NCBI GenBank assembly: GCA_007833815.1
Contig: CP033464.1
Coordinates: 3,280,001-3,344,000, forward strand
DNA from: Brevibacillus laterosporus
Lineage (GTDB): Bacteria; Bacillota; Bacilli; Brevibacillales; Brevibacillaceae
Length of the DNA: 64,000 nt
Direction: 5' to 3'
In this document: positions 1 to 64,000 of the stretch, piece after piece
Numbering within the stretch: the first letter of the stretch is position 1
How the letters are laid out: each line of letters opens with the position of its first letter
The notes under the pieces: generated by a model
The model's input: only the letters and a program-made list of their open reading frames with translations
Databases searched by the model: none
What the model was told of the DNA's origin: nothing
Program-made: the position numbers and the translations under genes

Positions 1-403
1 TAAGAAGCACGTTTTTTTTTGTCCTATCAACATTACATAACCAGTAATCAAATACAATGAGAGGAGCGATGACTTCTGGATTATTTAGATGCTCGGGCAA
101 AGGTTGATTCATTACATTATCGGTGTTAGGAATGTAGCGAGAGGCAAATTGTTCAGGAGTGTAGAGCAGTGGTTCTAGTAGAGCTTGTTGTTCATAAAAA
201 GCTTGGGGAAGATGAATAATTGAGGATTGAGGAACAGGGAGATGTAAAAAACGTGCAAAACAATAACCGATCCATTCATTAAGTAATGTTTTTTCAAAGC
301 CGGGTGTGACTGCTTTGACAACATAGCGTTGCCCATCTTCGCCCGTGATAAGATGGGCAAGCGATTTTCCTTCCAATTGTCGATGGAAACGCAATTGGCT
401 CAT
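1..403 (-). CDS. HipA-like kinase, 3' part beyond window
   Basis: The reading frame opens with ATG at 403-401 and runs off the left edge, giving 134 residues without a stop. The visible end contains F-D-Y-W-L-C-N-V-D-R followed by T-K-K-N-V-L-L. This D-x-W-x-x-N-x-D-R...N pattern is the catalytic loop region of HipA-like (PI3/4-kinase-like) kinases found in Firmicutes. The ATG overlaps the stop of the upstream glycosyltransferase as ATGA, so the two are very likely co-translated. The substrate is unknown; an unlinked HipB antitoxin partner is not seen here, so a toxin role should not be assumed. Confidence 0.72.
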   Translation of the reverse strand, partial: MSQLRFHRQLEGKSLAHLITGEDGQRYVVKAVTPGFEKTLLNEWIGYCFARFLHLPVPQSSIIHLPQAFYEQQALLEPLLYTPEQFASRYIPNTDNVMNQPLPEHLNNPEVIAPLIVFDYWLCNVDRTKKNVLL

Positions 404-1497
404 GAATCGCTACCCCCTTTCTTTACCACTTGATGTAAGAAATCAACATATTGTTTTGCACAGATAGAGATGTCAAAATGTGCGGCCACATGTTCTGTAC
501 ATGCTTGAGACATGGCTTGGTGCATTTCCTGTGAATCAAGCAAGCGATACAGTTGATTGACTGCTCCACGAACATGATTCTCTTGATAGAGCCGTCCAGT
601 CTCTCCATGTTTGATAATTTCGGGTATGGAAGAAACGCTAGCGGCTACGACGGGTACACCGCAGGCCATGGATTCAATGAAGGTATTGCCAAAGGATTCT
701 GCCCGTGTTGTAGCTAGTGTACACCCCCCAGATTCTCGAATTTGTGAATACACATGGGGCATTTGTTGATAAGGGACAATGGGAAACCAGCTAACGATGT
801 CAGTTAGTCCCTTTTCGTGCCATTTAGTCGAAAAATTTTGTTTCTGAACACTTTTATTACCACCGATAATCCAAAATTCGATATCGTCTCGTTCTGCTTT
901 CACCAATTTGGCGATTTTAAGTAGCATTTTCCAATTTTTTCGTTTGTCTAACCGTCCGATCCAACCAATGATTTTTTTGGATTTAGGTCGAGAACAAAAG
1001 AGGGGCTTCGTGCTATCTTGAGAAGAAATTGGTTGAAACAAGTCCGTATCGACGCCATTATGGATAACTGTTATAGGAACTGGGTCACATAGCATGGAAA
1101 CCACTCTTTTTTGATAAGAGGAGGGCACGATAATTTGAACAGGCTGAATGCCATAGAAATCAGACAGATGAGGAGCTAGCTTAATAATCTCGGGAGTGCG
1201 AGCTTCTATAATAACTGGTCCGGCATACTGTGCTCCCCTTAGCCAGCCATAAGCTTCCTTTGTATCAACAACAATAATGGCATCATAATGGCTATCTCGG
1301 ATAATTGGTATGATTTCTTTACTGTCAGTAGTGAGGAAAACCTTAGCAACATCCTGCATCATGTGTATGCCACCTAGATCAGTTGTGTATAAAAAATCGG
1401 TTTCTATTCCATGCTTTTTGAAAAAAATGGCTCGGTTGCGCCAACCAGCATTTACTCCACCAACGGTTAGAAGGCGCCAAATGACTAGTATTTTCAT
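400..1497 (-). CDS. Family 4 glycosyltransferase
   Basis: A 365-residue retaining glycosyltransferase of the GT-B fold. Seen: an N-terminal Rossmann-like strand (MKILVIW), a central W-I-G-R-L-D-K-R-K-N motif that begins the nucleotide-sugar-binding domain, and the C-terminal E-S-F-G-N-T-F-I-E-S-M-A-C-G-V-P-V-V signature of GT4 enzymes, with both Glu residues of the E-x7-E motif. I chose ATG at 1497 because GGTGGG lies about 8 bases upstream; a longer frame from 1521 has no ribosome site. The stop overlaps the HipA-like gene. Acceptor and sugar cannot be read from sequence. It could serve a spore or cell-surface glycan. Confidence 0.85.
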   Translation of the reverse strand: MKILVIWRLLTVGGVNAGWRNRAIFFKKHGIETDFLYTTDLGGIHMMQDVAKVFLTTDSKEIIPIIRDSHYDAIIVVDTKEAYGWLRGAQYAGPVIIEARTPEIIKLAPHLSDFYGIQPVQIIVPSSYQKRVVSMLCDPVPITVIHNGVDTDLFQPISSQDSTKPLFCSRPKSKKIIGWIGRLDKRKNWKMLLKIAKLVKAERDDIEFWIIGGNKSVQKQNFSTKWHEKGLTDIVSWFPIVPYQQMPHVYSQIRESGGCTLATTRAESFGNTFIESMACGVPVVAASVSSIPEIIKHGETGRLYQENHVRGAVNQLYRLLDSQEMHQAMSQACTEHVAAHFDISICAKQYVDFLHQVVKKGGSDS

Positions 1498-1752
1498 AAT
1501 CTGACCCACCTTGGTGTGCAAGTATTCCGTCAGGGAAAGAGTTATACAAAAAAGACAACAGCATTTTGGGGATTTTTAATGAATGGTTTAGAAAGGAGCA
1601 TTGATGTAAGATTTTTGCTAGCTGGAATATATGGGGTTTGTTACATTTGCTTTTGTTTTGAAGTAGTATTCCGGTTTTGATGGGATGTCGTAAGTTGTTT
1701 AGGTGAGCAATGGGACTTATGGTTGTGTTTTATGTCTCCTTTTATGAATGAA

Positions 1753-2631
1753 TTAGTGTCGTTCTCTTTTTGTTTCTTCTTTTGTGTCTTCTCTTTGAAG
1801 TAAGGCAGATCGTTCAAGTAAGTAAGCATTTTCTTGTTTCGATTGCAATTGTTCTTCCAACAACGCTTTTTCTGTTTCTTCCTTGTGAATCTTACGGATC
1901 ATACTGTCTAATTTCACTCCATAAAGAGCTTGTTCATGAGTAGAGAGTAGAGGATAGGTTGCTTTACTAGCAATATGTTTAGAATTCATTAATTGCTCGC
2001 TTGAGATTACTCGATGAATATTACGAGCCAATCGATCCATTTCACGATAATGTTCCCACTCTCTATACAGTTCAGGTGCCATCTCTTCTACGTGGGCAAG
2101 AAAGATTGCACCTTGTTGTGCACCAAGACTGGTGATTAATTTACGTGGATAAGGATAGGTTCGATCCCGCCAAACTGTCCTGCCTACGTCGATCACTTTA
2201 AGCTGACCAGATGGAAGTAAGTAGATCTGTCGCTTGTGATGGTCAATCCTTTCATAACCAATTTTTTTAAAGGTAACGAGCATGTGTATCAGCTTTAGCG
2301 AAAGCTCTTTGGTCAGCGTCTCTACTTGTAGATACTCACGCAAATCAATCCCTTTAATTTTTTCCATCACAATATAATTGATTCCACGGTCGTAAATGGT
2401 CGGTAGTAGGGTTGTTTGTTGACCAAGTTGTAGGGCGTAATATTCACGTTCACAATCTTTTACCTCTCCATAAATCTTGACACAAACCGTATCAGTTAGT
2501 TCGAAGACAGCTCCTTGCCTACCCTGGCCCATCAATTTTAGAGGTGTAGGGTTGATTACTTCCACATCTTGATTTTCTTTTGGTATCACCCGAATGTGAC
2601 CAAGATACCAAAGAAGATTGGTATACTCCAA
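1753..2631 (-). CDS. Protein-kinase-like protein
   Basis: A 292-residue protein with a diverged eukaryotic-type kinase fold. Visible parts in order: a Gly-rich loop G-Q-G-R-Q-G-A-V-F (about residues 36-44), a candidate ATP Lys in C-V-K-I-Y-G, a hinge-like I-V-M-E-K-I-K-G, then a catalytic-loop region R-I-D-H-H-K-R-Q-I and D-V-G-R in place of DFG. The last 60 residues are charged and probably coiled coil. The start is TTG at 2631: GAAGGAGGG stands 6 bases before it, and the ATG eight codons earlier contains that site inside its own coding sequence. It may phosphorylate a small molecule or protein; YrzF-like proteins are the nearest family I recall. Odd catalytic residues make activity uncertain. 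Confidence 0.72.
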   Translation of the reverse strand: MEYTNLLWYLGHIRVIPKENQDVEVINPTPLKLMGQGRQGAVFELTDTVCVKIYGEVKDCEREYYALQLGQQTTLLPTIYDRGINYIVMEKIKGIDLREYLQVETLTKELSLKLIHMLVTFKKIGYERIDHHKRQIYLLPSGQLKVIDVGRTVWRDRTYPYPRKLITSLGAQQGAIFLAHVEEMAPELYREWEHYREMDRLARNIHRVISSEQLMNSKHIASKATYPLLSTHEQALYGVKLDSMIRKIHKEETEKALLEEQLQSKQENAYLLERSALLQREDTKEETKRERH

Positions 2632-2855
2632 AATGTTCCCTCCTTCACGACACAATGTGGGATATTTGATTTCTTTATTAGATGCACCAACTTCTTTAGT
2701 CGTTCATAAAATAGTCGGTTGTACGTTTGGTAAAAGGCCCTGTAGGTTCCCTACGAAGAACTATACATCCAAATCTATGTGTGATAGGCTATCAATAAGT
2801 ATTTGGTAGTTTTTCATACATTAATTATGACGTTACCAGGAGGTCCAGGTTTTCC

Positions 2856-4040
2856 ATGAAACTTGCAAATCGAGTCACAGTTCTTTCTCCATCTTCCACT
2901 TTGGCCATTACGGCGAAAGCAAACGAAATGAAGCGACAAGGAATTGACGTTGTTAGCTTCGGAGCGGGGGAGCCTGACTTTAATACCCCGGAACATATCA
3001 TTGAAGCAGCTGAAAGGGCGATGCGTGAAGGGAAAACCAAGTATACCGCAACAGCTGGTATTCCTGAATTGCTACAAGCTATCAGCAACAAGTACCAACA
3101 AGAGTATAATTTGACTTACAGCACTAAGCAAGTCATTGTGACCAATGGGGGAAAACACGCCTTGTTTAATCTGTTTATGGCGTTGTTAAACCCTGGTGAT
3201 GAAGTGATTGTGCCAATCCCTTATTGGGTGAGCTATCCAGAGATGGTGAAGGTAGCAGAGGGGGTTCCTGTTTTTGTTGAAGGTAAGGAATCTAACAATT
3301 TTAAGGTGACCGCGGAGCAAGTAAAACAAGCCATTACCCCTCGCACACGTGCACTCATCATCAATTCTCCAAGCAATCCTACTGGTAGCATTTATACACG
3401 TAAGGAATTGGAAGAAATTGTGGATGTTTGCTTGTCACATAATGTGTTAATGGTTTCAGATGAAATTTATGAAAAGTTGATCTATGATGGACATGAAGCG
3501 GTTACTGTAGCTTCTTTTGGCAAGGAAGCCTACGAAAACACTGTGATTATTAATGGGATGTCCAAACCATATTCCATGACAGGATGGCGCATGGGTTATG
3601 CGTTAGGCAATGAGGAATTAATCCGGGCTATGGTAGATTTATCCAGCCATAGCACTTCTAACCCTACGTCATTTGCTCAATATGGTGCGCTAGCGGCATT
3701 GACAGGTTCGCAAGCCTCCTTGGAAATGATGCGAGGCGAATTTGTCAAACGCCGTGATCGTGTAGTTGATTTGTTAAATGAAATCGAAGGCGTGACATGC
3801 TTAAAGCCAGAGGGAGCTTTCTATGTGTTCCCTAATGTAGCCAAAGCAATGGAAAAACAAGGGTTTGCTAATGTGGATGACTGGAGTAAAGCATTGTTGG
3901 AGCAAGAAAAGGTAGCTTTAATCCCAGGTAGTGGCTTTGGTTCCCCTGAAAATATTCGTATTTCATATGCAACATCCATGGAACAATTGGAAAAGGGAAT
4001 TAGTCGTATCAAGCATTTTGTGGAAGGAAAGTCCCTCTAA
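2856..4040 (+). CDS. aspB: Aspartate aminotransferase
   Basis: A 394-residue PLP-dependent class I aminotransferase that moves the amino group between aspartate and 2-oxoglutarate. Seen: S-N-P-T-G, which positions the cofactor; S-D-E-I-Y-E near the pyridine ring; and N-G-M-S-K-P-Y-S with the Schiff-base lysine at residue 237, followed by T-G-W-R-M-G-Y, whose Arg binds PLP phosphate. AGGAGG lies upstream of the ATG. It precedes asnS, as in Bacillus subtilis, so aspartate supply and asparaginyl-tRNA charging are neighbours; a terminator and a separate promoter lie between them here. Confidence 0.93.
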   Translation: MKLANRVTVLSPSSTLAITAKANEMKRQGIDVVSFGAGEPDFNTPEHIIEAAERAMREGKTKYTATAGIPELLQAISNKYQQEYNLTYSTKQVIVTNGGKHALFNLFMALLNPGDEVIVPIPYWVSYPEMVKVAEGVPVFVEGKESNNFKVTAEQVKQAITPRTRALIINSPSNPTGSIYTRKELEEIVDVCLSHNVLMVSDEIYEKLIYDGHEAVTVASFGKEAYENTVIINGMSKPYSMTGWRMGYALGNEELIRAMVDLSSHSTSNPTSFAQYGALAALTGSQASLEMMRGEFVKRRDRVVDLLNEIEGVTCLKPEGAFYVFPNVAKAMEKQGFANVDDWSKALLEQEKVALIPGSGFGSPENIRISYATSMEQLEKGISRIKHFVEGKSL

Positions 4041-4054
4041 GGAGGGGCTTTTTT
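4031..4054 (+). terminator. Terminator after aspB
   Basis: The stem GTCCCTC/GAGGGGC encloses the aspB stop codon in its loop and is followed by six T. It separates aspB from asnS. Confidence 0.8.
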
Positions 4055-4083
4055 ACATGATTGAAAAGATACAATAACAATCG

Positions 4084-4113
4084 TTGAAATTAGTAGAGAG
4101 AGGATAGTATAAT
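4084..4113 (+). promoter_or_regulatory. asnS promoter
   Basis: TTGAAA (4084-4089) and TATAAT (4108-4113) are separated by 18 bases, a good vegetative SigA-type promoter about 40 bases before the asnS start. Confidence 0.65.
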
Positions 4114-4121
4114 TGTAAGGG

Positions 4122-4138
4122 TTATCTGGTACAGATAA
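4122..4138 (+). promoter_or_regulatory. Small palindrome before asnS RBS
   Basis: TTATCTG-GTA-CAGATAA is a perfect 7-bp inverted repeat with a 3-base spacer that ends two bases before the GGAGG of asnS. It may be a protein operator or a short hairpin in the 5' end of the message. No T-box structure is present in this short leader. Confidence 0.35.
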
Positions 4139-4152
4139 ATGGAGGTCGTATT

Positions 4153-5445
4153 ATGTCATTAATTACAATTGGTCAGGTCGGGCAACATGTCGGACAAGAA
4201 GTCAAGATAGGATGCTGGCTATACAACAAGCGGAGCAGTGGAAAAATCCAATTTCTCCAACTGCGTGACGGCTCCGGATTTATCCAAGGGGTTGTGGTAA
4301 AAGCAGAGGTAAGCGAAGAGGCGTGGAACAATGCGAAGGAACTAACGCAAGAAAGTTCTTTGTACATAACAGGGATGGTACGCGCAGATGATCGTGCTCC
4401 AAGCGGCTATGAACTAACTGTAACAGGAGTAGAAATCATCCAGGTTACACAAGACTACCCGATTTCACTTAAGGAACACGGTGTAGATTTCTTGATGGAT
4501 AACCGCCATCTATGGTTACGTGCTCCTCGCCAACGTGCAGCAATGGCTGTGCGTTCGGAAATTATTCGCGCCGTATACGAGTTCTTCCAAATCAATGGAT
4601 TCTATAAAGTTGATCCACCGATTTTGACTCCTACATCTGCCGAAGGAACCACTAATCTGTTCCATACGAAATACTTTGAAGAAGATGCTTATCTCTCTCA
4701 AAGTGGGCAACTGTACATGGAAGCAGCAGCAATGGCATTAGGACGCGTGTTTTCCTTTGGTCCTACATTCCGTGCAGAGAAATCCAAAACACGTCGCCAC
4801 TTGATTGAGTTCTGGATGATTGAGCCAGAAATGGCATTCGTCGATCATGAAGAAAGCTTACGCATTCAAGAGAATTTTGTATCGCATATTGTGCAGTCCG
4901 TTTTAAAAAATTGCCAACGCGAATTGAAAGCTCTAGATCGCGACACTACGAAACTAGAAAAAGTAAAAGCTCCATTCCCACGTATTACATATGATGATGC
5001 GATTAAGCTCCTACAAGAAAAAGGTAGCGAGATTAAATGGGGAGATGATTTCGGTGCGCCAGATGAGACTATGATTGCTGAGCATTATGATATGCCTGTC
5101 TTCATTACTCACTATCCGACTGAAATCAAGGCATTTTACATGAAGCCACATCCAGATCGTTCAGATGTGGTTCTGTGTGCAGACCTGATTGCACCAGAGG
5201 GCTATGGAGAAATTATTGGTGGTAGCCAACGTATTGACGATCCAGAACTACTTGAAGCTCGTTTCCAAGAGCATAGTCTCTCTGAGGAAACCTACAAGTG
5301 GTATATGGACTTACGTAAATATGGAACGGTGCCTCATTCTGGATTCGGTTTAGGTTTAGAGAGAACAGTGGCATGGGTTTGTGGATTGGATCACGTTCGT
5401 GAAACAATACCATTCCCACGTTTATTGTACAGATTGTATCCATAA
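4153..5445 (+). CDS. asnS: Asparagine-tRNA ligase
   Basis: A 430-residue class IIb aminoacyl-tRNA synthetase that charges tRNA-Asn with asparagine in the cytosol. The first 110 residues form the OB-fold anticodon-binding domain ([11 protein letters not shown]). The catalytic domain shows motif 2 ([20 protein letters not shown]) and motif 3 (G-F-G-L-G-L-E-R near residue 397). Its length is typical of bacterial AsnRS. GGAGG precedes the ATG. In Bacillus the next gene is dnaD; here a 4.5-kb iron-uptake locus lies between them. Confidence 0.95.
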
Positions 5446-5498
5446 TAGATTATCTATAAATAAATAATAGTAAATACCTTTAACTATATATTGGGATG

Positions 5499-5533
5499 AA
5501 AACCTCTTGTTGAGTGTATAAACAAGGGGTTTT
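5499..5533. terminator. Terminator-like hairpin after asnS
   Basis: The arms at 5499-5511 and 5521-5533 pair over 13 bp (one G-T pair) with A-rich and T-rich ends, so it could act in either direction. Confidence 0.65.
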
Positions 5534-5608
5534 CGCTGTTTTCTATGCATATAAACTACTTTATTCAAACGAAAAGACGCTATAAATGTAGAAATTACGA
5601 AAAAATAG

Positions 5609-5638
5609 TTGAATATGAGAATGAAAATCATTTATAAT
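5609..5638 (+). promoter_or_regulatory. Promoter of siderophore transporter operon
   Basis: TTGAAT (5609-5614) and a perfect TATAAT (5633-5638) are 18 bases apart. The spacer contains the Fur box, so bound Fur would block RNA polymerase directly. Confidence 0.7.
5616..5630. promoter_or_regulatory. Fur box
   Basis: TGAGAATGAAAATCA matches the Bacillus 7-1-7 Fur consensus TGATAATnATTATCA at 11 of 14 positions and lies between the -35 and -10 elements. It predicts induction under iron starvation. Confidence 0.65.
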
Positions 5639-5658
5639 AATCCTTGGATGATGATTAA

Positions 5659-5673
5659 TGAAAATCAATCTCA
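5659..5673. promoter_or_regulatory. Second possible Fur box
   Basis: TGAAAATCAATCTCA matches the 7-1-7 Fur consensus at 11 of 14 positions and lies about 20 bases downstream of the -10 element, in the early transcribed region. It is less well placed than the first site. The rest of 5674-5771 shows no clear structure. Confidence 0.4.
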
Positions 5674-5771
5674 TTTGTAATATTTTGTAATATAAACCGA
5701 TACATAACATGAAAATAGAATAAAGAAATACTAGAAATCACATCAGTTGCTAATGTCATACGGGGGGAACT

Positions 5772-6728
5772 ATGAAAAAGAGATACTTATTTTTAGCATT
5801 AATCATTCTATCCATGTGTTCCTTGTTTATCGGGGTCAAAAACATTACTCCGCTTGACATTCTAAATTTTGAAAATGAGCAGGTTGAAATTTTTTTAATC
5901 AGTCGCGTTCCACGTTTGATTAGTATTATTGTGGCTGGGATTAGCTTGAGTATCTGCGGTTTAATCATGCAGCAGATCACACGCAACAAATTCGTGTCGC
6001 CTACGACTGCTGGAACTATGGATTGCGCCAGATTAGGTGTATTAGTATCGCTCATGTTGTTTACTACGGAGAGTCCGATTGTTAAAATGATCGTCGCATT
6101 CGTTTTCGCTCTGGCTGGTACCTTTATCTTTATGAATATCCTTAAAAGAATCAAATTCAAAGATACTATCTTTATTCCCTTGGTAGGTATCATGTTTGGT
6201 AACATCGTGAGTTCAATTAGCACCTTCTTTGCTTATAAGTATGACCTAATACAAAATATATCTTCTTGGTTGCAAGGAGACTTCTCCATGGTAATGAGGG
6301 GAAGATATGAACTTTTGTACTTCAGTATTCCTCTTGTAATTATCGCCTTTATTTATGCGAATAAGTTCACGGTCGCAGGGATGGGGGAAGAGTTCGCAGT
6401 CAATCTAGGACTTAACTATCAGCGTGTGGTCAATGTCGGATTAATCATCATTGCTATGATTTCTTCCTTGGTGTTGCTCACGGTTGGAATGATTCCATTC
6501 CTCGGCTTGATTATTCCTAACATCGTTTCCATCTATCGTGGGGACAATCTACGGAACAGTCTACCGCATACAGCCTTACTCGGAGCCGTATTTGTCCTAG
6601 CTTGTGATATATTAGGACGTCTTGTTATTTATCCTTATGAGTTATCTATTGGGCTTATGGTCGGGGTTATCGGCAGTGGAATATTCCTGTACTTACTCAT
6701 GAGGAGAAATGCATATGCAGCAATGTAG
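5772..6728 (+). CDS. Iron-siderophore ABC permease 1
   Basis: A 318-residue FecCD-family (BtuC-type) membrane permease with about nine hydrophobic segments. Recognisable parts are S-R-V-P-R-L-I near residue 45, typical of the first cytoplasmic loop, and G-M-I-P-F-L-G-L-I-I-P-N-I near residue 240, the coupling region that contacts the ATPase. GGGGGGAAC precedes the ATG. It is the first gene of the operon. Gene order (permease, permease, ATPase, binding protein) matches B. subtilis yclNOPQ, the petrobactin importer, so a catecholate siderophore is the likely substrate; this is inference from order and family. Confidence 0.88.
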   Translation: MKKRYLFLALIILSMCSLFIGVKNITPLDILNFENEQVEIFLISRVPRLISIIVAGISLSICGLIMQQITRNKFVSPTTAGTMDCARLGVLVSLMLFTTESPIVKMIVAFVFALAGTFIFMNILKRIKFKDTIFIPLVGIMFGNIVSSISTFFAYKYDLIQNISSWLQGDFSMVMRGRYELLYFSIPLVIIAFIYANKFTVAGMGEEFAVNLGLNYQRVVNVGLIIIAMISSLVLLTVGMIPFLGLIIPNIVSIYRGDNLRNSLPHTALLGAVFVLACDILGRLVIYPYELSIGLMVGVIGSGIFLYLLMRRNAYAAM

Positions 6729-7671
6729 AAGAATGTTAAGCATCCTTGCAATGATAGCACTCGTCTTGATCGGGCTGTTTATCTTCTACAAGATGAATGC
6801 GAATAACTGGGATTATGTACTTCCCAAACGAAGTAAGAATGTGCTTGCCATCATTTTGACCGGGGGAGCGATCGCTTTCTCATCCGTTGTGTTCCAAACT
6901 ATAACTAATAACCGAATCTTAACTCCTAGCGTTATCGGATTAGATTCGCTCTATATGTTTATTCAGACAGTTGTTGTCTTCGTATTTGGTTCCATGCATA
7001 TTACAATTATGAATAAAAACGTTAATTTTATCCTATCGGTAGGTCTCATGATTATATTTTCAAGCATTCTATTTAAAGCGTTGTTTAAAGGCGAGGGAAG
7101 GAATATCTTTTTCTTGCTTCTAGTGGGGATTATTTTTGGAACGTTCTTCTCTAGTTTATCTTCCTTTATGCAAATGCTGATTGATCCAAATGAGTTTCAG
7201 ATCGTTCAGGACAAAATGTTTGCTAGTTTTAACAACGTCAACACCGATATCTTGATTCTATCTGTGATCGGAATTGCGATAGCTGGTGGGTATGTCTTTA
7301 CACAGATAAAATTCCTTGATGTCATTTCCTTGGGGAGAGATCAAGCGATTAATTTAGGAATTGATTACGACCGAGTCGTTAAAAGATTGCTTATCGTGAT
7401 TGCGGTGCTTGTTTCCATTTCAACCGCATTGGTTGGCCCGATTACTTTTCTGGGCTTATTGGTAGCAAATTTGGCACGTGAATATTTAAAGGTGTTTCAG
7501 CACAAGTATTTGCTGATCGGCTCTATGCTCATTAGTACCATTGCTTTAGTTGGAGGACAGTTCATCGTGGAGCGAGCCTTTCAATTCTCGACACCGCTCA
7601 GTGTCATCATCAATTTCATCGGTGGCATGTACTTCTTATATCTGCTGTTAAAGGAGAATAAAGCATGGTAG
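6715..7671 (+). CDS. Iron-siderophore ABC permease 2
   Basis: A 318-residue FecCD-family permease that would pair with the upstream permease to form the channel. Seen: L-P-K-R-S-K-N-V in the first loop, G-P-I-T-F-L-G-L-L-V-A-N-L-A-R in the ATPase-contact loop, and alternating hydrophobic segments throughout. It overlaps the upstream gene by 14 bases. I chose ATG at 6715 because GGAG (6703-6706) lies 8 bases ahead; the ATG at 6709 would leave only 2 bases. Confidence 0.88.
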   Translation: MQQCRRMLSILAMIALVLIGLFIFYKMNANNWDYVLPKRSKNVLAIILTGGAIAFSSVVFQTITNNRILTPSVIGLDSLYMFIQTVVVFVFGSMHITIMNKNVNFILSVGLMIIFSSILFKALFKGEGRNIFFLLLVGIIFGTFFSSLSSFMQMLIDPNEFQIVQDKMFASFNNVNTDILILSVIGIAIAGGYVFTQIKFLDVISLGRDQAINLGIDYDRVVKRLLIVIAVLVSISTALVGPITFLGLLVANLAREYLKVFQHKYLLIGSMLISTIALVGGQFIVERAFQFSTPLSVIINFIGGMYFLYLLLKENKAW

Positions 7672-8423
7672 AAGTAAAAAACGTAACAAAATTCTATGGC
7701 AATAAGCCCGTTGTTGAAAATATATCGGTGACGATTGAAAAGGGAAGTATCACTTCCTTTATCGGTCCAAATGGTGCTGGAAAAAGTACATTGCTGTCCA
7801 TGATAAGTCGCTTACTCAAGAAGGATGAAGGCGAAGTTTACATTGAAGGGCAAGAGATAAGCAAATGGAACAGCAAGGATTTGGCAAAAAAAATCTCGAT
7901 CTTAAAGCAATCCAACCATATTAATATTCGTCTAACCGTAAAAGAATTGGTTAGCTTTGGTCGCTTTCCTTATTCGCAAGGCAATTTATCACCAGAGGAT
8001 TGGAAATATGTTGAAGAAGCGATTTCGTATATGGAACTGGAAGGGATGCAGGACAAATTTTTGGATCAACTAAGTGGTGGACAAAGACAACGAGCTTACA
8101 TTGCCATGGTTATTGCACAGAACACAGACTATATTTTGCTGGATGAGCCATTAAATAATTTAGATATGAAGCATTCGGTGCAAATCATGAAAACATTGAG
8201 ACGTTTGGTAGCCGAATTAGGCAAGACGATCATCATTGTAATTCATGATATTAACTTTGCTTCTTGTTATTCGGATTATATTGTGGCATTAAAAGATGGC
8301 AAAGTAATCAAAGAGGGTTCTACCCAAGAAATCATTAACCCAAAAGTCTTGCAGGACTTGTATGAAATGGATTTCAATATCCAAAACATCGAAGGCAACG
8401 ACATCTGTGTCTATTTCGCTTAA
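7665..8423 (+). CDS. Iron-siderophore ABC transporter ATPase
   Basis: A 252-residue ATP-binding subunit of the FepC/FhuC type. Seen: Walker A G-P-N-G-A-G-K-S-T near residue 36, Q-loop region, the ABC signature L-S-G-G-Q-R-Q-R near residue 136, Walker B Y-I-L-L-D-E-P-L-N-N-L-D, and the switch His in V-I-H-D-I-N-F-A. It overlaps the permease gene by 7 bases and has GGAG 8 bases before the ATG. It powers import through the two permeases upstream. Confidence 0.92.
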   Translation: MVEVKNVTKFYGNKPVVENISVTIEKGSITSFIGPNGAGKSTLLSMISRLLKKDEGEVYIEGQEISKWNSKDLAKKISILKQSNHINIRLTVKELVSFGRFPYSQGNLSPEDWKYVEEAISYMELEGMQDKFLDQLSGGQRQRAYIAMVIAQNTDYILLDEPLNNLDMKHSVQIMKTLRRLVAELGKTIIIVIHDINFASCYSDYIVALKDGKVIKEGSTQEIINPKVLQDLYEMDFNIQNIEGNDICVYFA

Positions 8424-8803
8424 TAAATACGGATTGTGTTAACAAGATAAGTAGCAGGTGGGAATTCAAACAGAAATGATAGGGCTGGCCTGCCGATGTA
8501 GGAAACCTTCTTCCATTCCTTTCCTAAACGTATGGATGAGGCTTACGGGTTGATTCCATGATGGGGTATTTCCCAAAAACAGGCATTCCTGTTGTCACTC
8601 AAGCAAGGGGGATTACGGGCTTACATATCAATGTAGCTTCGTAAATTGACACAGGACGCTTGGAGGAAGAAAAAGAAGGTACAAAGCAGGCGCAGAAAAG
8701 TTTTACACTTTGTTTCACTAGTTGATGGAAGAGCAGATACTTCTTAGTATGTTGTACCATCTGTTCTACATCTTGTTTTAAAAAACTTATAGAGGTGAGA
8801 ATC
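8424..8803. other. 380-bp spacer within the transporter locus
   Basis: No intact gene is visible. The stretch holds a short stem (8499-8526), a possible promoter (8722-8750), and a frame at about 8552-8717 that reads like eroded coding sequence with an internal stop. Its length and content suggest that the binding-protein gene may be transcribed separately as well as from the operon. Confidence 0.4.
8722..8750 (+). promoter_or_regulatory. Possible internal promoter before binding protein
   Basis: TTGATG and TAGTAT are 17 bases apart, about 55 bases before the start of the binding-protein gene. No good Fur box overlaps it. Confidence 0.4.
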
Positions 8804-9769
8804 TTGAAGAAATTAGCAATGGTATTTGCTACATTTATGTTAGCGTTGGTTACTGCAGCTTGCGGTACTAATAATGCTACGGATAAAACATCTGGTGCTC
8901 AAGCAGATGCAACAAAAGAAGCGGCTGCTCCAGCAGAAATTACTGTAAAACACGAATTGGGTGAAACAGTAGTAAAGAAAAACCCACAAAAAGTAGTTGT
9001 TTTTGACTTTGGTGCACTTGACACTATGGATGCATTGGGTGTAGAAGTAGCTGGTATTCCACAAAAAAGCCTACCTAGCTATCTAGATAAATACAAAGAT
9101 GCAAAATATATCAACGTTGGTGGTTTGAAAGAACCTGACTTTGAAAAAATTCACGAAGTAAAACCTGATCTAATCATCATTTCTGGTCGTCAATCCGATC
9201 AATACGATGAGTTTAAAAAGATTGCTCCAACGATCTACATGGGTATAGATGACAAGAAGTACATGGAATCTTTCACTACAAATGTAAAAACATTAGGTCA
9301 AATCTTTGAAAAAGAAGCAAAAGCTGACGAAGAATTAGCTAAAATTGAAAAAGAAATTAAAGATCTACATGAAAAAGTAAAAGCTGACGACAAAAAAGCG
9401 TTAGTAATTCTTGCTAACGATGGCAAAGTAAGTGCTTATGGTTCTACTTCCCGTTTTGGTATCATTCATGACGTGTTTGGTTTCAAACAAGCAGATGATA
9501 AAATCGAAACTTCTACACACGGACAAAGTGTTTCTTTCGAGTATATCTTGGAGAAAAACCCAGATTATATTTTCGTAGTTGACCGTACTGCGGCTGTAGA
9601 GGGTAAATCTGCTGCGAAACAAGTAGTAGAAAACGATATCGTTAAGAAAACCAATGCGTTTAAAAATAATAAGATCATTTACCTTGACCCAGGCTACTGG
9701 TACCTATCTGGTGGCGGATTAGAGTCTGTATCTGAAATGCTAAAAGAAACAGCTTCTGTTTATAAATAA
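8804..9769 (+). CDS. Iron-siderophore-binding lipoprotein
   Basis: A 321-residue periplasmic-binding-type lipoprotein (FepB/YclQ-like, class III fold). The N-terminus has two Lys, a hydrophobic stretch and the lipobox V-T-A-A-C, so it should be anchored to the outer face of the membrane. The mature part has I-T-V-K-H-E-L-G-E-T-V-V, D-F-G-A-L-D-T-M-D-A-L-G and a C-terminal lobe ending in Y-L-S-G-G-G. I chose TTG at 8804 because AGAGGTGA lies 5 bases upstream and yields a short, normal signal peptide; GTG at 8795 would place that site inside the gene. It hands ferri-siderophore to the permeases. Confidence 0.88.
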   Translation: MKKLAMVFATFMLALVTAACGTNNATDKTSGAQADATKEAAAPAEITVKHELGETVVKKNPQKVVVFDFGALDTMDALGVEVAGIPQKSLPSYLDKYKDAKYINVGGLKEPDFEKIHEVKPDLIIISGRQSDQYDEFKKIAPTIYMGIDDKKYMESFTTNVKTLGQIFEKEAKADEELAKIEKEIKDLHEKVKADDKKALVILANDGKVSAYGSTSRFGIIHDVFGFKQADDKIETSTHGQSVSFEYILEKNPDYIFVVDRTAAVEGKSAAKQVVENDIVKKTNAFKNNKIIYLDPGYWYLSGGGLESVSEMLKETASVYK

Positions 9770-9799
9770 GAACTAAGAAATAATACAGGCTTACAATAG

Positions 9800-9845
9800 C
9801 AGCTAGTAGAGATCCCCCTTTCTACTAGCTGTTTTCTTTATTTCT
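9800..9845 (+). terminator. Terminator of transporter operon
   Basis: A perfect 11-bp stem (9800-9810 with 9821-9831) with a 10-base loop is followed by a T-rich run. Confidence 0.85.
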
Positions 9846-9951
9846 GCGATTTGTATGGAATAGGTAGAGAACCTCCAATCGTTTGTGTGTTTTTTTTTGC
9901 TAGGTGAATCTGGCTGTCCTTGTTATAATAGGGGAGAGGTGAAAGCACGAC

Positions 9952-10686
9952 ATGGATCGACAAATAAGACAACTGTTACAAGAGGGCTCTACGTCTGTCT
10001 CTAATTTATTATTAAAGAATTATAAAAGGATGTCATTGGCGGACGAAGAGATGATGTTAATTATCCACCTCTTGTCATTTCAGCAAGAAGGGAATCAATT
10101 TCCCACGTTATCGCAGCTTGAGGATCGGCTTTCCATGTCTGGATTGCGTTTAATACAATTGTTACAGAAAATGATGAAGGATCAATGGATTGGCATTGAT
10201 GAGAATGTTGATCAGCAAACAGGGTTCCGTTCGGAAAGCTATAATCTTTCCGTTGTCTACGATCGTTTGTTTGACTGCTTGAAACAAACCTATCAAGTAC
10301 AACGTGAAGCATTTGGGGATTCCAGACGGGAAGTAGCAGCTTCCTCTCATATGGATATACCAGGCGGACCGGCTGATACGATGCTATTTTCATTAGATGA
10401 GGAGCAGCAACCAGATAGCTTGTACTCTCAATTCGAACAAATATTTGGCCGACCGCTGTCCCCTATTGAAGTAGAAACCTTACAAATTTGGGTGCAAGAG
10501 GATGGGTATGCGGAAGAGCTTATTATAGCTGCCTTACGAGAGGCACATTCTGTTGGCAAACTATTTATCCGTTATATTGACCGTATTTTGTTGGAGTGGC
10601 AACGCAACCAAGTCAACTCTGTTGAAGAGGCAAGAGAATATAGTCAGCGCTTCCGTCGCCAAGTGGCCGTAAAAGAGGGACGGTAG
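9952..10686 (+). CDS. dnaD: DNA replication protein DnaD
   Basis: A 244-residue primosomal protein that helps load the helicase at origins and stalled forks. The N-terminal 110 residues form a winged helix (A-D-E-E-M-M-L-I-I-H-L-L, then P-T-L-S-Q-L-E-D-R-L). The C-terminal DnaB/DnaD domain (about 145-215) contains F-G-R-P-L-S-P-I-E and ends with the Y-I-D-R-I-L-x-x-W signature. A TATAAT at about 9922 and GGGGAGAGGTG before the ATG suggest its own promoter. In B. subtilis nth follows; here a sugar-polymer cluster follows. Confidence 0.9.
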   Translation: MDRQIRQLLQEGSTSVSNLLLKNYKRMSLADEEMMLIIHLLSFQQEGNQFPTLSQLEDRLSMSGLRLIQLLQKMMKDQWIGIDENVDQQTGFRSESYNLSVVYDRLFDCLKQTYQVQREAFGDSRREVAASSHMDIPGGPADTMLFSLDEEQQPDSLYSQFEQIFGRPLSPIEVETLQIWVQEDGYAEELIIAALREAHSVGKLFIRYIDRILLEWQRNQVNSVEEAREYSQRFRRQVAVKEGR

Positions 10687-10738
10687 TAAACAATAGAAGA
10701 TATTCATTTTTTGTGGAGAAAAAGATTTAATAAGAAAG

Positions 10739-10808
10739 CCCCTTTGCGCATCGATAAAAGGCATACAAGTAGTTTGCCTTTTATCGATGCGCAAAGGGGT
10801 TTTTGTAT
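10739..10808 (+). terminator. Exceptionally long terminator after dnaD
   Basis: A 25-bp perfect stem (10739-10763 with 10775-10799), 11-base loop and a following T run. It is far longer than needed for termination. Confidence 0.85.
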
Positions 10809-10891
10809 TCCTTGTTTATATGTAACAACGAAGGTAAGGGTTGATGAGATAGTGATACGTGTATTGAATGGGAATAACCCAGTGGGTATGC

Positions 10892-10920
10892 ACCCATCAG
10901 CCTGTTCTGTTCATAGGATA
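10892..10920 (+). promoter_or_regulatory. Possible SigK promoter of glycan cluster
   Basis: CATAGGATA (10912-10920) matches the mother-cell SigK -10 pattern CATAnnnTA, with ACC (10892-10894) 17 bases upstream as the -35 element. It lies just ahead of the first gene of the cluster. The match is short, so it is suggestive only. Confidence 0.4.
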
Positions 10921-10943
10921 TAGAAGTAAAGGAGGGAGAGCAA

Positions 10944-11387
10944 ATGGAAAATGGAAAGCAGGTTGAGTTGATTACTGAGGAGGTGCCGGTTGTCTTTTCG
11001 GCCATGTTTGACTTGCAAACCTCGGGGGGCCAAAGCGACTATCGTGTGATCCCTGATACTGTGTTACTGGAGGGACTGTATCAACCAGAATTGTCGAAAG
11101 AAAAAGAAGAATTACTCAAACAATGGACAGAGATGCAGAATCGCCTGAAACGATGGGAAATGGAGCGTACTATGTGGCAAGAACAGATCAAAGAGTGTCA
11201 GCACATGGTGGCTATGACGGAATCGCAAATAGGAGAAATAAAAAAACAATGGGAGATGGTGCAACTCCATAGTGAAAAATGGAGACAAAAGGTGGAGGAA
11301 GTGGTTCTTCAATGGAACAAGGAACGAGAACAAATTTATCAGATCGTGCTTGCTATTAAAAAGGAATGGGAAGCAAGCAGGGGATGA
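10944..11387 (+). CDS. Coiled-coil protein heading glycan cluster
   Basis: A 147-residue protein of unknown function. The first 55 residues are mixed and include F-S-A-M-F-D-L-Q. Residues about 58-145 are rich in Glu, Lys, Gln and Trp in a heptad-like order, which predicts a long coiled coil. No signal peptide or membrane segment is seen. A strong AAAGGAGGG site precedes the ATG. Its stop overlaps the start of the next glycosyltransferase as ATGA, so the two proteins are made together; a scaffold or localisation role for the glycosylation machinery is a reasonable guess and no more. Confidence 0.75.
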   Translation: MENGKQVELITEEVPVVFSAMFDLQTSGGQSDYRVIPDTVLLEGLYQPELSKEKEELLKQWTEMQNRLKRWEMERTMWQEQIKECQHMVAMTESQIGEIKKQWEMVQLHSEKWRQKVEEVVLQWNKEREQIYQIVLAIKKEWEASRG

Positions 11388-12565
11388 GGATTGCAATAGT
11401 AAGCCCAGGACCTTTTACTGTTCCGCCTATTCGAGGTAGTTCAGTTGAGGTGGATATTGATGAGGTGAGTAAGCGTCTGGCAAAGTCCCATGAAATCGAA
11501 ATCTACACAAGGACCTGTAAAGAGTATCCAGGCTCAGAACAAGTAGGCAGAATTCAGTACATTCGGGTGCCTTATCATGGACAGAAGTCATATATTAAAC
11601 AAGTGACGAATCGGATAAAAAAAAACAGGCCAGACCTAATTTTGATCGAGAATCGTCCAAGTTTTGTCCCAATATTACGCAAAGCTTGTAAAGATATACC
11701 TATCGTTCTTAATATGCATTCCCATGTATTTGCCTCACGAGGTGTTATTTCGCCTGTCCGTATGAAAAAAGTGAATAAGCAGATCGATGGACTAATTACC
11801 AACAGCAAATATTTGAGACGATATTTTATTAGGAAACATGGCATATCAGGACGTAAGATATACCCAGTTCACCTTGGGATAGATGTGGCTACCTATTCAC
11901 TGTCAAAGGAAGGGCAACAGATTATTTCTGAAAAAAGGGAATCATTGGGTTTTAATCAGCATCATCGTGTGCTGATGTATGCGGGGCGTTTAATGCGCGA
12001 AAAAGGGGTACATCTGTTAATTCGCACTTTTAAACAAATCGCCAAGCGTGATCCGCAAGCACGACTTCTGATTGTGGGTGGAAAAGGTTATGGTAACAAT
12101 AAGGAAAATAATTATGTGCGCCATTTAAAAAAATTAGCTAAACCAATCAAAGATAAGGTTCGTTTTGTCAATTTTATTCCTGCAAAACAGATGCCAGAGT
12201 GGTATCATATCTGTGATATTGTAGCCACTCCTTCCGTGTGGAACGAACCGTTTTGTCGGGTTAATGTAGAGGGCATGGCTGCAGGAAAGCCTATCTTAAC
12301 TTCAACACGGGGAGGAATTGGGGAAGTAGTAGAACAAAACAAGACGGGTTATCTAGTGCCGCCTAACGAGTGGGTGAAAAAAATACCCGATATTTGGGAA
12401 AAAATGTGGGACACCTCCTCGTTTTTTACACCCTTTTCCTATCGTGCCATTTTACGAGCAGGTGACTTTACATGGGAGAAAACAGCTAACGAATATATGG
12501 ATATTTTTTCTAAAGCTTGTCAACTACGTAAACAAAAAAGAAAGCGCCCACGAAAAAAAACGTAG
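11384..12565 (+). CDS. CotSA-like glycosyltransferase (GT4)
   Basis: A 393-residue family-4 glycosyltransferase resembling spore coat protein CotSA. Seen: M-R-I-A-I-V-S-P-G-P-F-T-V-P-P at the N-terminus, Y-A-G-R-L-M-R-E-K-G-V at the domain junction, and E-P-F-C-R-V-N-V-E-G-M-A-A-G-K-P, which carries the conserved E-x7-E pair. I start it at ATG 11384, which overlaps the upstream stop; the ATG at 11366 has no spaced ribosome site. The C-terminus is a basic tail. It probably adds sugars to a spore surface polymer; the sugar is unknown. Confidence 0.85.
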   Translation: MRIAIVSPGPFTVPPIRGSSVEVDIDEVSKRLAKSHEIEIYTRTCKEYPGSEQVGRIQYIRVPYHGQKSYIKQVTNRIKKNRPDLILIENRPSFVPILRKACKDIPIVLNMHSHVFASRGVISPVRMKKVNKQIDGLITNSKYLRRYFIRKHGISGRKIYPVHLGIDVATYSLSKEGQQIISEKRESLGFNQHHRVLMYAGRLMREKGVHLLIRTFKQIAKRDPQARLLIVGGKGYGNNKENNYVRHLKKLAKPIKDKVRFVNFIPAKQMPEWYHICDIVATPSVWNEPFCRVNVEGMAAGKPILTSTRGGIGEVVEQNKTGYLVPPNEWVKKIPDIWEKMWDTSSFFTPFSYRAILRAGDFTWEKTANEYMDIFSKACQLRKQKRKRPRKKT

Positions 12566-12575
12566 GCGCTTTTTA
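12541..12575 (+). terminator. Terminator overlapping end of CotSA-like gene
   Basis: AAAGCGCCCACG and CGTAGGCGCTTT pair around an A8 loop, followed by T. The arms include the last codons and the stop, so part of the transcripts probably ends here. Confidence 0.7.
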
Positions 12576-12681
12576 CATAGGCATTCGCCGCTATTTACAG
12601 TGTTTAGGGCCAATCACCCAAACCGTTACTATCCCTGTGCATACAGTATAGAAATCTCTATGGAACAGGGGTGAACGTCAT

Positions 12682-13743
12682 TTGAAAGGGTTAATTTTAT
12701 GCGCTGGCCGTGGCACACGATTATATCCACTTTCCTATTCACAGCCCAAGACACTCCTACCTGTAGCTAATCTACCGGTGATCCAGCATTGTTTGCAAAA
12801 GTTACTTGATATAGGTATTCGGGAAATTGGCATCGTGATCAGTCCAAATCAGTTGCAAATTCCTAACTATGTCGGGGACGGTGGAAACTGTGGCGCGGTG
12901 ATTAGGTATATTGAACAGCCTGAGCCACTAGGTATTGCCCATGCTGTTTCACTAGCTAAATCCTTTATCGATGAAGATACGTTTGCTTTGTTTTTAGGGG
13001 ATAACTTAATGATGGAATCCTTGCACAGTTTACATGACAGCTTCGTTACGACGAAGGCTTCGGCTGCCGTCTTATTAAGTGAGGTAGAGAAACCACAGGA
13101 TTTTGGCATAGCTGAAGTACAGGGAGAGCAAATTCTGTCGATTGTAGAAAAGCCACAGGATCCCAAAAGCAATTTAGCTGTAATCGGAGCGTACTTTTTT
13201 ACTCCTGCTATCTTTAATGTAATTGCTGGATTGCAACCATCCAAGCGAGGCGAGTATGAGATTACTGATGCTATTGCAGTTCTTTTGCAACAAGGAAAAA
13301 AGGTGGTACATTCTACCACGAAGCTACCTTATTCCGATGTAGGAACGATGGAGCGCTGGTTATCGGCAAATCGCTGGATGCTAGACAAATCTGTAGGGAA
13401 TGAGGTGCAAGTAGGAGAGGGGAGTCTGATCGGAAATTGTAAGATGATTGGGCCAGTTATGATAGGCGAAAACTGTGTGTTGTCTAACTGCACAATTGGA
13501 CCCTATGTCTGTATTCAGAATGGAGCAGAGGTAAGGAATTGCCAGAGGATTGAAAACAGTATTTTGTTGGAGGAAACGAAGTTAGTCAATCTCGATTGTT
13601 ATATTCATGATAGTATCTTTGGACGCTCGTCTTATCTAGTTGGGGGAGTACCAGACGTTTTACAACAGGACACGGGGATCTTTATTATGAGTGATCATTC
13701 TACCATAACATTACCAGCAACAAGGAGAATAGAGCCTTCATGA
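12682..13743 (+). CDS. Sugar-1-phosphate nucleotidyltransferase
   Basis: A 353-residue enzyme of the long RmlA/glucose-1-phosphate thymidylyltransferase type. The N-terminal domain shows the nucleotide-binding loop L-C-A-G-R-G-T-R-L-Y-P, P-K-T-L-L-P-V and the metal-site region F-L-G-D-N-L-M, then E-K-P-Q. Residues about 250-340 carry a left-handed beta-helix of hexapeptide-like repeats (I-G-N-C-K-M-I-G-P-V-M-I-G). The start is TTG at 12682 with GGGGTGA 7 bases upstream. It would supply an activated sugar (probably dTDP- or UDP-linked) to the glycosyltransferases around it. Confidence 0.85.
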   Translation: MKGLILCAGRGTRLYPLSYSQPKTLLPVANLPVIQHCLQKLLDIGIREIGIVISPNQLQIPNYVGDGGNCGAVIRYIEQPEPLGIAHAVSLAKSFIDEDTFALFLGDNLMMESLHSLHDSFVTTKASAAVLLSEVEKPQDFGIAEVQGEQILSIVEKPQDPKSNLAVIGAYFFTPAIFNVIAGLQPSKRGEYEITDAIAVLLQQGKKVVHSTTKLPYSDVGTMERWLSANRWMLDKSVGNEVQVGEGSLIGNCKMIGPVMIGENCVLSNCTIGPYVCIQNGAEVRNCQRIENSILLEETKLVNLDCYIHDSIFGRSSYLVGGVPDVLQQDTGIFIMSDHSTITLPATRRIEPS

Positions 13744-14591
13744 CTGATACACAAGAGATTTTGTTTACCCCCATGTTTACTGTCGTGATCCCTACCTTTA
13801 ACAGATCTGATATGTTACAAAAAGCGATTAGAAGTGTTTTGAAGCAGACCAGCGATGATTGGGAAGTACTGATCATGGATGATGCATCTACGGATGATAC
13901 GGAGGAGGTTGTCTCTTCCTTTTTCACCCATTCCAATATTAGATATTATCGTATGAATAAAAACTCAGGAATCTCTAAGGTTATGAATATGGCATTGTCG
14001 CTCATCCGCACACCTTATCTCATTCAATTAGATTCCGATGATTGGTTTACAAAACGAACATTGGAACGATTTAAACATGCGATTAATAAGAATCAAGAGA
14101 GCAAGGAAAAGGAAAGTTGTGCTCTTTACTACGGAAATATGAATGTTTGGCGTGTTTATCAAGGTAAATATCATAAGCGGAAGGCCATTAAACACCGTCA
14201 AATTAAAGGGAAATATGACTTCCTAAGATATGATGGTTGGATGGTCGCTCCACGTTGTTATCGTGTCAATGCCTTACAAGAAGTAGGCGGCTGGGATATC
14301 TCTGACAAATACGGTGGCAGAATTATGGAGGATCGCCGGATGATTTTACGCTTAATTGAAAAGTTTCCCGTTCAACATATAAATAAAACGTTATACAACA
14401 GAACTAAGCATCAAAATCAATTAACAGAGCCTAGATCGGTTCAAAAACGTAATTATTTACGCAAACAGACGTATGAAAGGTATTTAAAGAAATGGGGAAA
14501 TGAATATCGCGCAATCTTTGGCAAGAGAGGGTGCTTTCTGGTCATTAAGCAGTTAGTGAGACGGAAAAGGAAAAGAGGTCATCGCAAATGA
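13740..14591 (+). CDS. Family 2 glycosyltransferase
   Basis: A 283-residue inverting GT-A enzyme. Seen: F-T-V-V-I-P-T-F-N-R near residue 13, the nucleotide-binding D-D-A-S-T-D-D-T, the metal-binding Q-L-D-S-D-D-W (a D-x-D motif), and E-D-R-R-M as the probable catalytic-base region. The C-terminus is very basic. It starts in an ATGA overlap with the previous gene and ends in another with the next, so the block is translationally coupled. It resembles CgeD-type spore glycosyltransferases; the product is not predictable. Confidence 0.85.
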   Translation: MTDTQEILFTPMFTVVIPTFNRSDMLQKAIRSVLKQTSDDWEVLIMDDASTDDTEEVVSSFFTHSNIRYYRMNKNSGISKVMNMALSLIRTPYLIQLDSDDWFTKRTLERFKHAINKNQESKEKESCALYYGNMNVWRVYQGKYHKRKAIKHRQIKGKYDFLRYDGWMVAPRCYRVNALQEVGGWDISDKYGGRIMEDRRMILRLIEKFPVQHINKTLYNRTKHQNQLTEPRSVQKRNYLRKQTYERYLKKWGNEYRAIFGKRGCFLVIKQLVRRKRKRGHRK

Positions 14592-15544
14592 GGAAAAAAG
14601 CTGTGGTGACTGGATGTGCAGGATTTATCGGCTCCCATTTGACTGAGCGATTGCTGGCAGAGGATTATGAGGTGATTGGCGTAGATAGCCTGCTTTCTAA
14701 CTACCCATTGTCTTATAAAGAGCGCAACATCGCGCATAGTCTTCAAGATTCGCGTTTTCATTACATCACACAACCCGTACAGGATGTTGACTGGTCTTAT
14801 GTGTTAAAGGGTGTTCATTCTATTTTCCACCTGGCAGCCTTGCCTGGAGTGAGAGCGAGTTGGGGGGATGCATTTCAGGAGTATGTGAACCACAACGTGA
14901 CCGCTACTCAAATCTTATTAGAAGCTAGCCTAACTCATGATACGCTGCAAAAAATTGTGCTTGCCTCCTCCTCCTCTGTTTACGGAACAATGCAAGAAGG
15001 ATTATCACAAGAAACGGCTCCGCTTGTACCACTTTCTCCGTATGGTGTAACCAAAGTCTCTATGGAATACCTCATGCAAGCTTACGTTAAAGCATATCAG
15101 CTACCAGTGGTTGCCCTTCGTTATTTTACCGTTTATGGACCAAGACAGCGTCCTGACATGGCCTTTCATCGTTTCTTTCGGGCTATGATACAGAAGGATC
15201 CCATACAAATTTACGGGGATGGTAGTCAAAGCCGTAACTTTAGCTACGTACATGATGTGGTGGAAGCCAATCTGTTGGCGAGTGAGTACGGGCAAGCGGG
15301 CGAGATTTATAACATCGGTGGAGAACGAGAAATTAGCTTGTTGGAGGCCGTGTCGCTAATGGCAAAAATCTTGCGAGTGAAGCCAGATATTACCTTCACA
15401 ATGGCGGAAAAAGGTGATTCGAGGCGTACCTGTGCCGATATTTCCCTAGCAGCTCAACAGATTGGCTATCGTCCGCATACCTCACTGGAACAGGGGCTAT
15501 ACCAGCAATTTCAGGATATAAAGAAGCTGTATCAAGGAGGATGA
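14588..15544 (+). CDS. NAD-dependent sugar epimerase/dehydratase
   Basis: A 318-residue extended short-chain dehydrogenase. Seen: G-C-A-G-F-I-G-S-H-L (NAD-binding G-x-x-G-x-x-G), H-L-A-A-L-P-G-V-R-A, S-S-S-S-V-Y-G with the catalytic Ser, and Y-G-V-T-K (catalytic Tyr152 and Lys156), then R-Y-F-T-V-Y-G-P-R-Q-R-P-D-M. The P-G-V-R and R-P-D-M-A-F segments are typical of UDP-glucuronate or UDP-glucose 4-epimerases. With the UDP-glucose dehydrogenase two genes on, a UDP-galacturonate supply route is plausible. ATGA overlap with the upstream gene. Confidence 0.87.
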   Translation: MRKKAVVTGCAGFIGSHLTERLLAEDYEVIGVDSLLSNYPLSYKERNIAHSLQDSRFHYITQPVQDVDWSYVLKGVHSIFHLAALPGVRASWGDAFQEYVNHNVTATQILLEASLTHDTLQKIVLASSSSVYGTMQEGLSQETAPLVPLSPYGVTKVSMEYLMQAYVKAYQLPVVALRYFTVYGPRQRPDMAFHRFFRAMIQKDPIQIYGDGSQSRNFSYVHDVVEANLLASEYGQAGEIYNIGGEREISLLEAVSLMAKILRVKPDITFTMAEKGDSRRTCADISLAAQQIGYRPHTSLEQGLYQQFQDIKKLYQGG

Positions 15545-15548
15545 AAGT

Positions 15549-16634
15549 ATGCATCGCGTCCTTTTGTATCGGCGAATGTATCTCCCAAGAAGTGAAACCT
15601 TCATCTATGAACAACTGATTGGACACACACATATAGAACCATTGGTGGTTACCCGGCGTAACCCTATTAATGTGGATCAATTTCCTTATCAGTCAATCTA
15701 TGTGAAAAAGAAGCTTACTACTCTCCATCATTGGGTGAAGAAAAAACAGATCAAGGTATTGCATGCTAGATTTGGAACAGGTGGATTAGAATTAGTACCT
15801 GTTGCCAAACGCTCCAAATTACCTTTGCTTGTCTCCTTTCATGGAACGGACGTATCACGTCGTCCCAACGTTGATCCTGCATATTGCCGCCGATTAAAAA
15901 AGCTGTTTCAAAAAGGAAAAGCGTTTACAGTAGTAAGTAAGCACATGAAAAAAAAATTAATCAGATTGGGTTGTCCGAAACACAAAATAACGTTGTTGCG
16001 TTCAGGTATCGACCTCAAAAAGTTTACCTATCAAGCTACGCAACCAGTTTGGAATGATGCCTATGGATTTTTAAGTGTTGGTCGACTGGTGGAGAAAAAG
16101 GGTATGGATACTCTCATTCGCGCTTTTCGATATGTTCACAAAGCTTACCCAAAAGCCACTTTGACAATTGTTGGAGAAGGGGACCAACAAAAGAAACTGA
16201 AAAAACTAATCAGACGCTACAAGTTGCTTGAATGTGTGAAATTAAAAGGTGGTGTCAGCCATCTAGAAGTGGCTGAGGAATTGGCTCGTTGTCATATGTT
16301 TGTGCTCGCTTGCAAAACGGCGAAGGATGGCAATCAAGAAGGGATTCCTAATGTGTTGATGGAAGCCATGGCAACAGGAAGACCAGTTATCTCCACATAT
16401 CACGCTGGTATTCCAGAGCTGGTGAAGCATGGAGTAAGCGGATTACTGGCGCCCGAGAAATCACCTTATAAACTCGCAGCCATGATGATTCGCATGATCA
16501 AGGAAGAGCAGCGATGGACAGAATATACCTTGAATGCACGAGTGAAAGTTGAAAAACAACATGATATTAACAAACAACGCAAAATTTTGGAAAATTTATA
16601 TGTACGACTTATTAAGAAGAACAAAAGACGGTAA
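15549..16634 (+). CDS. Family 4 glycosyltransferase (WcaL-like)
   Basis: A 361-residue GT-B glycosyltransferase. Seen: S-E-T-F-I-Y-E-Q-L near residue 13, typical of the colanic-acid WcaL/AmsK group; H-A-R-F-G-T-G-G and S-F-H-G-T-D-V in the acceptor domain; S-V-G-R-L-V-E-K-K-G; and N-Q-E-G-I-P-N-V-L-M-E-A-M-A-T-G-R-P, the donor-site motif. AAGGAGGATG precedes the ATG. The protein is strongly basic and has no membrane segment, so it would act at the inner face of the membrane or in the mother cell. Confidence 0.86.
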   Translation: MHRVLLYRRMYLPRSETFIYEQLIGHTHIEPLVVTRRNPINVDQFPYQSIYVKKKLTTLHHWVKKKQIKVLHARFGTGGLELVPVAKRSKLPLLVSFHGTDVSRRPNVDPAYCRRLKKLFQKGKAFTVVSKHMKKKLIRLGCPKHKITLLRSGIDLKKFTYQATQPVWNDAYGFLSVGRLVEKKGMDTLIRAFRYVHKAYPKATLTIVGEGDQQKKLKKLIRRYKLLECVKLKGGVSHLEVAEELARCHMFVLACKTAKDGNQEGIPNVLMEAMATGRPVISTYHAGIPELVKHGVSGLLAPEKSPYKLAAMMIRMIKEEQRWTEYTLNARVKVEKQHDINKQRKILENLYVRLIKKNKRR

Positions 16635-16681
16635 ACAACCAAGAAACATGAATATCACCAAATCATGGCGGAGGTGTCAGC

Positions 16682-17992
16682 ATGAAAGTAGCCGTCATTG
16701 GAACTGGATATGTAGGAGTTACAACAGGGGTTGCATTAGCGATGGCGGGACATAAAGTGTTGGGGGTGGATATAGACGAAGAAAAGATACGTCTGTTGCA
16801 AACTGGCAGGTCACCCATTTATGAACCGGGTTTAGATGAAGCGCTGATAAATGTGATAACTAGAGGAACGTTAGGCTTTACCACTGATCTAACAGAGGCA
16901 CTCCTCCAAGCACAGGTTATTTTTATATGTGTAGGCACCCCTTCCGATCAGGAGGGAAGGGCTGATTTACGCGTTTTTAAAGAGGTAATAGATCAAGTGC
17001 ACCTCATGCTTACGTGCGATGAGACAGAGCGTGTATTGGTCATTAAGAGTACGGTACCTGTAGGAAGTAATGATCAAGTGGCCCAGCTTTTTACAGATTG
17101 CCCACAGATACACATCGTATCCAACCCAGAATTTCTGCGGGAAGGCAGTGCTTTGCAAGATTCGTTAGAGCCATCCCGCATCGTAATGGGGGCCTCTTCT
17201 GCAAAAGCGTTCGAGATACTAGAAGAACTATACGTTAATATTCATGCACCACGGATTAAAACGAGTCGCTTAAATGCAGAAATGATAAAATATGCTTCAA
17301 ATGCATTTTTATCTGTGCGAATTTCTTTTATGAACGAACTAGCACGGCTTAGTGATAAACTTGGAACGGATATTTCGATCATCGCTAATGGTATGGGTCT
17401 TGATTCGAGGATTGGTCCTGAATTTTTACGGGCAGGTTTGGGATATGGGGGGTCTTGTTTCCCAAAAGATACATCCGCCTTGCTATCAATGGCTAAAGAA
17501 TGGAATGAGCCGCTAACTATCTTGTACCAAGTTACCAAAGTGAACGAGCGACAGCCTGCTTGGTTTTTGCATAAAGTAGAACAGCGTTTGGGAGGACTTG
17601 CGCAAAAGCGAATTGCTTTATTAGGTTTATCCTTTAAACCAGATACGGATGATATCCGGGAAGCTCCTGCCCAAAAACTGCTGACTATCTTACAAAATAA
17701 AGAAGCGATTATCACCGCTTATGATCCAGTTGCTATGCCGCACATGCAACGAGTGTTCTCTCCCGAACGGGTAACGTATACCAGATCTGCTTATGAGGCA
17801 GTGAGCGGAGCGGATGCGGTCATCCTTTGCACAGAATGGAAGGAGTTTCTCCAATTAGATTTTGAACGTGTGCACCGAATTATGAATCAACCATTGATCT
17901 TTGATGGTCGTAATGCATTACCACATCATGATTTGAGACAGATTGGGTTTGAGTATGTTGGAATTGGAAATGGAATGGAAAGCCTGGCGTAG
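16682..17992 (+). CDS. UDP-glucose 6-dehydrogenase
   Basis: A 436-residue enzyme that oxidises UDP-glucose to UDP-glucuronate with two NAD. Seen: G-T-G-Y-V-G-V-T-T-G at residue 7 (NAD binding), V-I-K-S-T-V-P-V-G, S-N-P-E-F-L-R-E-G, and G-Y-G-G-S-C-F-P-K-D with the catalytic cysteine at residue 259. Length and motifs match Ugd/TuaD. As the last gene of the cluster, it implies an acidic (uronate-containing) glycan. GGAGG precedes the ATG. Confidence 0.93.
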   Translation: MKVAVIGTGYVGVTTGVALAMAGHKVLGVDIDEEKIRLLQTGRSPIYEPGLDEALINVITRGTLGFTTDLTEALLQAQVIFICVGTPSDQEGRADLRVFKEVIDQVHLMLTCDETERVLVIKSTVPVGSNDQVAQLFTDCPQIHIVSNPEFLREGSALQDSLEPSRIVMGASSAKAFEILEELYVNIHAPRIKTSRLNAEMIKYASNAFLSVRISFMNELARLSDKLGTDISIIANGMGLDSRIGPEFLRAGLGYGGSCFPKDTSALLSMAKEWNEPLTILYQVTKVNERQPAWFLHKVEQRLGGLAQKRIALLGLSFKPDTDDIREAPAQKLLTILQNKEAIITAYDPVAMPHMQRVFSPERVTYTRSAYEAVSGADAVILCTEWKEFLQLDFERVHRIMNQPLIFDGRNALPHHDLRQIGFEYVGIGNGMESLA

Positions 17993-18006
17993 AAGCCAGG
18001 TTTTTT
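17983..18006 (+). terminator. Terminator of glycan cluster
   Basis: CCTGGC and GCCAGG pair around a loop that holds the stop codon of the dehydrogenase, followed by six T. Confidence 0.82.
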
Positions 18007-18166
18007 CTATACGTAAGCAAATTTTTTTCGCGAATCCCCTTTTGCCAACAAGCGGGTGTAGAAGTTCTCAAACAATTGAATCGAATCCCCGCTTGGTGTA
18101 CGATGGGGAATAGTACCAGTTTTTCTGATGGCTCTGTCTATTTTCCATAAAAAGGAGTGTATCAAT

Positions 18167-19981
18167 GTGAACAAGACCAAAACATTACCCAAACGAAACG
18201 AAGTACCGGATCAATTCAAATGGAAGTTGGAAGATATATATGCTACCAACAGTGATTGGGAAAAAGATGCAGAGCTAGCAAAAACCTTGATCCAAAAAGC
18301 ACAAAGCTTCAAGGGGAAATTGGCTGATTCTGGGAAACAATTGTTGGAAGCGTTGACGTTAATGGATGAGCTGTCCCAAGTGATAGAAAAAATTTACGTG
18401 TACGCTCGTATGAGAAGAGATGAAGATAACGGAAATTCTACATACCAGGCTTTAACTGATCGTGCTACTTCACTATCTACACAAGTCTCCAGTGCGCTTG
18501 CGTATATTCAACCAGAAATTTTAGCAATTGAAGATGATCGTCTTGAGGCCTTGCTTAATGAAGAGAGTGGTTTGGATCAGTACAGAAGGTTTTTAGAAGA
18601 TGAGATCATTCGTTATAAACCACATACGTTGTCAGCTGAGGAAGAAGTCTTGCTAGCTGAGATGCGTGAGATTTCCGGTGCTCCAGCAAACATTTTCACC
18701 ATGTTAAACAATGCGGATATTAAATTCCCTATGGTTACTGATGAAAATGGAGAAGAGGTTGAGCTGACAAAGGGTCGTTACTCGCAGTATATGGAGAGTA
18801 AAGACCGACGTTTACGCCACGATGCGTTTAAAGCTATGTATGAAACATACCGAAATCATAAAAATACAATTGCAGCAACGCTAATTGCAAGCGTGAAACG
18901 CGATGTGTTTTATGCGCGTACCCGCAAGCATTCATCTGCGCTACAAGCCTCTCTATTTAATGATAATGTAGACCAATCTGTCTACGATAACCTAATTGCT
19001 ACGATTCATACAAATTTGCCTGAACTGCAACGTTATCTGGATCTACGCAAAAAAATGTTGGATGTAGATGAGCTGCACATGTATGACTTATATGTTCCGA
19101 TTGTAGCGGAAGCCAATATGAAAATTCCGTATGAAGAGGCAGTAAAAACGGTGGAAGACTCACTAGCCCCGCTTGGTGAGGCGTATGGAAAAGTATTGCA
19201 TGAAGGCTTCACTTCCGGTTGGGTAGACGTATATGAAAACCAAGGAAAAACGAGTGGGGCATATTCGTGGGGAACATATTCCGTTCATCCATATGTATTG
19301 ATGAATTACCAAGATAACTTAAATAACATGTTTACGTTAGCTCATGAAATGGGTCATGCGTTACACAGCTATTATTCACATGAAAAACAGCCATACACGT
19401 ATTCGCAATATCAAATCTTTGTAGCAGAAGTAGCTTCTACATTAAATGAAGCACTATTAATGCAACATATGCTTGCGCAAACAACGGAAAAAGAAAAACG
19501 CATGTATCTGCTTAACTACTACTTGGAGCAGTTTAGAGCGACTGTTTTCCGTCAGACCATGTTTGCCGAGTTCGAAAAAATGATTCATGCCACCATTGAA
19601 GAAGGGCAAGCGTTGACGGTAGACTCTCTCTCCAGCATGTATCGTGAGTTGAATGTGAAATACTTCGGAGACTCTGTCGTGATCGACGAAGATATTGATC
19701 TGGAATGGGCTCGAATTCCCCATTTCTATAACAATTTCTACGTGTACAAATATGCAACCGGATTTTCGGCTGCAACCTCGCTTTCCAAACAAATCTTGGA
19801 GGAAGGTGAGCCAGCTGTCGAGCGCTATTTGAACTTCCTAGCGAGTGGCGGTTCCGATTACCCTATTGAATTGTTGAAAAAAGCGGGAGTGGATATGGCA
19901 AAACCGGAGCCGATTGAAGAAGCAATGGCTGTCTTTAAAGGCTTGCTAGATGAATTGGAGCAATTGGTTTTATCTAAATAG
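18167..19981 (+). CDS. pepF: Oligoendopeptidase F
   Basis: A 604-residue M3-family zinc metallopeptidase that cleaves short peptides in the cytosol. The zinc site A-H-E-M-G-H-A-L-H has His393, Glu394 and His397, with the third ligand expected in V-A-E-V-A-S-T-L-N-E about 30 residues later. The N-terminal helical lid begins with N-E-V-P-D-Q-F-K-W-K-L-E-D-I-Y. I use GTG at 18167 because AAAAGGAG is 9 bases upstream; a longer frame from 18128 contains that site inside it. It stands alone between two terminators. Confidence 0.92.
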   Translation: MNKTKTLPKRNEVPDQFKWKLEDIYATNSDWEKDAELAKTLIQKAQSFKGKLADSGKQLLEALTLMDELSQVIEKIYVYARMRRDEDNGNSTYQALTDRATSLSTQVSSALAYIQPEILAIEDDRLEALLNEESGLDQYRRFLEDEIIRYKPHTLSAEEEVLLAEMREISGAPANIFTMLNNADIKFPMVTDENGEEVELTKGRYSQYMESKDRRLRHDAFKAMYETYRNHKNTIAATLIASVKRDVFYARTRKHSSALQASLFNDNVDQSVYDNLIATIHTNLPELQRYLDLRKKMLDVDELHMYDLYVPIVAEANMKIPYEEAVKTVEDSLAPLGEAYGKVLHEGFTSGWVDVYENQGKTSGAYSWGTYSVHPYVLMNYQDNLNNMFTLAHEMGHALHSYYSHEKQPYTYSQYQIFVAEVASTLNEALLMQHMLAQTTEKEKRMYLLNYYLEQFRATVFRQTMFAEFEKMIHATIEEGQALTVDSLSSMYRELNVKYFGDSVVIDEDIDLEWARIPHFYNNFYVYKYATGFSAATSLSKQILEEGEPAVERYLNFLASGGSDYPIELLKKAGVDMAKPEPIEEAMAVFKGLLDELEQLVLSK

Positions 19982-20007
19982 AAGGTACAAATAAAACTCA
20001 CAAAAAT

Positions 20008-20031
20008 GAGGGTGTGTAACCCTCTTTTTTG
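20008..20031 (+). terminator. Terminator after pepF
   Basis: GAGGG and CCCTC pair around TGTGTAA and are followed by six T. Confidence 0.8.
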
Positions 20032-20311
20032 TTTGGAAACTATTACAGCTCGCATACAGAAAAAAGAGCTCTAATCAAGTAAGAATGCCTGTGTGTCAAC
20101 ACTTAGGTTGTGTGTCCGTTTCTTGAAGAGTAAGAAGACTCTTGGGTAACAGCAATGTTTTCTGTTACAATAATAAGTAAGAAATCGCTTACGTAGACAC
20201 CCCTTACAAACGCTTTCTTAAAACTGTAATGTGGGAGATGCGTATAATTGGGATGCCTAACAAAAGATAGAGAGAGGCTTCCTTTAGTACGAATAATAGG
20301 AGGAGTAAACC
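20032..20311 (+). promoter_or_regulatory. Upstream region of nagAB
   Basis: About 280 bases without a gene. It holds two short stems (20126-20143 and 20146-20168) and a TATAAT-like element in the sequence CGTATAATTGGG about 65 bases before nagA. I see no good match to a NagR/DasR-type operator. Confidence 0.35.
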
Positions 20312-21481
20312 ATGACTGTTGGTCAAACACAAAAAATCATGAATGTGAATATTGTCACAGAACAAGGCATTCTGGAACAGGCCATTCTCCTTATGAAAAA
20401 TGGAAAAATTATTTATGTAGGACCTGAAAATGGACAAGAAGCAGAGCATGTATATGATGGAAAAGGTGCCACATTAGCGCCAGGGTTTATTGATTTACAC
20501 GTACACGGTGGTGCGGGTTTTGACTTTATGGATGGCACACAGGAAGCTGTTGACGGTATTTGTAGCTTCCATGCTAAACACGGTACCACTGGCTTATTAG
20601 CCACTACGATGACAGCACCCATCGAACGTAATCTTGAGATACTGGAATTTTACTCCAATCTAATGGAGAACAAAGGTGCTAAAGTAGTTGGCGTTCATAT
20701 GGAAGGACCTTTTATAAATCCAGTCTTAAAAGGTGCGCAAAATGGAGATTGGATTGAGCCCCCAACTCTTGCTAATATGCAACGAGTCTTCGCTGTTGCC
20801 CGTCCTGGACTAGTGAAGCTCATGACTCTAGCGCCTGAACTAGTCACGGAAGATGAGGTTTTTGAGCTATTACGCGAACAGAAGGTTGTGGCCTCTGTTG
20901 GTCATTCCGAACAAAATTATGATGGAGCATGCCAATGCTTACGTAAAGGAGTAAATCATGCAACCCATCTGGGGAATGCAATGAAAGGCTTGCATCATCG
21001 TGATGTAGGTATTATCGGGTTAGCCATGCAAAATCCTGAAATGACGTTTGACTTTATCTGTGATGGTATTCACTTATCCTCGAATTTCATCCGTATTTTG
21101 GCAAAAGCTTGCGAATTACATCAGATGATGTTAATTACTGATGCGATGCGCGCGGCAGGCCTAGAGGATGGCGAATATGATCTGGGTGGACAGGCCGTGA
21201 CCGTACACGGTAATGAAGCGCGTCTTGCCGATGGGACATTAGCGGGTAGTGTTCTTACATTGGATAAAGCACTGTCTAACTTTATGCAGTTTACAAAGAT
21301 TCCTTTGGAAAAAGCGATTTACTTGCTAACGATGAACCAAGCAAAAAAATTGGGAATCAGTGATACGAAAGGTAGCATCAAAGTAAACAAAGATGCTGAC
21401 CTTGTACTATTATCCAGTGAGTACCAGGTTTTGGCAACGTGGGTAGAAGGTAAAATTGTATTTGAAAAGGCGGCGAACTAG
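20312..21481 (+). CDS. nagA: N-acetylglucosamine-6-phosphate deacetylase
   Basis: A 389-residue amidohydrolase that turns GlcNAc-6-phosphate into glucosamine-6-phosphate and acetate. Seen: D-L-H-V-H-G-G-A-G-F near residue 62 (metal His pair), H-M-E-G-P-F (metal Glu), V-G-H-S-E-Q-N-Y, N-H-A-T-H-L-G-N-A-M and I-T-D-A-M-R-A-A-G with the catalytic Asp. AGGAGG precedes the ATG. It is directly followed by nagB, so the two steps that feed amino sugars into glycolysis are made together. Confidence 0.93.
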   Translation: MTVGQTQKIMNVNIVTEQGILEQAILLMKNGKIIYVGPENGQEAEHVYDGKGATLAPGFIDLHVHGGAGFDFMDGTQEAVDGICSFHAKHGTTGLLATTMTAPIERNLEILEFYSNLMENKGAKVVGVHMEGPFINPVLKGAQNGDWIEPPTLANMQRVFAVARPGLVKLMTLAPELVTEDEVFELLREQKVVASVGHSEQNYDGACQCLRKGVNHATHLGNAMKGLHHRDVGIIGLAMQNPEMTFDFICDGIHLSSNFIRILAKACELHQMMLITDAMRAAGLEDGEYDLGGQAVTVHGNEARLADGTLAGSVLTLDKALSNFMQFTKIPLEKAIYLLTMNQAKKLGISDTKGSIKVNKDADLVLLSSEYQVLATWVEGKIVFEKAAN

Positions 21482-22216
21482 ATGATGCAGGTAAAAATAT
21501 TCGAGGATTATGACAAACTAAGCCGTTATGCAGCGGATATTTTTTTAGAGCAGATTGAGAAAAAATCGGATGCCGTTCTTGGTTTGGCTACGGGGGGAAC
21601 ACCTGAAGGATTTTATAAACACCTGATTACCAGTTACCAAAACGAGAAGTTGGATTTCTCTACCTTACGTACGTTTAATCTAGACGAATATTATCCGATC
21701 AAGCGTGAGCATCCACAAAGTTATTGGACATTCATGAACGATCGTCTATTTGCCTATGTAAATATACCAAATAAAAATATTCACCTTCCTAATGGCGAAA
21801 CCACCAATGTGGATGCTGAATGCAACCGATACGAAGAAGAAATTGGATCTATTGGGGGAGTAGACATTCAGATTTTAGGAATTGGGGAAAATGGTCATAT
21901 CGGATTTAATGAACCAGGAGCTTCCTTTGATTCACGTACTCGTATGGTAGAGCTGGCAAAGAACACCATTCAAGCTAACTCTCGCTATTTCGATAGTGAG
22001 GAGGATGTGCCACGCCATGCTATTACGATGGGGATTGCTAGCATTATGCAAAGTAAAAAGATCGTAATTATAGCAGCTGGCGTGAAAAAGGCAGAAGCAG
22101 TGGCGAAAGCGATCCAAGGTGAAGTAACAGAAGAGCTACCTGCTTCTATTTTACAAAAGCATCCTGATGTAATCCTCCTATTGGATAAGGAAGCGGCATC
22201 CTTGTTGCAATCATAA
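21482..22216 (+). CDS. nagB: Glucosamine-6-phosphate deaminase
   Basis: A 244-residue enzyme that converts glucosamine-6-phosphate to fructose-6-phosphate and ammonia. Seen: L-A-T-G-G-T-P-E-G-F-Y near residue 35 (phosphate binding), N-L-D-E-Y (catalytic Asp), and L-G-I-G-E-N-G-H-I-G-F-N-E-P-G, which holds the catalytic His and Glu. The ATG follows the nagA stop with no gap. A second ATG one codon later is an equal choice of start. The length matches the Bacillus form, which lacks the C-terminal allosteric extension of the E. coli enzyme. Confidence 0.93.
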   Translation: MMQVKIFEDYDKLSRYAADIFLEQIEKKSDAVLGLATGGTPEGFYKHLITSYQNEKLDFSTLRTFNLDEYYPIKREHPQSYWTFMNDRLFAYVNIPNKNIHLPNGETTNVDAECNRYEEEIGSIGGVDIQILGIGENGHIGFNEPGASFDSRTRMVELAKNTIQANSRYFDSEEDVPRHAITMGIASIMQSKKIVIIAAGVKKAEAVAKAIQGEVTEELPASILQKHPDVILLLDKEAASLLQS

Positions 22217-22232
22217 ATAATAAGTAACTCAG

Positions 22233-22266
22233 AAAAGACTGTCTATATCGAGTAGACAGTCTTTTT
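22233..22266 (+). terminator. Terminator of nagAB
   Basis: A 13-bp stem (22233-22245 with 22253-22265) with a 7-base loop ends in a T run. Confidence 0.88.
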
Positions 22267-22534
22267 CTATGTATAAATAGGTGAGTTATAGACGTGTTTA
22301 TGCTCAAAGAGCGAAGGGGATTTGTGTTTTTTATAAATATAGTTAGTTCATTTTGCTTTTTTTACCATATAAGGTTACAAAGGTTTTTTTTGTATAAATT
22401 TATATTTTACTATATTTTCCTTATGATTGCAATCTCCGCCTTAAGTTGGATACAAGTTCCACCTGCTGGCCGTTCTGCTATTTCTGAAAATTAGAGACAA
22501 TAAAATAAAAAGGAAAGAGCTGGGAGGAACAGTG

Positions 22535-23767
22535 GTGAGACGTGTTGTCGTATTGGTTTTGGGCGCCTCAATGTTGATAGTTAGTGGTTGCACGGGGAAT
22601 GTGGAGCCAGTAGCGAGTGTACAAGAGGCAAAAAGTAATAAATGGGTAGAAACCTATAAGATTGAACAGTCACCAAAGTCAACTTTGTTAGGCTATTCAG
22701 GAGTAGTTGAAGCAAATAAACAGGTAACGCTTGGCTTTGGCAGTTCAGGTAAAATTGCACAACTTATTTCAGAGAAAGGGACTAATGTACAACAGGGTCA
22801 GGTATTGGCCTCTTTGGATGCGAAAGTATATCAGGTAGCTGCACAGGCTGCCGCGGGGCAAGTACAATCAGCAGCAGTAGCCGCTCAAGAAACACGGAAA
22901 GGAGCCTCTCAAGAAGCACTAGCCCAGCAAAAAATAAAATTGGATCGAGAACAACAAAATGCTACGGAGGCAAAAAAGGCTGCCAAGCAAGGGGAGGCTT
23001 TGTTTCAAGGTGGTGCGCTTTCAAAAAATGATTATGAAGCTCTTCTTCTCCAAGTAAAGCAAGCAGAGATGAGCGTGAAAAATGAACAGATTGCACTACA
23101 GGAGCTACAAAGAGGAGCAAATCCAGATCAATTAGCTCGGGCAAGTGCTGCAATAACACTAGCAAACAGTGAGGCTGTACGAGCGCAGGAGAGTTTGCAA
23201 CAAACGAAAATCATTGCCCCGTTTTCTGGAACGATAGTAGCAGTGAATGAACAGGTAGGTAAGGTTGTAGCCGGCGGACAGAGCGTGATTGAGTTAGTTG
23301 ATTTGAAAGCGGTTAAGGTAGCCTTGTCCGTTGCAAGTGATGAAGTTGGATTTTTTACAGAGGGTAAGCAGGTAGAAGTACAGGGTGCTACTGGTGTAGT
23401 GAACAAAGGTACCATCCAGTTTGTTTCACCCGTGATCGAGCCTGCAAACGGTAAATATCGCGTTGAAATTAGCATGGCTAATCCGGAGCAAAAATGGCGA
23501 GGCGGCATGGTGGCAAACGTACTAGTACCACGTCCGTTGCAAGGAATTTTATTGCCTTTGGAATGTGTGGGACTTACGAATGAAACCCATTTTGTTATGA
23601 AAGTAGAAGATGGCATAGTGAAAAAACATCCCGTCCAAGTTGGTCAGATCATTAATGAAAAAATTGAAATTCTAGAAGGTGTCTCTGTAGGGGAACAAGT
23701 GGTGAAAAGTGGTATTACCTATATCGTTGACGGTGAAAAAGTAGCGGTGAAGGGAGTAAAACCATGA
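22535..23767 (+). CDS. Efflux RND adaptor (membrane-fusion) lipoprotein
   Basis: A 410-residue periplasmic-adaptor-type protein. The N-terminus is a lipoprotein signal with lipobox I-V-S-G-C. Then come a biotinyl-lipoyl half (G-K-I-A-Q-L-I-S-E-K-G-T-N-V-Q-Q-G), a long Ala/Gln-rich coiled-coil hairpin (about 90-205), the second lipoyl half (I-I-A-P-F-S-G-T-I-V) and beta-barrel domains. Two GTG codons compete; 22535 leaves 7 bases after GGAGG against 4 for 22532. It overlaps the pump gene as ATGA and should link that pump to export across the wall. Confidence 0.88.
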   Translation: MRRVVVLVLGASMLIVSGCTGNVEPVASVQEAKSNKWVETYKIEQSPKSTLLGYSGVVEANKQVTLGFGSSGKIAQLISEKGTNVQQGQVLASLDAKVYQVAAQAAAGQVQSAAVAAQETRKGASQEALAQQKIKLDREQQNATEAKKAAKQGEALFQGGALSKNDYEALLLQVKQAEMSVKNEQIALQELQRGANPDQLARASAAITLANSEAVRAQESLQQTKIIAPFSGTIVAVNEQVGKVVAGGQSVIELVDLKAVKVALSVASDEVGFFTEGKQVEVQGATGVVNKGTIQFVSPVIEPANGKYRVEISMANPEQKWRGGMVANVLVPRPLQGILLPLECVGLTNETHFVMKVEDGIVKKHPVQVGQIINEKIEILEGVSVGEQVVKSGITYIVDGEKVAVKGVKP

Positions 23768-26700
23768 GTAAACTCTTATCGTTCTTCCTACAACGAAAGC
23801 TTATTGTATATCTCTTGACCATGATGATTTTATTCGCAGGTTTTGCTTCCCTTTCTTCCTTTAAAGTGTTTCTCGTTCCAAAAACGAACCTACCTTGGAT
23901 TATTGCCAATATTTCTGGCGGTTCCCTTCCCCCGAAGAGATGGAAAAAAAAGTAGCAGAGCGAGTAGAAAAAGAAGTAAAGGGCATGGAGGAAGTAAAAG
24001 ATTATTATTCATCCTCTTCTAGTGGAAACGTTCAAATTACTTTGGTAGCTAAGGAAGGTAAAGGAGAAGTTGCTAAACAGAAGCTGGAGAGCATTATCAA
24101 CCGAGAGCGGACTAGTTTTCCTAAAGAAGTAGAACATAGTAACATCTACCAAGCCAATTATGGTGATGAAACCCTCATGATGTTGGCTCTAACAGGAAAT
24201 GATCCTCAATCGCTATACACTTATGCTCAAGATACGCTAAAGGAGCGAATAGAGGCGGTATCTGGTGTAAAAGAAGTAGAGATTAGCAAAGGAAGCTTTG
24301 AAAATAAAATAGCAATTACCTTATTACCAGAGCGTCTCTCTGCTTATCAGGTGACACCAATACAGATTTATCAGGAACTACAAAAACAAAATTGGAAACA
24401 AGCACTAGGGACACTTGATAATGCAGGCTATCAGACGGTAATCGAATTGGATAAGACCCTACATCATGTAGAGGAATTAAAATCTGTAATAATCCCAACA
24501 CCAAGAGGGATGACACCTCTCAGTCAATTGGCAACCGTTAAAGATTTACGTGGTAGCGAAAGTGATCAATCGCTTGCTATCTATAAAGGAAAACCTTATA
24601 TTGGTTTATCAATAAAACGTACAGAAGGTAGCGAAATCATACCAACTCAAACAAAGGTAGAACAAGTTATCACACAAATTAATCAGGAAGCAAACGGAAA
24701 TTATCAACTAACACCTATATTTGAGGCAGCCTCTTTTATTGATCATTCTATCAATAATTTGAGTAGGGATGTCATGATCGGCGGAGCACTGGCTATTTTG
24801 GTATTATTCGTCTTTTTACGTAACTGGCGGGTGACTATGGTAATTGCTACAATGTTACCACTCTCTATTTTAATGACATTTATTGCTTTGAAAGTGTTTG
24901 GTTATAATTTCGATATGGTAACCCTCATATCTCTTAGTTTATCGGTTGGTTTAATTGTTGATGCAGCAATCGTGGTTTTGGAGAGTATTTATCATTACCG
25001 CGAGCAAGGGAAAGCATTGCGAGAGTCGATTATGCTAGGTACTAAGGAGGTACTTACACCTGTATTGTCATCGCAGATCACCATGGTAGTTGTATTCTTA
25101 CCTTTGGTGCTGGCGGGTTTTGATGAATCGCTGACACCAATTTTCACTACTATTGCTTTTACTGTGACAGCAGCTATTGTATCAGCTACGATTGTCTCAC
25201 TTTTCTTTGTCCCGATTTTCTCAGATAGCTTCTTAAAAAAAGATAAGCCAAAAGTGAGTGGAGAAGATCACAAAGGTAATGTAATGGTACGATGGTTCGA
25301 CCGTGTCCTGCACCTTTGTTTACGTCGGCGTTTTGTTACGCTTGGTCTCGCTTTTCTCATGTTTTGCAGTATCTTTGTGCTGGCTCCGCAGGTTAAGACC
25401 AACTTGGGTATTGATGTGAATGAGAACTTCATCTTTGCGGATATTACGTTGCCGCATGGAACCTCTTTAGAAGGTGCCAAACAGGTTATTACCCAAACCG
25501 AAGAAAAATTAGCTACGATAAAAGAAGTAAAGGATGCTTATATCGGTGGTGACCTGAGACGCTTACAGTTACAAATTGCTTTATTGCCAAGAGCTGAGCG
25601 TTCCTTGGGTAAAGAAGAAATTAGTCAACAAGTAATGGAAAAAGCTAAGGAAGTAACCGGTGTAGAACGCTTTTCCTTCAGCACAGATAGTCCAGATGGT
25701 GGGGCAGTTACCGTCGAGGTAGAGATTACAGGAAAGGATTTAGAAAAAGCCAAAGAACTAAGCGAGCAAGTATCCACAATGCTAGTTGGCATCGAGGGTA
25801 TCTCGAGTGTTCGAAATGATTTTAGTGAAGGAAAAGAAAAGATTACACTGTTACCTAAAAAGGAAGCAATGAATCGCTTAAACGTTGACGAACAGGTGCT
25901 AGCCCAGCATTTATCTAGTATGATGGGCGAGCAAAAGGTGGTTGAAATTACGACGGACGGAACAGACGTAGATGTGGTAGCTCGATTCCCAGAACAAGAT
26001 ATGAAGCATCCCGAGCAACTAAAGAAAATGCTGATTCCTACGCAAAATCAAACGATGATCCCGCTTTTAGATGTCGTTGAATGGAAATATGGAAAGACTC
26101 CTCAGCAAATCAATCACCGCAATGGCGAGCGAGTAATCAAAGTGTCTGCTGACCTCGTTGGGGTTGATCCGGGAAATGCCACACGTATGCTGCAAACGAA
26201 GCTAGACCAACTGGTGGTACCAGCAGGCTTGCAAGCGGAGTTAGCTGGTAGCCTTAAAAATCAGGAAAACAATATGTCTAGTGCCTTGTTTGTTTTTCTA
26301 GGTGCCATTGCATGCATCTATCTGATTATGGTTGCCCAATTTGGTCGTTTGTCGCATCCCTTTATCATTATGCTTACACTTCCAATGGCAGGTGTAGGTG
26401 TTGTTGCTGGTCTAGTTTTGACACAACGCATGATGACAGCGATGTCCATCATTGGCGTAATTATGCTAATTGGAATTGTCGTCTCCAATGCGATCCTCTT
26501 AATTGACCGGATTAACTTGCTTAGAAAACGTGGAATGCCGTTGAAAGAAGCCATTATCCAAGGAACTCATGACCGTGTACGCCCCGTACTTATGACGAAA
26601 ATTACAGCAATCCTCGGTATGGTACCAATGGCTCTGGCATTTGGAGACGGGGCTAGTTTAGAAGCGCCTCTAGCAACCGTAGTTATTGCTGGACTCGTCT

Positions 26701-26846
26701 TCCACACGCTGGTCACACTGGTTCTAGTACCAGTGCTGTATTCCGTGTTCGAAGGAATGCGTGATTGGTGGGACAAAAAAAGTGAGAAACGTATGCAAAA
26801 GCGATTGAAAAGATCAATACTGGAAACTACGGAAGGACAGCAGTAG
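23764..26846 (+). pseudogene. RND efflux pump, one-base frameshift
   Basis: An AcrB/SwrC-like proton-driven pump of about 1027 codons if the frame is repaired. The first 57 or so codons (start at 23764, first membrane helix, V-P-K-T-N-L-P-W-I) are in one frame; the rest, from S-P-E-E-M-E-K-K-V through all remaining membrane helices to 26846, is in another. The switch falls at the C5 run at 23929-23933, and one added C would restore a continuous protein. The second frame is open for more than 980 codons with normal motifs, so decay is recent, or the break is a base-calling error in a C run, or expression uses frameshifting. Confidence 0.8.
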
Positions 26847-26887
26847 AAGAAAAATAGGTATTTGAGATAAACGTGGAATTTAACAGA

Positions 26888-26940
26888 AAGAAGGGCTGTT
26901 TCAACGTCATTAATGGCGATGGGTAGCCCTTCTTATCTGT
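26888..26940 (+). terminator. Hairpin after RND pump
   Basis: AAGAAGGGCT (26888-26897) pairs with AGCCCTTCTT (26925-26934) around a 27-base loop. The T tract is poor, so termination is likely but not certain. Confidence 0.45.
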
Positions 26941-27031
26941 AAAAGTCATTCCAAAGATTGACGATTGAAATCACATAGTAGATTTGTTTACTAATATCCT
27001 CTAAAATATGGAAAAGAGAGAGGGGAATTAC

Positions 27032-27724
27032 ATGACAAACGTATTTGCTTTACATATATCTACAGAACTAGCGGAGGATACATTTAATCATCTACTACAC
27101 CATGTTTCCCCAGAGAAACGTGAAAAAATCATTCGATTCCGAAGACGAGAAGATGCTTACAGAGGGCTCCTTGCTGATTTGCTAGTACGTTATATTTTAA
27201 GTAAATATCACCATATTCCTAAAGAAGAGATTCTATTCAAACACAATGAGTACGGTAAACCCTACTTACCTAATCATACCACCTGTTATGTTAACTTGTC
27301 TCATTCTGGTGAATGGGTGGTGTGTGGAACAGGTAGTATGCTTGTGGGAATTGATGTTGAACAGCAAAAGCCTATTGATCTTGAGATTGCGAAGAATTAC
27401 TTTTCCAAGCAAGAATATATGGATTTACTGGCGAAATCAGAAGGAGAAGAACAACTGTCGTATTTTTATGACCTCTGGACATTGAAAGAGAGCTACATAA
27501 AAGCTGTCGGGAAAGGGCTGTCCATTCCACTTTCTTCTTTTTCTGTTAGAAAGAATGAGAATAATACTATAGATTTTAGTGAAGAGACACCGTCTAGGAC
27601 CAATTGGTTTTTTAAACAGTATCAACTAGCATCCCACTATCCGTTGTCTGTGTGTAGTGCAAGTAATCTGTTTGCAGAAGAGATTGTTATGATTCGAATG
27701 GACGAGTTGATTCAATATTTTTAA
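27032..27724 (+). CDS. 4'-phosphopantetheinyl transferase (Sfp type)
   Basis: A 230-residue enzyme that moves phosphopantetheine from CoA onto carrier proteins of peptide and polyketide synthases. Seen: N-E-Y-G-K-P-Y-L, V-N-L-S-H-S-G-E-W-V, the Mg-binding G-I-D-V-E and W-T-L-K-E-S-Y-I-K-A-V-G-K-G-L, the full P-pant transferase signature. I chose ATG at 27032 with GAGGGG 7 bases upstream over the in-frame ATG at 27008. It stands alone. No nonribosomal peptide synthetase lies in this window, so its partners are elsewhere. Confidence 0.92.
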   Translation: MTNVFALHISTELAEDTFNHLLHHVSPEKREKIIRFRRREDAYRGLLADLLVRYILSKYHHIPKEEILFKHNEYGKPYLPNHTTCYVNLSHSGEWVVCGTGSMLVGIDVEQQKPIDLEIAKNYFSKQEYMDLLAKSEGEEQLSYFYDLWTLKESYIKAVGKGLSIPLSSFSVRKNENNTIDFSEETPSRTNWFFKQYQLASHYPLSVCSASNLFAEEIVMIRMDELIQYF

Positions 27725-27773
27725 TTCAGAATATAAGATAGAATATAATCAGTAACGAATAGGAGGAATTGAT

Positions 27774-28793
27774 ATGTACCTAGCCTTGTTGCATGAGGGT
27801 CCATCTGGTATAAAAGGGGTAAAAATAGCAGAACGAGTGAAACGAACATTGGCAACTGATGAAGTGCTCGTTCGGTTAAAAGCATCTGGTTTAAATCGAC
27901 GGGATTTGCTCAATATCATGTGGCGAAGTGAACAAGATGCCCCACTCGTTCTTGGTTCTGATGGTGCTGGGATAATTGAGGAAGTTGGCAGTGGTGTGAA
28001 GGAATGGCATGTAGGTGATGAAGTGATCTTACATGCAGGAGTGAACTGGATAACAAAAAGTGACGCACCTCCTGCTACCTTCGAAATCTTAGGTTCTTCC
28101 TTTGATGGAACACATGCTCAGTATATCGTCATTCCTGCTTCCCTACTTGTAAAAAAACCTGCTTATTTAACGTGGGAAGAAGCTGGGGTTCTATCTGTTG
28201 CTGCACTGACAGCCTATCGCGCATTGCGTACAAAAGGACGGGCAAAAAAAGGCGATACGGTGTTGATTCCTGGCATTGGTAGTGGAGTAGCTACCTTTCT
28301 ACTTCAGATGAGCAAGGCGCTAGGATGTCGTGTCATTGTTACTTCACGGTGCAAAGCTAAACAAAAACGGGCTATGGAACTAGGAGCTGATGTAGCGATT
28401 GATACCGCAGTGGATTGGAACGAAGCATTACAGGGTGAGAAGGTTGATATCGTGATTGATAGTGTGGGTCCTGCCACGTTCCAACAATCATTAAGCCAGC
28501 TACGCCCAGGAGGCACGTGCGTTACATTTGGCGCCACTACAGGGGATAACGTAGAATTTAATCTGAGAAGCTTTTTCTACAGCCAGTGTAACATTCTAGG
28601 AACTACTCTAGGCAGTAAAGAAGAATTTATGGAAATGCTCGTTTTTATGCAACAACATCAAATTCACCCGGTCATAGATCACGTGTATGATTTAGAACAA
28701 GGTAGAGTAGCCCTTGAACGACTACAGGATTCTGAACAATTTGGCAAAATCGTATTACGTCGAAGTGATGCTGCGGCAGATGGGACAGGCTGA
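27774..28793 (+). CDS. Quinone-oxidoreductase-like dehydrogenase
   Basis: A 339-residue medium-chain dehydrogenase/reductase. Seen: G-L-N-R-R-D-L-L near residue 42, L-G-S-D-G-A-G-I-I-E-E-V-G-S-G-V, G-D-E-V-I-L-H and the NADP-binding G-I-G-S-G-V-A-T in the Rossmann domain. The usual structural-zinc cysteines are absent, and the sequence lacks a clear catalytic-zinc set, so it fits the zinc-free quinone reductase branch better than alcohol dehydrogenase. AGGAGGAATTGAT precedes the ATG. The substrate is unknown. Confidence 0.82.
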   Translation: MYLALLHEGPSGIKGVKIAERVKRTLATDEVLVRLKASGLNRRDLLNIMWRSEQDAPLVLGSDGAGIIEEVGSGVKEWHVGDEVILHAGVNWITKSDAPPATFEILGSSFDGTHAQYIVIPASLLVKKPAYLTWEEAGVLSVAALTAYRALRTKGRAKKGDTVLIPGIGSGVATFLLQMSKALGCRVIVTSRCKAKQKRAMELGADVAIDTAVDWNEALQGEKVDIVIDSVGPATFQQSLSQLRPGGTCVTFGATTGDNVEFNLRSFFYSQCNILGTTLGSKEEFMEMLVFMQQHQIHPVIDHVYDLEQGRVALERLQDSEQFGKIVLRRSDAAADGTG

Positions 28794-28936
28794 TTTTAGC
28801 GGTACGAGTAAGTAACCTAGAATTTAATAAAATGGTTGGAATCTTTTGACCGTTACAGTTTTCTACAAGAATTACTTCTAACTCTCTTCGCTCTCGCGTA
28901 TGCATGTACAAATAGGGCGGAAAGGGAGAGTTACGA

Positions 28937-29416
28937 ATGAGAGTATTTGTAATTAGTTTGCGCAAGCTGCTATATGGCTCTGCTGTAGGGGTTGGCTTGG
29001 TACTTGCCGTAGTACTGGTGATATGGAAAGATCCATTACATGTTGCAACCCTGTTCCAATTTGATCGGGAAAGCATGGAGACAACAGCAAAAGTAGCAGA
29101 CAACCCGTTTGCCTCCGAAAAACCTCAGGTGACTATGGATGTACAGGTAGAGGATAATCAGGTAGCTGTCAATCTCATCACTACCGGCTTTATTTTTACA
29201 GAAGAACAGTCTAATGCAGAACAGAAGCTGGAGATCATGCATGGGAAGGGACATGCCCATCTGTATGTGGATGGAAAAATGATTCAGAAGATTTATGATC
29301 CCCAATTCACTATTAAGAACTTACCAAAAGGGGAGCATGAGCTAAAGATAGAGTTAGCTTATCCGAATCATTTACCTTACAAGGTAGAAACAGTTAAAAT
29401 TTTACAAATTAAATAG
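28937..29416 (+). CDS. Membrane-anchored extracellular protein, unknown
   Basis: A 159-residue protein with one N-terminal membrane helix (about 12-32, G-S-A-V-G-V-G-L-V-L-A-V-V-L-V) and a short cytoplasmic head with three basic residues, so the rest should lie outside. The outer part has alternating strands typical of a small beta-sandwich, including H-G-K-G-H-A-H-L-Y-V-D-G-K and L-P-K-G-E-H-E-L-K-I-E. Such H-x-H-x-Y-V-D-G patterns occur in copper or ligand-binding Ig-like folds, but I cannot name the family. GGAAAGGGAGAG precedes the ATG, and a terminator follows. Confidence 0.7.
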   Translation: MRVFVISLRKLLYGSAVGVGLVLAVVLVIWKDPLHVATLFQFDRESMETTAKVADNPFASEKPQVTMDVQVEDNQVAVNLITTGFIFTEEQSNAEQKLEIMHGKGHAHLYVDGKMIQKIYDPQFTIKNLPKGEHELKIELAYPNHLPYKVETVKILQIK

Positions 29417-29426
29417 ATTGAGAAAA

Positions 29427-29466
29427 GAAGCACCTCGATCATTTTTACCTAATCGGGGGCTTTTTC
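29427..29466 (+). terminator. Terminator after anchored protein
   Basis: Imperfect stem around CACCTCGAT and ATCGGGGGC followed by five T. Confidence 0.65.
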
Positions 29467-29559
29467 CTATATAAAAACATCTTTCTGTATGAATATGTAG
29501 CAGGAAAATCTATATTTAAATGGAATATTCTGATTAATACAACAGGGAGGTTTGATAAA

Positions 29560-31221
29560 ATGGCTGATCTACGTTCCATTACAATGGGGGATTTATTAGA
29601 TGAAACAGTAGGCAAGTTTCCTGACAAGCAAGCCATTATTTATCAAGAGATAGGTCTTACCTATACATATCGGGAGTTTCAGCATGTATGTAATCAACTG
29701 GCCAGAGGATTCATGGCCTTGGGGATACAGCCCGGCGAGCATATAGCAATATGGGCTAACAATGTTCCTGAGTGGGTACTAACTCAATTTGCCACAGCTA
29801 AAATGGGAGGTGTGCTTGTGACAGTTAATACAAGCTACCGAACACATGAGCTGGAATATTTATTACGGCAATCAGATGCTACTACCTTACTAGTAATTGA
29901 TCAGCTTAAGGAAGTTTCCTATGTAGACATGTTGCATGAAATTTGCCCGGAATTACAACAAGCCCTACCAGGTGAACTGCAAGCTGAGCGTCTTCCTCAT
30001 TTACGTCGGGTAATCTATATAGGAGAAAAACGTCAGCCAGGCATGTATTTATTTACAGACCTATATCAATTGGCTGAACAGGTGACTGAAGCAGAACAGA
30101 TAGATCGACAGAAAACTCTTCAGCCCGATCAGGTGGTCAATATGCAGTATACATCTGGTACAACCGGCTTTCCTAAAGGTGTCATGCTTAGCCATTACAA
30201 TATCATCAACAATGCTATTCAAGTGGCTAGTTGTCAAAATTTGAGTCAACAAGATCGGGTATGCATTCCTGTTCCATTTTTTCATTGCTTTGGATGTGTA
30301 ATGGGGACATTAGCTTGTGTGGCAACGGGAGCTGCGATGGTTCCAGTTATTACGTTTCAGTCAAAAGTAGTCTTGGAGGTTGTTTCTAAGGAGAGGTGTA
30401 CAGCTCTTTATGGGGTGCCAACCATGTTTATTGCTGAGCTGAATGAACCAGCTTTTACACAGTATGACCTGAGCTCACTACGAACTGGAATCATGGCTGG
30501 TTCGCCTTGTCCAGAAGAAGTGATGAAGAATGTAGTAGATAAAATGGGTATGCGTGACATTACCATCGCATATGGACAGACGGAATCTTCTCCGGTTGTG
30601 ACTCAGACTAGAGTAGATGATAGCATCGAGCGTCGCGTATCAACAGTCGGTCGTAAGCATGATCTAGTGGAAATGATGCTAATGAATCCTAGCACAGGGG
30701 AAGAAGTGGCTATCGGTGAACAGGGTGAACTTTGTACGCGAGGCTACCAGGTTATGAAAGGGTACTATAATATGCCAGAACAGACAGCAAAGGCGATAGA
30801 CTCAGAGGGCTGGCTCCATACAGGAGACTTGGCTACTGTTGACGAAGATGGATATTATCGGATCACTGGACGCCTGAAAGATATGATCATTCGCGGGGGA
30901 GAGAATATTTATCCGCGTGAGATTGAAGAGTTTTTGTATACTCATCCCAAAGTTCTGGATGTACAAGTTATCGGAGTTCCCGACCCACTCTATGGCGAGC
31001 AAGTATTGGCATGCGTTAAAGCACGCGAGGGAGAGAGTTTGTCATCTGATGAGTTAAAAGACTTTTGTCAGGGAAAAATTGCTCGCTATAAGATTCCGTA
31101 CTATCTACAAATCGTTCATGAATACCCGATGACAGCCTCTGGTAAAATTCAAAAATATAAACTCCGCGAGCAAGCCATTGAACTCTACGGATTGGATCAG
31201 TCAGCAGCATCTAGTGAGTAA
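29560..31221 (+). CDS. Acyl-CoA synthetase (AMP-binding)
   Basis: A 553-residue adenylate-forming enzyme that activates a carboxylic acid, probably a medium- or long-chain fatty acid, to its CoA thioester. Seen: [13 protein letters not shown] (ATP loop) near residue 197, [41 protein letters not shown] and the C-terminal catalytic Lys in S-G-K-I-Q-K-Y. GGGAGG lies 8 bases before the ATG. It resembles B. subtilis YngI. The true chain length cannot be read from sequence. Confidence 0.88.
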
Positions 31222-31268
31222 CTTGACGGAACAAACAGCTGTGCGTGCACAGAAAAGGAGTATACCTT

Positions 31269-32045
31269 ATGAATTATGACAGTTTGTTTGAACATTTCAT
31301 TGTCCAATCACAAACAAAGTTTAGCGGATGGGATTTTTCATTTGTACACGGTACAGGACGGATCACGACAGAACCTGTCCCTTGGTCTTATGCGAGCAAA
31401 ATTATTCCATTGATGGCTCAGGCAGATAGTATGCTAGATATGGGTACAGGAGGAGGGGAATTGTTATCTCAGTTGGTACCTTTACCTCCGTTTACTTGTG
31501 CGACAGAAGCATATGGGCCAAACGTAACCATAGCTCAGACACGATTAGAACCGATTGGGGTAAAGGTATGTCCCCTTGTAGATGATGCCGTTTTGCCGTT
31601 TGAAGACAAACGATTTTCGTTGATCATTAACAAGCATGAAGCGTTTCAGCCTAGCGAGGTGCGACGCATCTTACGCGATGGAGGTCAGTTTATCACTCAA
31701 CAGGTGGGAGGGGAAGATTGTCAAGAATTGAACCAGTTACTGGGGATGCCAAAAGGGGAATACCACGACTGGAATCTGAGAAAAGCGGTGCTAGAATTAG
31801 AAGAGTCAGGATTTTCGATTTTGGATCAAAAAGAGTATTTTCCATTCCAACGCTTTCATGATATTGGTGCTCTCATTTATTATGTAAAAGCAATTCCATG
31901 GCAGTTCCAAGACTTTTCGGTTGATGCATACCGAGATGAATTGTATCGCCTTCATTTAAAAATTCAGGAAAAAGGTTATGTAGAGGTAAAATCACACCGC
32001 TTTATTATCTGTGCGGTGGCTCCATTTTTCCGGTATCCCTTTTAA
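31269..32045 (+). CDS. SAM-dependent methyltransferase
   Basis: A 258-residue class I methyltransferase. Seen: motif I L-D-M-G-T-G-G-G-E near residue 55, then T-E-A-Y-G-P-N (motif II), D-D-A-V-L-P-F-E-D (motif III-like) and I-L-R-D-G-G-Q-F-I-T-Q-Q (post-III). AAAAGGAG lies 9 bases before the ATG at 31269, which decides the start over 31245. The gene follows the acyl-CoA synthetase by about 50 bases and may be co-transcribed. The acceptor is unknown. Confidence 0.85.
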   Translation: MNYDSLFEHFIVQSQTKFSGWDFSFVHGTGRITTEPVPWSYASKIIPLMAQADSMLDMGTGGGELLSQLVPLPPFTCATEAYGPNVTIAQTRLEPIGVKVCPLVDDAVLPFEDKRFSLIINKHEAFQPSEVRRILRDGGQFITQQVGGEDCQELNQLLGMPKGEYHDWNLRKAVLELEESGFSILDQKEYFPFQRFHDIGALIYYVKAIPWQFQDFSVDAYRDELYRLHLKIQEKGYVEVKSHRFIICAVAPFFRYPF

Positions 32046-32095
32046 TAGCAAGGACTAGTTAGATAAGAAAACCGTTTGCGACAGTTATTGAGATT

Positions 32096-32145
32096 GAAAA
32101 GACCATTGCTTCGGTTGAGAAGAGATGGCCTTTTCGCCTTTTTTC
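32096..32145. terminator. Shared terminator between methyltransferase and leuD
   Basis: AAAAGACCATTGCTTC and GAAGAGATGGCCTTTT pair around GGTTGA with A and T tracts on either side. It can serve the two genes that converge here. Confidence 0.72.
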
Positions 32146-32174
32146 ATTTTTCTAATAACCCGAGTTACAACTCG

Positions 32175-32768
32175 TTACCGCACTACCATCTTTTTTTCAT
32201 AAGCCATGATCTTGTCTTCCTGCTGTAGAGTAATCCCAATGTCATCCAACCCATTTAACAAACAGTACCTGCGATAACTATCCACTTCAAATGGATAGGA
32301 GAGGCCATTGCCATCTTCTATAACCTGACGTTCCAGATCAATTGTCAATGTATACCCCTCAGTAGCTTCGGTGCGTGTAAACAATTCATCTACTTGTTCT
32401 TCAGTGAGTTTGATTGGCAAAATTCCATTCTTAAAACAGTTGTTATAGAAGATATCGGCAAAGGATGGAGCAATTACTACTCGGAATCCAAAATCTAATA
32501 AAGCCCAAGGCGCATGTTCACGTGAGGAACCACAGCCAAAGTTATTACGTGCAAGCAAAATAGTAGCTCCCTCATAGCGTGGCTGATGAAGGACGAATGA
32601 ATCGATCCGCTTTCCTTCGATGGTATAGCGCCATTCATAGAACAAGAATTGTCCAAAGCCTGTGCGTTCAATTCGTTTCAAAAATTGTTTCGGGATAATA
32701 GCATCCGTATCGATATTGGCGCGATCGACGGGGGCGGCCAAGCCAGTTACTTTTACAAACGGTTCCAT
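32175..32768 (-). CDS. leuD: 3-isopropylmalate dehydratase, small subunit
   Basis: A 197-residue swivel-domain subunit that combines with LeuC to isomerise 2- to 3-isopropylmalate in leucine synthesis. Seen: [16 protein letters not shown] near the N-terminus, then [14 protein letters not shown], the substrate-recognition loop, and F-K-N-G-I-L-P. ATG at 32768 has AAAGGAGG in front; an in-frame ATG 14 codons earlier lacks one. It follows leuC after 131 bases. Length is normal for LeuD. Confidence 0.94.
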
Positions 32769-32899
32769 AGAGATTGCCTCCTTTAAATGTAGGGGTAGGG
32801 CACATGCCATTTTTTCATTGATTACATGCTTCGAATTACATGCATACTCAGCAAAAGGCTATCTTAAACGTTGAAACGCTGAAGTCTTCTCACGTATAC

Positions 32900-34318
32900 T
32901 TACACCACCGCAGGGGCATTCAGCCACTCACGGACATCAACAAATTTACCTGCGACTGCAGCGGCAACAGCCATTTCAGGACTAACTAGATGAGTGCGTC
33001 CATCACGACCTTGACGTCCTTCAAAGTTACGGTTAGAGGTAGAAGCACAACGCTCACCAGGTGATAAAATATCCGGGTTCATCGCAAGACACATGGAGCA
33101 ACCTGATTCGCGCCACTCAAAGCCAGCCTCTATGAAGATATGATGTAACCCTTCCTGTTCGGCACGCTCTTTAACAGCTTGTGAACCTGGCACGACCATG
33201 GCATTGACTTGAGAAGATACCTTGCGACCTTTGGCGGCAGCGGCGGCACGGCGTAAATCTTCGATGCGTCCGTTCGTACAGGAACCAATAAACACACGAT
33301 CGATAGAGATATCTGTCATGGGAGTCCCAGCGGTTAACCCCATATAAGTAAGGGCATCTCGTGCTGCTTTTTGATCGGTTTGGCTAACAAATTCTTCTGG
33401 GTGAGGCACGTTGCTAGTAATTCCGGTACCCATACCTGGACTTGTTCCCCAGGTTACTTGTGGTTCCATTTCGCTTGCTTGTAGCTCCACGTGGGCATCA
33501 TATATGGCACCTTCATCTGATACTAGCTCTCTCCATGCAACTACAGCTTGTTCGAAAGCTTCTCCTTGGGGGACATGACGACGACCTTTCAAGTAGGCAA
33601 ATGTAGTATCATCTGGAGCGATTAAGCCGGCACGGGCTCCTGCTTCAATGGACATGTTGCAAACTGTCATACGTTCTTCCATGGTCAATTGACGGATAGC
33701 TTCCCCCGTATATTCAACAACGTAACCCGTAGCAAAGTCAGTCCCGAATTTTGCGATAATAGCTAAAATTAAATCTTTTGCGGATATACCTAGTGGCAAT
33801 GGGCCATTCACATGTACTTCCATCGTTTTTGGCTTTGCTTGTTGTAAGCATTGTGTTGCCAACACATGTTCTACTTCGCTTGTTCCAATTCCGAAAGCAA
33901 GAGCACCGAAAGCTCCGTGTGTAGAGGTATGACTGTCTCCACAAACGATCGTTTTACCGGGATGTGTTAAGCCAAGTTCTGGTCCAATAACGTGCACGAT
34001 TCCTTGATCGGGGCTGTCTAAATCTGCAAGTGGTACGCCAAAATCCCGGCAGTTATTCGTTAGTGTTTCCATTTGAGTAAGCGAGATTGGATCTTCTACA
34101 AGATAGCGATTTTTCGTTGGCACGTTGTGATCCATGGTTGCAAACGTAAGATCTGGACGACGGACCTGCCGATTAGCAAGACGCAGACCTTCAAAGGCTT
34201 GTGGGGATGTTACTTCATGAACAAGGTGTAGATCGATATATAATAAGCTAGGTTTTCCTGATTCTTCGTAAATAACGTGTTGATCCCAAATTTTTTCAAA
34301 TAGCGTCCGTGCTTTCAT
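32900..34318 (-). CDS. leuC: 3-isopropylmalate dehydratase, large subunit
   Basis: A 472-residue aconitase-superfamily subunit that holds a [4Fe-4S] cluster. Seen: [20 protein letters not shown], and the cluster ligands in G-S-C-T-N-G-R and [18 protein letters not shown] precedes the ATG. The usual leuA and leuB partners are not next to it, so the leucine genes are split in this genome. It is divergent from a LysR-type regulator, whose gene starts 146 bases away. Confidence 0.95.
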
Positions 34319-34411
34319 CGTATTTCCTCCTTTATTTTGTCGCGCTCATGCTTTTTTCTAGTTGTACCATGGATAAAGAAATAGTACAAAGATATAATGA
34401 TTATAGAATGG

Positions 34412-34426
34412 ATAGGAAATACCTAT
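34412..34426. promoter_or_regulatory. Candidate LysR-type operator
   Basis: ATAGG-AAATA-CCTAT is a perfect dyad and contains T-N11-A, the standard LysR-box form. It lies between leuC and the divergent regulator gene, 38 bases before the regulator's ATG. Confidence 0.55.
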
Positions 34427-34463
34427 AAGGATAAAAGGAAACAAAGAACAGGCGGAGATACAA

Positions 34464-35366
34464 ATGGAATTGCGTCAAATACGTTATGTTATGATGGTAG
34501 CTCAAGAAAAAAGTTTTTCCCGCGCAGCTGAGAAGCTCCACTTAGCACAACCATCGCTTAGTCAACAGATTGCCAAACTGGAGCGTGAGTATGGGGTCAT
34601 GTTGTTTCACCGACTGCCACAACGAGTCGAGTTAACAGATGCAGGGAATCGATTTATACAATTAGCCAATGAACTAATTGTCAAAGAAGACGAATTAGAA
34701 CGTGAAATGCACCAATTTGCAGAGGGGAATGCTGGCAGGATCGTCGTCGGCAGTCTACCAATAACAGGAGCCTTTGTGCTACCCGAAGCTTTTTCAGCCT
34801 TTACCAAATGTTATCCTCGTATCGAGGTTACTTTAATAGAAGAAACATCTAGTAATCTGGAGCAGATGCTGGTTCATGGCAAGTTGGATATGAGCCTATT
34901 AACGATGCCGATACAGCATCCAGCGTTAGTAACGACTCCGGTATTACAGGAGGAAATCTATCTATCGTTACCACCCCAGCATCCACTTGCAAAAGAGCAG
35001 GTTGTTGACTTAAAAGCTTTGGAAGAGGAACCATTTATTTTGTTAAAAGAAGGACAGGGTTTCCGCACGATCTCGTTGCTATTGTGCGAACAAGCTGGAT
35101 TTACACCAAAGGTAGTGTTTGAAAGTTCAAATATCCAAACGGTGCAAGCCTTGGTAGCGTCGGGCATGGGTGTCTCTTTCGCACCTCATATGATTACAGG
35201 CATGGTGAACGGTAATGTCTCGCCAGCCTATGTGCATCTATCTACACACCCTAGTCGAACGTTAGTAGTTGCGTCGCATAAAGACAAGCATTTGTCTACG
35301 CCAATGCTAGCATTACGTGAAGAGATTTCTAAAGCCGGCAAGCAGTACTCAATAAACCCGGCGTAG
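34464..35366 (+). CDS. LysR-family transcription regulator
   Basis: A 300-residue regulator. The N-terminal winged helix-turn-helix is clear: S-F-S-R-A-A-E-K-L-H-L-A-Q-P-S-L-S-Q-Q-I. The rest is the periplasmic-binding-like effector domain (R-I-V-V-G-S-L-P-I-T near residue 92). It is divergent from leuC and so may control leuCD, its own gene, or both. The effector is unknown; a leucine-pathway intermediate would fit by position. GGCGGAGA precedes the ATG. Confidence 0.9.
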   Translation: MELRQIRYVMMVAQEKSFSRAAEKLHLAQPSLSQQIAKLEREYGVMLFHRLPQRVELTDAGNRFIQLANELIVKEDELEREMHQFAEGNAGRIVVGSLPITGAFVLPEAFSAFTKCYPRIEVTLIEETSSNLEQMLVHGKLDMSLLTMPIQHPALVTTPVLQEEIYLSLPPQHPLAKEQVVDLKALEEEPFILLKEGQGFRTISLLLCEQAGFTPKVVFESSNIQTVQALVASGMGVSFAPHMITGMVNGNVSPAYVHLSTHPSRTLVVASHKDKHLSTPMLALREEISKAGKQYSINPA

Positions 35367-35430
35367 AGACAAAAAAGTGGCAGGTGTGTTACACTAACTT
35401 CAAACATGCATCGAAAGGGAGGATACACAC

Positions 35431-35769
35431 ATGAAAGAGATTAAAACAGAAGAAGCATTCCAAGAAACCATTCGTTCTTCCAAACCGGTGATCGTCAAAT
35501 TTTATACGACTTGGTGTCCAGACTGTTTCCGTATTGATCCATTTATGCCGGAGTTAGAAGAAGCCTATAAAGATCAATTGGATATGGTAGCAGTTAACCG
35601 TGATGACCTTCCTGAGTTGTCTCAACAGCTGGAGATCATGGGTATCCCTAGTTTTGTTGCGTTTAAGAACGGCAAGGAAGTGGTACGTTTTGTCAGTAAA
35701 TTGGCGAAGAGTCGCGAAGAGATCGAGCAATTTTTAGATCGTGCTGTGCAAATTAGCGCAGAGCTTTAA
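35431..35769 (+). CDS. Thioredoxin-like protein
   Basis: A 112-residue thioredoxin fold with active site W-C-P-D-C (Cys29 and Cys32) in place of the classic C-G-P-C, and the cis-Pro loop M-G-I-P-S-F-V. The length and active site resemble B. subtilis YtpP. It should act as a cytosolic thiol-disulfide oxidoreductase with its own targets. AGGGAGG precedes the ATG. No signal peptide is present. Confidence 0.85.
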
Positions 35770-35909
35770 AAAATTGGATTGATCCTTAAAATGGACGGAC
35801 ACATACAGGTAAAACATTTTCACAAACTTTCTTAGCAGAAATTGGTGGAAACGTTCATATCTATAAACGAATGGGTAAAAACAGGCAGTTCTTTCAAGGA
35901 GGGTTCAGC

Positions 35910-36650
35910 TTGCAGAGCAATGTATGTATCGCGCATCGAGGTTGGTCGGGAGTCGCCCCAGAAAATACATTGGCGGCTATTCGACTAGCAATAGAACACC
36001 CTGAGATAGATGGGGTTGAATTTGACGTCCAGTTAACGAAGGACCAAATTCCCGTAGTTATCCACGACTATTCGTTGGAACGTACCACGAATGGAACTGG
36101 ATGGGTTAAAGATCATACGTTTGCCGAACTGCGTTCTCTGGATGCAGGGAGTTGGTTCGACAGTCAATTTGTCGGCGAGACCATCCCTTCCTTGGAAGAA
36201 GTGCTCATTGCCAATCGCCAGAAAAAGTGGCTTAATATTGAGCTAAAGCAGATGGTGGCAAGTAAGGAACAGGTGCTGGAAGAAAAAGTAATCCGCTTGA
36301 TCGAACAGTATGATATGGAAGAACATGTGGTCATTACTTCATTTCAACATCAGAGTGTCTATAATGTAAAAAGATTGGCTCCACGTTTGCAGGTGGGACC
36401 GTTAATTTATGGTATGCCGCTCTTACTACAGGAACAGGCCCAACATATCGGAGCAGATGTATTATCACTCGCGTACCCTTATCTGACTCATGAGGTTGCG
36501 CAGCACGCTCAGGAATGGGGCTATTCCATCATAGCGTGGACGGTAGATGAACCAGAACATATGCGAGTTTTAGCGCAATTAGGCTCGCATGTGCATATTT
36601 GCACCAATCATCCAGATAGATGGTTGTCATGGAAAGGAAGTACAGCATGA
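35910..36650 (+). CDS. Glycerophosphodiester phosphodiesterase
   Basis: A 246-residue GDPD-family enzyme that splits glycerophosphodiesters into glycerol-3-phosphate and an alcohol. Seen: A-H-R-G-W-S-G-V-A-P-E-N-T, V-E-F-D-V-Q-L-T-K-D, V-I-H-D-Y-S-L-E-R-T-T-N-G-T-G and the late I-A-W-T-V-D. I chose TTG at 35910 because AAGGAGG lies just upstream; the frame from 35871 contains it. There is no signal peptide, so it is the cytosolic form. It overlaps the next gene as ATGA. Confidence 0.9.
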   Translation: MQSNVCIAHRGWSGVAPENTLAAIRLAIEHPEIDGVEFDVQLTKDQIPVVIHDYSLERTTNGTGWVKDHTFAELRSLDAGSWFDSQFVGETIPSLEEVLIANRQKKWLNIELKQMVASKEQVLEEKVIRLIEQYDMEEHVVITSFQHQSVYNVKRLAPRLQVGPLIYGMPLLLQEQAQHIGADVLSLAYPYLTHEVAQHAQEWGYSIIAWTVDEPEHMRVLAQLGSHVHICTNHPDRWLSWKGSTA

Positions 36651-37567
36651 TTTCAATGAATAGAAAGGGAGAGTGGCTTCTTGGCACGTTAGGTGAACAA
36701 GAGGCTGCTCTTTCTTTTGGAGACTTACTTCGAAAAAAATGGGGGTTTCCCAAAAAAACGGCACATCTTTTATTTCAAAACAAAGAGATTTTGGTTGATG
36801 ACCAGCCAGCAACTCAAGTTCAAAAGACAGTAAGTGGGCAGCTTATCGCCCTGCGAGTTTGTATGGAAGAAGAGTGGGGTTTAGAGCCAGTCAAAGGTCC
36901 GTTAGTTATTGCGTATGAAGACGATCACGTACTAATCGTAAATAAACCAGCTGGTTTGCTTTTACATCCGACGGAACCTATTCACCAAGAGACGTTGGAT
37001 CATTGGGTAGCTGGTTATTTTAAAGAGAAGAATATCAAGAATAAGGTGCGTCATATCCATCGTTTGGATCAAGATACCTCTGGACTCGTGATGTATGCTA
37101 AGCATCCACTCGCTGGTGCTATGCTTACCGAGAGATTGGAAAGACGGGACATTTCCCGGCAGTATATAGCTTTTGTAGAAGGAATTATGCAAGATGAGCA
37201 AGGAAAAGTAGATGCGTCTATCGGAAAAGATCGTCATCACGCGACGAGACGCCGCGTTTCTCCACAAGGTGACCGGGCTGTAACTCATTTTAACGTGATT
37301 GAACGCTATCACGACGCGACTCAAGTGTCTTGTCGTCTTGAAACAGGTCGGACGCATCAGATTCGTGTTCACTTATCTTACATGGGCCATCCATTGCTCG
37401 GAGATGTTTTGTATGGTGCGAGAAAAAATCAAGTTCTTAGAAATAGACAAGCGTTGCATGCAGCTAGCCTTCAATTTATTCACCCATTCGGGGAGCAACG
37501 TGTGGAGGTCTCAGCAAAGCTACCACAAGATTTGCAAGAACTAAAGGAACGATTGTTACTCAAATAA
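36647..37567 (+). CDS. RluA-family pseudouridine synthase
   Basis: A 306-residue RNA pseudouridine synthase. An S4-like N-terminal part (L-R-K-K-W-G-F-P-K-K-T-A) precedes the catalytic domain, which shows I-H-R-L-D-Q-D-T-S-G-L-V with the catalytic Asp, and later C-R-L-E-T-G-R-T-H-Q-I-R-V-H and H-P-L-L-G-D. It starts in an ATGA overlap with the phosphodiesterase. The target uridine, in rRNA or tRNA, cannot be told from sequence. Confidence 0.9.
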   Translation: MISMNRKGEWLLGTLGEQEAALSFGDLLRKKWGFPKKTAHLLFQNKEILVDDQPATQVQKTVSGQLIALRVCMEEEWGLEPVKGPLVIAYEDDHVLIVNKPAGLLLHPTEPIHQETLDHWVAGYFKEKNIKNKVRHIHRLDQDTSGLVMYAKHPLAGAMLTERLERRDISRQYIAFVEGIMQDEQGKVDASIGKDRHHATRRRVSPQGDRAVTHFNVIERYHDATQVSCRLETGRTHQIRVHLSYMGHPLLGDVLYGARKNQVLRNRQALHAASLQFIHPFGEQRVEVSAKLPQDLQELKERLLLK

Positions 37568-37673
37568 GGGAGTCCATTTGTACAACAACGTTTAGGAAAA
37601 ATACCTAAGCGAGTAAACGAATGTCCGTCTGGTGAATAGAATGCCTAGGAAATCACATGGAAAGGGTGATGGT

Positions 37674-38747
37674 ATGAAAAAAACGCCCATCATCGGTGTG
37701 TTAACTTGGCGATCTGGACGGACGTTTGCAGAACCTAGCTATTTTAAGAAGCTACTTCGTGCATCAAAGCGATTGGGAGTGGTTCTTTATCTGTTTTGTC
37801 CACGAGATGTAGATGATAAAACGAAACAGATACAAGGATTTTTTTGGTCTCGCGAAAAAGGCTGGCTCTCCAAGCGCTTTCCTTGGCCGGATGTAGTTAT
37901 TGATCGCTATCGCTATCGACCGGATCAAGCTTTTAAGGAGTATATAGCTTTTCGTAAACGAAATCATATGTACTATGCAAACCACCGTCTCGCCAACAAA
38001 TGGAAGGTGCACCAAATATTGTCTGCAGAACCTGCTATGGAGCGTTGGCTACCAGAAACATATTTATATTCACAAGATAAACTTAAGCAACTGCTAGACA
38101 GACACTCTCATGTGTATATAAAGCCAAGCAACGGTACAGGTGGTAGGGGCATTGTAAAGATAGAACGTACATCTGGGAAGTATCACTTATTAGGAAGAGA
38201 TTATCAGCGTAAGAAAATAAGCTCTACGTGTAAATCACTTATTGAAATAAACAAATGGCTTAATGTTTGGAAAAATAAGGATAAACAAATTGTACAACAA
38301 GGTTTGCATATCAATTTGTTACCTGAAAGATCAGTAGATGTACGTTTGCTCATTCAGAAGGAGCAAACAGGAAACTGGGACGTGACAGGTATGGGTGTTC
38401 GAATTGGTCCGGCCCACTCAGCTACCTCTAACCTACATGGCGGGGGTCAGGCAAAAGAACTGGCTACGTTTTTAGAATCGTTGTTTGGAGTAGCAAGAAC
38501 ACAAATAATCCAACAAGAGTGTCATCGATTGGCTAGACAGACTGCTCTCACTGTCGAGCGACATTTTGGTCGGATGCTGGAGCTTGCACTTGATATTGGC
38601 ATTGATGTACAAGGAAATGTTTGGCTTATTGAGGTAAATCCCAAGCCAGGCCGGGAAATATTCCGGGAATTAGGGCAACTACAAACATATCAACAATCCA
38701 TTGAACGACCAATTCAATATGCAAGGTATCTGGCTTCACATGGATAA
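37674..38747 (+). CDS. YheC/YheD-like ATP-grasp coat protein
   Basis: A 357-residue protein of the YheC/YheD family, which is linked to the endospore coat. Seen: I-G-V-L-T-W-R near the N-terminus, V-I-D-R-Y-R-Y-R, Y-I-K-P-S-N-G-T-G-G-R-G-I, the ATP-grasp nucleotide loop, and D-I-G-I-D-V-Q-G-N-V-W-L-I-E-V-N-P-K-P-G-R, the metal and ATP site. The start at 37674 follows AAAGGGTGAT by a few bases; the frame opens earlier at a GTG without a site. ATP-grasp enzymes join a carboxylate to an amine; the substrate here is not known. Confidence 0.87.
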   Translation: MKKTPIIGVLTWRSGRTFAEPSYFKKLLRASKRLGVVLYLFCPRDVDDKTKQIQGFFWSREKGWLSKRFPWPDVVIDRYRYRPDQAFKEYIAFRKRNHMYYANHRLANKWKVHQILSAEPAMERWLPETYLYSQDKLKQLLDRHSHVYIKPSNGTGGRGIVKIERTSGKYHLLGRDYQRKKISSTCKSLIEINKWLNVWKNKDKQIVQQGLHINLLPERSVDVRLLIQKEQTGNWDVTGMGVRIGPAHSATSNLHGGGQAKELATFLESLFGVARTQIIQQECHRLARQTALTVERHFGRMLELALDIGIDVQGNVWLIEVNPKPGREIFRELGQLQTYQQSIERPIQYARYLASHG

Positions 38748-38838
38748 AACAAAGAAATCGTGGTTTAAATGACAATCGATGAAACAAATCCAGATAATAA
38801 GAGAAAAGTTCAGGCGTCCCGAGTCCTTAGTAAATGAC

Positions 38839-38862
38839 CAGGCAACCGCCTGCTTTTTCATT
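38839..38862 (+). terminator. Terminator after YheC/D-like gene
   Basis: CAGGC-AACC-GCCTG followed by CTTTTTC. Confidence 0.7.
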
Positions 38863-38930
38863 TTCAGGAATGGACAAGCATTAACCATACATGTAAAAGC
38901 CGCTAGGAGTAGAAGGAGAAACGAGCAAAT

Positions 38931-39893
38931 ATGAAAGCAGAGAAATTCTTTACACATCCCGTGGGTATTGCGGTTGCAGCCACAGTTACCACGTTTTTAT
39001 GGGGGAGTTCCTTTCCCTTTATTAAAAAAAGCTACGAACATCTCCAGATCGGCAAGTCGGACATCTTTGAACAAATGCTATTTGCTGGATATCGTTTTGT
39101 GTTAGCTGCTCTTGGTATTTTATTGGTGATGCTATTGTTACGTAAACAGATAGGGTACCAAACAGGTTCTTTAAAGCGATTAGCAAAAGTGGGAGCCTTT
39201 CAAACGTTTTTGCAATATATTTTCTTTTATATTGGACTTAGCTATAGTTCAGGAATCCAAGGCTCCATTATTGCTGGAACTACCTCCTTCTTTCAAATTA
39301 TGCTAGCCCATTTTATGTACAAAAACGATTCGCTAAGTATACGAAAAGGTGTGGGACTAGCGATTGGATTTTTAGGTGTTATCATTGTTAATCTGCCAAG
39401 TGGAGGCTCGATGGCGATCGCTTTTGGAATAGGAGAGATTTGTTTATTGGTCGCTATGTTTTGTGGTGGATTAGGAAATATATTATCCAAACAGGAAGCA
39501 GCACATCTCGATATTCTATATCTGACCTCTTATCAAATGCTACTTGGAGGATTGGGCTTACTTGCAATTGGTGCAAGCCAGGTCGGAATGATGCCTTTCC
39601 ATTTTGATTGGAACACCTCCTTGATGCTGTTATACTTGGCGTTTATTTCGGGAGCTGGCTTTGTGTTATGGAACAATATCATGAAGTACAATAAAGTTGG
39701 AAATGTCTCGATGTATTTATTTTTGATTCCCGTGTTTGGAGTGTTGCTTTCTTCGGTTATGCTACAAGAAGCGATTCATCTCGTGGTATTGATTGCCTTG
39801 GTTTGCGTAGCAGGAGGCATTATTATTGTTAATAGAGAAAAATCTTCGACGTCCACTAAAAATGCTATACAAAAAGCGAAAACCATCAAATAA
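38931..39893 (+). CDS. EamA-family (DMT) transporter
   Basis: A 320-residue inner-membrane protein with about ten hydrophobic helices in two repeats, as in drug/metabolite exporters. Seen: F-L-W-G-S-S-F-P-F-I-K-K near residue 23, typical of the first EamA repeat, and A-F-I-S-G-A-G-F-V-L-W-N-N in the second. The C-terminus is a short basic tail. GGAGAAACGAGCAA precedes the ATG. The substrate is unknown. The next gene is another transporter on the same strand, 69 bases on. Confidence 0.87.
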   Translation: MKAEKFFTHPVGIAVAATVTTFLWGSSFPFIKKSYEHLQIGKSDIFEQMLFAGYRFVLAALGILLVMLLLRKQIGYQTGSLKRLAKVGAFQTFLQYIFFYIGLSYSSGIQGSIIAGTTSFFQIMLAHFMYKNDSLSIRKGVGLAIGFLGVIIVNLPSGGSMAIAFGIGEICLLVAMFCGGLGNILSKQEAAHLDILYLTSYQMLLGGLGLLAIGASQVGMMPFHFDWNTSLMLLYLAFISGAGFVLWNNIMKYNKVGNVSMYLFLIPVFGVLLSSVMLQEAIHLVVLIALVCVAGGIIIVNREKSSTSTKNAIQKAKTIK

Positions 39894-39912
39894 ACTAACT
39901 AGGTGAATTCAC

Positions 39913-39955
39913 CCACCCCCTCTTTTGGGCATATGGTACAAAAGAGGAGAGGTGG
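39913..39955 (+). promoter_or_regulatory. Hairpin that buries the RBS of the next permease
   Basis: A 9-bp stem (39919-39927 with 39939-39947, 11-base loop) is extended by CCACC (39913-39917) pairing with GGTGG (39951-39955). The 3' arm contains GAGGAGAGGTGG, the ribosome site of the gene that starts at 39963. Translation should be low unless the stem opens. Confidence 0.6.
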
Positions 39956-39962
39956 TGTAACA

Positions 39963-41411
39963 GTGCAGGTTGAGTTTGGATGGCTTCATGGAATGTACGT
40001 ATTTTTTATCCTTGCCATTATTTTGCTTATGGTGTTAAGGAGAGACACGAGTCTTGTCAGTATCGTTGGAATTGCTGTGTTGGGCTTTGTGGCAAGTGGC
40101 TCTGTGCCTACAGCAGTAGAAGGAATATTTGGTAGCTTTATTTATGCAATCAATGAGCTGTTACCTACCATCTTGATTATTTGCGTTATTGTCGCCATGA
40201 GCCTGGTATTATCAGTTTCTGGAGTAAATGAAACAATGATTACACCTATGACATTTTTGATCAAGGCTCCTGGTCCAGCCTACTGGATTATTGGGATTTC
40301 AATGATGGTTATCTCATGGTTCTTCTGGCCCTCACCGGCAGTTGCTTTAATTGGAGCAGTTGTGCTCCCAGTTGCTGTTCGAATTGGCTTGCCTGCCATG
40401 GGAGTTGCCATAGCAATGAATTTATTTGGGCATGGGATTGCATTATCTAGCGATTTTATTATTCAGGGTGCCCCAGCTCTTACAGCGGGGGCGGCAGGGA
40501 TAGCAGTGGAGGATGTCATACGTGCCAGTGTTCCTTTGATCATGGTAATGGGCATTGTTTCAACGAGTGTTGCATTTTATTTGTTACGTCGAGATATGAA
40601 AAATGGCAAGCTGCAAGCCGATTCAAGTTTGTTCACTACCAAAACGTTTGTAGAGCAAGAAGAAGTAGGAGTGGTACCAAAAGAGGGAGGTATGTCTGTG
40701 AATGGTGTAGCAGATACTCCTTCACTTTCAAAGCCATTTCGTATGCTCTTTGCAAATCTTGTTCCTTTGTTGTTTGCTTTAGATGTTCTAGCCATGTGGT
40801 TTTTTGATCTAAGGGGAGGGGATGCGACCGCTTTAATTGGCGGTACGGCGATGTCAATCATGCTAATGGTTACCATGTTCACCCATAAAAAAAGGGGACT
40901 GGAGAAGACTACGGAGTATCTCATTCAAGGCTTCCAATTTGGGTTTAAGGTTTTCGGACCTGTTATTCCGATTGCAGCCTTCTTTTACATGGGGGATAGT
41001 GGTTTTACCAAGGTATTTGGCCAGTTGTTACCTGCTGGTTCTCAAGGAATTGTTAATGACCTTGGGATTGCTTTGGCCCACGCTATTCCGTTAACCAAAG
41101 AAGTAGCAGCGGCGACCGTGATGGGAGTAGGAATCATTACTGGTTTGGACGGATCTGGGTTCTCAGGTATTACGTTGGCTGGATCCGTGGCCCAACTTTT
41201 TTCGTCTTCTTTTTATGATGGCATTGACACTCTTACTGCATTAGGTCAAGTGGCAGCAATCTGGGTTGGTGGTGGTACGCTAGTTCCTTGGGCTTTAATC
41301 CCAGCGGCAGCGATATGTGGTGTTAGTCCGTTTGAATTGGCAAGACGCAACTTGGTTCCGGTTTTAATTGGACTAGTTGTGACGACGATAGTTGCCGTTT
41401 TTCTAATATAA
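39963..41411 (+). CDS. Ion-transporter-superfamily permease (GntP/CitM-like)
   Basis: A 482-residue protein with about 12 hydrophobic helices. Two related halves are suggested by a central hydrophilic loop (about 215-260) and by repeated Gly/Pro-rich segments such as F-F-W-P-S-P-A-V-A-L-I-G-A and G-L-D-G-S-G-F-S-G-I-T-L. This layout fits the ion-transporter superfamily that carries organic anions such as gluconate, citrate or lactate. The start is GTG at 39963 behind GAGGTGG; an earlier frame start at 39903 would translate the RBS hairpin. I cannot name the substrate. Confidence 0.75.
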   Translation: MQVEFGWLHGMYVFFILAIILLMVLRRDTSLVSIVGIAVLGFVASGSVPTAVEGIFGSFIYAINELLPTILIICVIVAMSLVLSVSGVNETMITPMTFLIKAPGPAYWIIGISMMVISWFFWPSPAVALIGAVVLPVAVRIGLPAMGVAIAMNLFGHGIALSSDFIIQGAPALTAGAAGIAVEDVIRASVPLIMVMGIVSTSVAFYLLRRDMKNGKLQADSSLFTTKTFVEQEEVGVVPKEGGMSVNGVADTPSLSKPFRMLFANLVPLLFALDVLAMWFFDLRGGDATALIGGTAMSIMLMVTMFTHKKRGLEKTTEYLIQGFQFGFKVFGPVIPIAAFFYMGDSGFTKVFGQLLPAGSQGIVNDLGIALAHAIPLTKEVAAATVMGVGIITGLDGSGFSGITLAGSVAQLFSSSFYDGIDTLTALGQVAAIWVGGGTLVPWALIPAAAICGVSPFELARRNLVPVLIGLVVTTIVAVFLI

Positions 41412-41416
41412 AAGGC

Positions 41417-41455
41417 AAGACCAGAGGAATGTAGAAACACTCTCTGGTCTTTTTG
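41417..41455. terminator. Terminator after permease
   Basis: A 10-bp stem (41417-41426 with 41442-41451) and a T run. The nitroreductase gene converges on it from the right. Confidence 0.82.
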
Positions 41456-41479
41456 TTTGCAAGTAATGCTTTACTGGAA

Positions 41480-42091
41480 TCATGTGGAAAGAGAATCTCC
41501 AAAGCTCCCTTCAAAGACGACTTCTTCTAAACCTCGTCTAGAATTAGGAATTTCACGTTCTTGATAGGCTTCTGATAGAGCCTCTTTTTCCCCTTGATAG
41601 CCTATGGCAATAACGATTTCGACCTCATATTCATTTGGAATATGCAATAGCTCACGGGCTTTGTCAGGGTAGAAGCCACCCATGGCGTGCGTAACAAGCC
41701 CTTGTCGAACACTCTCTAATGCTAAATAACCCCAGGAGGTGCCAGCATCAAAGGAATGGGAACGGAGTGGCTCATCACGTGAAGAAAGCTTGGTAGATAA
41801 GAGAAGGGCAAGAACGGGAGCTTTGTCGCACCAAGCTGTATTACCAGGCATGATGAATTTTAAGAAGGTGGCCCGATCCTCTGGTGTACGTGCGACAATA
41901 TAACGCCACGGTTGTTCATTGCTACCAGAAGGAGCCCAGCGAGCTGCTTCAAATATGCGGTGCAATACTTCAGCTTCTACCGGTTTTTCTGAAAATGAAC
42001 GGGGAGACCAGCGATTTAAGTAAATAGGATCAATAGCATGAGTACTTTCTCGATGAGATTGTCCCCATGTAGATTTATCATTATGTCCCAT
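41480..42091 (-). CDS. Nitroreductase-family protein
   Basis: A 203-residue FMN-dependent oxidoreductase. Seen: N-R-W-S-P-R-S-F-S-E-K-P-V near residue 27, R-W-A-P-S-G-S-N-E-Q-P-W-R, the FMN-binding arm, and a C-terminal A-I-G-Y-Q-G. Members reduce nitroaromatics or quinones with NAD(P)H. AAAGGAGGT precedes the ATG. It stands alone between noncoding stretches. The natural substrate is unknown. Confidence 0.88.
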   Translation of the reverse strand: MGHNDKSTWGQSHRESTHAIDPIYLNRWSPRSFSEKPVEAEVLHRIFEAARWAPSGSNEQPWRYIVARTPEDRATFLKFIMPGNTAWCDKAPVLALLLSTKLSSRDEPLRSHSFDAGTSWGYLALESVRQGLVTHAMGGFYPDKARELLHIPNEYEVEIVIAIGYQGEKEALSEAYQEREIPNSRRGLEEVVFEGSFGDSLST

Positions 42092-42364
42092 TTGTATCTT
42101 ACCTCCTTTTATTGTGTTGAAAGCAAAAAAACAACTGAATTTTCAGAAATAAACATTTTCTTCTTTAAGTATAACAACCATCTTAACATTTAGCACTTCT
42201 AAAACTTTTTTAGAGTCATTTCATGTGTCGTACTATCGTGTTTATTTTTATATTTAGTTTACATAATAAAATTATAGACAACTTTTTCCTACATCATTTC
42301 CACATTTCCTCCATACTCCTGCTTTATCTGCTCGCTAAGATAAGCATAGAAAGGCGGGAAGAGT

Positions 42365-42628
42365 ATGCAAGAATTAAAAGCAGCACGCTTAGAGATATGT
42401 GCCATGTTAAATCAGTGTCAGTCTTGCAATTTGCCTCTGCTTCATCGCCGTCCTGGTCAAAAAAAACGGAACAATCAGTTCTGTGCTACCCATTGTAGTT
42501 TTTACAGGGAAATTCAGATGAAGCGACGTAGTATGGAGCGCATGCAAATACAACGTAGAACACAGCTTGGGGTTCCACGCACTGGGATGATGGAACCAGA
42601 TGAGCAACGAGTTCTCGTTCATAGTTAA
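42365..42628 (+). CDS. Small zinc-finger-domain protein
   Basis: An 87-residue basic protein. It has C-Q-S-C followed 19 residues later by F-C-A-T-H-C. This spacing, with the intervening basic stretch and F-C, is the pattern of the small Bacillus zinc-finger family (C-x2-C ... F-C-x3-C) of unknown role. GGCGGGAAG precedes the ATG. The C-terminal 35 residues are Arg/Met-rich. Nucleic-acid binding is a guess from charge. A longer frame that starts at 42223 overlaps out of phase and is not the gene. Confidence 0.7.
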   Translation: MQELKAARLEICAMLNQCQSCNLPLLHRRPGQKKRNNQFCATHCSFYREIQMKRRSMERMQIQRRTQLGVPRTGMMEPDEQRVLVHS

Positions 42629-43007
42629 ATAAAATAGTAGGTAGGTTTTCTTGCTTCCAGTTAAAAAAGAGCAAAAAAAAGTCGACAAAAGCCCACAAAA
42701 AATACATCCTTTCTATCTTAAGCTGTTTTTAGTAATTGAAGGATGATTAAACACATAGTGGATACAAAAAGAAAGACAAGGCTCCTGGTACATTGGGAAA
42801 CTGGACATTAAGAGGAGTAGCTATTTTTACATCATCACGTTTTGTGAGAGTAAACAATAGCTACTCCTTCTTTATACATAAAAATAAACACTTGTCTGAT
42901 CTTGTAGAAAATGTGCAAATAAATTAACTTGTACAAGCCACTGTTTAGCTCTATCCTTAGAGATAGGAAATCAAATTCGGAACTGGAAGCAAGAGGAGGT
43001 AACCTAT
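42629..43007 (+). other. Gene-free stretch with a strong hairpin
   Basis: No credible gene is seen. A 13-bp perfect stem (42813-42825 with 42856-42868, 30-base loop) followed by a weak T tract could be the terminator of the zinc-finger transcript or part of a small RNA. A short ATG frame at 42743-42811 lacks a spaced ribosome site. Confidence 0.45.
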
Positions 43008-43250
43008 ATGTCAAAAGATTTACTTGTAATGCTAGAGGAACTACATGAAGACAAGCAACGCTATGTCCACTACTTAGAACAAAGTAAAAAATCTCTTTCG
43101 CAACTTGCTATGACAGAGGGAGACACTCATTGCGTGGAAACGCTTACGCTTTTGCAAGCCACACAATCCGAAGTAGAGACCTTACAAAAATTAATTTCCT
43201 ATATTGACTTTAAAATAAAGCTTTTACGAGTAAAAGAATACGCTTCCTAG
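43008..43250 (+). CDS. Small coiled-coil protein, unknown
   Basis: An 80-residue protein with no membrane segment. Nearly all of it is predicted helix, with two heptad-rich stretches (about 5-32 and 42-75) and a single Cys. It could form an antiparallel helical hairpin. GAGGAGGTAACC precedes the ATG, and a strong terminator follows at 43248, so this is a well-bounded gene. I do not recognise the family. Confidence 0.75.
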   Translation: MSKDLLVMLEELHEDKQRYVHYLEQSKKSLSQLAMTEGDTHCVETLTLLQATQSEVETLQKLISYIDFKIKLLRVKEYAS

Positions 43251-43284
43251 GAACCTCATCACCCCTGATGGGGTTCCTTTTTCG
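43248..43284 (+). terminator. Terminator after coiled-coil gene
   Basis: AGGAACC...CATCA pairs with TGATG...GGTTCCT and ends in five T; the stop codon is in the 5' edge. Confidence 0.85.
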
Positions 43285-43402
43285 CTTTCACTTAACTAGT
43301 AGTAATGCTTTTTTACATAAAAAGTTGCTACCTGTTCGTATCCTACCCACATCTGCTACAATAGGAGAATCAGCTATTAAAAGATGACGGAGGGAGATTC
43401 AC

Positions 43403-43546
43403 ATGTCACAAAACCAGGATCAACAACCACAAAACCAGCCTACAGAGCCTAAAGTAAATAAAGAAGCCAAACTGGTTATTTTTACCTTTATTGGTTTGAT
43501 GGTCCTTTGTGTGTTCATTATTGGCTGGTTTATGTTTCTCCGCTAG
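43403..43546 (+). CDS. 47-residue single-pass membrane protein
   Basis: A short gene with GGAGGGA 7 bases before the ATG. The first 22 residues are polar and Gln/Pro/Lys-rich; residues about 23-45 form one hydrophobic helix (L-V-I-F-T-F-I-G-L-M-V-L-C-V-F-I-I). The basic residues precede the helix, so the N-terminus should stay in the cytosol. It lies 30 bases before kapB and is probably in the same transcript. The function is unknown. Confidence 0.65.
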   Translation: MSQNQDQQPQNQPTEPKVNKEAKLVIFTFIGLMVLCVFIIGWFMFLR

Positions 43547-43576
43547 GGAACAAACGAAGAAAGCAGGTGTAGCATT

Positions 43577-43966
43577 ATGACAGAGCAATCTTTACAACTA
43601 GGTGATATCGTTATAGTGAAGCATCGAACGGGTGAGTATATCAGCGAGATTATGGAATTAACGCCGAGTAAAGCGTTGGTTAAAACGTTAGCAGTAGTTA
43701 CTCATCCTACACAAGGTGACTTACATAATTTGTATCAAACGAATGTACCGTTGTTTCATCAGCGAAAAGCTATGGCTTATCTTGAGAAAGTATATGTGCC
43801 AACAGTCGTGTTACGTCCTTTTCTTGAAGGCAATGTGCCAACCTATCTTGATTCTTTACGCCAAGCGTTGCAAGAACAAGAAAAACAATTACGAGAGCGC
43901 GGCGATGAGTATGCTAATCGAGCCTTACAACAATTGACTCAACTGCATAGCGAATATTTTTCATAA
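43577..43966 (+). CDS. kapB: Kinase-associated protein KapB
   Basis: A 129-residue protein that I recognise as KapB. In B. subtilis KapB supports the sporulation kinase KinB. Seen: G-D-I-V-I-V-K-H-R-T-G-E-Y-I near the N-terminus, V-K-T-L-A-V-V-T-H-P-T-Q-G-D-L-H-N, the most conserved part, P-L-F-H-Q-R-K-A-M-A-Y, and a helical C-terminal third. There is no lipobox in this form, despite the historical family name. AGCAGGTG precedes the ATG. No kinB is visible nearby. Confidence 0.82.
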   Translation: MTEQSLQLGDIVIVKHRTGEYISEIMELTPSKALVKTLAVVTHPTQGDLHNLYQTNVPLFHQRKAMAYLEKVYVPTVVLRPFLEGNVPTYLDSLRQALQEQEKQLRERGDEYANRALQQLTQLHSEYFS

Positions 43967-44063
43967 AAGAAAGCCCTCTCTGGTCATAAAAACAGGAGAA
44001 TCAGGAAAGCCTAGTATGGGTATGACTCTGATTTTCTACTTTTAACCAAGGGGGTTTTAATGT

Positions 44064-44939
44064 ATGGCTGCAGGATTAGGTGCACATGAGGTACTAGATT
44101 TACATGAAGTCTTAGATGGCATGATTAACACTAGTAATCATATGCATATGTATCGTTCTTATGTTAGAGATCCACAATTGATGAGTATACTTGAAAATCA
44201 ACTGCAATTTCATTTGCAATCCTATAACGTGCTCATCTCTATTTTGCAAAAGACTAATTATCAGCAATCGATTCCACAACGTCATATAAAAAGAATAGGA
44301 TATGCACAACCTACGTATGGTTTGCATCAACCTGCTCCAGTGTCACCTTCTAGTTCTACTCAGGAAATAGATGATCGGGACATTGCTAGTTGTATGCTTG
44401 GTTTACATAAATCTGCAGCTACTCATAAGATGATGGCGACATTGGAATGTGCAGATCCGACCTTGCGTCGTGCTCTATCACAAGCTGCCGTGAATTGTGC
44501 AGATATGGCATATGAAGTGTGGCAGTACATGAACCAGCGAGGATATTATCAAGTGGCTACGTTAAAGGAAATGACCACTCAGACCATGATCAATACATAT
44601 CAGCCGACCATGAACCAATCACTTGGTCAGGTTGCTCCCTTTGTTAATCAATCAGCTATGAGATCAGCTCCACAACTGGTTTCACAAATTCAACACACGG
44701 ATCAAACGAGTTCATCGATGTTACCCCAAAACACGTATGCAAACTACTCTGGAACAACAGCCGGTATTGATTTGCACGCTGGCAATCAAAATATGGCAAC
44801 GGGAGTAGGGGTTCAACCTTTTCAAACTCTAACGCAGGATCATAACAGTTCTCATGGGGAGCATCAACAATCTGCTGCCAGTATGTTTAGTAATCATGTG
44901 GGTCATCATGCTCCACACAATATTCATCCAGCTGAATAA
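44064..44939 (+). CDS. CotF-like spore coat protein
   Basis: A 291-residue protein. The first 175 residues resemble CotF-type coat proteins: two ferritin-like helical parts with His- and Met-rich faces (T-S-N-H-M-H-M-Y-R and C-M-L-G-L-H-K-S-A-A-T-H-K), ending with Y-E-V-W-Q-Y-M-N-Q-R-G-Y-Y, a typical CotF ending. The last 110 residues are low-complexity, rich in Gln, Asn, Ser and His. AAGGGGG precedes the ATG. It should be made in the mother cell and placed in the coat. Confidence 0.83.
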   Translation: MAAGLGAHEVLDLHEVLDGMINTSNHMHMYRSYVRDPQLMSILENQLQFHLQSYNVLISILQKTNYQQSIPQRHIKRIGYAQPTYGLHQPAPVSPSSSTQEIDDRDIASCMLGLHKSAATHKMMATLECADPTLRRALSQAAVNCADMAYEVWQYMNQRGYYQVATLKEMTTQTMINTYQPTMNQSLGQVAPFVNQSAMRSAPQLVSQIQHTDQTSSSMLPQNTYANYSGTTAGIDLHAGNQNMATGVGVQPFQTLTQDHNSSHGEHQQSAASMFSNHVGHHAPHNIHPAE

Positions 44940-44950
44940 GCGGATAGGAC

Positions 44951-45013
44951 ACATCCCGACTTAAGCCACTACTTTCTTATTAAACAGAGGCTTTTGCTCG
45001 GGATGTTTTTTTT
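44951..45013 (+). terminator. Terminator after CotF-like gene
   Basis: ACATCCCGA (44951-44959) pairs with TCGGGATGT (44998-45006), and a long T run follows. Confidence 0.8.
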
Positions 45014-45103
45014 GAACACAGGTATTCTAAAAAGTTTAGCAATGTTCACGCTATTTGTTTTGTACTATAATAGGGGAGTGTTCATATAAAAGGAGAGTTT
45101 TTA

Positions 45104-45196
45104 ATGTCTCAGGCTGTCATAGACGCAATACTTTTTGGAATTGTTGCTCTGGTTCTCTTTGGAGCTATGATTTACTATATTAAAAAATGGAAATGA
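45104..45196 (+). CDS. 30-residue membrane peptide
   Basis: A tiny but complete gene: TATAAT at 45066-45071, AAAGGAG 8 bases before the ATG, 30 codons, and its own terminator two bases after the stop. The peptide is one hydrophobic helix (I-L-F-G-I-V-A-L-V-L-F-G-A-M-I-Y-Y) with a basic tail K-K-W-K, so it should span the membrane with its C-terminus inside. I do not know its role; small regulators of membrane complexes and sporulation peptides look like this. Confidence 0.65.
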   Translation: MSQAVIDAILFGIVALVLFGAMIYYIKKWK

Positions 45197-45197
45197 C

Positions 45198-45243
45198 AAA
45201 AACGCTAATCTTACCAATGAATGGAGAGAGATTAGCGTTTTTA
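45198..45243 (+). terminator. Terminator of tiny membrane gene
   Basis: A 12-bp stem (AAAACGCTAATC with GATTAGCGTTTT) with a 19-base loop and T tract. Confidence 0.85.
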
Positions 45244-45273
45244 CGTTTCATATATGTTTATTGTAAAAAGAGC

Positions 45274-45900
45274 TTATTTTACGTGTAGTAATGCCTCAAT
45301 ATCTCCATTTACAATGATATTAATGTGAGATGAAATCTTTTCAATGTCCCATTCCCACCACGCCACATTCAACAAGACTGCAATGATTTCGTCCGAAAAT
45401 CGCTTTTTCAACTCTCTGGAGGGATTACCTCCTGTAATAGTGTAAGGTTGGACGTCTTTTGTTACAACTGATTTGGCCGCAATGATCGCGCCATCTCCAA
45501 TCTTCACCCCTGGCATGATGCAAGCATCCATACCTATCCAAACATCATTTCCAATCACGGTATTTCCTTTAAATGGTAGTTCTTCCAAAGATGGTGTAAA
45601 CCTTTCCCATCCTTGGCCAAAAATGTTGAAGGGATAGGTGGAGAAGCCGTCCATCTTATGATTGGCTCCATTCATGATAAACGTTACTCCAGAAGCGATC
45701 GAACAAAATTTTCCTACGATCAGTTGGTCGCCATGCATTTCATAATGGTGTAATACTTGATCTTCAAACTCTCCGTTTCGGCAGTCGTAGTACGAATAGT
45801 CCCCAACGATAATATTCGGTTTGGTGATGGTATTCTTAATAAACTGTAAGCCTTGGTATCCCTCCATCGGATATCTTACATTCGGATTCGGTCCTGTCAA
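45274..45900 (-). CDS. vat: Vat-family streptogramin A acetyltransferase
   Basis: A 208-residue xenobiotic acetyltransferase with a left-handed beta-helix. It acetylates group A streptogramins and so blocks their binding to the 50S ribosome. Seen: L-Q-F-I-K-N-T-I-T, D-Y-S-Y-Y-D, F-E-D-Q-V-L-H-H-Y-E, F-C-S-I-A-S-G-V-T-F-I-M-N-G-A-N-H (with the catalytic His), I-G-N-D-V-W-I-G-M-D-A-C-I-M-P-G-V-K-I-G, and G-G-N-P. These follow the Vat pattern closely and are longer matches than to general CatB-like enzymes. The start is TTG at 45900 with AAGGAG 10 bases ahead. Its leader carries two terminators (see 45900-46229). Confidence 0.9.
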   Translation of the reverse strand: MTGPNPNVRYPMEGYQGLQFIKNTITKPNIIVGDYSYYDCRNGEFEDQVLHHYEMHGDQLIVGKFCSIASGVTFIMNGANHKMDGFSTYPFNIFGQGWERFTPSLEELPFKGNTVIGNDVWIGMDACIMPGVKIGDGAIIAAKSVVTKDVQPYTITGGNPSRELKKRFSDEIIAVLLNVAWWEWDIEKISSHINIIVNGDIEALLHVK

Positions 45901-45929
45901 TGTTATCCACTCCTTTATGACTCATGGTT

Positions 45930-45973
45930 AATAGACTAAAAATGTTATAGAGGACGAGAAGAGATTGTCTATT
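45930..45973 (-). promoter_or_regulatory. Stem just before vat RBS
   Basis: AATAGAC (45930-45936) pairs with GTCTATT (45967-45973). It follows the second leader terminator and precedes the ribosome site; it could take part in an alternative fold. Confidence 0.4.
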
Positions 45974-45982
45974 TTAAGCAAC

Positions 45983-46016
45983 AAAAAACCTCCTTATCCA
46001 CTTTCAGGATAGGAGG
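45983..46016 (-). terminator. Leader terminator 2 of vat
   Basis: On the minus strand CCTCCTATCC pairs with GGATAAGGAGG (one bulge) around a 7-base loop, then six T. It lies upstream of vat, not after a gene, so it is an attenuator candidate. Confidence 0.75.
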
Positions 46017-46023
46017 AGGCAGA

Positions 46024-46080
46024 CTAATAAAGAACGGAAATAACATCCCTCATAAAGGCAGTAATTACTCCATTACTCAT
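46024..46080 (-). CDS. Possible 18-codon leader peptide of vat
   Basis: ATG at 46080, stop TAG at 46026-46024. It begins right after leader terminator 1 and ends 8 bases before the 5' arm of terminator 2, so a ribosome held at its end would mask that arm. No good ribosome site is seen before the ATG, which lowers confidence. Confidence 0.35.
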   Translation of the reverse strand: MSNGVITAFMRDVISVLY

Positions 46081-46084
46081 ATGT

Positions 46085-46172
46085 AAAAAAGCCCGAACTA
46101 ATCCTATTCAGAAAGTGTTTCGTATCGTACGAAATTTTCATTGAAATAGAATTAGTAGATCATTGGCTTTTT
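46085..46172 (-). terminator. Leader terminator 1 of vat
   Basis: On the minus strand a long interrupted stem: AAAAAGCC with GGCTTTTT-type ends (46165-46172 with 46086-46093), ACTAATTCTATT with AATAGGATTAGT (46145-46156 with 46098-46109), and an inner TTTCGT/ACGAAA (46118-46133). Six T follow the 3' arm. It lies about 30 bases after the promoter. Confidence 0.7.
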
Positions 46173-46178
46173 GTTCAC
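46152..46178 (-). CDS. Possible 8-codon leader ORF of vat
   Basis: GTG at 46178 to TAA at 46154-46152 encodes M-N-K-K-P-M-I-Y; a nested ATG gives M-I-Y. GAAAGG abuts the GTG and is about 11 bases from the nested ATG. The frame overlaps the 5' arm of leader terminator 1. Confidence 0.35.
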   Translation of the reverse strand: MNKKPMIY

Positions 46179-46199
46179 CCTTTCGATTTTGCTTACTTC

Positions 46200-46229
46200 A
46201 ATATAGATGTGAAGATGTGAAACTGTCAA
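46200..46229 (-). promoter_or_regulatory. vat promoter
   Basis: On the minus strand TTGACA (46229-46224) and TATATT (46205-46200) are 18 bases apart. This sets a leader of about 290 bases before vat. Confidence 0.65.
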
Positions 46230-46250
46230 GTAATGTTAGATAGAAAAAAG

Positions 46251-46277
46251 AAAGGCGACATATAGATAATCGCCTTT
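46251..46277 (-). terminator. Terminator of collagen-like gene
   Basis: AAAGGCGA and TCGCCTTT pair; on the minus strand a T-rich run follows. It lies about 15 bases past the stop of the collagen-like gene. Confidence 0.78.
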
Positions 46278-46291
46278 CCAGTCAAAAATGT

Positions 46292-49902
<3,611 letters not shown>

Positions 49903-50352
49903 TTAATGCACTTCTTTTTTCACACTATGCAACTTGGTGAGTAAGGTTTTATGCAATCTGAGCAAGGTCTCTACATCTGCAGGGTCCATGTTTTCTAGGG
50001 CTGTTTCCATAACATGGTGGGCAGAAGAGTGTCTGTTTATAGTTTGAGATAGCTTTTGTCCTTCAGGTGTCAAGGATAAAAGGATTTCCCGTCTGTCTTC
50101 CGTAGCAGGTTCATGGGTAAGATATCCAAGCGTTACCAGTCCATCAATAGAGATACTCAAGGTGCTTTTGGCAGTTAACAAACGCTCTGTTAGTTGTTTT
50201 AATGTTTTTAACTCTGGATGAAAGCAAATGACATTTAAAATGGCTAACTGTTGCAAGGTAAGACCAGCATGAGCAGCATCTTGTTGGGTCAATTGGGACG
50301 TGATGCGATTGATGGCCCAAAAAGATTGTAAAAACTCCACAGATTGTTTCAT
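49903..50352 (-). CDS. MarR-family regulator
   Basis: A 149-residue winged-helix regulator. Seen: L-T-L-Q-Q-L-A-I-L-N-V-I, T-L-K-Q-L-T-E-R-L-L-T-A-K-S-T-L-S (recognition helix region) and the wing E-D-R-R-E-I-L-L-S-L-T-P-E-G, the family hallmark. AGGAGG precedes the ATG. It stands alone on the minus strand, so it may be autoregulated or control distant genes. The ligand is unknown. Confidence 0.88.
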   Translation of the reverse strand: MKQSVEFLQSFWAINRITSQLTQQDAAHAGLTLQQLAILNVICFHPELKTLKQLTERLLTAKSTLSISIDGLVTLGYLTHEPATEDRREILLSLTPEGQKLSQTINRHSSAHHVMETALENMDPADVETLLRLHKTLLTKLHSVKKEVH

Positions 50353-50681
50353 TTTTCCTCCTACTTACTAGCTAAATTCTCCTTGTTATTGTATTGCATT
50401 TTCCATGACTATCAGCACAACTGGCCTTAGTATCATGTCTACCAAATGATTCATAGTTGAATTGTTCAATTGTGTACAAAATGCATGCACATTTTAGCCG
50501 ATCCTTGATAAATTGTAAAGGACATTTTCAACACACATAGGCATGAGCCTGCATATAGTAAAGCAACCGGATACCATCCTGTAGGTGTTCGGGGGTTAAT
50601 TTAATGGCTCCATATGGCAAGAATCGTGTGTCAAGTATGGATGTCGTTCGTCTATGACAATACACGAGGGGGATTGTTGAT
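50353..50681. promoter_or_regulatory. Divergent region with possible SigK promoter
   Basis: No gene. CATATAGTA (50552-50560) fits the SigK -10 pattern CATAnnnTA, and AC 17 bases upstream (50533-50534) fits its -35. It points toward the dual-P-loop gene. The match is short and could be chance. Confidence 0.35.
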
Positions 50682-51770
50682 ATGCCAAACCATGTACGCC
50701 ATATTTTCGCAGCTGTCTATACCTCTAGAGGTTATTACAGTTTTTACGATTCCATCTTGCAAGATATGAAAAATCTATACGTGATAGACGGTCCAATCGG
50801 TACGGGGAAGTCAGCTGTGCTTGCTACACTCCAACAGAGGTTGGCTGATCAGGGGATTTTGATGCAAGTCGTTCATTCTCCGTGGGATCAGAAAGATATA
50901 GATGCTTTACTTTTACCTACCCAACAAATCGCCATTATGGATGGAAACATTTATGAGAAGGCCGTTACCAACAAAACCTCATGTAAACTAACTGTTATTG
51001 ATATAAAACAAGCTTGTGATTCATCACGGCTTTCCCAATCAAAAAGTAGAAACCTAGAACTCGAACAGCAGATGGACGCTGAGTTAGAACAAGCGTATGC
51101 TGCCTACCGTGAAGCTTTGTTTGTTCATGATGATTGGGAAAGAATCTATATTAGCAATCTGGATTTTGAAAAAGCGAATGCTGCAGCAGAAGAAGTCTGC
51201 AATACGATCTTTGGAGACATTTTTTTAGAGAAGAAATCGCATGTGCAAGAATGTTATTTTGGTGCAGCTACGCCTAGTGGAAATGTTGATCATATCATGA
51301 GCTTAACTGAAGATGTAGTGCGATTTTTTATTAAAGGACGTCCAGGTTCGGGGAAGTCTACGATGTTAAAAAGAGTGGTTCAGGAAGCGAAACAGCGTGG
51401 GTTTGACATGGAGATTTATCATTGTGCTCTTGACCCAAATAGTCTAGACATGGTCATTATACCGGAAGCTCGTGTAGCGATTTTTGATAGTACAGCTCCT
51501 CATGAGTATTATTTAGAGCGAGACTCTGATCGGGTCATTGATATGTATGAGCGAGCTATTACCCCATTTACGGACGAAAGATACGTTCTGCAATTACATT
51601 CAATAGTTGAGAAATATAATAATACAGTCAAACAGGCAAAAGAGCATCTTGTTCAAGCTAAATCGTTACGAGATCAAATCGTTCATGAGAATAAGCAAAC
51701 GGTAAACTTTGAAATGCTAGAGCAAATCACAAATCAACTTCAAGAAAAAATTGTAGGGGATAGGGATTAG
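50682..51770 (+). CDS. Dual-P-loop ATPase-like protein (PRK06851 type)
   Basis: A 362-residue protein with two Walker A motifs: G-P-I-G-T-G-K-S at 37-44 and G-R-P-G-S-G-K-S-T near residue 220. Each lies at the start of a similar half that continues with a V-x-H-S/C-P/A-W/L-D segment (V-V-H-S-P-W-D-Q and I-Y-H-C-A-L-D-P), so the gene looks like an internal duplication of one kinase-like domain. The family is known from spore formers; its function is not established. GAGGGGG precedes the ATG. No membrane segment. Confidence 0.78.
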   Translation: MPNHVRHIFAAVYTSRGYYSFYDSILQDMKNLYVIDGPIGTGKSAVLATLQQRLADQGILMQVVHSPWDQKDIDALLLPTQQIAIMDGNIYEKAVTNKTSCKLTVIDIKQACDSSRLSQSKSRNLELEQQMDAELEQAYAAYREALFVHDDWERIYISNLDFEKANAAAEEVCNTIFGDIFLEKKSHVQECYFGAATPSGNVDHIMSLTEDVVRFFIKGRPGSGKSTMLKRVVQEAKQRGFDMEIYHCALDPNSLDMVIIPEARVAIFDSTAPHEYYLERDSDRVIDMYERAITPFTDERYVLQLHSIVEKYNNTVKQAKEHLVQAKSLRDQIVHENKQTVNFEMLEQITNQLQEKIVGDRD

Positions 51771-51798
51771 CTTACAAGGAAACTAAAAACCGCAAAAC

Positions 51799-51841
51799 AA
51801 AACGCGTTCCTGCTTGGCATCGGCCTAGGAACGCGTTTTTC
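51799..51841. terminator. Terminator between converging genes
   Basis: AAAACGCGTTCC pairs with GGAACGCGTTTT around a 17-base loop. A and T tracts on both sides allow use in both directions. Confidence 0.85.
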
Positions 51842-51874
51842 TAAGAAATAGGGTTGTTACACAGATGAAGATAG

Positions 51875-52918
51875 CTAAGGAAGAACCACAAAATGGGTGG
51901 TCAAAGGTAATTCACGCCCACTGGAAGGGTGATTTAACACTTTACCATTATAGTAAAAGACACTAGAGCTTCCGCCATCCAGATTGTATGCATCACGTAC
52001 CTTGAACTCAAGTAATTTACGTTGTGCTTCTTCTAGGGTAACTCCTTTGCTACCACCTTTATTACGCCCGTCAATCACGATAAATAGCAGATCCCCATTT
52101 TCAAAGTTTCCGATCAGCGTACGTGGCTCTCGACGATTTGCCCATGCTTTTGGAATTGGTTTTTTCTGACCGTTTTCTAAAAGGATTGGCAAGAAGCTTG
52201 CACCCTGCATGATGCCGTTCTTTTTCACTTCCTCCTGTGACGTAAGGCGACCACTATGCAACTGACCATTTTTGTTAAAGCCGACAAAACTCAAATTCGC
52301 GTTGTTGGAAAATGTTTTGACCTGACCATCTACCACTGTAATACCGAGTGGGGCAAGCTTGCCATCTCGTTTATCAAAACCGCCCGCATTAACTGCTAAA
52401 ACGGCACCTTTTCGTTTCGCCGCATGACTAGTCGTTTCCCCTTTGCTGTAGATGCTATCATTGGCCAATACCATTTTCAGCGCATTGGGGTTAAACAGAT
52501 GAACCTTTGCCATATAGCCGCTATACCCAGCTTCTTTTAGCGAGTAAACTTTGATCCGAGAATTCTTACCGAAGTTTTGTCCGATCGGATCTCCTAAGAG
52601 GTTAGCTAGGATTTCATCTAGTAATCCAGTAGATTGTTTCGTCTGGTTTTTGCTAGCTGCTACCAGATTATCAAGTTGCTTCTGATGCTGTTCTGCTTCT
52701 TTTTTATCTTGATCAGCCGTTTTACGTAGACTTGCCAAGAGGTCTTTGGTTTCGTTAGATGCTGTTTCCAACTCCGATATTTGCACAGCGAGTTGAGCAC
52801 TTTTTAACGATAGCTTGTCCATTTTGGCTTCCAAGGGTGAGGGCTCGGCAAAAGCAAGCAGAATCCCACAAAGGGGAGCGAGCAATAAGGCAAAAAACAG
52901 ATTCAGCTTAGAAAGCAC
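51875..52918 (-). CDS. Phosphodiester glycosidase family protein
   Basis: A 347-residue exported protein. The N-terminus has one hydrophobic segment (L-F-F-A-L-L-L-A-P-L-C-G-I-L-L-A-F-A) that is a signal or anchor. Residues about 30-100 are coiled coil. The C-terminal 220 residues are a NAGPA-type domain: V-L-A-V-N-A-G-G-F, G-I-T-V-V-D-G, A-N-R-R-E-P-R-T, F-I-V-I-D-G-R and N-L-D-G-G-S-S. This fold removes sugars from phosphodiesters in other systems; in bacilli the target may be a wall polymer. GTG at 52918 overlaps the upstream gene and has GGAGG 9 bases ahead. Confidence 0.85.
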   Translation of the reverse strand: MLSKLNLFFALLLAPLCGILLAFAEPSPLEAKMDKLSLKSAQLAVQISELETASNETKDLLASLRKTADQDKKEAEQHQKQLDNLVAASKNQTKQSTGLLDEILANLLGDPIGQNFGKNSRIKVYSLKEAGYSGYMAKVHLFNPNALKMVLANDSIYSKGETTSHAAKRKGAVLAVNAGGFDKRDGKLAPLGITVVDGQVKTFSNNANLSFVGFNKNGQLHSGRLTSQEEVKKNGIMQGASFLPILLENGQKKPIPKAWANRREPRTLIGNFENGDLLFIVIDGRNKGGSKGVTLEEAQRKLLEFKVRDAYNLDGGSSSVFYYNGKVLNHPSSGRELPLTTHFVVLP

Positions 52919-53342
52919 GAGCAGCGTCCTCCAGTTTTTTCAGAGAGCCCTTCAGTTCTGCCAATTGTTTGTCTAAGGTGGTGATCCGTTCCGACAGGGC
53001 TTGCTTTGTTTTGTCTGTACCAGAGATGGTCTCACCAGTTAGTGCTAATTCTTCTTTAATTCCATTCATCTCTGTTTGTACATTTCCCATTTGTGTCTCA
53101 ATCATCTTAATTAACTCATCATTTTTAGCTTCCACCATGCTAATTCGTTGATCCAAATAACCCTGTGAAGTAGTGATATAACTATGTGCTAGCTGAAAGC
53201 CGCCGAAGCATAATCCTCCCCAGAGTAACACAGTGCCTGCAACTAAAATTCCTTTACGTTTGGTTATGCTTAATCGTTTTTGTTTTGACGGTCTTACTGC
53301 CGCCGAGGCTGATTTTGTTTGTTCCATATAGCTTTGATTCAT
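52908..53342 (-). CDS. Membrane-anchored coiled-coil protein
   Basis: A 144-residue protein of unknown function. A basic cytoplasmic head (about 1-30) is followed by one membrane helix (G-I-L-V-A-G-T-V-L-L-W-G-G-L-C-F) and an outer coiled coil of about 85 residues. ATG at 53342 has GGGAGGG 6 bases ahead, better than the ATG at 53357. The gene overlaps the glycosidase gene by 11 bases. Both proteins carry an outer coiled coil, so they may pair at the membrane surface. Confidence 0.78.
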   Translation of the reverse strand: MNQSYMEQTKSASAAVRPSKQKRLSITKRKGILVAGTVLLWGGLCFGGFQLAHSYITTSQGYLDQRISMVEAKNDELIKMIETQMGNVQTEMNGIKEELALTGETISGTDKTKQALSERITTLDKQLAELKGSLKKLEDAARAF

Positions 53343-53577
53343 TCCATTCCCTCCCATTCAAGAAATCAGGACAGTCCCTTGTAGTTAGGGGGCTTTTTAC
53401 TTGTTATCTCTTTCGTAAAAGCTTGTCCAAACAAATTGTAAAGTAAAAAAGACATCATTCGTGTAAATCGGCGTTAGAACGACATTTCCTTCACGACGAT
53501 CTATTATAACACGGAATGTATTGCGTGTATTTTACCAATCAAATGGAAGAACAAAGAAATGATGTCATTTTCCACAA

Positions 53578-53712
53578 TTATCTACCATATCCGTGTAATT
53601 TCGCTTTTTTTCGAGCTATCATTCTAGAGTCAGTCAATTTTTGTGAGTGAACATCAACACAGCCTAAGCGAGCACGAATTTGTAAATACAAAGGACAGTT
53701 TTCTCTTTTCAT
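53578..53712 (-). CDS. Possible 44-residue basic protein
   Basis: A frame with ATG at 53712 and stop at 53580-53578. The composition looks coding (Cys-rich start, R-A-R-L-G-C-V-D-V-H, then A-R-K-K-A-K-L-H-G-Y-G-R). AAAGGA lies 11 bases before the ATG, but that site and codons 6-8 form the two arms of an inverted repeat (53691-53730). It may be a gene with a masked ribosome site, or only the terminator of the SulP gene upstream. The rest of 53343-53577 shows no gene. Confidence 0.3.
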   Translation of the reverse strand: MKRENCPLYLQIRARLGCVDVHSQKLTDSRMIARKKAKLHGYGR

Positions 53713-53730
53713 AGAAAAAACCGTCCTTTA
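53691..53730 (-). terminator. Hairpin after SulP gene
   Basis: AAAGGACAGTTTTCT and AGAAAAAACCGTCCTTT pair around 8 bases. It lies about 30 bases past the SulP stop. The T tract is inside the stem, so termination is plausible but the structure may serve the small ORF instead. Confidence 0.5.
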
Positions 53731-53758
53731 GCTGAGGTATTGTTCTTGATTTCTAGTA

Positions 53759-55516
53759 CTATTCCGAAAAACTATTGATTGTTGTAACCGAGTTACCTGT
53801 GGATACATTGGGATCAGATAATACAGTACATTCACGAAAGGCAAAATGCTTACAGCCTAAGCATTTTTGCTTATCTAACTGTGTTAACGCGTAGTCAATA
53901 GCCTCACCTGTATGTTCAAAAAAGTGTTCATTACCAATCACATTTGCCAAACCTGTTTTTATCAGAACTTCTTTTGGTTGAGTTTGAATCCCAGATATCA
54001 GAACTTTTCCGCCATTGTTTTTAAAATCGTTGACTACATTTGCTAGATTGGATTCACCAGTGGTATCCATAAAAGGGACCTTTCCCATTTTAAGTAGTAA
54101 AATCTTAGGGCGGTAATGAATGGTGCCCATAATCGATGTTTCAAACATAGCGGCTGCACCAAAGAATAGCGCTCCCTCCACAGTAAACACAGCTATTTGA
54201 GGACAATCATGTCCTTCTTTTACCATATGAGGAGACATTTTTTCATGCTTCACGGTAGGATCAGGCAAAACCTTAGCGACGGTTAATATGTCTCGCATTC
54301 GTTTCACAAACAGAATAACTGCCAAGATTAATCCTACTTCAACCGCAGTTACTAAATCGGTTAGCACGGTAAGCAAAAAAGTAATCACTAAGACAAAGGA
54401 ATCACTTGTTTTTGTTTTTACTACATGGGCAAATGTTTTACGTTCACTCATATTCCAAGCAACAACCATTAAGATGGGTGCCATACTTGCTAAAGGAATT
54501 GTAGAAGCCCACGGAGCAAACAGCATTAACACGATCAACACGACTAAACTATGAACCATTCCCGAGACAGGACTCTTAGCACCACTTTTAATATTAGTAG
54601 CCGTCCGTGCAATGGCTCCCGTTGCGGGAATACCACCAAACAATGGGGTAATAATATTCGCAATTCCTTGCCCAATTAGCTCACGATTACTTTTATGACG
54701 ATTACCTGTCATGCCATCTGCGACTACGGCGGACAAGAGGGATTCAATCCCGCCGAGTAAAGCGATCACAAAGGCAGGTTGAAGAAGTTGCCCGATTTTA
54801 TCCAAAGTGATATCCGGTAAATGAAAACTTGGAAGTGTACTTGGAATCGCACCATAGGCAGAACCAATTGTGGCCACTTTCCCTTCAAAAAAACACGCAG
54901 CAAATAAGCTAGACACGATAAGACCAATGAGTGACCCAGGTACCTTTGGAAAAAGCTTTGGTGTGATAAAAAGAATAGCAAAACAAATGACTGCAGTCAT
55001 AACACTATATGGATTTATGGTGGAGAGATGAATCCCAATTTCTTTCATATTGGAAAGAAAATCTTCATGCCTTTGAATACCTGTTAATCCTAAAAAGTTT
55101 GAGATTTGTCCAGTAAAAATAATGACAGCAATTCCAGCAGTAAAACCAATGGTAACAGGACGCGGAATAAAGGTGATAAGTGCCCCAAGCTTGAAAATAC
55201 CCATCAGGACCAGCATCACTCCAGCTAACAATCCTGCAATCAGTAGGTTCTCATATCCATATTGCATGACAATCGCAAATAAAATCGGAATAAAAGCCCC
55301 TGTAGGACCGCCAATCTGAAACCTAGATCCACCAAACAATGAAATAAAAAAACCTGCAATGATTGTTGTGTAAATCCCATATTGAGGGTTAACGCCAGCA
55401 GCAATAGCAAAAGCCATTCCTAAAGGAATGGCAATGACACCTACAATTAATCCCGATATGAGATCTTGTCGAAAATAAGTACCGTTGTAATGTTCATATC
55501 TTCCCGACAGCTTCAT
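53759..55516 (-). CDS. SulP-family anion transporter
   Basis: A 585-residue membrane transporter of the SLC26/SulP group, which moves sulfate, bicarbonate or related anions. Seen: R-Q-D-L-I-S-G-L-I-V-G-V-I-A-I-P-L-G-M-A-F-A at the first helix, G-P-T-G-A-F-I-P-I-L in the anion site, A-I-A-R-T-A-T-N, and a C-terminal STAS domain (about 450-555, P-F-M-D-T-T-G-E). The end carries K-C-L-G-C-K-H-F-A-F-R-E-C, a three-Cys tail that could bind metal or react to redox. ATG at 55516 has GAAGGG 6 bases ahead. Confidence 0.88.
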   Translation of the reverse strand: MKLSGRYEHYNGTYFRQDLISGLIVGVIAIPLGMAFAIAAGVNPQYGIYTTIIAGFFISLFGGSRFQIGGPTGAFIPILFAIVMQYGYENLLIAGLLAGVMLVLMGIFKLGALITFIPRPVTIGFTAGIAVIIFTGQISNFLGLTGIQRHEDFLSNMKEIGIHLSTINPYSVMTAVICFAILFITPKLFPKVPGSLIGLIVSSLFAACFFEGKVATIGSAYGAIPSTLPSFHLPDITLDKIGQLLQPAFVIALLGGIESLLSAVVADGMTGNRHKSNRELIGQGIANIITPLFGGIPATGAIARTATNIKSGAKSPVSGMVHSLVVLIVLMLFAPWASTIPLASMAPILMVVAWNMSERKTFAHVVKTKTSDSFVLVITFLLTVLTDLVTAVEVGLILAVILFVKRMRDILTVAKVLPDPTVKHEKMSPHMVKEGHDCPQIAVFTVEGALFFGAAAMFETSIMGTIHYRPKILLLKMGKVPFMDTTGESNLANVVNDFKNNGGKVLISGIQTQPKEVLIKTGLANVIGNEHFFEHTGEAIDYALTQLDKQKCLGCKHFAFRECTVLSDPNVSTGNSVTTINSFSE

Positions 55517-55638
55517 TTCGAACCCTTCTTTTTTCATATATTTGATTATTTGAATATAAGGGGAATATACACCTGCTCATCGTTTCTTGTCAATGTAGAA
55601 AAAGGGCTCATTGATTCCGTAAAATCTGTCTACTAACG

Positions 55639-55679
55639 AAAAACAAGAAAATCTTTTCTTAAAAGATTCTCTTGTTTTT
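55639..55679. terminator. Terminator between arsR-type gene and SulP gene
   Basis: A 19-bp almost perfect stem (one mismatch) with a 3-base loop and A/T tracts on both sides. Confidence 0.82.
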
Positions 55680-55687
55680 GGGGATTC

Positions 55688-56014
55688 CTATTCATTTCGT
55701 ATGTTTTTCAATAGAGAAATTGCGTCTACTAGATGATTGTCAAAAATCTGTTTGGAAACCTTAAGAAGGTCTTTAATAAGGGGGTCTCTAAGTGAATAGA
55801 TCACAGAAGTCCCTTCTTTTGTGCCACTAACTACATTCTTATTTCTAAGGACAGCTAACTGCTGCGACACAGCAGAACCTTCAGTTCCTAAAATAGCCTG
55901 AAGTTCATTAACGTTCTTATCACCTTCACACAGTACTTCTAGGATTCGAATACGTAATGGATGAGCCAACGCTTTAAAAAATTCTGCTTTAAATTGTTGA
56001 ATTTCACGGTTCAT
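55688..56014 (-). CDS. ArsR-family regulator
   Basis: A 108-residue winged-helix repressor. Seen: F-F-K-A-L-A-H-P-L-R-I-R-I-L-E-V-L (the family start), V-N-E-L-Q-A-I-L-G, S-A-V-S-Q-Q-L-A-V-L-R in the recognition helix (the E-L-C-V-C metal motif of ArsR is missing), and a wing with G-T-S-V-I-Y-S-L. It therefore may sense something other than arsenic, or redox. It sits directly upstream of the SulP gene on the same strand and probably controls it. Confidence 0.87.
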   Translation of the reverse strand: MNREIQQFKAEFFKALAHPLRIRILEVLCEGDKNVNELQAILGTEGSAVSQQLAVLRNKNVVSGTKEGTSVIYSLRDPLIKDLLKVSKQIFDNHLVDAISLLKNIRNE

Positions 56015-56174
56015 TTATCTAAACTCCTTAAAAAGTTTTAAAGATAAGAATATATGAATAAGATAACACAGATAATAAGCAAGTTGTAAAAGAGTACATT
56101 TCTAGTGTAATATTTATAGATTCAAATAATCAAATATTATTTTATACAAATGAAAAAGAAGAAAGGTGGGGCAA

Positions 56175-56801
56175 ATGCTAGACTCTCTTAAAATATCGTT
56201 ACATGACCCCCTTACGAGGAATAAAGGATTAGATCCATCAGATCCTTCAAATAGCCTAGATAACCGTTCGACAAAGCAAAAAGTAATTGAAATGGGTCTT
56301 GAATATCTGGATGGGGCAGGAGCTAATATCCTGTGTACCGTCTGTATTCCAAATGGAGGCTCTTGCTGCTTGGGATGTCGTTTTTTAGAACATGGTGTCG
56401 GTTGTCAACAACGTAATACGAGCTGTACGGCTTGGCTATGCGGATTTCTAAAGTTTATTTTATATGAGGCAGGTTTGATAAAAGAATGGGAAACATTTTG
56501 GGATCAAGTTCCAGGACTTTACTTCCGGAAGGATTTTACACCTGATCATTTTCTAGTCTACAAATGGCTAGATGTACCCAACGTTCGTTTATTGTCTGAA
56601 GCATTTGCAGAGGATTTAAAGGAGCTGAAGAAAAATAAACATTCATACTGGTTACTTGAAATAAAGGATACGTTAGAGCGGTATGTAAATAAGATTTTAA
56701 GTAGTGATGATCCGGACGTAACAAAAAATATGGAGAAAAAAATCAGATATTTTATTAAAGATTTCAAACATTTTCATCTTGCGAAGGAACAGCTTGTTTA
56801 A
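56175..56801 (+). CDS. Cysteine-rich protein, unknown
   Basis: A 208-residue cytosolic protein. Between about residues 53 and 90 it has nine Cys in the order C-x2-C-x7-C-C-x2-C-x8-C-x6-C-x4-C (approximate spacing), enough for an iron-sulfur cluster or two zinc sites. The rest is helical and rich in Lys, Asp and Trp, with D-L-K-E-L-K-K-N-K and a charged tail. ATG at 56175 follows AGGTGGGG; a GTG three codons earlier lies in that site. It is divergent from the arsR-type gene. I do not recognise the family. Confidence 0.7.
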   Translation: MLDSLKISLHDPLTRNKGLDPSDPSNSLDNRSTKQKVIEMGLEYLDGAGANILCTVCIPNGGSCCLGCRFLEHGVGCQQRNTSCTAWLCGFLKFILYEAGLIKEWETFWDQVPGLYFRKDFTPDHFLVYKWLDVPNVRLLSEAFAEDLKELKKNKHSYWLLEIKDTLERYVNKILSSDDPDVTKNMEKKIRYFIKDFKHFHLAKEQLV

Positions 56802-56954
56802 CTAGAAAGGATAGGCATGTAGCTCCGATAATGGTATTGTGATCCTAAATAATGAATAATTTACATATTTTTGATCGAACTGTTCAATTTGTGCACACAT
56901 TTTTATCTAGTAAGACAAATTTTTCTAGATTTATTTCCAGAAATGGGTTATTAT

Positions 56955-56983
56955 CAAAGTAGAAAATGAATTTTTCTACTTTG
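56955..56983 (+). promoter_or_regulatory. Hairpin upstream of tiny peptide gene
   Basis: CAAAGTAGAAA pairs perfectly with TTTCTACTTTG over 11 bp with a 7-base spacer. It ends about 7 bases before the GGGGGAG ribosome site of the 26-codon gene. It could protect the 5' end, end an upstream transcript or regulate translation. Confidence 0.5.
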
Positions 56984-57002
56984 TATTCAAGGGGGAGATA
57001 TT

Positions 57003-57083
57003 ATGAGTATCGCAATAGCAGTTCTCAGTTTCATCGGAGCAGTAATTCCTTTAGTACTTGATCTCCTAAAAGCATTTGCTTAG
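57003..57083 (+). CDS. 26-residue hydrophobic peptide
   Basis: A very short gene with GGGGGAG 7 bases before the ATG and a terminator 50 bases after the stop. The peptide is hydrophobic throughout (S-I-A-I-A-V-L-S-F-I-G-A-V-I-P-L-V-L then D-L-L-K-A-F-A); its only charges are one Asp and one Lys near the end. Such peptides occur as type I toxins, modulin-like surfactant peptides, leaderless bacteriocins or small membrane-protein partners. No homology is claimed. Confidence 0.55.
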   Translation: MSIAIAVLSFIGAVIPLVLDLLKAFA

Positions 57084-57141
57084 TACTTTTCATTTTCAAA
57101 TTTTTTAAATGTCCTTATTCGTAACAGTTTTTCCAAAAAAG

Positions 57142-57168
57142 CCAACTTTTTTATAAGTTGGTTTTTTT
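57142..57168 (+). terminator. Terminator after tiny peptide gene
   Basis: CCAACTT and AAGTTGG pair with a short loop, followed by seven T. Confidence 0.85.
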
Positions 57169-57301
57169 GCGTCTATTGACCTAAAAATTTTTAGTATTGA
57201 TTTTAGTAGTGTATCTGTTAAAAAATCTCCCTACTACTTCATGAACTATGTCAGAAGTTGTCACTATTAGAAGCTAGAATGGAATCAGAAAGGGGAGATA
57301 A

Positions 57302-57664
57302 ATGATGTTTAAGCAAATACAATGTCTTGCTATCTATACAAAAGATTTGGAAGCATCTGTTGTTTTCTATGAAAAAATGGGGGTAGTAAAAAAGTGGGAG
57401 GTTGAACAAATCCCAGGAAAACCATGGAAGCTAGTTGGTATGGGATTTGTGGAAGGCCAGGTAGAACTTGTGTTGAAAGACAACCCAGAGCTAGATTTCA
57501 TAGAGCCAGAAATTATTGTGGAGGATGTTCCTGCTTTCTATGAACAATGGAAAGACGATCCTGCTATCCATTGGATTCGCACACCGTTTGCCAATTCATT
57601 AGGTGGTCATGTAGCTGTTATGGAAGCGCCAGATGGAAATGTGTTTGTATTGGTCGGGAAGTAA
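57302..57664 (+). CDS. VOC-family (glyoxalase-like) protein
   Basis: A 120-residue protein with the paired beta-alpha-beta-beta-beta modules of the vicinal-oxygen-chelate fold. Seen: I-Q-C-L-A-I-Y-T-K-D-L-E-A-S-V-V-F-Y-E-K-M-G at the start and G-G-H-V-A-V-M-E-A-P-D-G-N-V-F at the end. The family holds glyoxalases, dioxygenases and antibiotic-binding proteins; the role here cannot be told. GGGGAG precedes two adjacent ATG codons; either may be used. Confidence 0.85.
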   Translation: MMFKQIQCLAIYTKDLEASVVFYEKMGVVKKWEVEQIPGKPWKLVGMGFVEGQVELVLKDNPELDFIEPEIIVEDVPAFYEQWKDDPAIHWIRTPFANSLGGHVAVMEAPDGNVFVLVGK

Positions 57665-57742
57665 CAAGATAACTATGATACAATGAGGAGATAGAGTGTG
57701 TAAGCGTAACATTATTTACTAATATGGAGGAGGAGAGAGAGA

Positions 57743-57925
57743 GTGAACTACATTGGTAAACACTCGCAAAATCTGTTGCTACTCATTGTTGGGGCTACAT
57801 TCTTCCTGAATCTATTTATTAAAGAAGGTCTTGCAAAGGGTATCATTGGAGGTATCAGTTTTTTATTGGTTTTGATTGTTGTCCTTTGTGGGCGAAAATA
57901 CTATAAACAGAAACTTTCAAACTAA
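57743..57925 (+). CDS. Small two-helix membrane protein
   Basis: A 60-residue protein that starts with GTG behind a very strong GGAGGAGGAG site. It has two hydrophobic stretches (about 11-26 and 33-49) with a short G-L-A-K-G turn, and a basic tail C-G-R-K-Y-Y-K-Q-K. Both ends should lie in the cytosol. The function is unknown. Confidence 0.65.
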   Translation: MNYIGKHSQNLLLLIVGATFFLNLFIKEGLAKGIIGGISFLLVLIVVLCGRKYYKQKLSN

Positions 57926-58014
57926 AAGAAAAAAAGAATGTTCACTCTCTTCCTTCAGTTCTTACGTGCGACCTTTCTGCATACATTGTTGTCAGGATGA
58001 AAGGGGAGGGGCAC

Positions 58015-58356
58015 ATGGAATCTACAATTGCTCGATATTTTGCGATTAAACAACAGCAAAAAGAGCTGGAAGAGGAAGTAGAAGAGTTGAGACGAATTCT
58101 GTTGGCTGTCTATCCTGAGCCGTGTGTGATTGAGGTAGGGGAGTATCGGCTGAAGATTAGTCGACAAGAGAAAAAAGAATTTGATGAGGAGAGCCTATTA
58201 AAAGCAGTGGAAGACCCACAAGTATGGCGTCTTATCTCCAAAGTGGATGTGGCTAAAGTAAACAGTCTGATTAAGCTAGGCGTAATTAAGGAAAAAACTC
58301 TACAAGATACATACACAGTGAAACAGATTTCTTATGTTCAAATTTCAAAAAAATAA
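58015..58356 (+). CDS. Small coiled-coil-headed protein, unknown
   Basis: A 113-residue soluble protein. A charged helix (about 5-35, Q-Q-Q-K-E-L-E-E-E-V-E-E-L) precedes a compact mixed part with Y-R-L-K-I-S-R-Q-E-K and a final beta-rich segment. The start at 58015 follows GGGGAGGGG; an ATG six codons earlier lies over that site. The shape recalls phage-encoded helper proteins, but there are no phage genes nearby and I make no assignment. Confidence 0.65.
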   Translation: MESTIARYFAIKQQQKELEEEVEELRRILLAVYPEPCVIEVGEYRLKISRQEKKEFDEESLLKAVEDPQVWRLISKVDVAKVNSLIKLGVIKEKTLQDTYTVKQISYVQISKK

Positions 58357-58398
58357 AGAGATGATCCATGTTTATGGTTCCAGATAAGAAAATAGGAG

Positions 58399-58440
58399 AA
58401 AGGCGCGCAACTGGCAACAGTATAGCACGCCTTTTTTATT
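58399..58440. terminator. Terminator between converging genes
   Basis: AAAGGCGCGC and GCACGCCTTTTTT pair (one mismatch) around about 16 bases. It can serve the gene to the left; metY converges on it from the right. Confidence 0.75.
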
Positions 58441-58554
58441 ACATGGGGAAAATGTAAAAGATGGCTAGAAGGGATAAAGGAGGCTAAGATATCTAGGATA
58501 TTGTAGTAAGAGTCTCTATGTGTTTGTGCTTGAAAGAAAACGTTTAAAGCATTC

Positions 58555-59853
58555 CTACACTTGTATCGTTTCTACAGCCGCTTGTATTGCATGCTGTAAA
58601 TCTTGCAAAATATCACTGATCGCTTCCGTCCCGATAGAAAGACGAATCATACCGGGAGTCACACCTGCCTTAGTCTGTTCTTCCGGAGTGAGCTGGAGAT
58701 GCGTGGTACTAGCCGGATGAATGATCAGTGATTTGGAGTCTCCCACATTAGCTAGATGAGAGAACAAATGAACAGACTCAATCACTTTTTTGCCAGCTTC
58801 TACTCCTCCTTTGATGCCAAAAGTTAACAAGGCTCCATGGCCATCTGGTAAGTAGTGCTGGCTCAGTTCGTAGGTGGGTGAGCTAGCAAGTCCAGGATAG
58901 CTCACCCACTCGATATCGGGGTGTTGCTCTAGATACTGGGCTACAGCAAGTGCATTCTGACTATGGCGTTCCATACGTAAATGGAGCGTTTCTAAGCCTT
59001 GTAAGAATAAAAAGGAGTTAAAAGGAGATAAGGTAGCACCCACATCTCGTTGTAGTTGCACACGAGCTTTTATAATGTAAGCAGCATTTCCTACAGCTTC
59101 TGTATACACAATCCCGTTATAGGTAGGATCTGGCGTGGAAAGCCCAGGGAATTTACCTTTACTCCAATCAAAATTACCAGAGTCTACAATAATGCCTCCG
59201 ATAGACGTGCCGTGCCCGCCTATAAATTTAGTGGCAGAATGGATAACGATATCTGCTCCGTGTTCAATTGGGCGGCACAAAATAGGGGAGGCGAAAGTAT
59301 TGTCAACAAGTAAAGGCAAGTCATGTTCATGAGCAATGGTAGCAATAGCTGTTAGATCGGCGACATGCATTTGGGGATTACCGATCGTTTCGCAGAAGAA
59401 GGCTTTTGTATTGTCAGTAATCTTTGTTCGGAAGTTGTCTGGATTAGATTGATCAACAAAATGCACCGTAATTCCGAGCTTCGCAAATGTGTGGGCAAAT
59501 AGATTGTATGTTCCTCCATATAAACTGCTGGAAGAAATGATTTCATCACCAGCTTGAACAATATTTAACAAGGCAAATGTAATGGCTGATTGACCAGATG
59601 CAGTAGCTAGCGCACCGATACCACCTTCTAATAGGGCAACCCGCTTCTCAAAAACATCTTGTGTGGGATTCATGATGCGGGTGTAAATGTTCCCAGGTTC
59701 TTGTAACGAGAACAGATTGGCGGCATGGTTGGTATCCCGGAATTCATAGGATGATGTTTGGTAGATGGGGACTGCGCGAGCACCAGTAGTCGGGTCTGCC
59801 TCTTGGCCACCATGTAGGGCTAGTGTTTCTCTTTTCCAATCTGGTTTTGTCAT
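58555..59853 (-). CDS. metY: O-acetylhomoserine sulfhydrylase
   Basis: A 432-residue PLP enzyme of the Cys/Met-metabolism family that makes homocysteine from O-acetylhomoserine and sulfide. Seen: [15 protein letters not shown] near the start, [22 protein letters not shown] and [12 protein letters not shown] with the PLP lysine. The length (about 430) separates it from the shorter cystathionine gamma-synthases. Its leader holds a SAM-I riboswitch, which fits a role in methionine synthesis. An in-house methionine-gamma-lyase side activity cannot be excluded. Confidence 0.93.
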
Positions 59854-59941
59854 AAAAAACCACTCCTTTTTTAAGTGAAGTTCAGCTTTTTTCTAGTAAA
59901 AGGTAATAGCATAAAAACGTTAATGGGAGGCTTTTAACAGC

Positions 59942-59970
59942 AAAAAACCTTCCTCTGAGTAGAGGAAGGT
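59942..59970 (-). terminator. Riboswitch terminator of metY
   Basis: ACCTTCCTCT and AGAGGAAGGT pair around ACTC, with a T6 run on the minus strand. It lies between the SAM aptamer and the metY start. Confidence 0.9.
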
Positions 59971-59992
59971 CGCGTTAAGTAATTCGCAAGCA

Positions 59993-60097
59993 TTCATCTC
60001 TCAGAATCTTTTGGATTCTGCAGGATTTAGCACCTTGAACGTTATGTTCCGGTTGCCGGGTTTCGTCGGGCCAGTCCCTCCACCACTCTTGATGAAA
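59993..60097 (-). ncRNA. SAM-I (S-box) riboswitch aptamer
   Basis: The minus strand shows the S-box consensus blocks in order: CATCAAGAGTGGTGGAGGGA, CTGGCCCGACGAAACCCGGC, AACC, GGTGCTAAATCCTGCAG and GAGAGATGAATG. P1 pairs TTCATC (5') with GATGAA (3'). When S-adenosylmethionine is bound, P1 stays closed and the terminator at 59942-59970 forms, so metY is off. Confidence 0.95.
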
Positions 60098-60113
60098 AAT
60101 TAAAGTTTGTTCT

Positions 60114-60142
60114 ATTGTAAGAAGTTCGAAATGAGAAGTCAA
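60114..60142 (-). promoter_or_regulatory. metY promoter
   Basis: On the minus strand TTGACT (60142-60137) and TACAAT (60119-60114) are 17 bases apart, which puts transcription start just ahead of the riboswitch. Confidence 0.75.
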
Positions 60143-60866
60143 TTTAAATTTTGTACATTCTGAAAAAATAAAATATAAAGTGGGATGATATTTTTATTAT
60201 TAGTAAACAGTATGGAGGTGATGATTTTATTATGATTAAACATGTAATTGCGCTATAAATTGAGAATGGACAGTGAAAAAGAAGGGTTTACCCTGAGTAT
60301 ACAAGATATGAATACACATGCATAAAAATACATACAAAAATAAGTATACAGAATGTAATGCATAAAATGCGTTATAACTGGTTTTTCTGCATCTGAGACA
60401 TGAATATGTAGCTGTAAAAGAGTGAAAATATACATACACATGTGACTCTCTTTTTCTAAGAAGATAGTCGCTAGTTAAACTTGTCCGTGTCAGGTGGATG
60501 CCGGAAAAGAGAAGATGACAGAAAATGAAGAACGAAAAATAGGCGGAACAGATATATGAGTTTTATAAAAGTGAACAACAAATGGTAATGAAGAGTAGGG
60601 TATCTATCTTCTGTGATAGGAACAAAAGCTGAAGCGGTATTACAAACAGCGAAAATGGAAAGTTATATAACATGAGTAGGCGAGAAGTACGATTACATAT
60701 AAATTAAGCATAAATTACTCCACCTTCGTGTACATTTTTACATTTTCCTATTTACTCTTTTTCTCTCTTTTTGCTACTATAAGGAAAGGTGTCTTGCCCT
60801 CATTTTTTAGGGTGAATTGGCACGGGTGGGCCGAGGGGTTGTTTTGCTTAAAGAAGGGAACCTATT
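60143..60866. other. Long AT-rich region before purine permease
   Basis: About 720 bases without an intact gene. The left and middle parts are AT-rich with several very short frames, some next to good ribosome sites (for example GGAGGTGATG at 60214), and may be decayed sequence. The right end (60785-60850) is GC-richer and folds; see the separate entry. Confidence 0.45.
60785..60850 (+). promoter_or_regulatory. Unidentified folded leader element
   Basis: GTGTC (60789-60793) pairs with GGCAC (60819-60823), enclosing CCCT (60797-60800) with AGGG (60809-60812); a G-rich strand G-G-G-T-G-G-G-C-C-G-A-G-G-G-G follows. It stands out from the AT-rich sequence around it and ends 20 bases before the permease start. 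It does not match the purine-riboswitch consensus that I know. Confidence 0.4.
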
Positions 60867-62156
60867 TTGTACTCATTTTTTCGTAAAAGATTTGATGTAA
60901 AAGGGCATCAAACAACTGTTCGTAACGAAATTTTGGCTGGTTTAACCACGTTTTTCACCGCTGTCTACATCATTGCTGTTAATTCATTGATCTTGTCAGA
61001 TGCCGGGATACCACTGGAAGCAGGTATTGTAGCCACGATTATTATTTCCTTCATCGGATGTTTGATCATGGGCTTTTGGGCCAATGCTCCTGTGGCGCTT
61101 GTTCCAGGTATGGGCATTAATGCGTTTTTCTCCTACACCATCGTCAAATCGATGGGATTGTCATGGGAAAGCGCTTTGGCAGTTGTATTCATGTCAGGTG
61201 TCTTGTTTATCGTGATTGCTTTTACTCCAGTTGCCAAACTCTTAGCGAAAAGCATCCCGCTGTCATTAAAAGAAGGAATGACGGTCGGAATCGGGTTGTT
61301 TCTTACCTTTATTGGTTTGCAAAAAGGCGGTCTAATCGTACCTAATCCATCTACGTTTATAGCTCTAGGCGATCTAGGGGATATCAAGGTGGTGCTGGGA
61401 TTAGTCAGTCTGGTAATCGCCATAGTGCTATTTGTACGCAATGTAAAAGGGAGCTTTTTGATCAGTATCATTATTAACACGCTAATTGCCCTTGCACTTG
61501 GCACGGTAGGTGGCGCTGATCAGGGGAGCGATTTCTCCTTTTCAACTTACCTAACTGTCTTTGGTGCTCTTTCATTTGATGGCATAGCTACAACTGCATT
61601 TTGGTTGGCTGTGTTTCCTTTGACTATGGTCATCGTTTTTGAAAACATGGGTCTTTTGCACAGCATGGTTCCAGAAAGCAAATTTGCTCGTACTTTCCAA
61701 GCAAACGGAATTTCAGCTATGCTATCTGGATTATTTGGTACGAGTCCAACCGTGTCCTCAGCGGAAAGCTCTGCGGGAATTGCTGCGGGTGGGAAAACAG
61801 GGATTACAGCAATTACGGTAGGGGTACTATTCTTGATATCTATCTTTTGCATACCTGTCATTCGTTACGTGCCAGATACGGCGATTGCTCCCATCTTAAT
61901 TTTAGTTGGTAGTCTGATGATGCAAAGTGTCAGTCAGATCAAGTTCAGTGACATGTCGGAAGGCTTGCCTGCGTTCCTGATTATTGTGCTGATTCCATTT
62001 ACAGCTAGTATTGCGGATGGAATTGCTTTTGGATTTATGGCGTATCCAATTGTTAAACTGGCGATGGGCAAAAGAAAAGAAATTCCTCTTCCTCTTTTGA
62101 TCATCTCGTTCATGTTTTTCTTATACTTTGTCTTGCTAGCATTACAGCTTCATTAA
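60867..62156 (+). CDS. NCS2-family purine permease (AzgA/PbuG-like)
   Basis: A 429-residue membrane transporter for purine bases. Seen: R-N-E-I-L-A-G-L-T-T-F-F-T-A-V-Y-I-I-A-V-N near the N-terminus, V-P-G-M-G-I-N-A-F-F-S-Y-T (family signature), V-F-E-N-M-G-L-L and G-T-S-P-T-V-S-S-A-E-S-S-A-G-I. These put it in the AzgA branch (hypoxanthine, guanine, adenine) rather than the uracil or xanthine branch. The start is TTG at 60867 with AAGGGAA 8 bases ahead. Confidence 0.9.
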   Translation: MYSFFRKRFDVKGHQTTVRNEILAGLTTFFTAVYIIAVNSLILSDAGIPLEAGIVATIIISFIGCLIMGFWANAPVALVPGMGINAFFSYTIVKSMGLSWESALAVVFMSGVLFIVIAFTPVAKLLAKSIPLSLKEGMTVGIGLFLTFIGLQKGGLIVPNPSTFIALGDLGDIKVVLGLVSLVIAIVLFVRNVKGSFLISIIINTLIALALGTVGGADQGSDFSFSTYLTVFGALSFDGIATTAFWLAVFPLTMVIVFENMGLLHSMVPESKFARTFQANGISAMLSGLFGTSPTVSSAESSAGIAAGGKTGITAITVGVLFLISIFCIPVIRYVPDTAIAPILILVGSLMMQSVSQIKFSDMSEGLPAFLIIVLIPFTASIADGIAFGFMAYPIVKLAMGKRKEIPLPLLIISFMFFLYFVLLALQLH

Positions 62157-62157
62157 G

Positions 62158-62202
62158 CAAAAGGCAGTCATTTTCTCTTTGGGGGGGATGGCTGCTTTTT
62201 GT
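62158..62202 (+). terminator. Terminator after purine permease
   Basis: AAAAGGCAGTCAT pairs with ATGGCTGCTTTTT (one mismatch) around about 16 bases that include seven G. Confidence 0.7.
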
Positions 62203-62332
62203 ATGTATGGCGTATAAAATTGTATGGAGAAACGTATAAGTGGAATGGCGGATTTATAGGTGCCAAGGAGTTGGTTAAATATACTGAATAGAAAGATATT
62301 TTAATATAATGATGCTAAAGAAGGTGGGCTTC

Positions 62333-63532
62333 TTGAACGCGACGATGAGCAGGTATCACCAGTATCAAAAAGCTTTCGCTGACATACCAAAGCCGTTTGC
62401 CTATATTGATTTAGATTTATTGGATCAAAATATGGCAGAGATTGTGGCTAGGAGCAATGGGAAACGTATTCGAATTGCCAGTAAGTCGATTCGTTCAGTT
62501 CCCATGCTGCGCCGTATACTGAATTATCACCCTATGTTACAAGGAATCATGTGTTTTACGGCATCAGAAGCGTTGTTTTTATGGGAGAACGGTTTTGATG
62601 ATTTGTTACTTGGCTACCCCGTAGTGGACAAATCATTGTTACTTTCGATCACGCAAGCTGTACAACAAGGCGCACAAATCACCTTGATGGTCGACTCCTT
62701 GGAGCATGTTTGCTTGATAGAAGAAGTGGCAAGAGAAATGGATACACCCCTGTTGCTCTGTGTGGACATGGATGCATCCGTCCCTTTTTTTAGTCTGCAC
62801 TTTGGTGTATATCGTTCTCCTTTGCACATGGTAGAGGAAGTGATGCAGGTGGTAGAGAGGATTGCAACCTCTTCTTGGCTTGTTTTGGATGGAATCATGA
62901 GCTATGAAGCCCAAATTGCTGGAGTCGGTGATAACATGCCTGGGCAAAGTATCAAAAATGGCTTTATATCTTATCTAAAAAAACGTTCCATTCGTTCCAT
63001 AAGAGAAAAGCGGGCCCGTGTTTATAACGAGTTGCAACGACACAATATTTCCATTCGCTTTTGTAATGGAGGGGGTACCGGTAGTATGACATCCACATGC
63101 CAAGAAGACGCAGTGACAGAGGTAACGGTAGGCTCTGGTTTTTATGCTCCTGCTCTATTTGATTATTACCGAGAGTTTCGCTTACAGCCAGCAGCCGGAT
63201 TTGCTATTGAGATTGTGCGAAAGCCAAAACCCAATATCTATACTTGTTCGGGAGGAGGGTATGTGGCATCTGGATCAATAGGAAAAGAAAAACTCCCAGC
63301 TCCCTATCTACCACCAAAAGCTAAATTATTATCCCTAGAAGGGGCGGGAGAGGTGCAAACGCCTGTTCGTTATACAGGAGAGCAGGAACTTTCAATCGGA
63401 GATCCTATCTTTTTTCGACACAGTAAGGCAGGAGAATTATGTGAGCGCTTTCCAGCACTTCACTTGCTTCGTGAGGGAAAAATAGTGGGGGAAGCGATGA
63501 CGTATCGGGGAGAGGGCAGGTGTTTTCTATGA
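62333..63532 (+). CDS. Amino acid deaminase/aldolase (alanine-racemase fold)
   Basis: A 399-residue PLP protein related to D-threonine aldolase and D-serine dehydratase. Seen: P-F-A-Y-I-D-L-D-L-L near the start, R-I-R-I-A-S-K-S-I-R-S with the probable PLP lysine, C-V-D-M-D-A-S, N-G-G-G-T-G-S in the phosphate loop and V-G-S-G-F-Y-A-P-A-L-F-D. I chose TTG at 62333 because AAGGTGGG lies 6 bases ahead; the ATG at 62309 would sit on a TATAAT. It overlaps the next gene as ATGA, so the two enzymes probably work together. Confidence 0.82.
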   Translation: MNATMSRYHQYQKAFADIPKPFAYIDLDLLDQNMAEIVARSNGKRIRIASKSIRSVPMLRRILNYHPMLQGIMCFTASEALFLWENGFDDLLLGYPVVDKSLLLSITQAVQQGAQITLMVDSLEHVCLIEEVAREMDTPLLLCVDMDASVPFFSLHFGVYRSPLHMVEEVMQVVERIATSSWLVLDGIMSYEAQIAGVGDNMPGQSIKNGFISYLKKRSIRSIREKRARVYNELQRHNISIRFCNGGGTGSMTSTCQEDAVTEVTVGSGFYAPALFDYYREFRLQPAAGFAIEIVRKPKPNIYTCSGGGYVASGSIGKEKLPAPYLPPKAKLLSLEGAGEVQTPVRYTGEQELSIGDPIFFRHSKAGELCERFPALHLLREGKIVGEAMTYRGEGRCFL

Positions 63533-64000
63533 GAGCAGTGGCAATGCAACCATGGAAGAATTGGGCGGGGCTTTCTGCTAGCACGCCACAACAAGTGGTC
63601 TATCCATCCAGTATGGAGGAAGTAGTGCAAGTTGTAAAAGAAGCCAGTCAACAGAGGAAAACCATTCGTGTAGTTGGTTCTGGACATTCTTTTACTGCGC
63701 TCGTAGAAACAGATCAAATTCTCTTGTCACTAGATGATTTACAGGGGGTTATAGAAACCAATGATAATGAGCAGACAGCCACTGTTTGGGCCGGAACAAA
63801 GCTGAAGCTTTTGGGAGAATCTTTACACAAACGAGGCTATTCTCAGGAGAATTTGGGGGATGTTAATGTCCAATCCATTGGAGGAGCTATTGGGACAGGA
63901 ACGCATGGTACTGGTATTCGATTTGGGAGTATCTCTACGCAAGTAATAGGGTTGACTGTAGTAACTGCCCGAGGCGATGTACTGGAATGCTCGGAAACAC
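63529..64000 (+). CDS. FAD-linked lactone oxidase, 3' part beyond window
   Basis: The first 157 codons of a vanillyl-alcohol-oxidase-type flavoprotein. Seen: W-A-G-L-S-A, V-V-G-S-G-H-S-F-T-A-L-V-E-T-D (FAD site), L-G-D-V-N-V-Q-S-I-G-G-A-I-G-T-G-T-H-G-T-G. These fit D-arabinono-1,4-lactone/L-gulonolactone oxidases, and B. subtilis YitY is similar. It starts in an ATGA overlap with the deaminase/aldolase gene. The C-terminal substrate domain lies outside the window, so the substrate is not assigned. Confidence 0.85.
   Translation, partial: MRAVAMQPWKNWAGLSASTPQQVVYPSSMEEVVQVVKEASQQRKTIRVVGSGHSFTALVETDQILLSLDDLQGVIETNDNEQTATVWAGTKLKLLGESLHKRGYSQENLGDVNVQSIGGAIGTGTHGTGIRFGSISTQVIGLTVVTARGDVLECSET

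Follow-up and report, generated by a model that had tools for sequence, protein, structure and literature searches.

The vat locus and its leader

A streptogramin A resistance gene of Brevibacillus laterosporus lies behind a leader with two hairpins and several short open frames, which raises the question of whether its transcription is attenuated by a drug-stalled ribosome and, if so, by how many sensors. A sequence-only reading of the locus had proposed that two independent attenuator modules follow one another, with a separate frame and terminator in each. The comparisons described here suggest instead a vmlR-type transcription attenuator that is ribosome-mediated and has a single sensor, a reading to which we assign a probability of about 0.82. 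All positions refer to the window, the whole stretch of 64,000 nucleotides that was analyzed, and vat and its leader lie on the minus strand.

The gene at 45900-45274, which begins with TTG, is a genuine Vat acetyltransferase: it exceeds the curated cut-off of the streptogramin A O-acetyltransferase model NF000311 (342 versus 300 bits), and the best PDB match of its product is VatA. The promoter proposed upstream of it is present at 46229-46200 (TTGACA-18-TATATT, 11 of 12 consensus matches). Its hexamers are retained in two leaders from congeners, L002 and L003, and in L026 from Paenibacillus apiarius, and are partly altered in a third congener, L005. Directly upstream of the leader, 46292-49432 encodes a long collagen-like protein with many Gly-X-Y repeats (SclB-type model, 382 bits, cut-off 325; NTTRR-F1 domain, 201 bits, cut-off 70), and this gene ends with its own stable hairpin and U run (z -5.4).

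Over 237-279 bases, the leaders of the three congeners are 79-80% identical to that of the window, and the same kind of leader precedes vat in P. apiarius. A vat match covering all or a large part of the gene was found in five of the six genomes of the genus; four of these five have the leader (the window's genome, G003, G004 and G005) and G001 is without it. Besides the promoter, the parts kept in the congeners and in P. apiarius are the ribosome site GAAAGGG, a tripeptide frame and both hairpins, but not the 18-codon frame that had been put forward as a second sensor. For wider searches, we built a covariance model of the hairpin 1 module, R1, from ten leaders (the window, L002, L003, L005, L026, L154, L157, L162, L166 and L173).

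A single conserved frame as the probable sensor

The proposed overlap of a short frame with the 5' arm of the first hairpin is borne out by comparison. The frame ATG ATC TAC TAA (46163-46152) reads Met-Ile-Tyr in the window and in L026 and Met-Ile-Asn in L002 and L003. Its ribosome site GAAAGGG (46184-46178) lies 14 bases before the AUG, and GAAAGG is invariant in all ten leaders of R1. In L112, a vmlR-type leader, AGAAGGG occupies the same place, also 14 bases before the AUG, and this eases the earlier doubt over weak ribosome sites as far as the tripeptide is concerned. The ribosome site of Bacillus subtilis vmlR was confirmed by toeprint and mutation (PMC9226507). The window leader shares with vmlR-type attenuators a tripeptide frame with its ribosome site inside the first hairpin. 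Among 55 additional leaders found with R1, a Met-X-X-stop frame could be read by eye in 53 (the exceptions are L195 and L222), a count that follows partly from the construction of the model.

A longer GTG frame (46178-46152), in which the tripeptide is nested, is open in the window. It was rejected as the sensor because it is out of frame or interrupted in some relatives (L173, L219), the nested ATG tripeptide being the part that is kept. In L005 (genome G003), the stop codon of the tripeptide frame is gone and the vat match is interrupted by stops; gene and sensor seem to be decaying together.

The 18-codon frame (46080-46024) is open in the window, which together with the presence of two hairpins with U runs speaks for two modules in series. 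Its start codon, however, is absent at that place in L002, L003, L005 and L026, and the 18-codon frame was rejected as a second sensor; the tripeptide is the only conserved frame. The 18-codon frame starts five bases past the U run of hairpin 1 and has no visible ribosome site. Two independent modules are also opposed by the correspondence of both hairpins to parts of one vmlR-type module, SL-1 and SL-3, and by the antiterminator strands that they share, and we regard this arrangement as very improbable.

Two hairpins, probably of one module

Both hairpins ending in U runs are present as described earlier, at 46172-46085 and 46019-45983. Hairpin 1 has a z of -6.9, with none of 200 shuffles as stable, and for hairpin 2 the segment 46020-45975 has a z of -3.1, with one of 200 shuffles as stable. 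In the B. subtilis vmlR leader, which has been studied experimentally, a uORF encoding Met-Ile-Asn lies within SL-1, SL-1 acts as anti-antiterminator and SL-3 as terminator (PMC9226507). On the same logic, we assign hairpin 1 the role of a putative anti-antiterminator and hairpin 2 that of the predicted terminator. Hairpin 2 is retained in L002, L003, L005 and L026, and comparison supports its proposed role as a terminator. The idea of ribosome-mediated attenuation of vat gains support from comparison, but the two hairpins are better explained as anti-antiterminator and terminator of one module rather than as tandem terminators.

The outer stem of hairpin 1 is paired in 94.7% of cells over the ten leaders, in which double changes are absent and pairing does not exceed that of shuffles. 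An unpaired stretch lies close to the base of this hairpin. A middle hairpin (46071-46036) stands in place of vmlR SL-2 and is weak in three of four leaders (z -1.3 in the window, -1.4 in L026 and -1.6 in L003), while it is strong in L002 (z -6.9).

A simple consensus terminator scan flagged neither hairpin 1 nor hairpin 2 on this strand. This speaks for a leader that does not sense drugs at all, with conserved hairpins that only limit vat expression or are a decayed remnant. Against such a reading, the frame, the hairpins and the antiterminator pairing are conserved across several families, and L005, in which the frame has lost its stop, comes from a genome with a broken vat. We hold the absence of drug sensing to be very improbable. 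A riboswitch was also considered and rejected: the only match at Rfam gathering level in the window is a SAM riboswitch elsewhere (RF00162, 90.9 bits, 60098-59991, minus strand), and the permissive matches in the leader other than the one to RF02452 discussed below have E values of at least 1.2.

A predicted antiterminator joining the two hairpins

Folding and covariation add to the earlier description a predicted antiterminator helix, in which sequence from the 3' half of hairpin 1 pairs with that of the 5' arm and loop of hairpin 2. Its 5' strand would be CACTTTCTGAATAGGA (46117-46102) and its 3' strand TCCTATCCTGAAAGTG (46014-45999). A stalled ribosome was modeled as a mask spanning -18 to +15 relative to the A of the AUG, with the RNA cut before the 3' arm of hairpin 2. 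Under these settings, the window leader has 15.3 expected antiterminator pairs with the mask and 0.1 without. All 12 masked leaders upstream of vat (5), vgb (2), Vga-like (3) and MFS (2) genes have 13-17 expected pairs, compared with about 9 in two leaders of the RF02452 type. Shuffled hairpin 2 regions reach the observed pairing in 1 of 100 cases for the window and in 0-7 of 100 over 14 leaders.

With hairpin 2 incomplete and no ribosome present, the antiterminator already forms in L002 (15.9 pairs) and L005 (15.8) and forms partly in L003 (5.2) and L173 (4.4). At equilibrium of the full leader, hairpin 2 beats the antiterminator in the window, L026, L162 and L159, and therefore the order of folding during transcription must matter. 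In vmlR-type attenuators, the antiterminator is mutually exclusive with the first hairpin and with the terminator; for the window leader, such a helix is indicated by folding and covariation only, and it does not win at equilibrium.

Covariation was examined in 66 leaders, 55 of which have both motifs and 49 of these are distinct, with kinship among leaders uncontrolled. The 11-base core of the antiterminator has a mean of 10.3 standard pairs in the 49 leaders, compared with 7.7 for shuffled partners (200 shuffles, highest mean 8.0); the window has 9 of 11. Pair types differ on both strands, being C-G (29 leaders) and T-A (4) at position 2, T-A (31) and A-T (5) at position 3, G-C (36) and A-T (6) at position 5, and T-G (30), T-A (17) and C-G (2) at position 7. 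When partners were swapped between leaders, again with kinship uncontrolled, the true partners paired better than in any of 5000 permutations among 48 distinct leaders, and 24 of 5000 permutations did as well within the 12 vat, vgb, Vga-like and MFS leaders. For most vmlR-type leaders, and for L157, L162 and L168, this test shows no advantage of the true partner over many others.

The 55 additional leaders are those from the R1 searches that are absent from the RF02452 list, with L180, a repeat of L162, left out; many of those from Brevibacillus are near relatives of one another. Hairpin 2 is detectable in 50 of them. At least 8 antiterminator pairs are expected in 45 of these 50 with the mask and in 15 without it, and in 43 at most one of 20 shuffles does as well. 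A version of this test based on a narrow motif was usable for 22 of the 55 leaders, of which 18 had 8 or more expected pairs when masked and 6 when unmasked; it was superseded by positions taken from the model match.

Taken together, sensor, antiterminator and hairpins would work as follows. In the absence of drug, a ribosome would quit the three-codon frame at once, hairpin 1 would fold and hide its own 3' half, hairpin 2 would then fold, and transcription would end short of vat, and might end as early as hairpin 1. Drugs that inhibit the peptidyl transferase (streptogramin A, lincosamide or pleuromutilin) would hold the ribosome at the AUG. As the stalled ribosome would cover the 5' arm of hairpin 1, the 3' half would be free to pair with the emerging 5' arm of hairpin 2, and polymerase would continue into vat. 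A single stalled ribosome would in this way disarm both hairpins. The arrangement ahead of vat would accordingly comprise one sensor, one antiterminator, one likely terminator and one possible terminator.

Hairpin 1 as a possible second terminator

The possible terminator is hairpin 1, whose U run may make it a terminator as well as an anti-antiterminator. In a variant of the single-sensor reading, with odds included in the probability given above, no termination takes place at hairpin 1: the U run there would do no more than pair with the A-rich 5' side, leaving hairpin 2 as the sole gate, as in vmlR. This agrees with the description of vmlR SL-1 as anti-antiterminator and SL-3 as terminator (PMC9226507), with the unpaired stretch near the base of hairpin 1, and with the replacement of its U run by GCATATTGG in 19 of the 50 additional leaders, all of them MFS leaders of Brevibacillaceae. 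On the other hand, GGCTTTT closes hairpin 1 in all ten leaders, even in L026, whose 5' side has few A, and at least four T are kept at the end of hairpin 1 in all 7 vat and all 8 vgb leaders (counted by eye). We give this variant slightly less than an even chance.

Since vat and vgb leaders keep the T run while 19 of 50 additional leaders have GCATATTGG, the anti-antiterminator role of hairpin 1 is the common denominator of these leaders. A second termination point at hairpin 1 is an add-on that is plausible but unproven, and it is all that remains of the tandem idea in the sequence-only reading.

Relation to RF02452 and distribution among vat loci

A permissive Rfam search of 431 leader bases returned RF02452 ("Bacillus sRNA ncr1575") with 36.6 bits and an E value of 6.8e-4, and the match spans the whole model (positions 1-212 of 212). 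Because the gathering score of 60 bits was not reached by the window, nor by L002 (48.4) or L003 (48.3), the leader is not filed as a member of this family. At E 0.5, RF02452 was not matched by L005, L026, L062 or L004.

Of 399 Bacilli genomes, 57 have an RF02452 match at E 0.001, and 39 of these exceed the cut-off. The genes downstream are mostly ABC-F ribosome protection genes, and the best-scoring match, L112, precedes a gene whose product matches the solved B. subtilis ExpZ (950 bits), which we take to be VmlR. These two observations are the reason for regarding RF02452 matches as, as a rule, leaders of the vmlR type. The family, typed as an sRNA, looks like a family of cis-acting leaders.

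With the training genomes counted, 72 of the 399 Bacilli genomes have an R1 match at E 0.01. R1 finds vmlR-type leaders outside its training set (L112-L114, 37.6-39.3 bits) and leaders before vgb in four vgb-vat loci of Oceanobacillus. Of 80 vat loci, six have an R1 match at E <= 0.01 before vat or before a vgb-vat pair, and the leader is therefore not a general property of vat. The Peribacillus, Metabacillus and Neobacillus loci of this set, and L004 from the same genus as the window (G001), have no R1 match at this threshold. A Clostridia vat locus, L062, has a Met-Ile-Met-stop frame upstream (seen by eye) and two hairpins, and gave no R1 match at E 1.

Genes behind related leaders

We surveyed the genes downstream of 121 distinct places matched in the RF02452 and R1 searches, assigned by best similarity of the chosen downstream frame, with the vat leaders of the genus and matches on the strand opposite a leader left out. 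ABC-F genes account for 38 VmlR-like, 13 Lsa-like and 14 Vga-like cases (a few at only 32-39% identity). The others are 31 members of one MFS family, 8 Vgb, 2 Vat, 1 Lnu and 14 places with no assignment, some of which are probably chance matches. Representatives exceed their cut-offs for Lnu(G) (622 bits, cut-off 525), Lsa (L174, 810 bits, cut-off 750), Vga (L225, 794 bits, cut-off 725; L154, with 689, is below it) and Vat (L206 and L219, 351 and 320 bits, cut-off 300). The Vgb representative has 389 bits, under the strict Vgb(B) cut-off of 600, and the MFS representative is MFS_1 in Pfam.

The MFS family (L203, 1713-2936, and 30 related places), which lies downstream of such leaders in many Brevibacillaceae as well as in other Bacilli, is a candidate exporter of peptidyl-transferase drugs. 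The lincosamide nucleotidyltransferase gene lnu(G) is preceded by an RF02452 leader, L120 (G201:C2:66682-66904), whose frame reads Met-Lys-Asn. A second leader in the window's own genome, of the RF02452 type, precedes the Lsa-family gene L174. There (L107/L174, C4:3698466-3698682) and in L106, an RF02452 leader with a Met-Ile-Asn frame lies between genes for a Cfr-type 23S rRNA methyltransferase and a Lsa-family ABC-F protein; the Cfr-type gene scores 615 bits in L106 (cut-off 550) and is a shorter open frame in the window's genome.

A broader reading, offered tentatively and at somewhat less than even odds, combines these distributions with the U run of hairpin 1. The leader would be a widespread, gene-independent cassette that senses peptidyl-transferase drugs and serves no fewer than six kinds of genes for resistance or export (vmlR-like, vga-like and lsa-like ABC-F genes, vgb, vat, lnu(G) and one MFS family), and in its vat/vgb branch the anti-antiterminator would itself have turned into a terminator, so that one stalled ribosome opens two serial gates.

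If the single-sensor reading is true, vat, the gene of a drug-modifying enzyme, would be inducible by the drug class that its product acts on, through a tripeptide sensor described for ABC-F genes. An Rfam sRNA entry would likewise become a class of cis-acting leaders that predicts drug-responsive genes, including one family of MFS transporters.

Comparison with known attenuators

A search of the open-licence PMC literature found no report of vat regulation by attenuation. Very short frames that sense the same drug class and act by premature termination are described for the cplR leader of Clostridioides difficile (PMC10201436) and the lmo0919/vgaL leader of Listeria (PMC11550727). The frame in cplR is MR[I/M], and the stem of the terminator there has the further effect of sequestering the gene's ribosome site (PMC10201436). 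Both are ABC-F genes, unlike vat, and their likeness to the window leader is one of description. Attenuators of the ermK and msr(D) type sense macrolides through different and longer leader peptides, and their sensor, unlike that of the window, is not a tripeptide frame. They resemble the mode proposed here in that a drug-stalled ribosome on the leader frame permits read-through (PMC5418344).

The closest likeness is to the B. subtilis vmlR leader, with which the window leader shares the distance of the ribosome site, the tripeptide inside hairpin 1 and the order of anti-antiterminator, antiterminator and terminator. The two differ in that the window gene, vat, encodes an enzyme whereas vmlR encodes an ABC-F protein, and the sensor reads Met-Ile-Tyr instead of Met-Ile-Asn. 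A U run is present on hairpin 1 of the window leader, the predicted antiterminator is longer, and the match to the RF02452 model stays under the Rfam gathering score.
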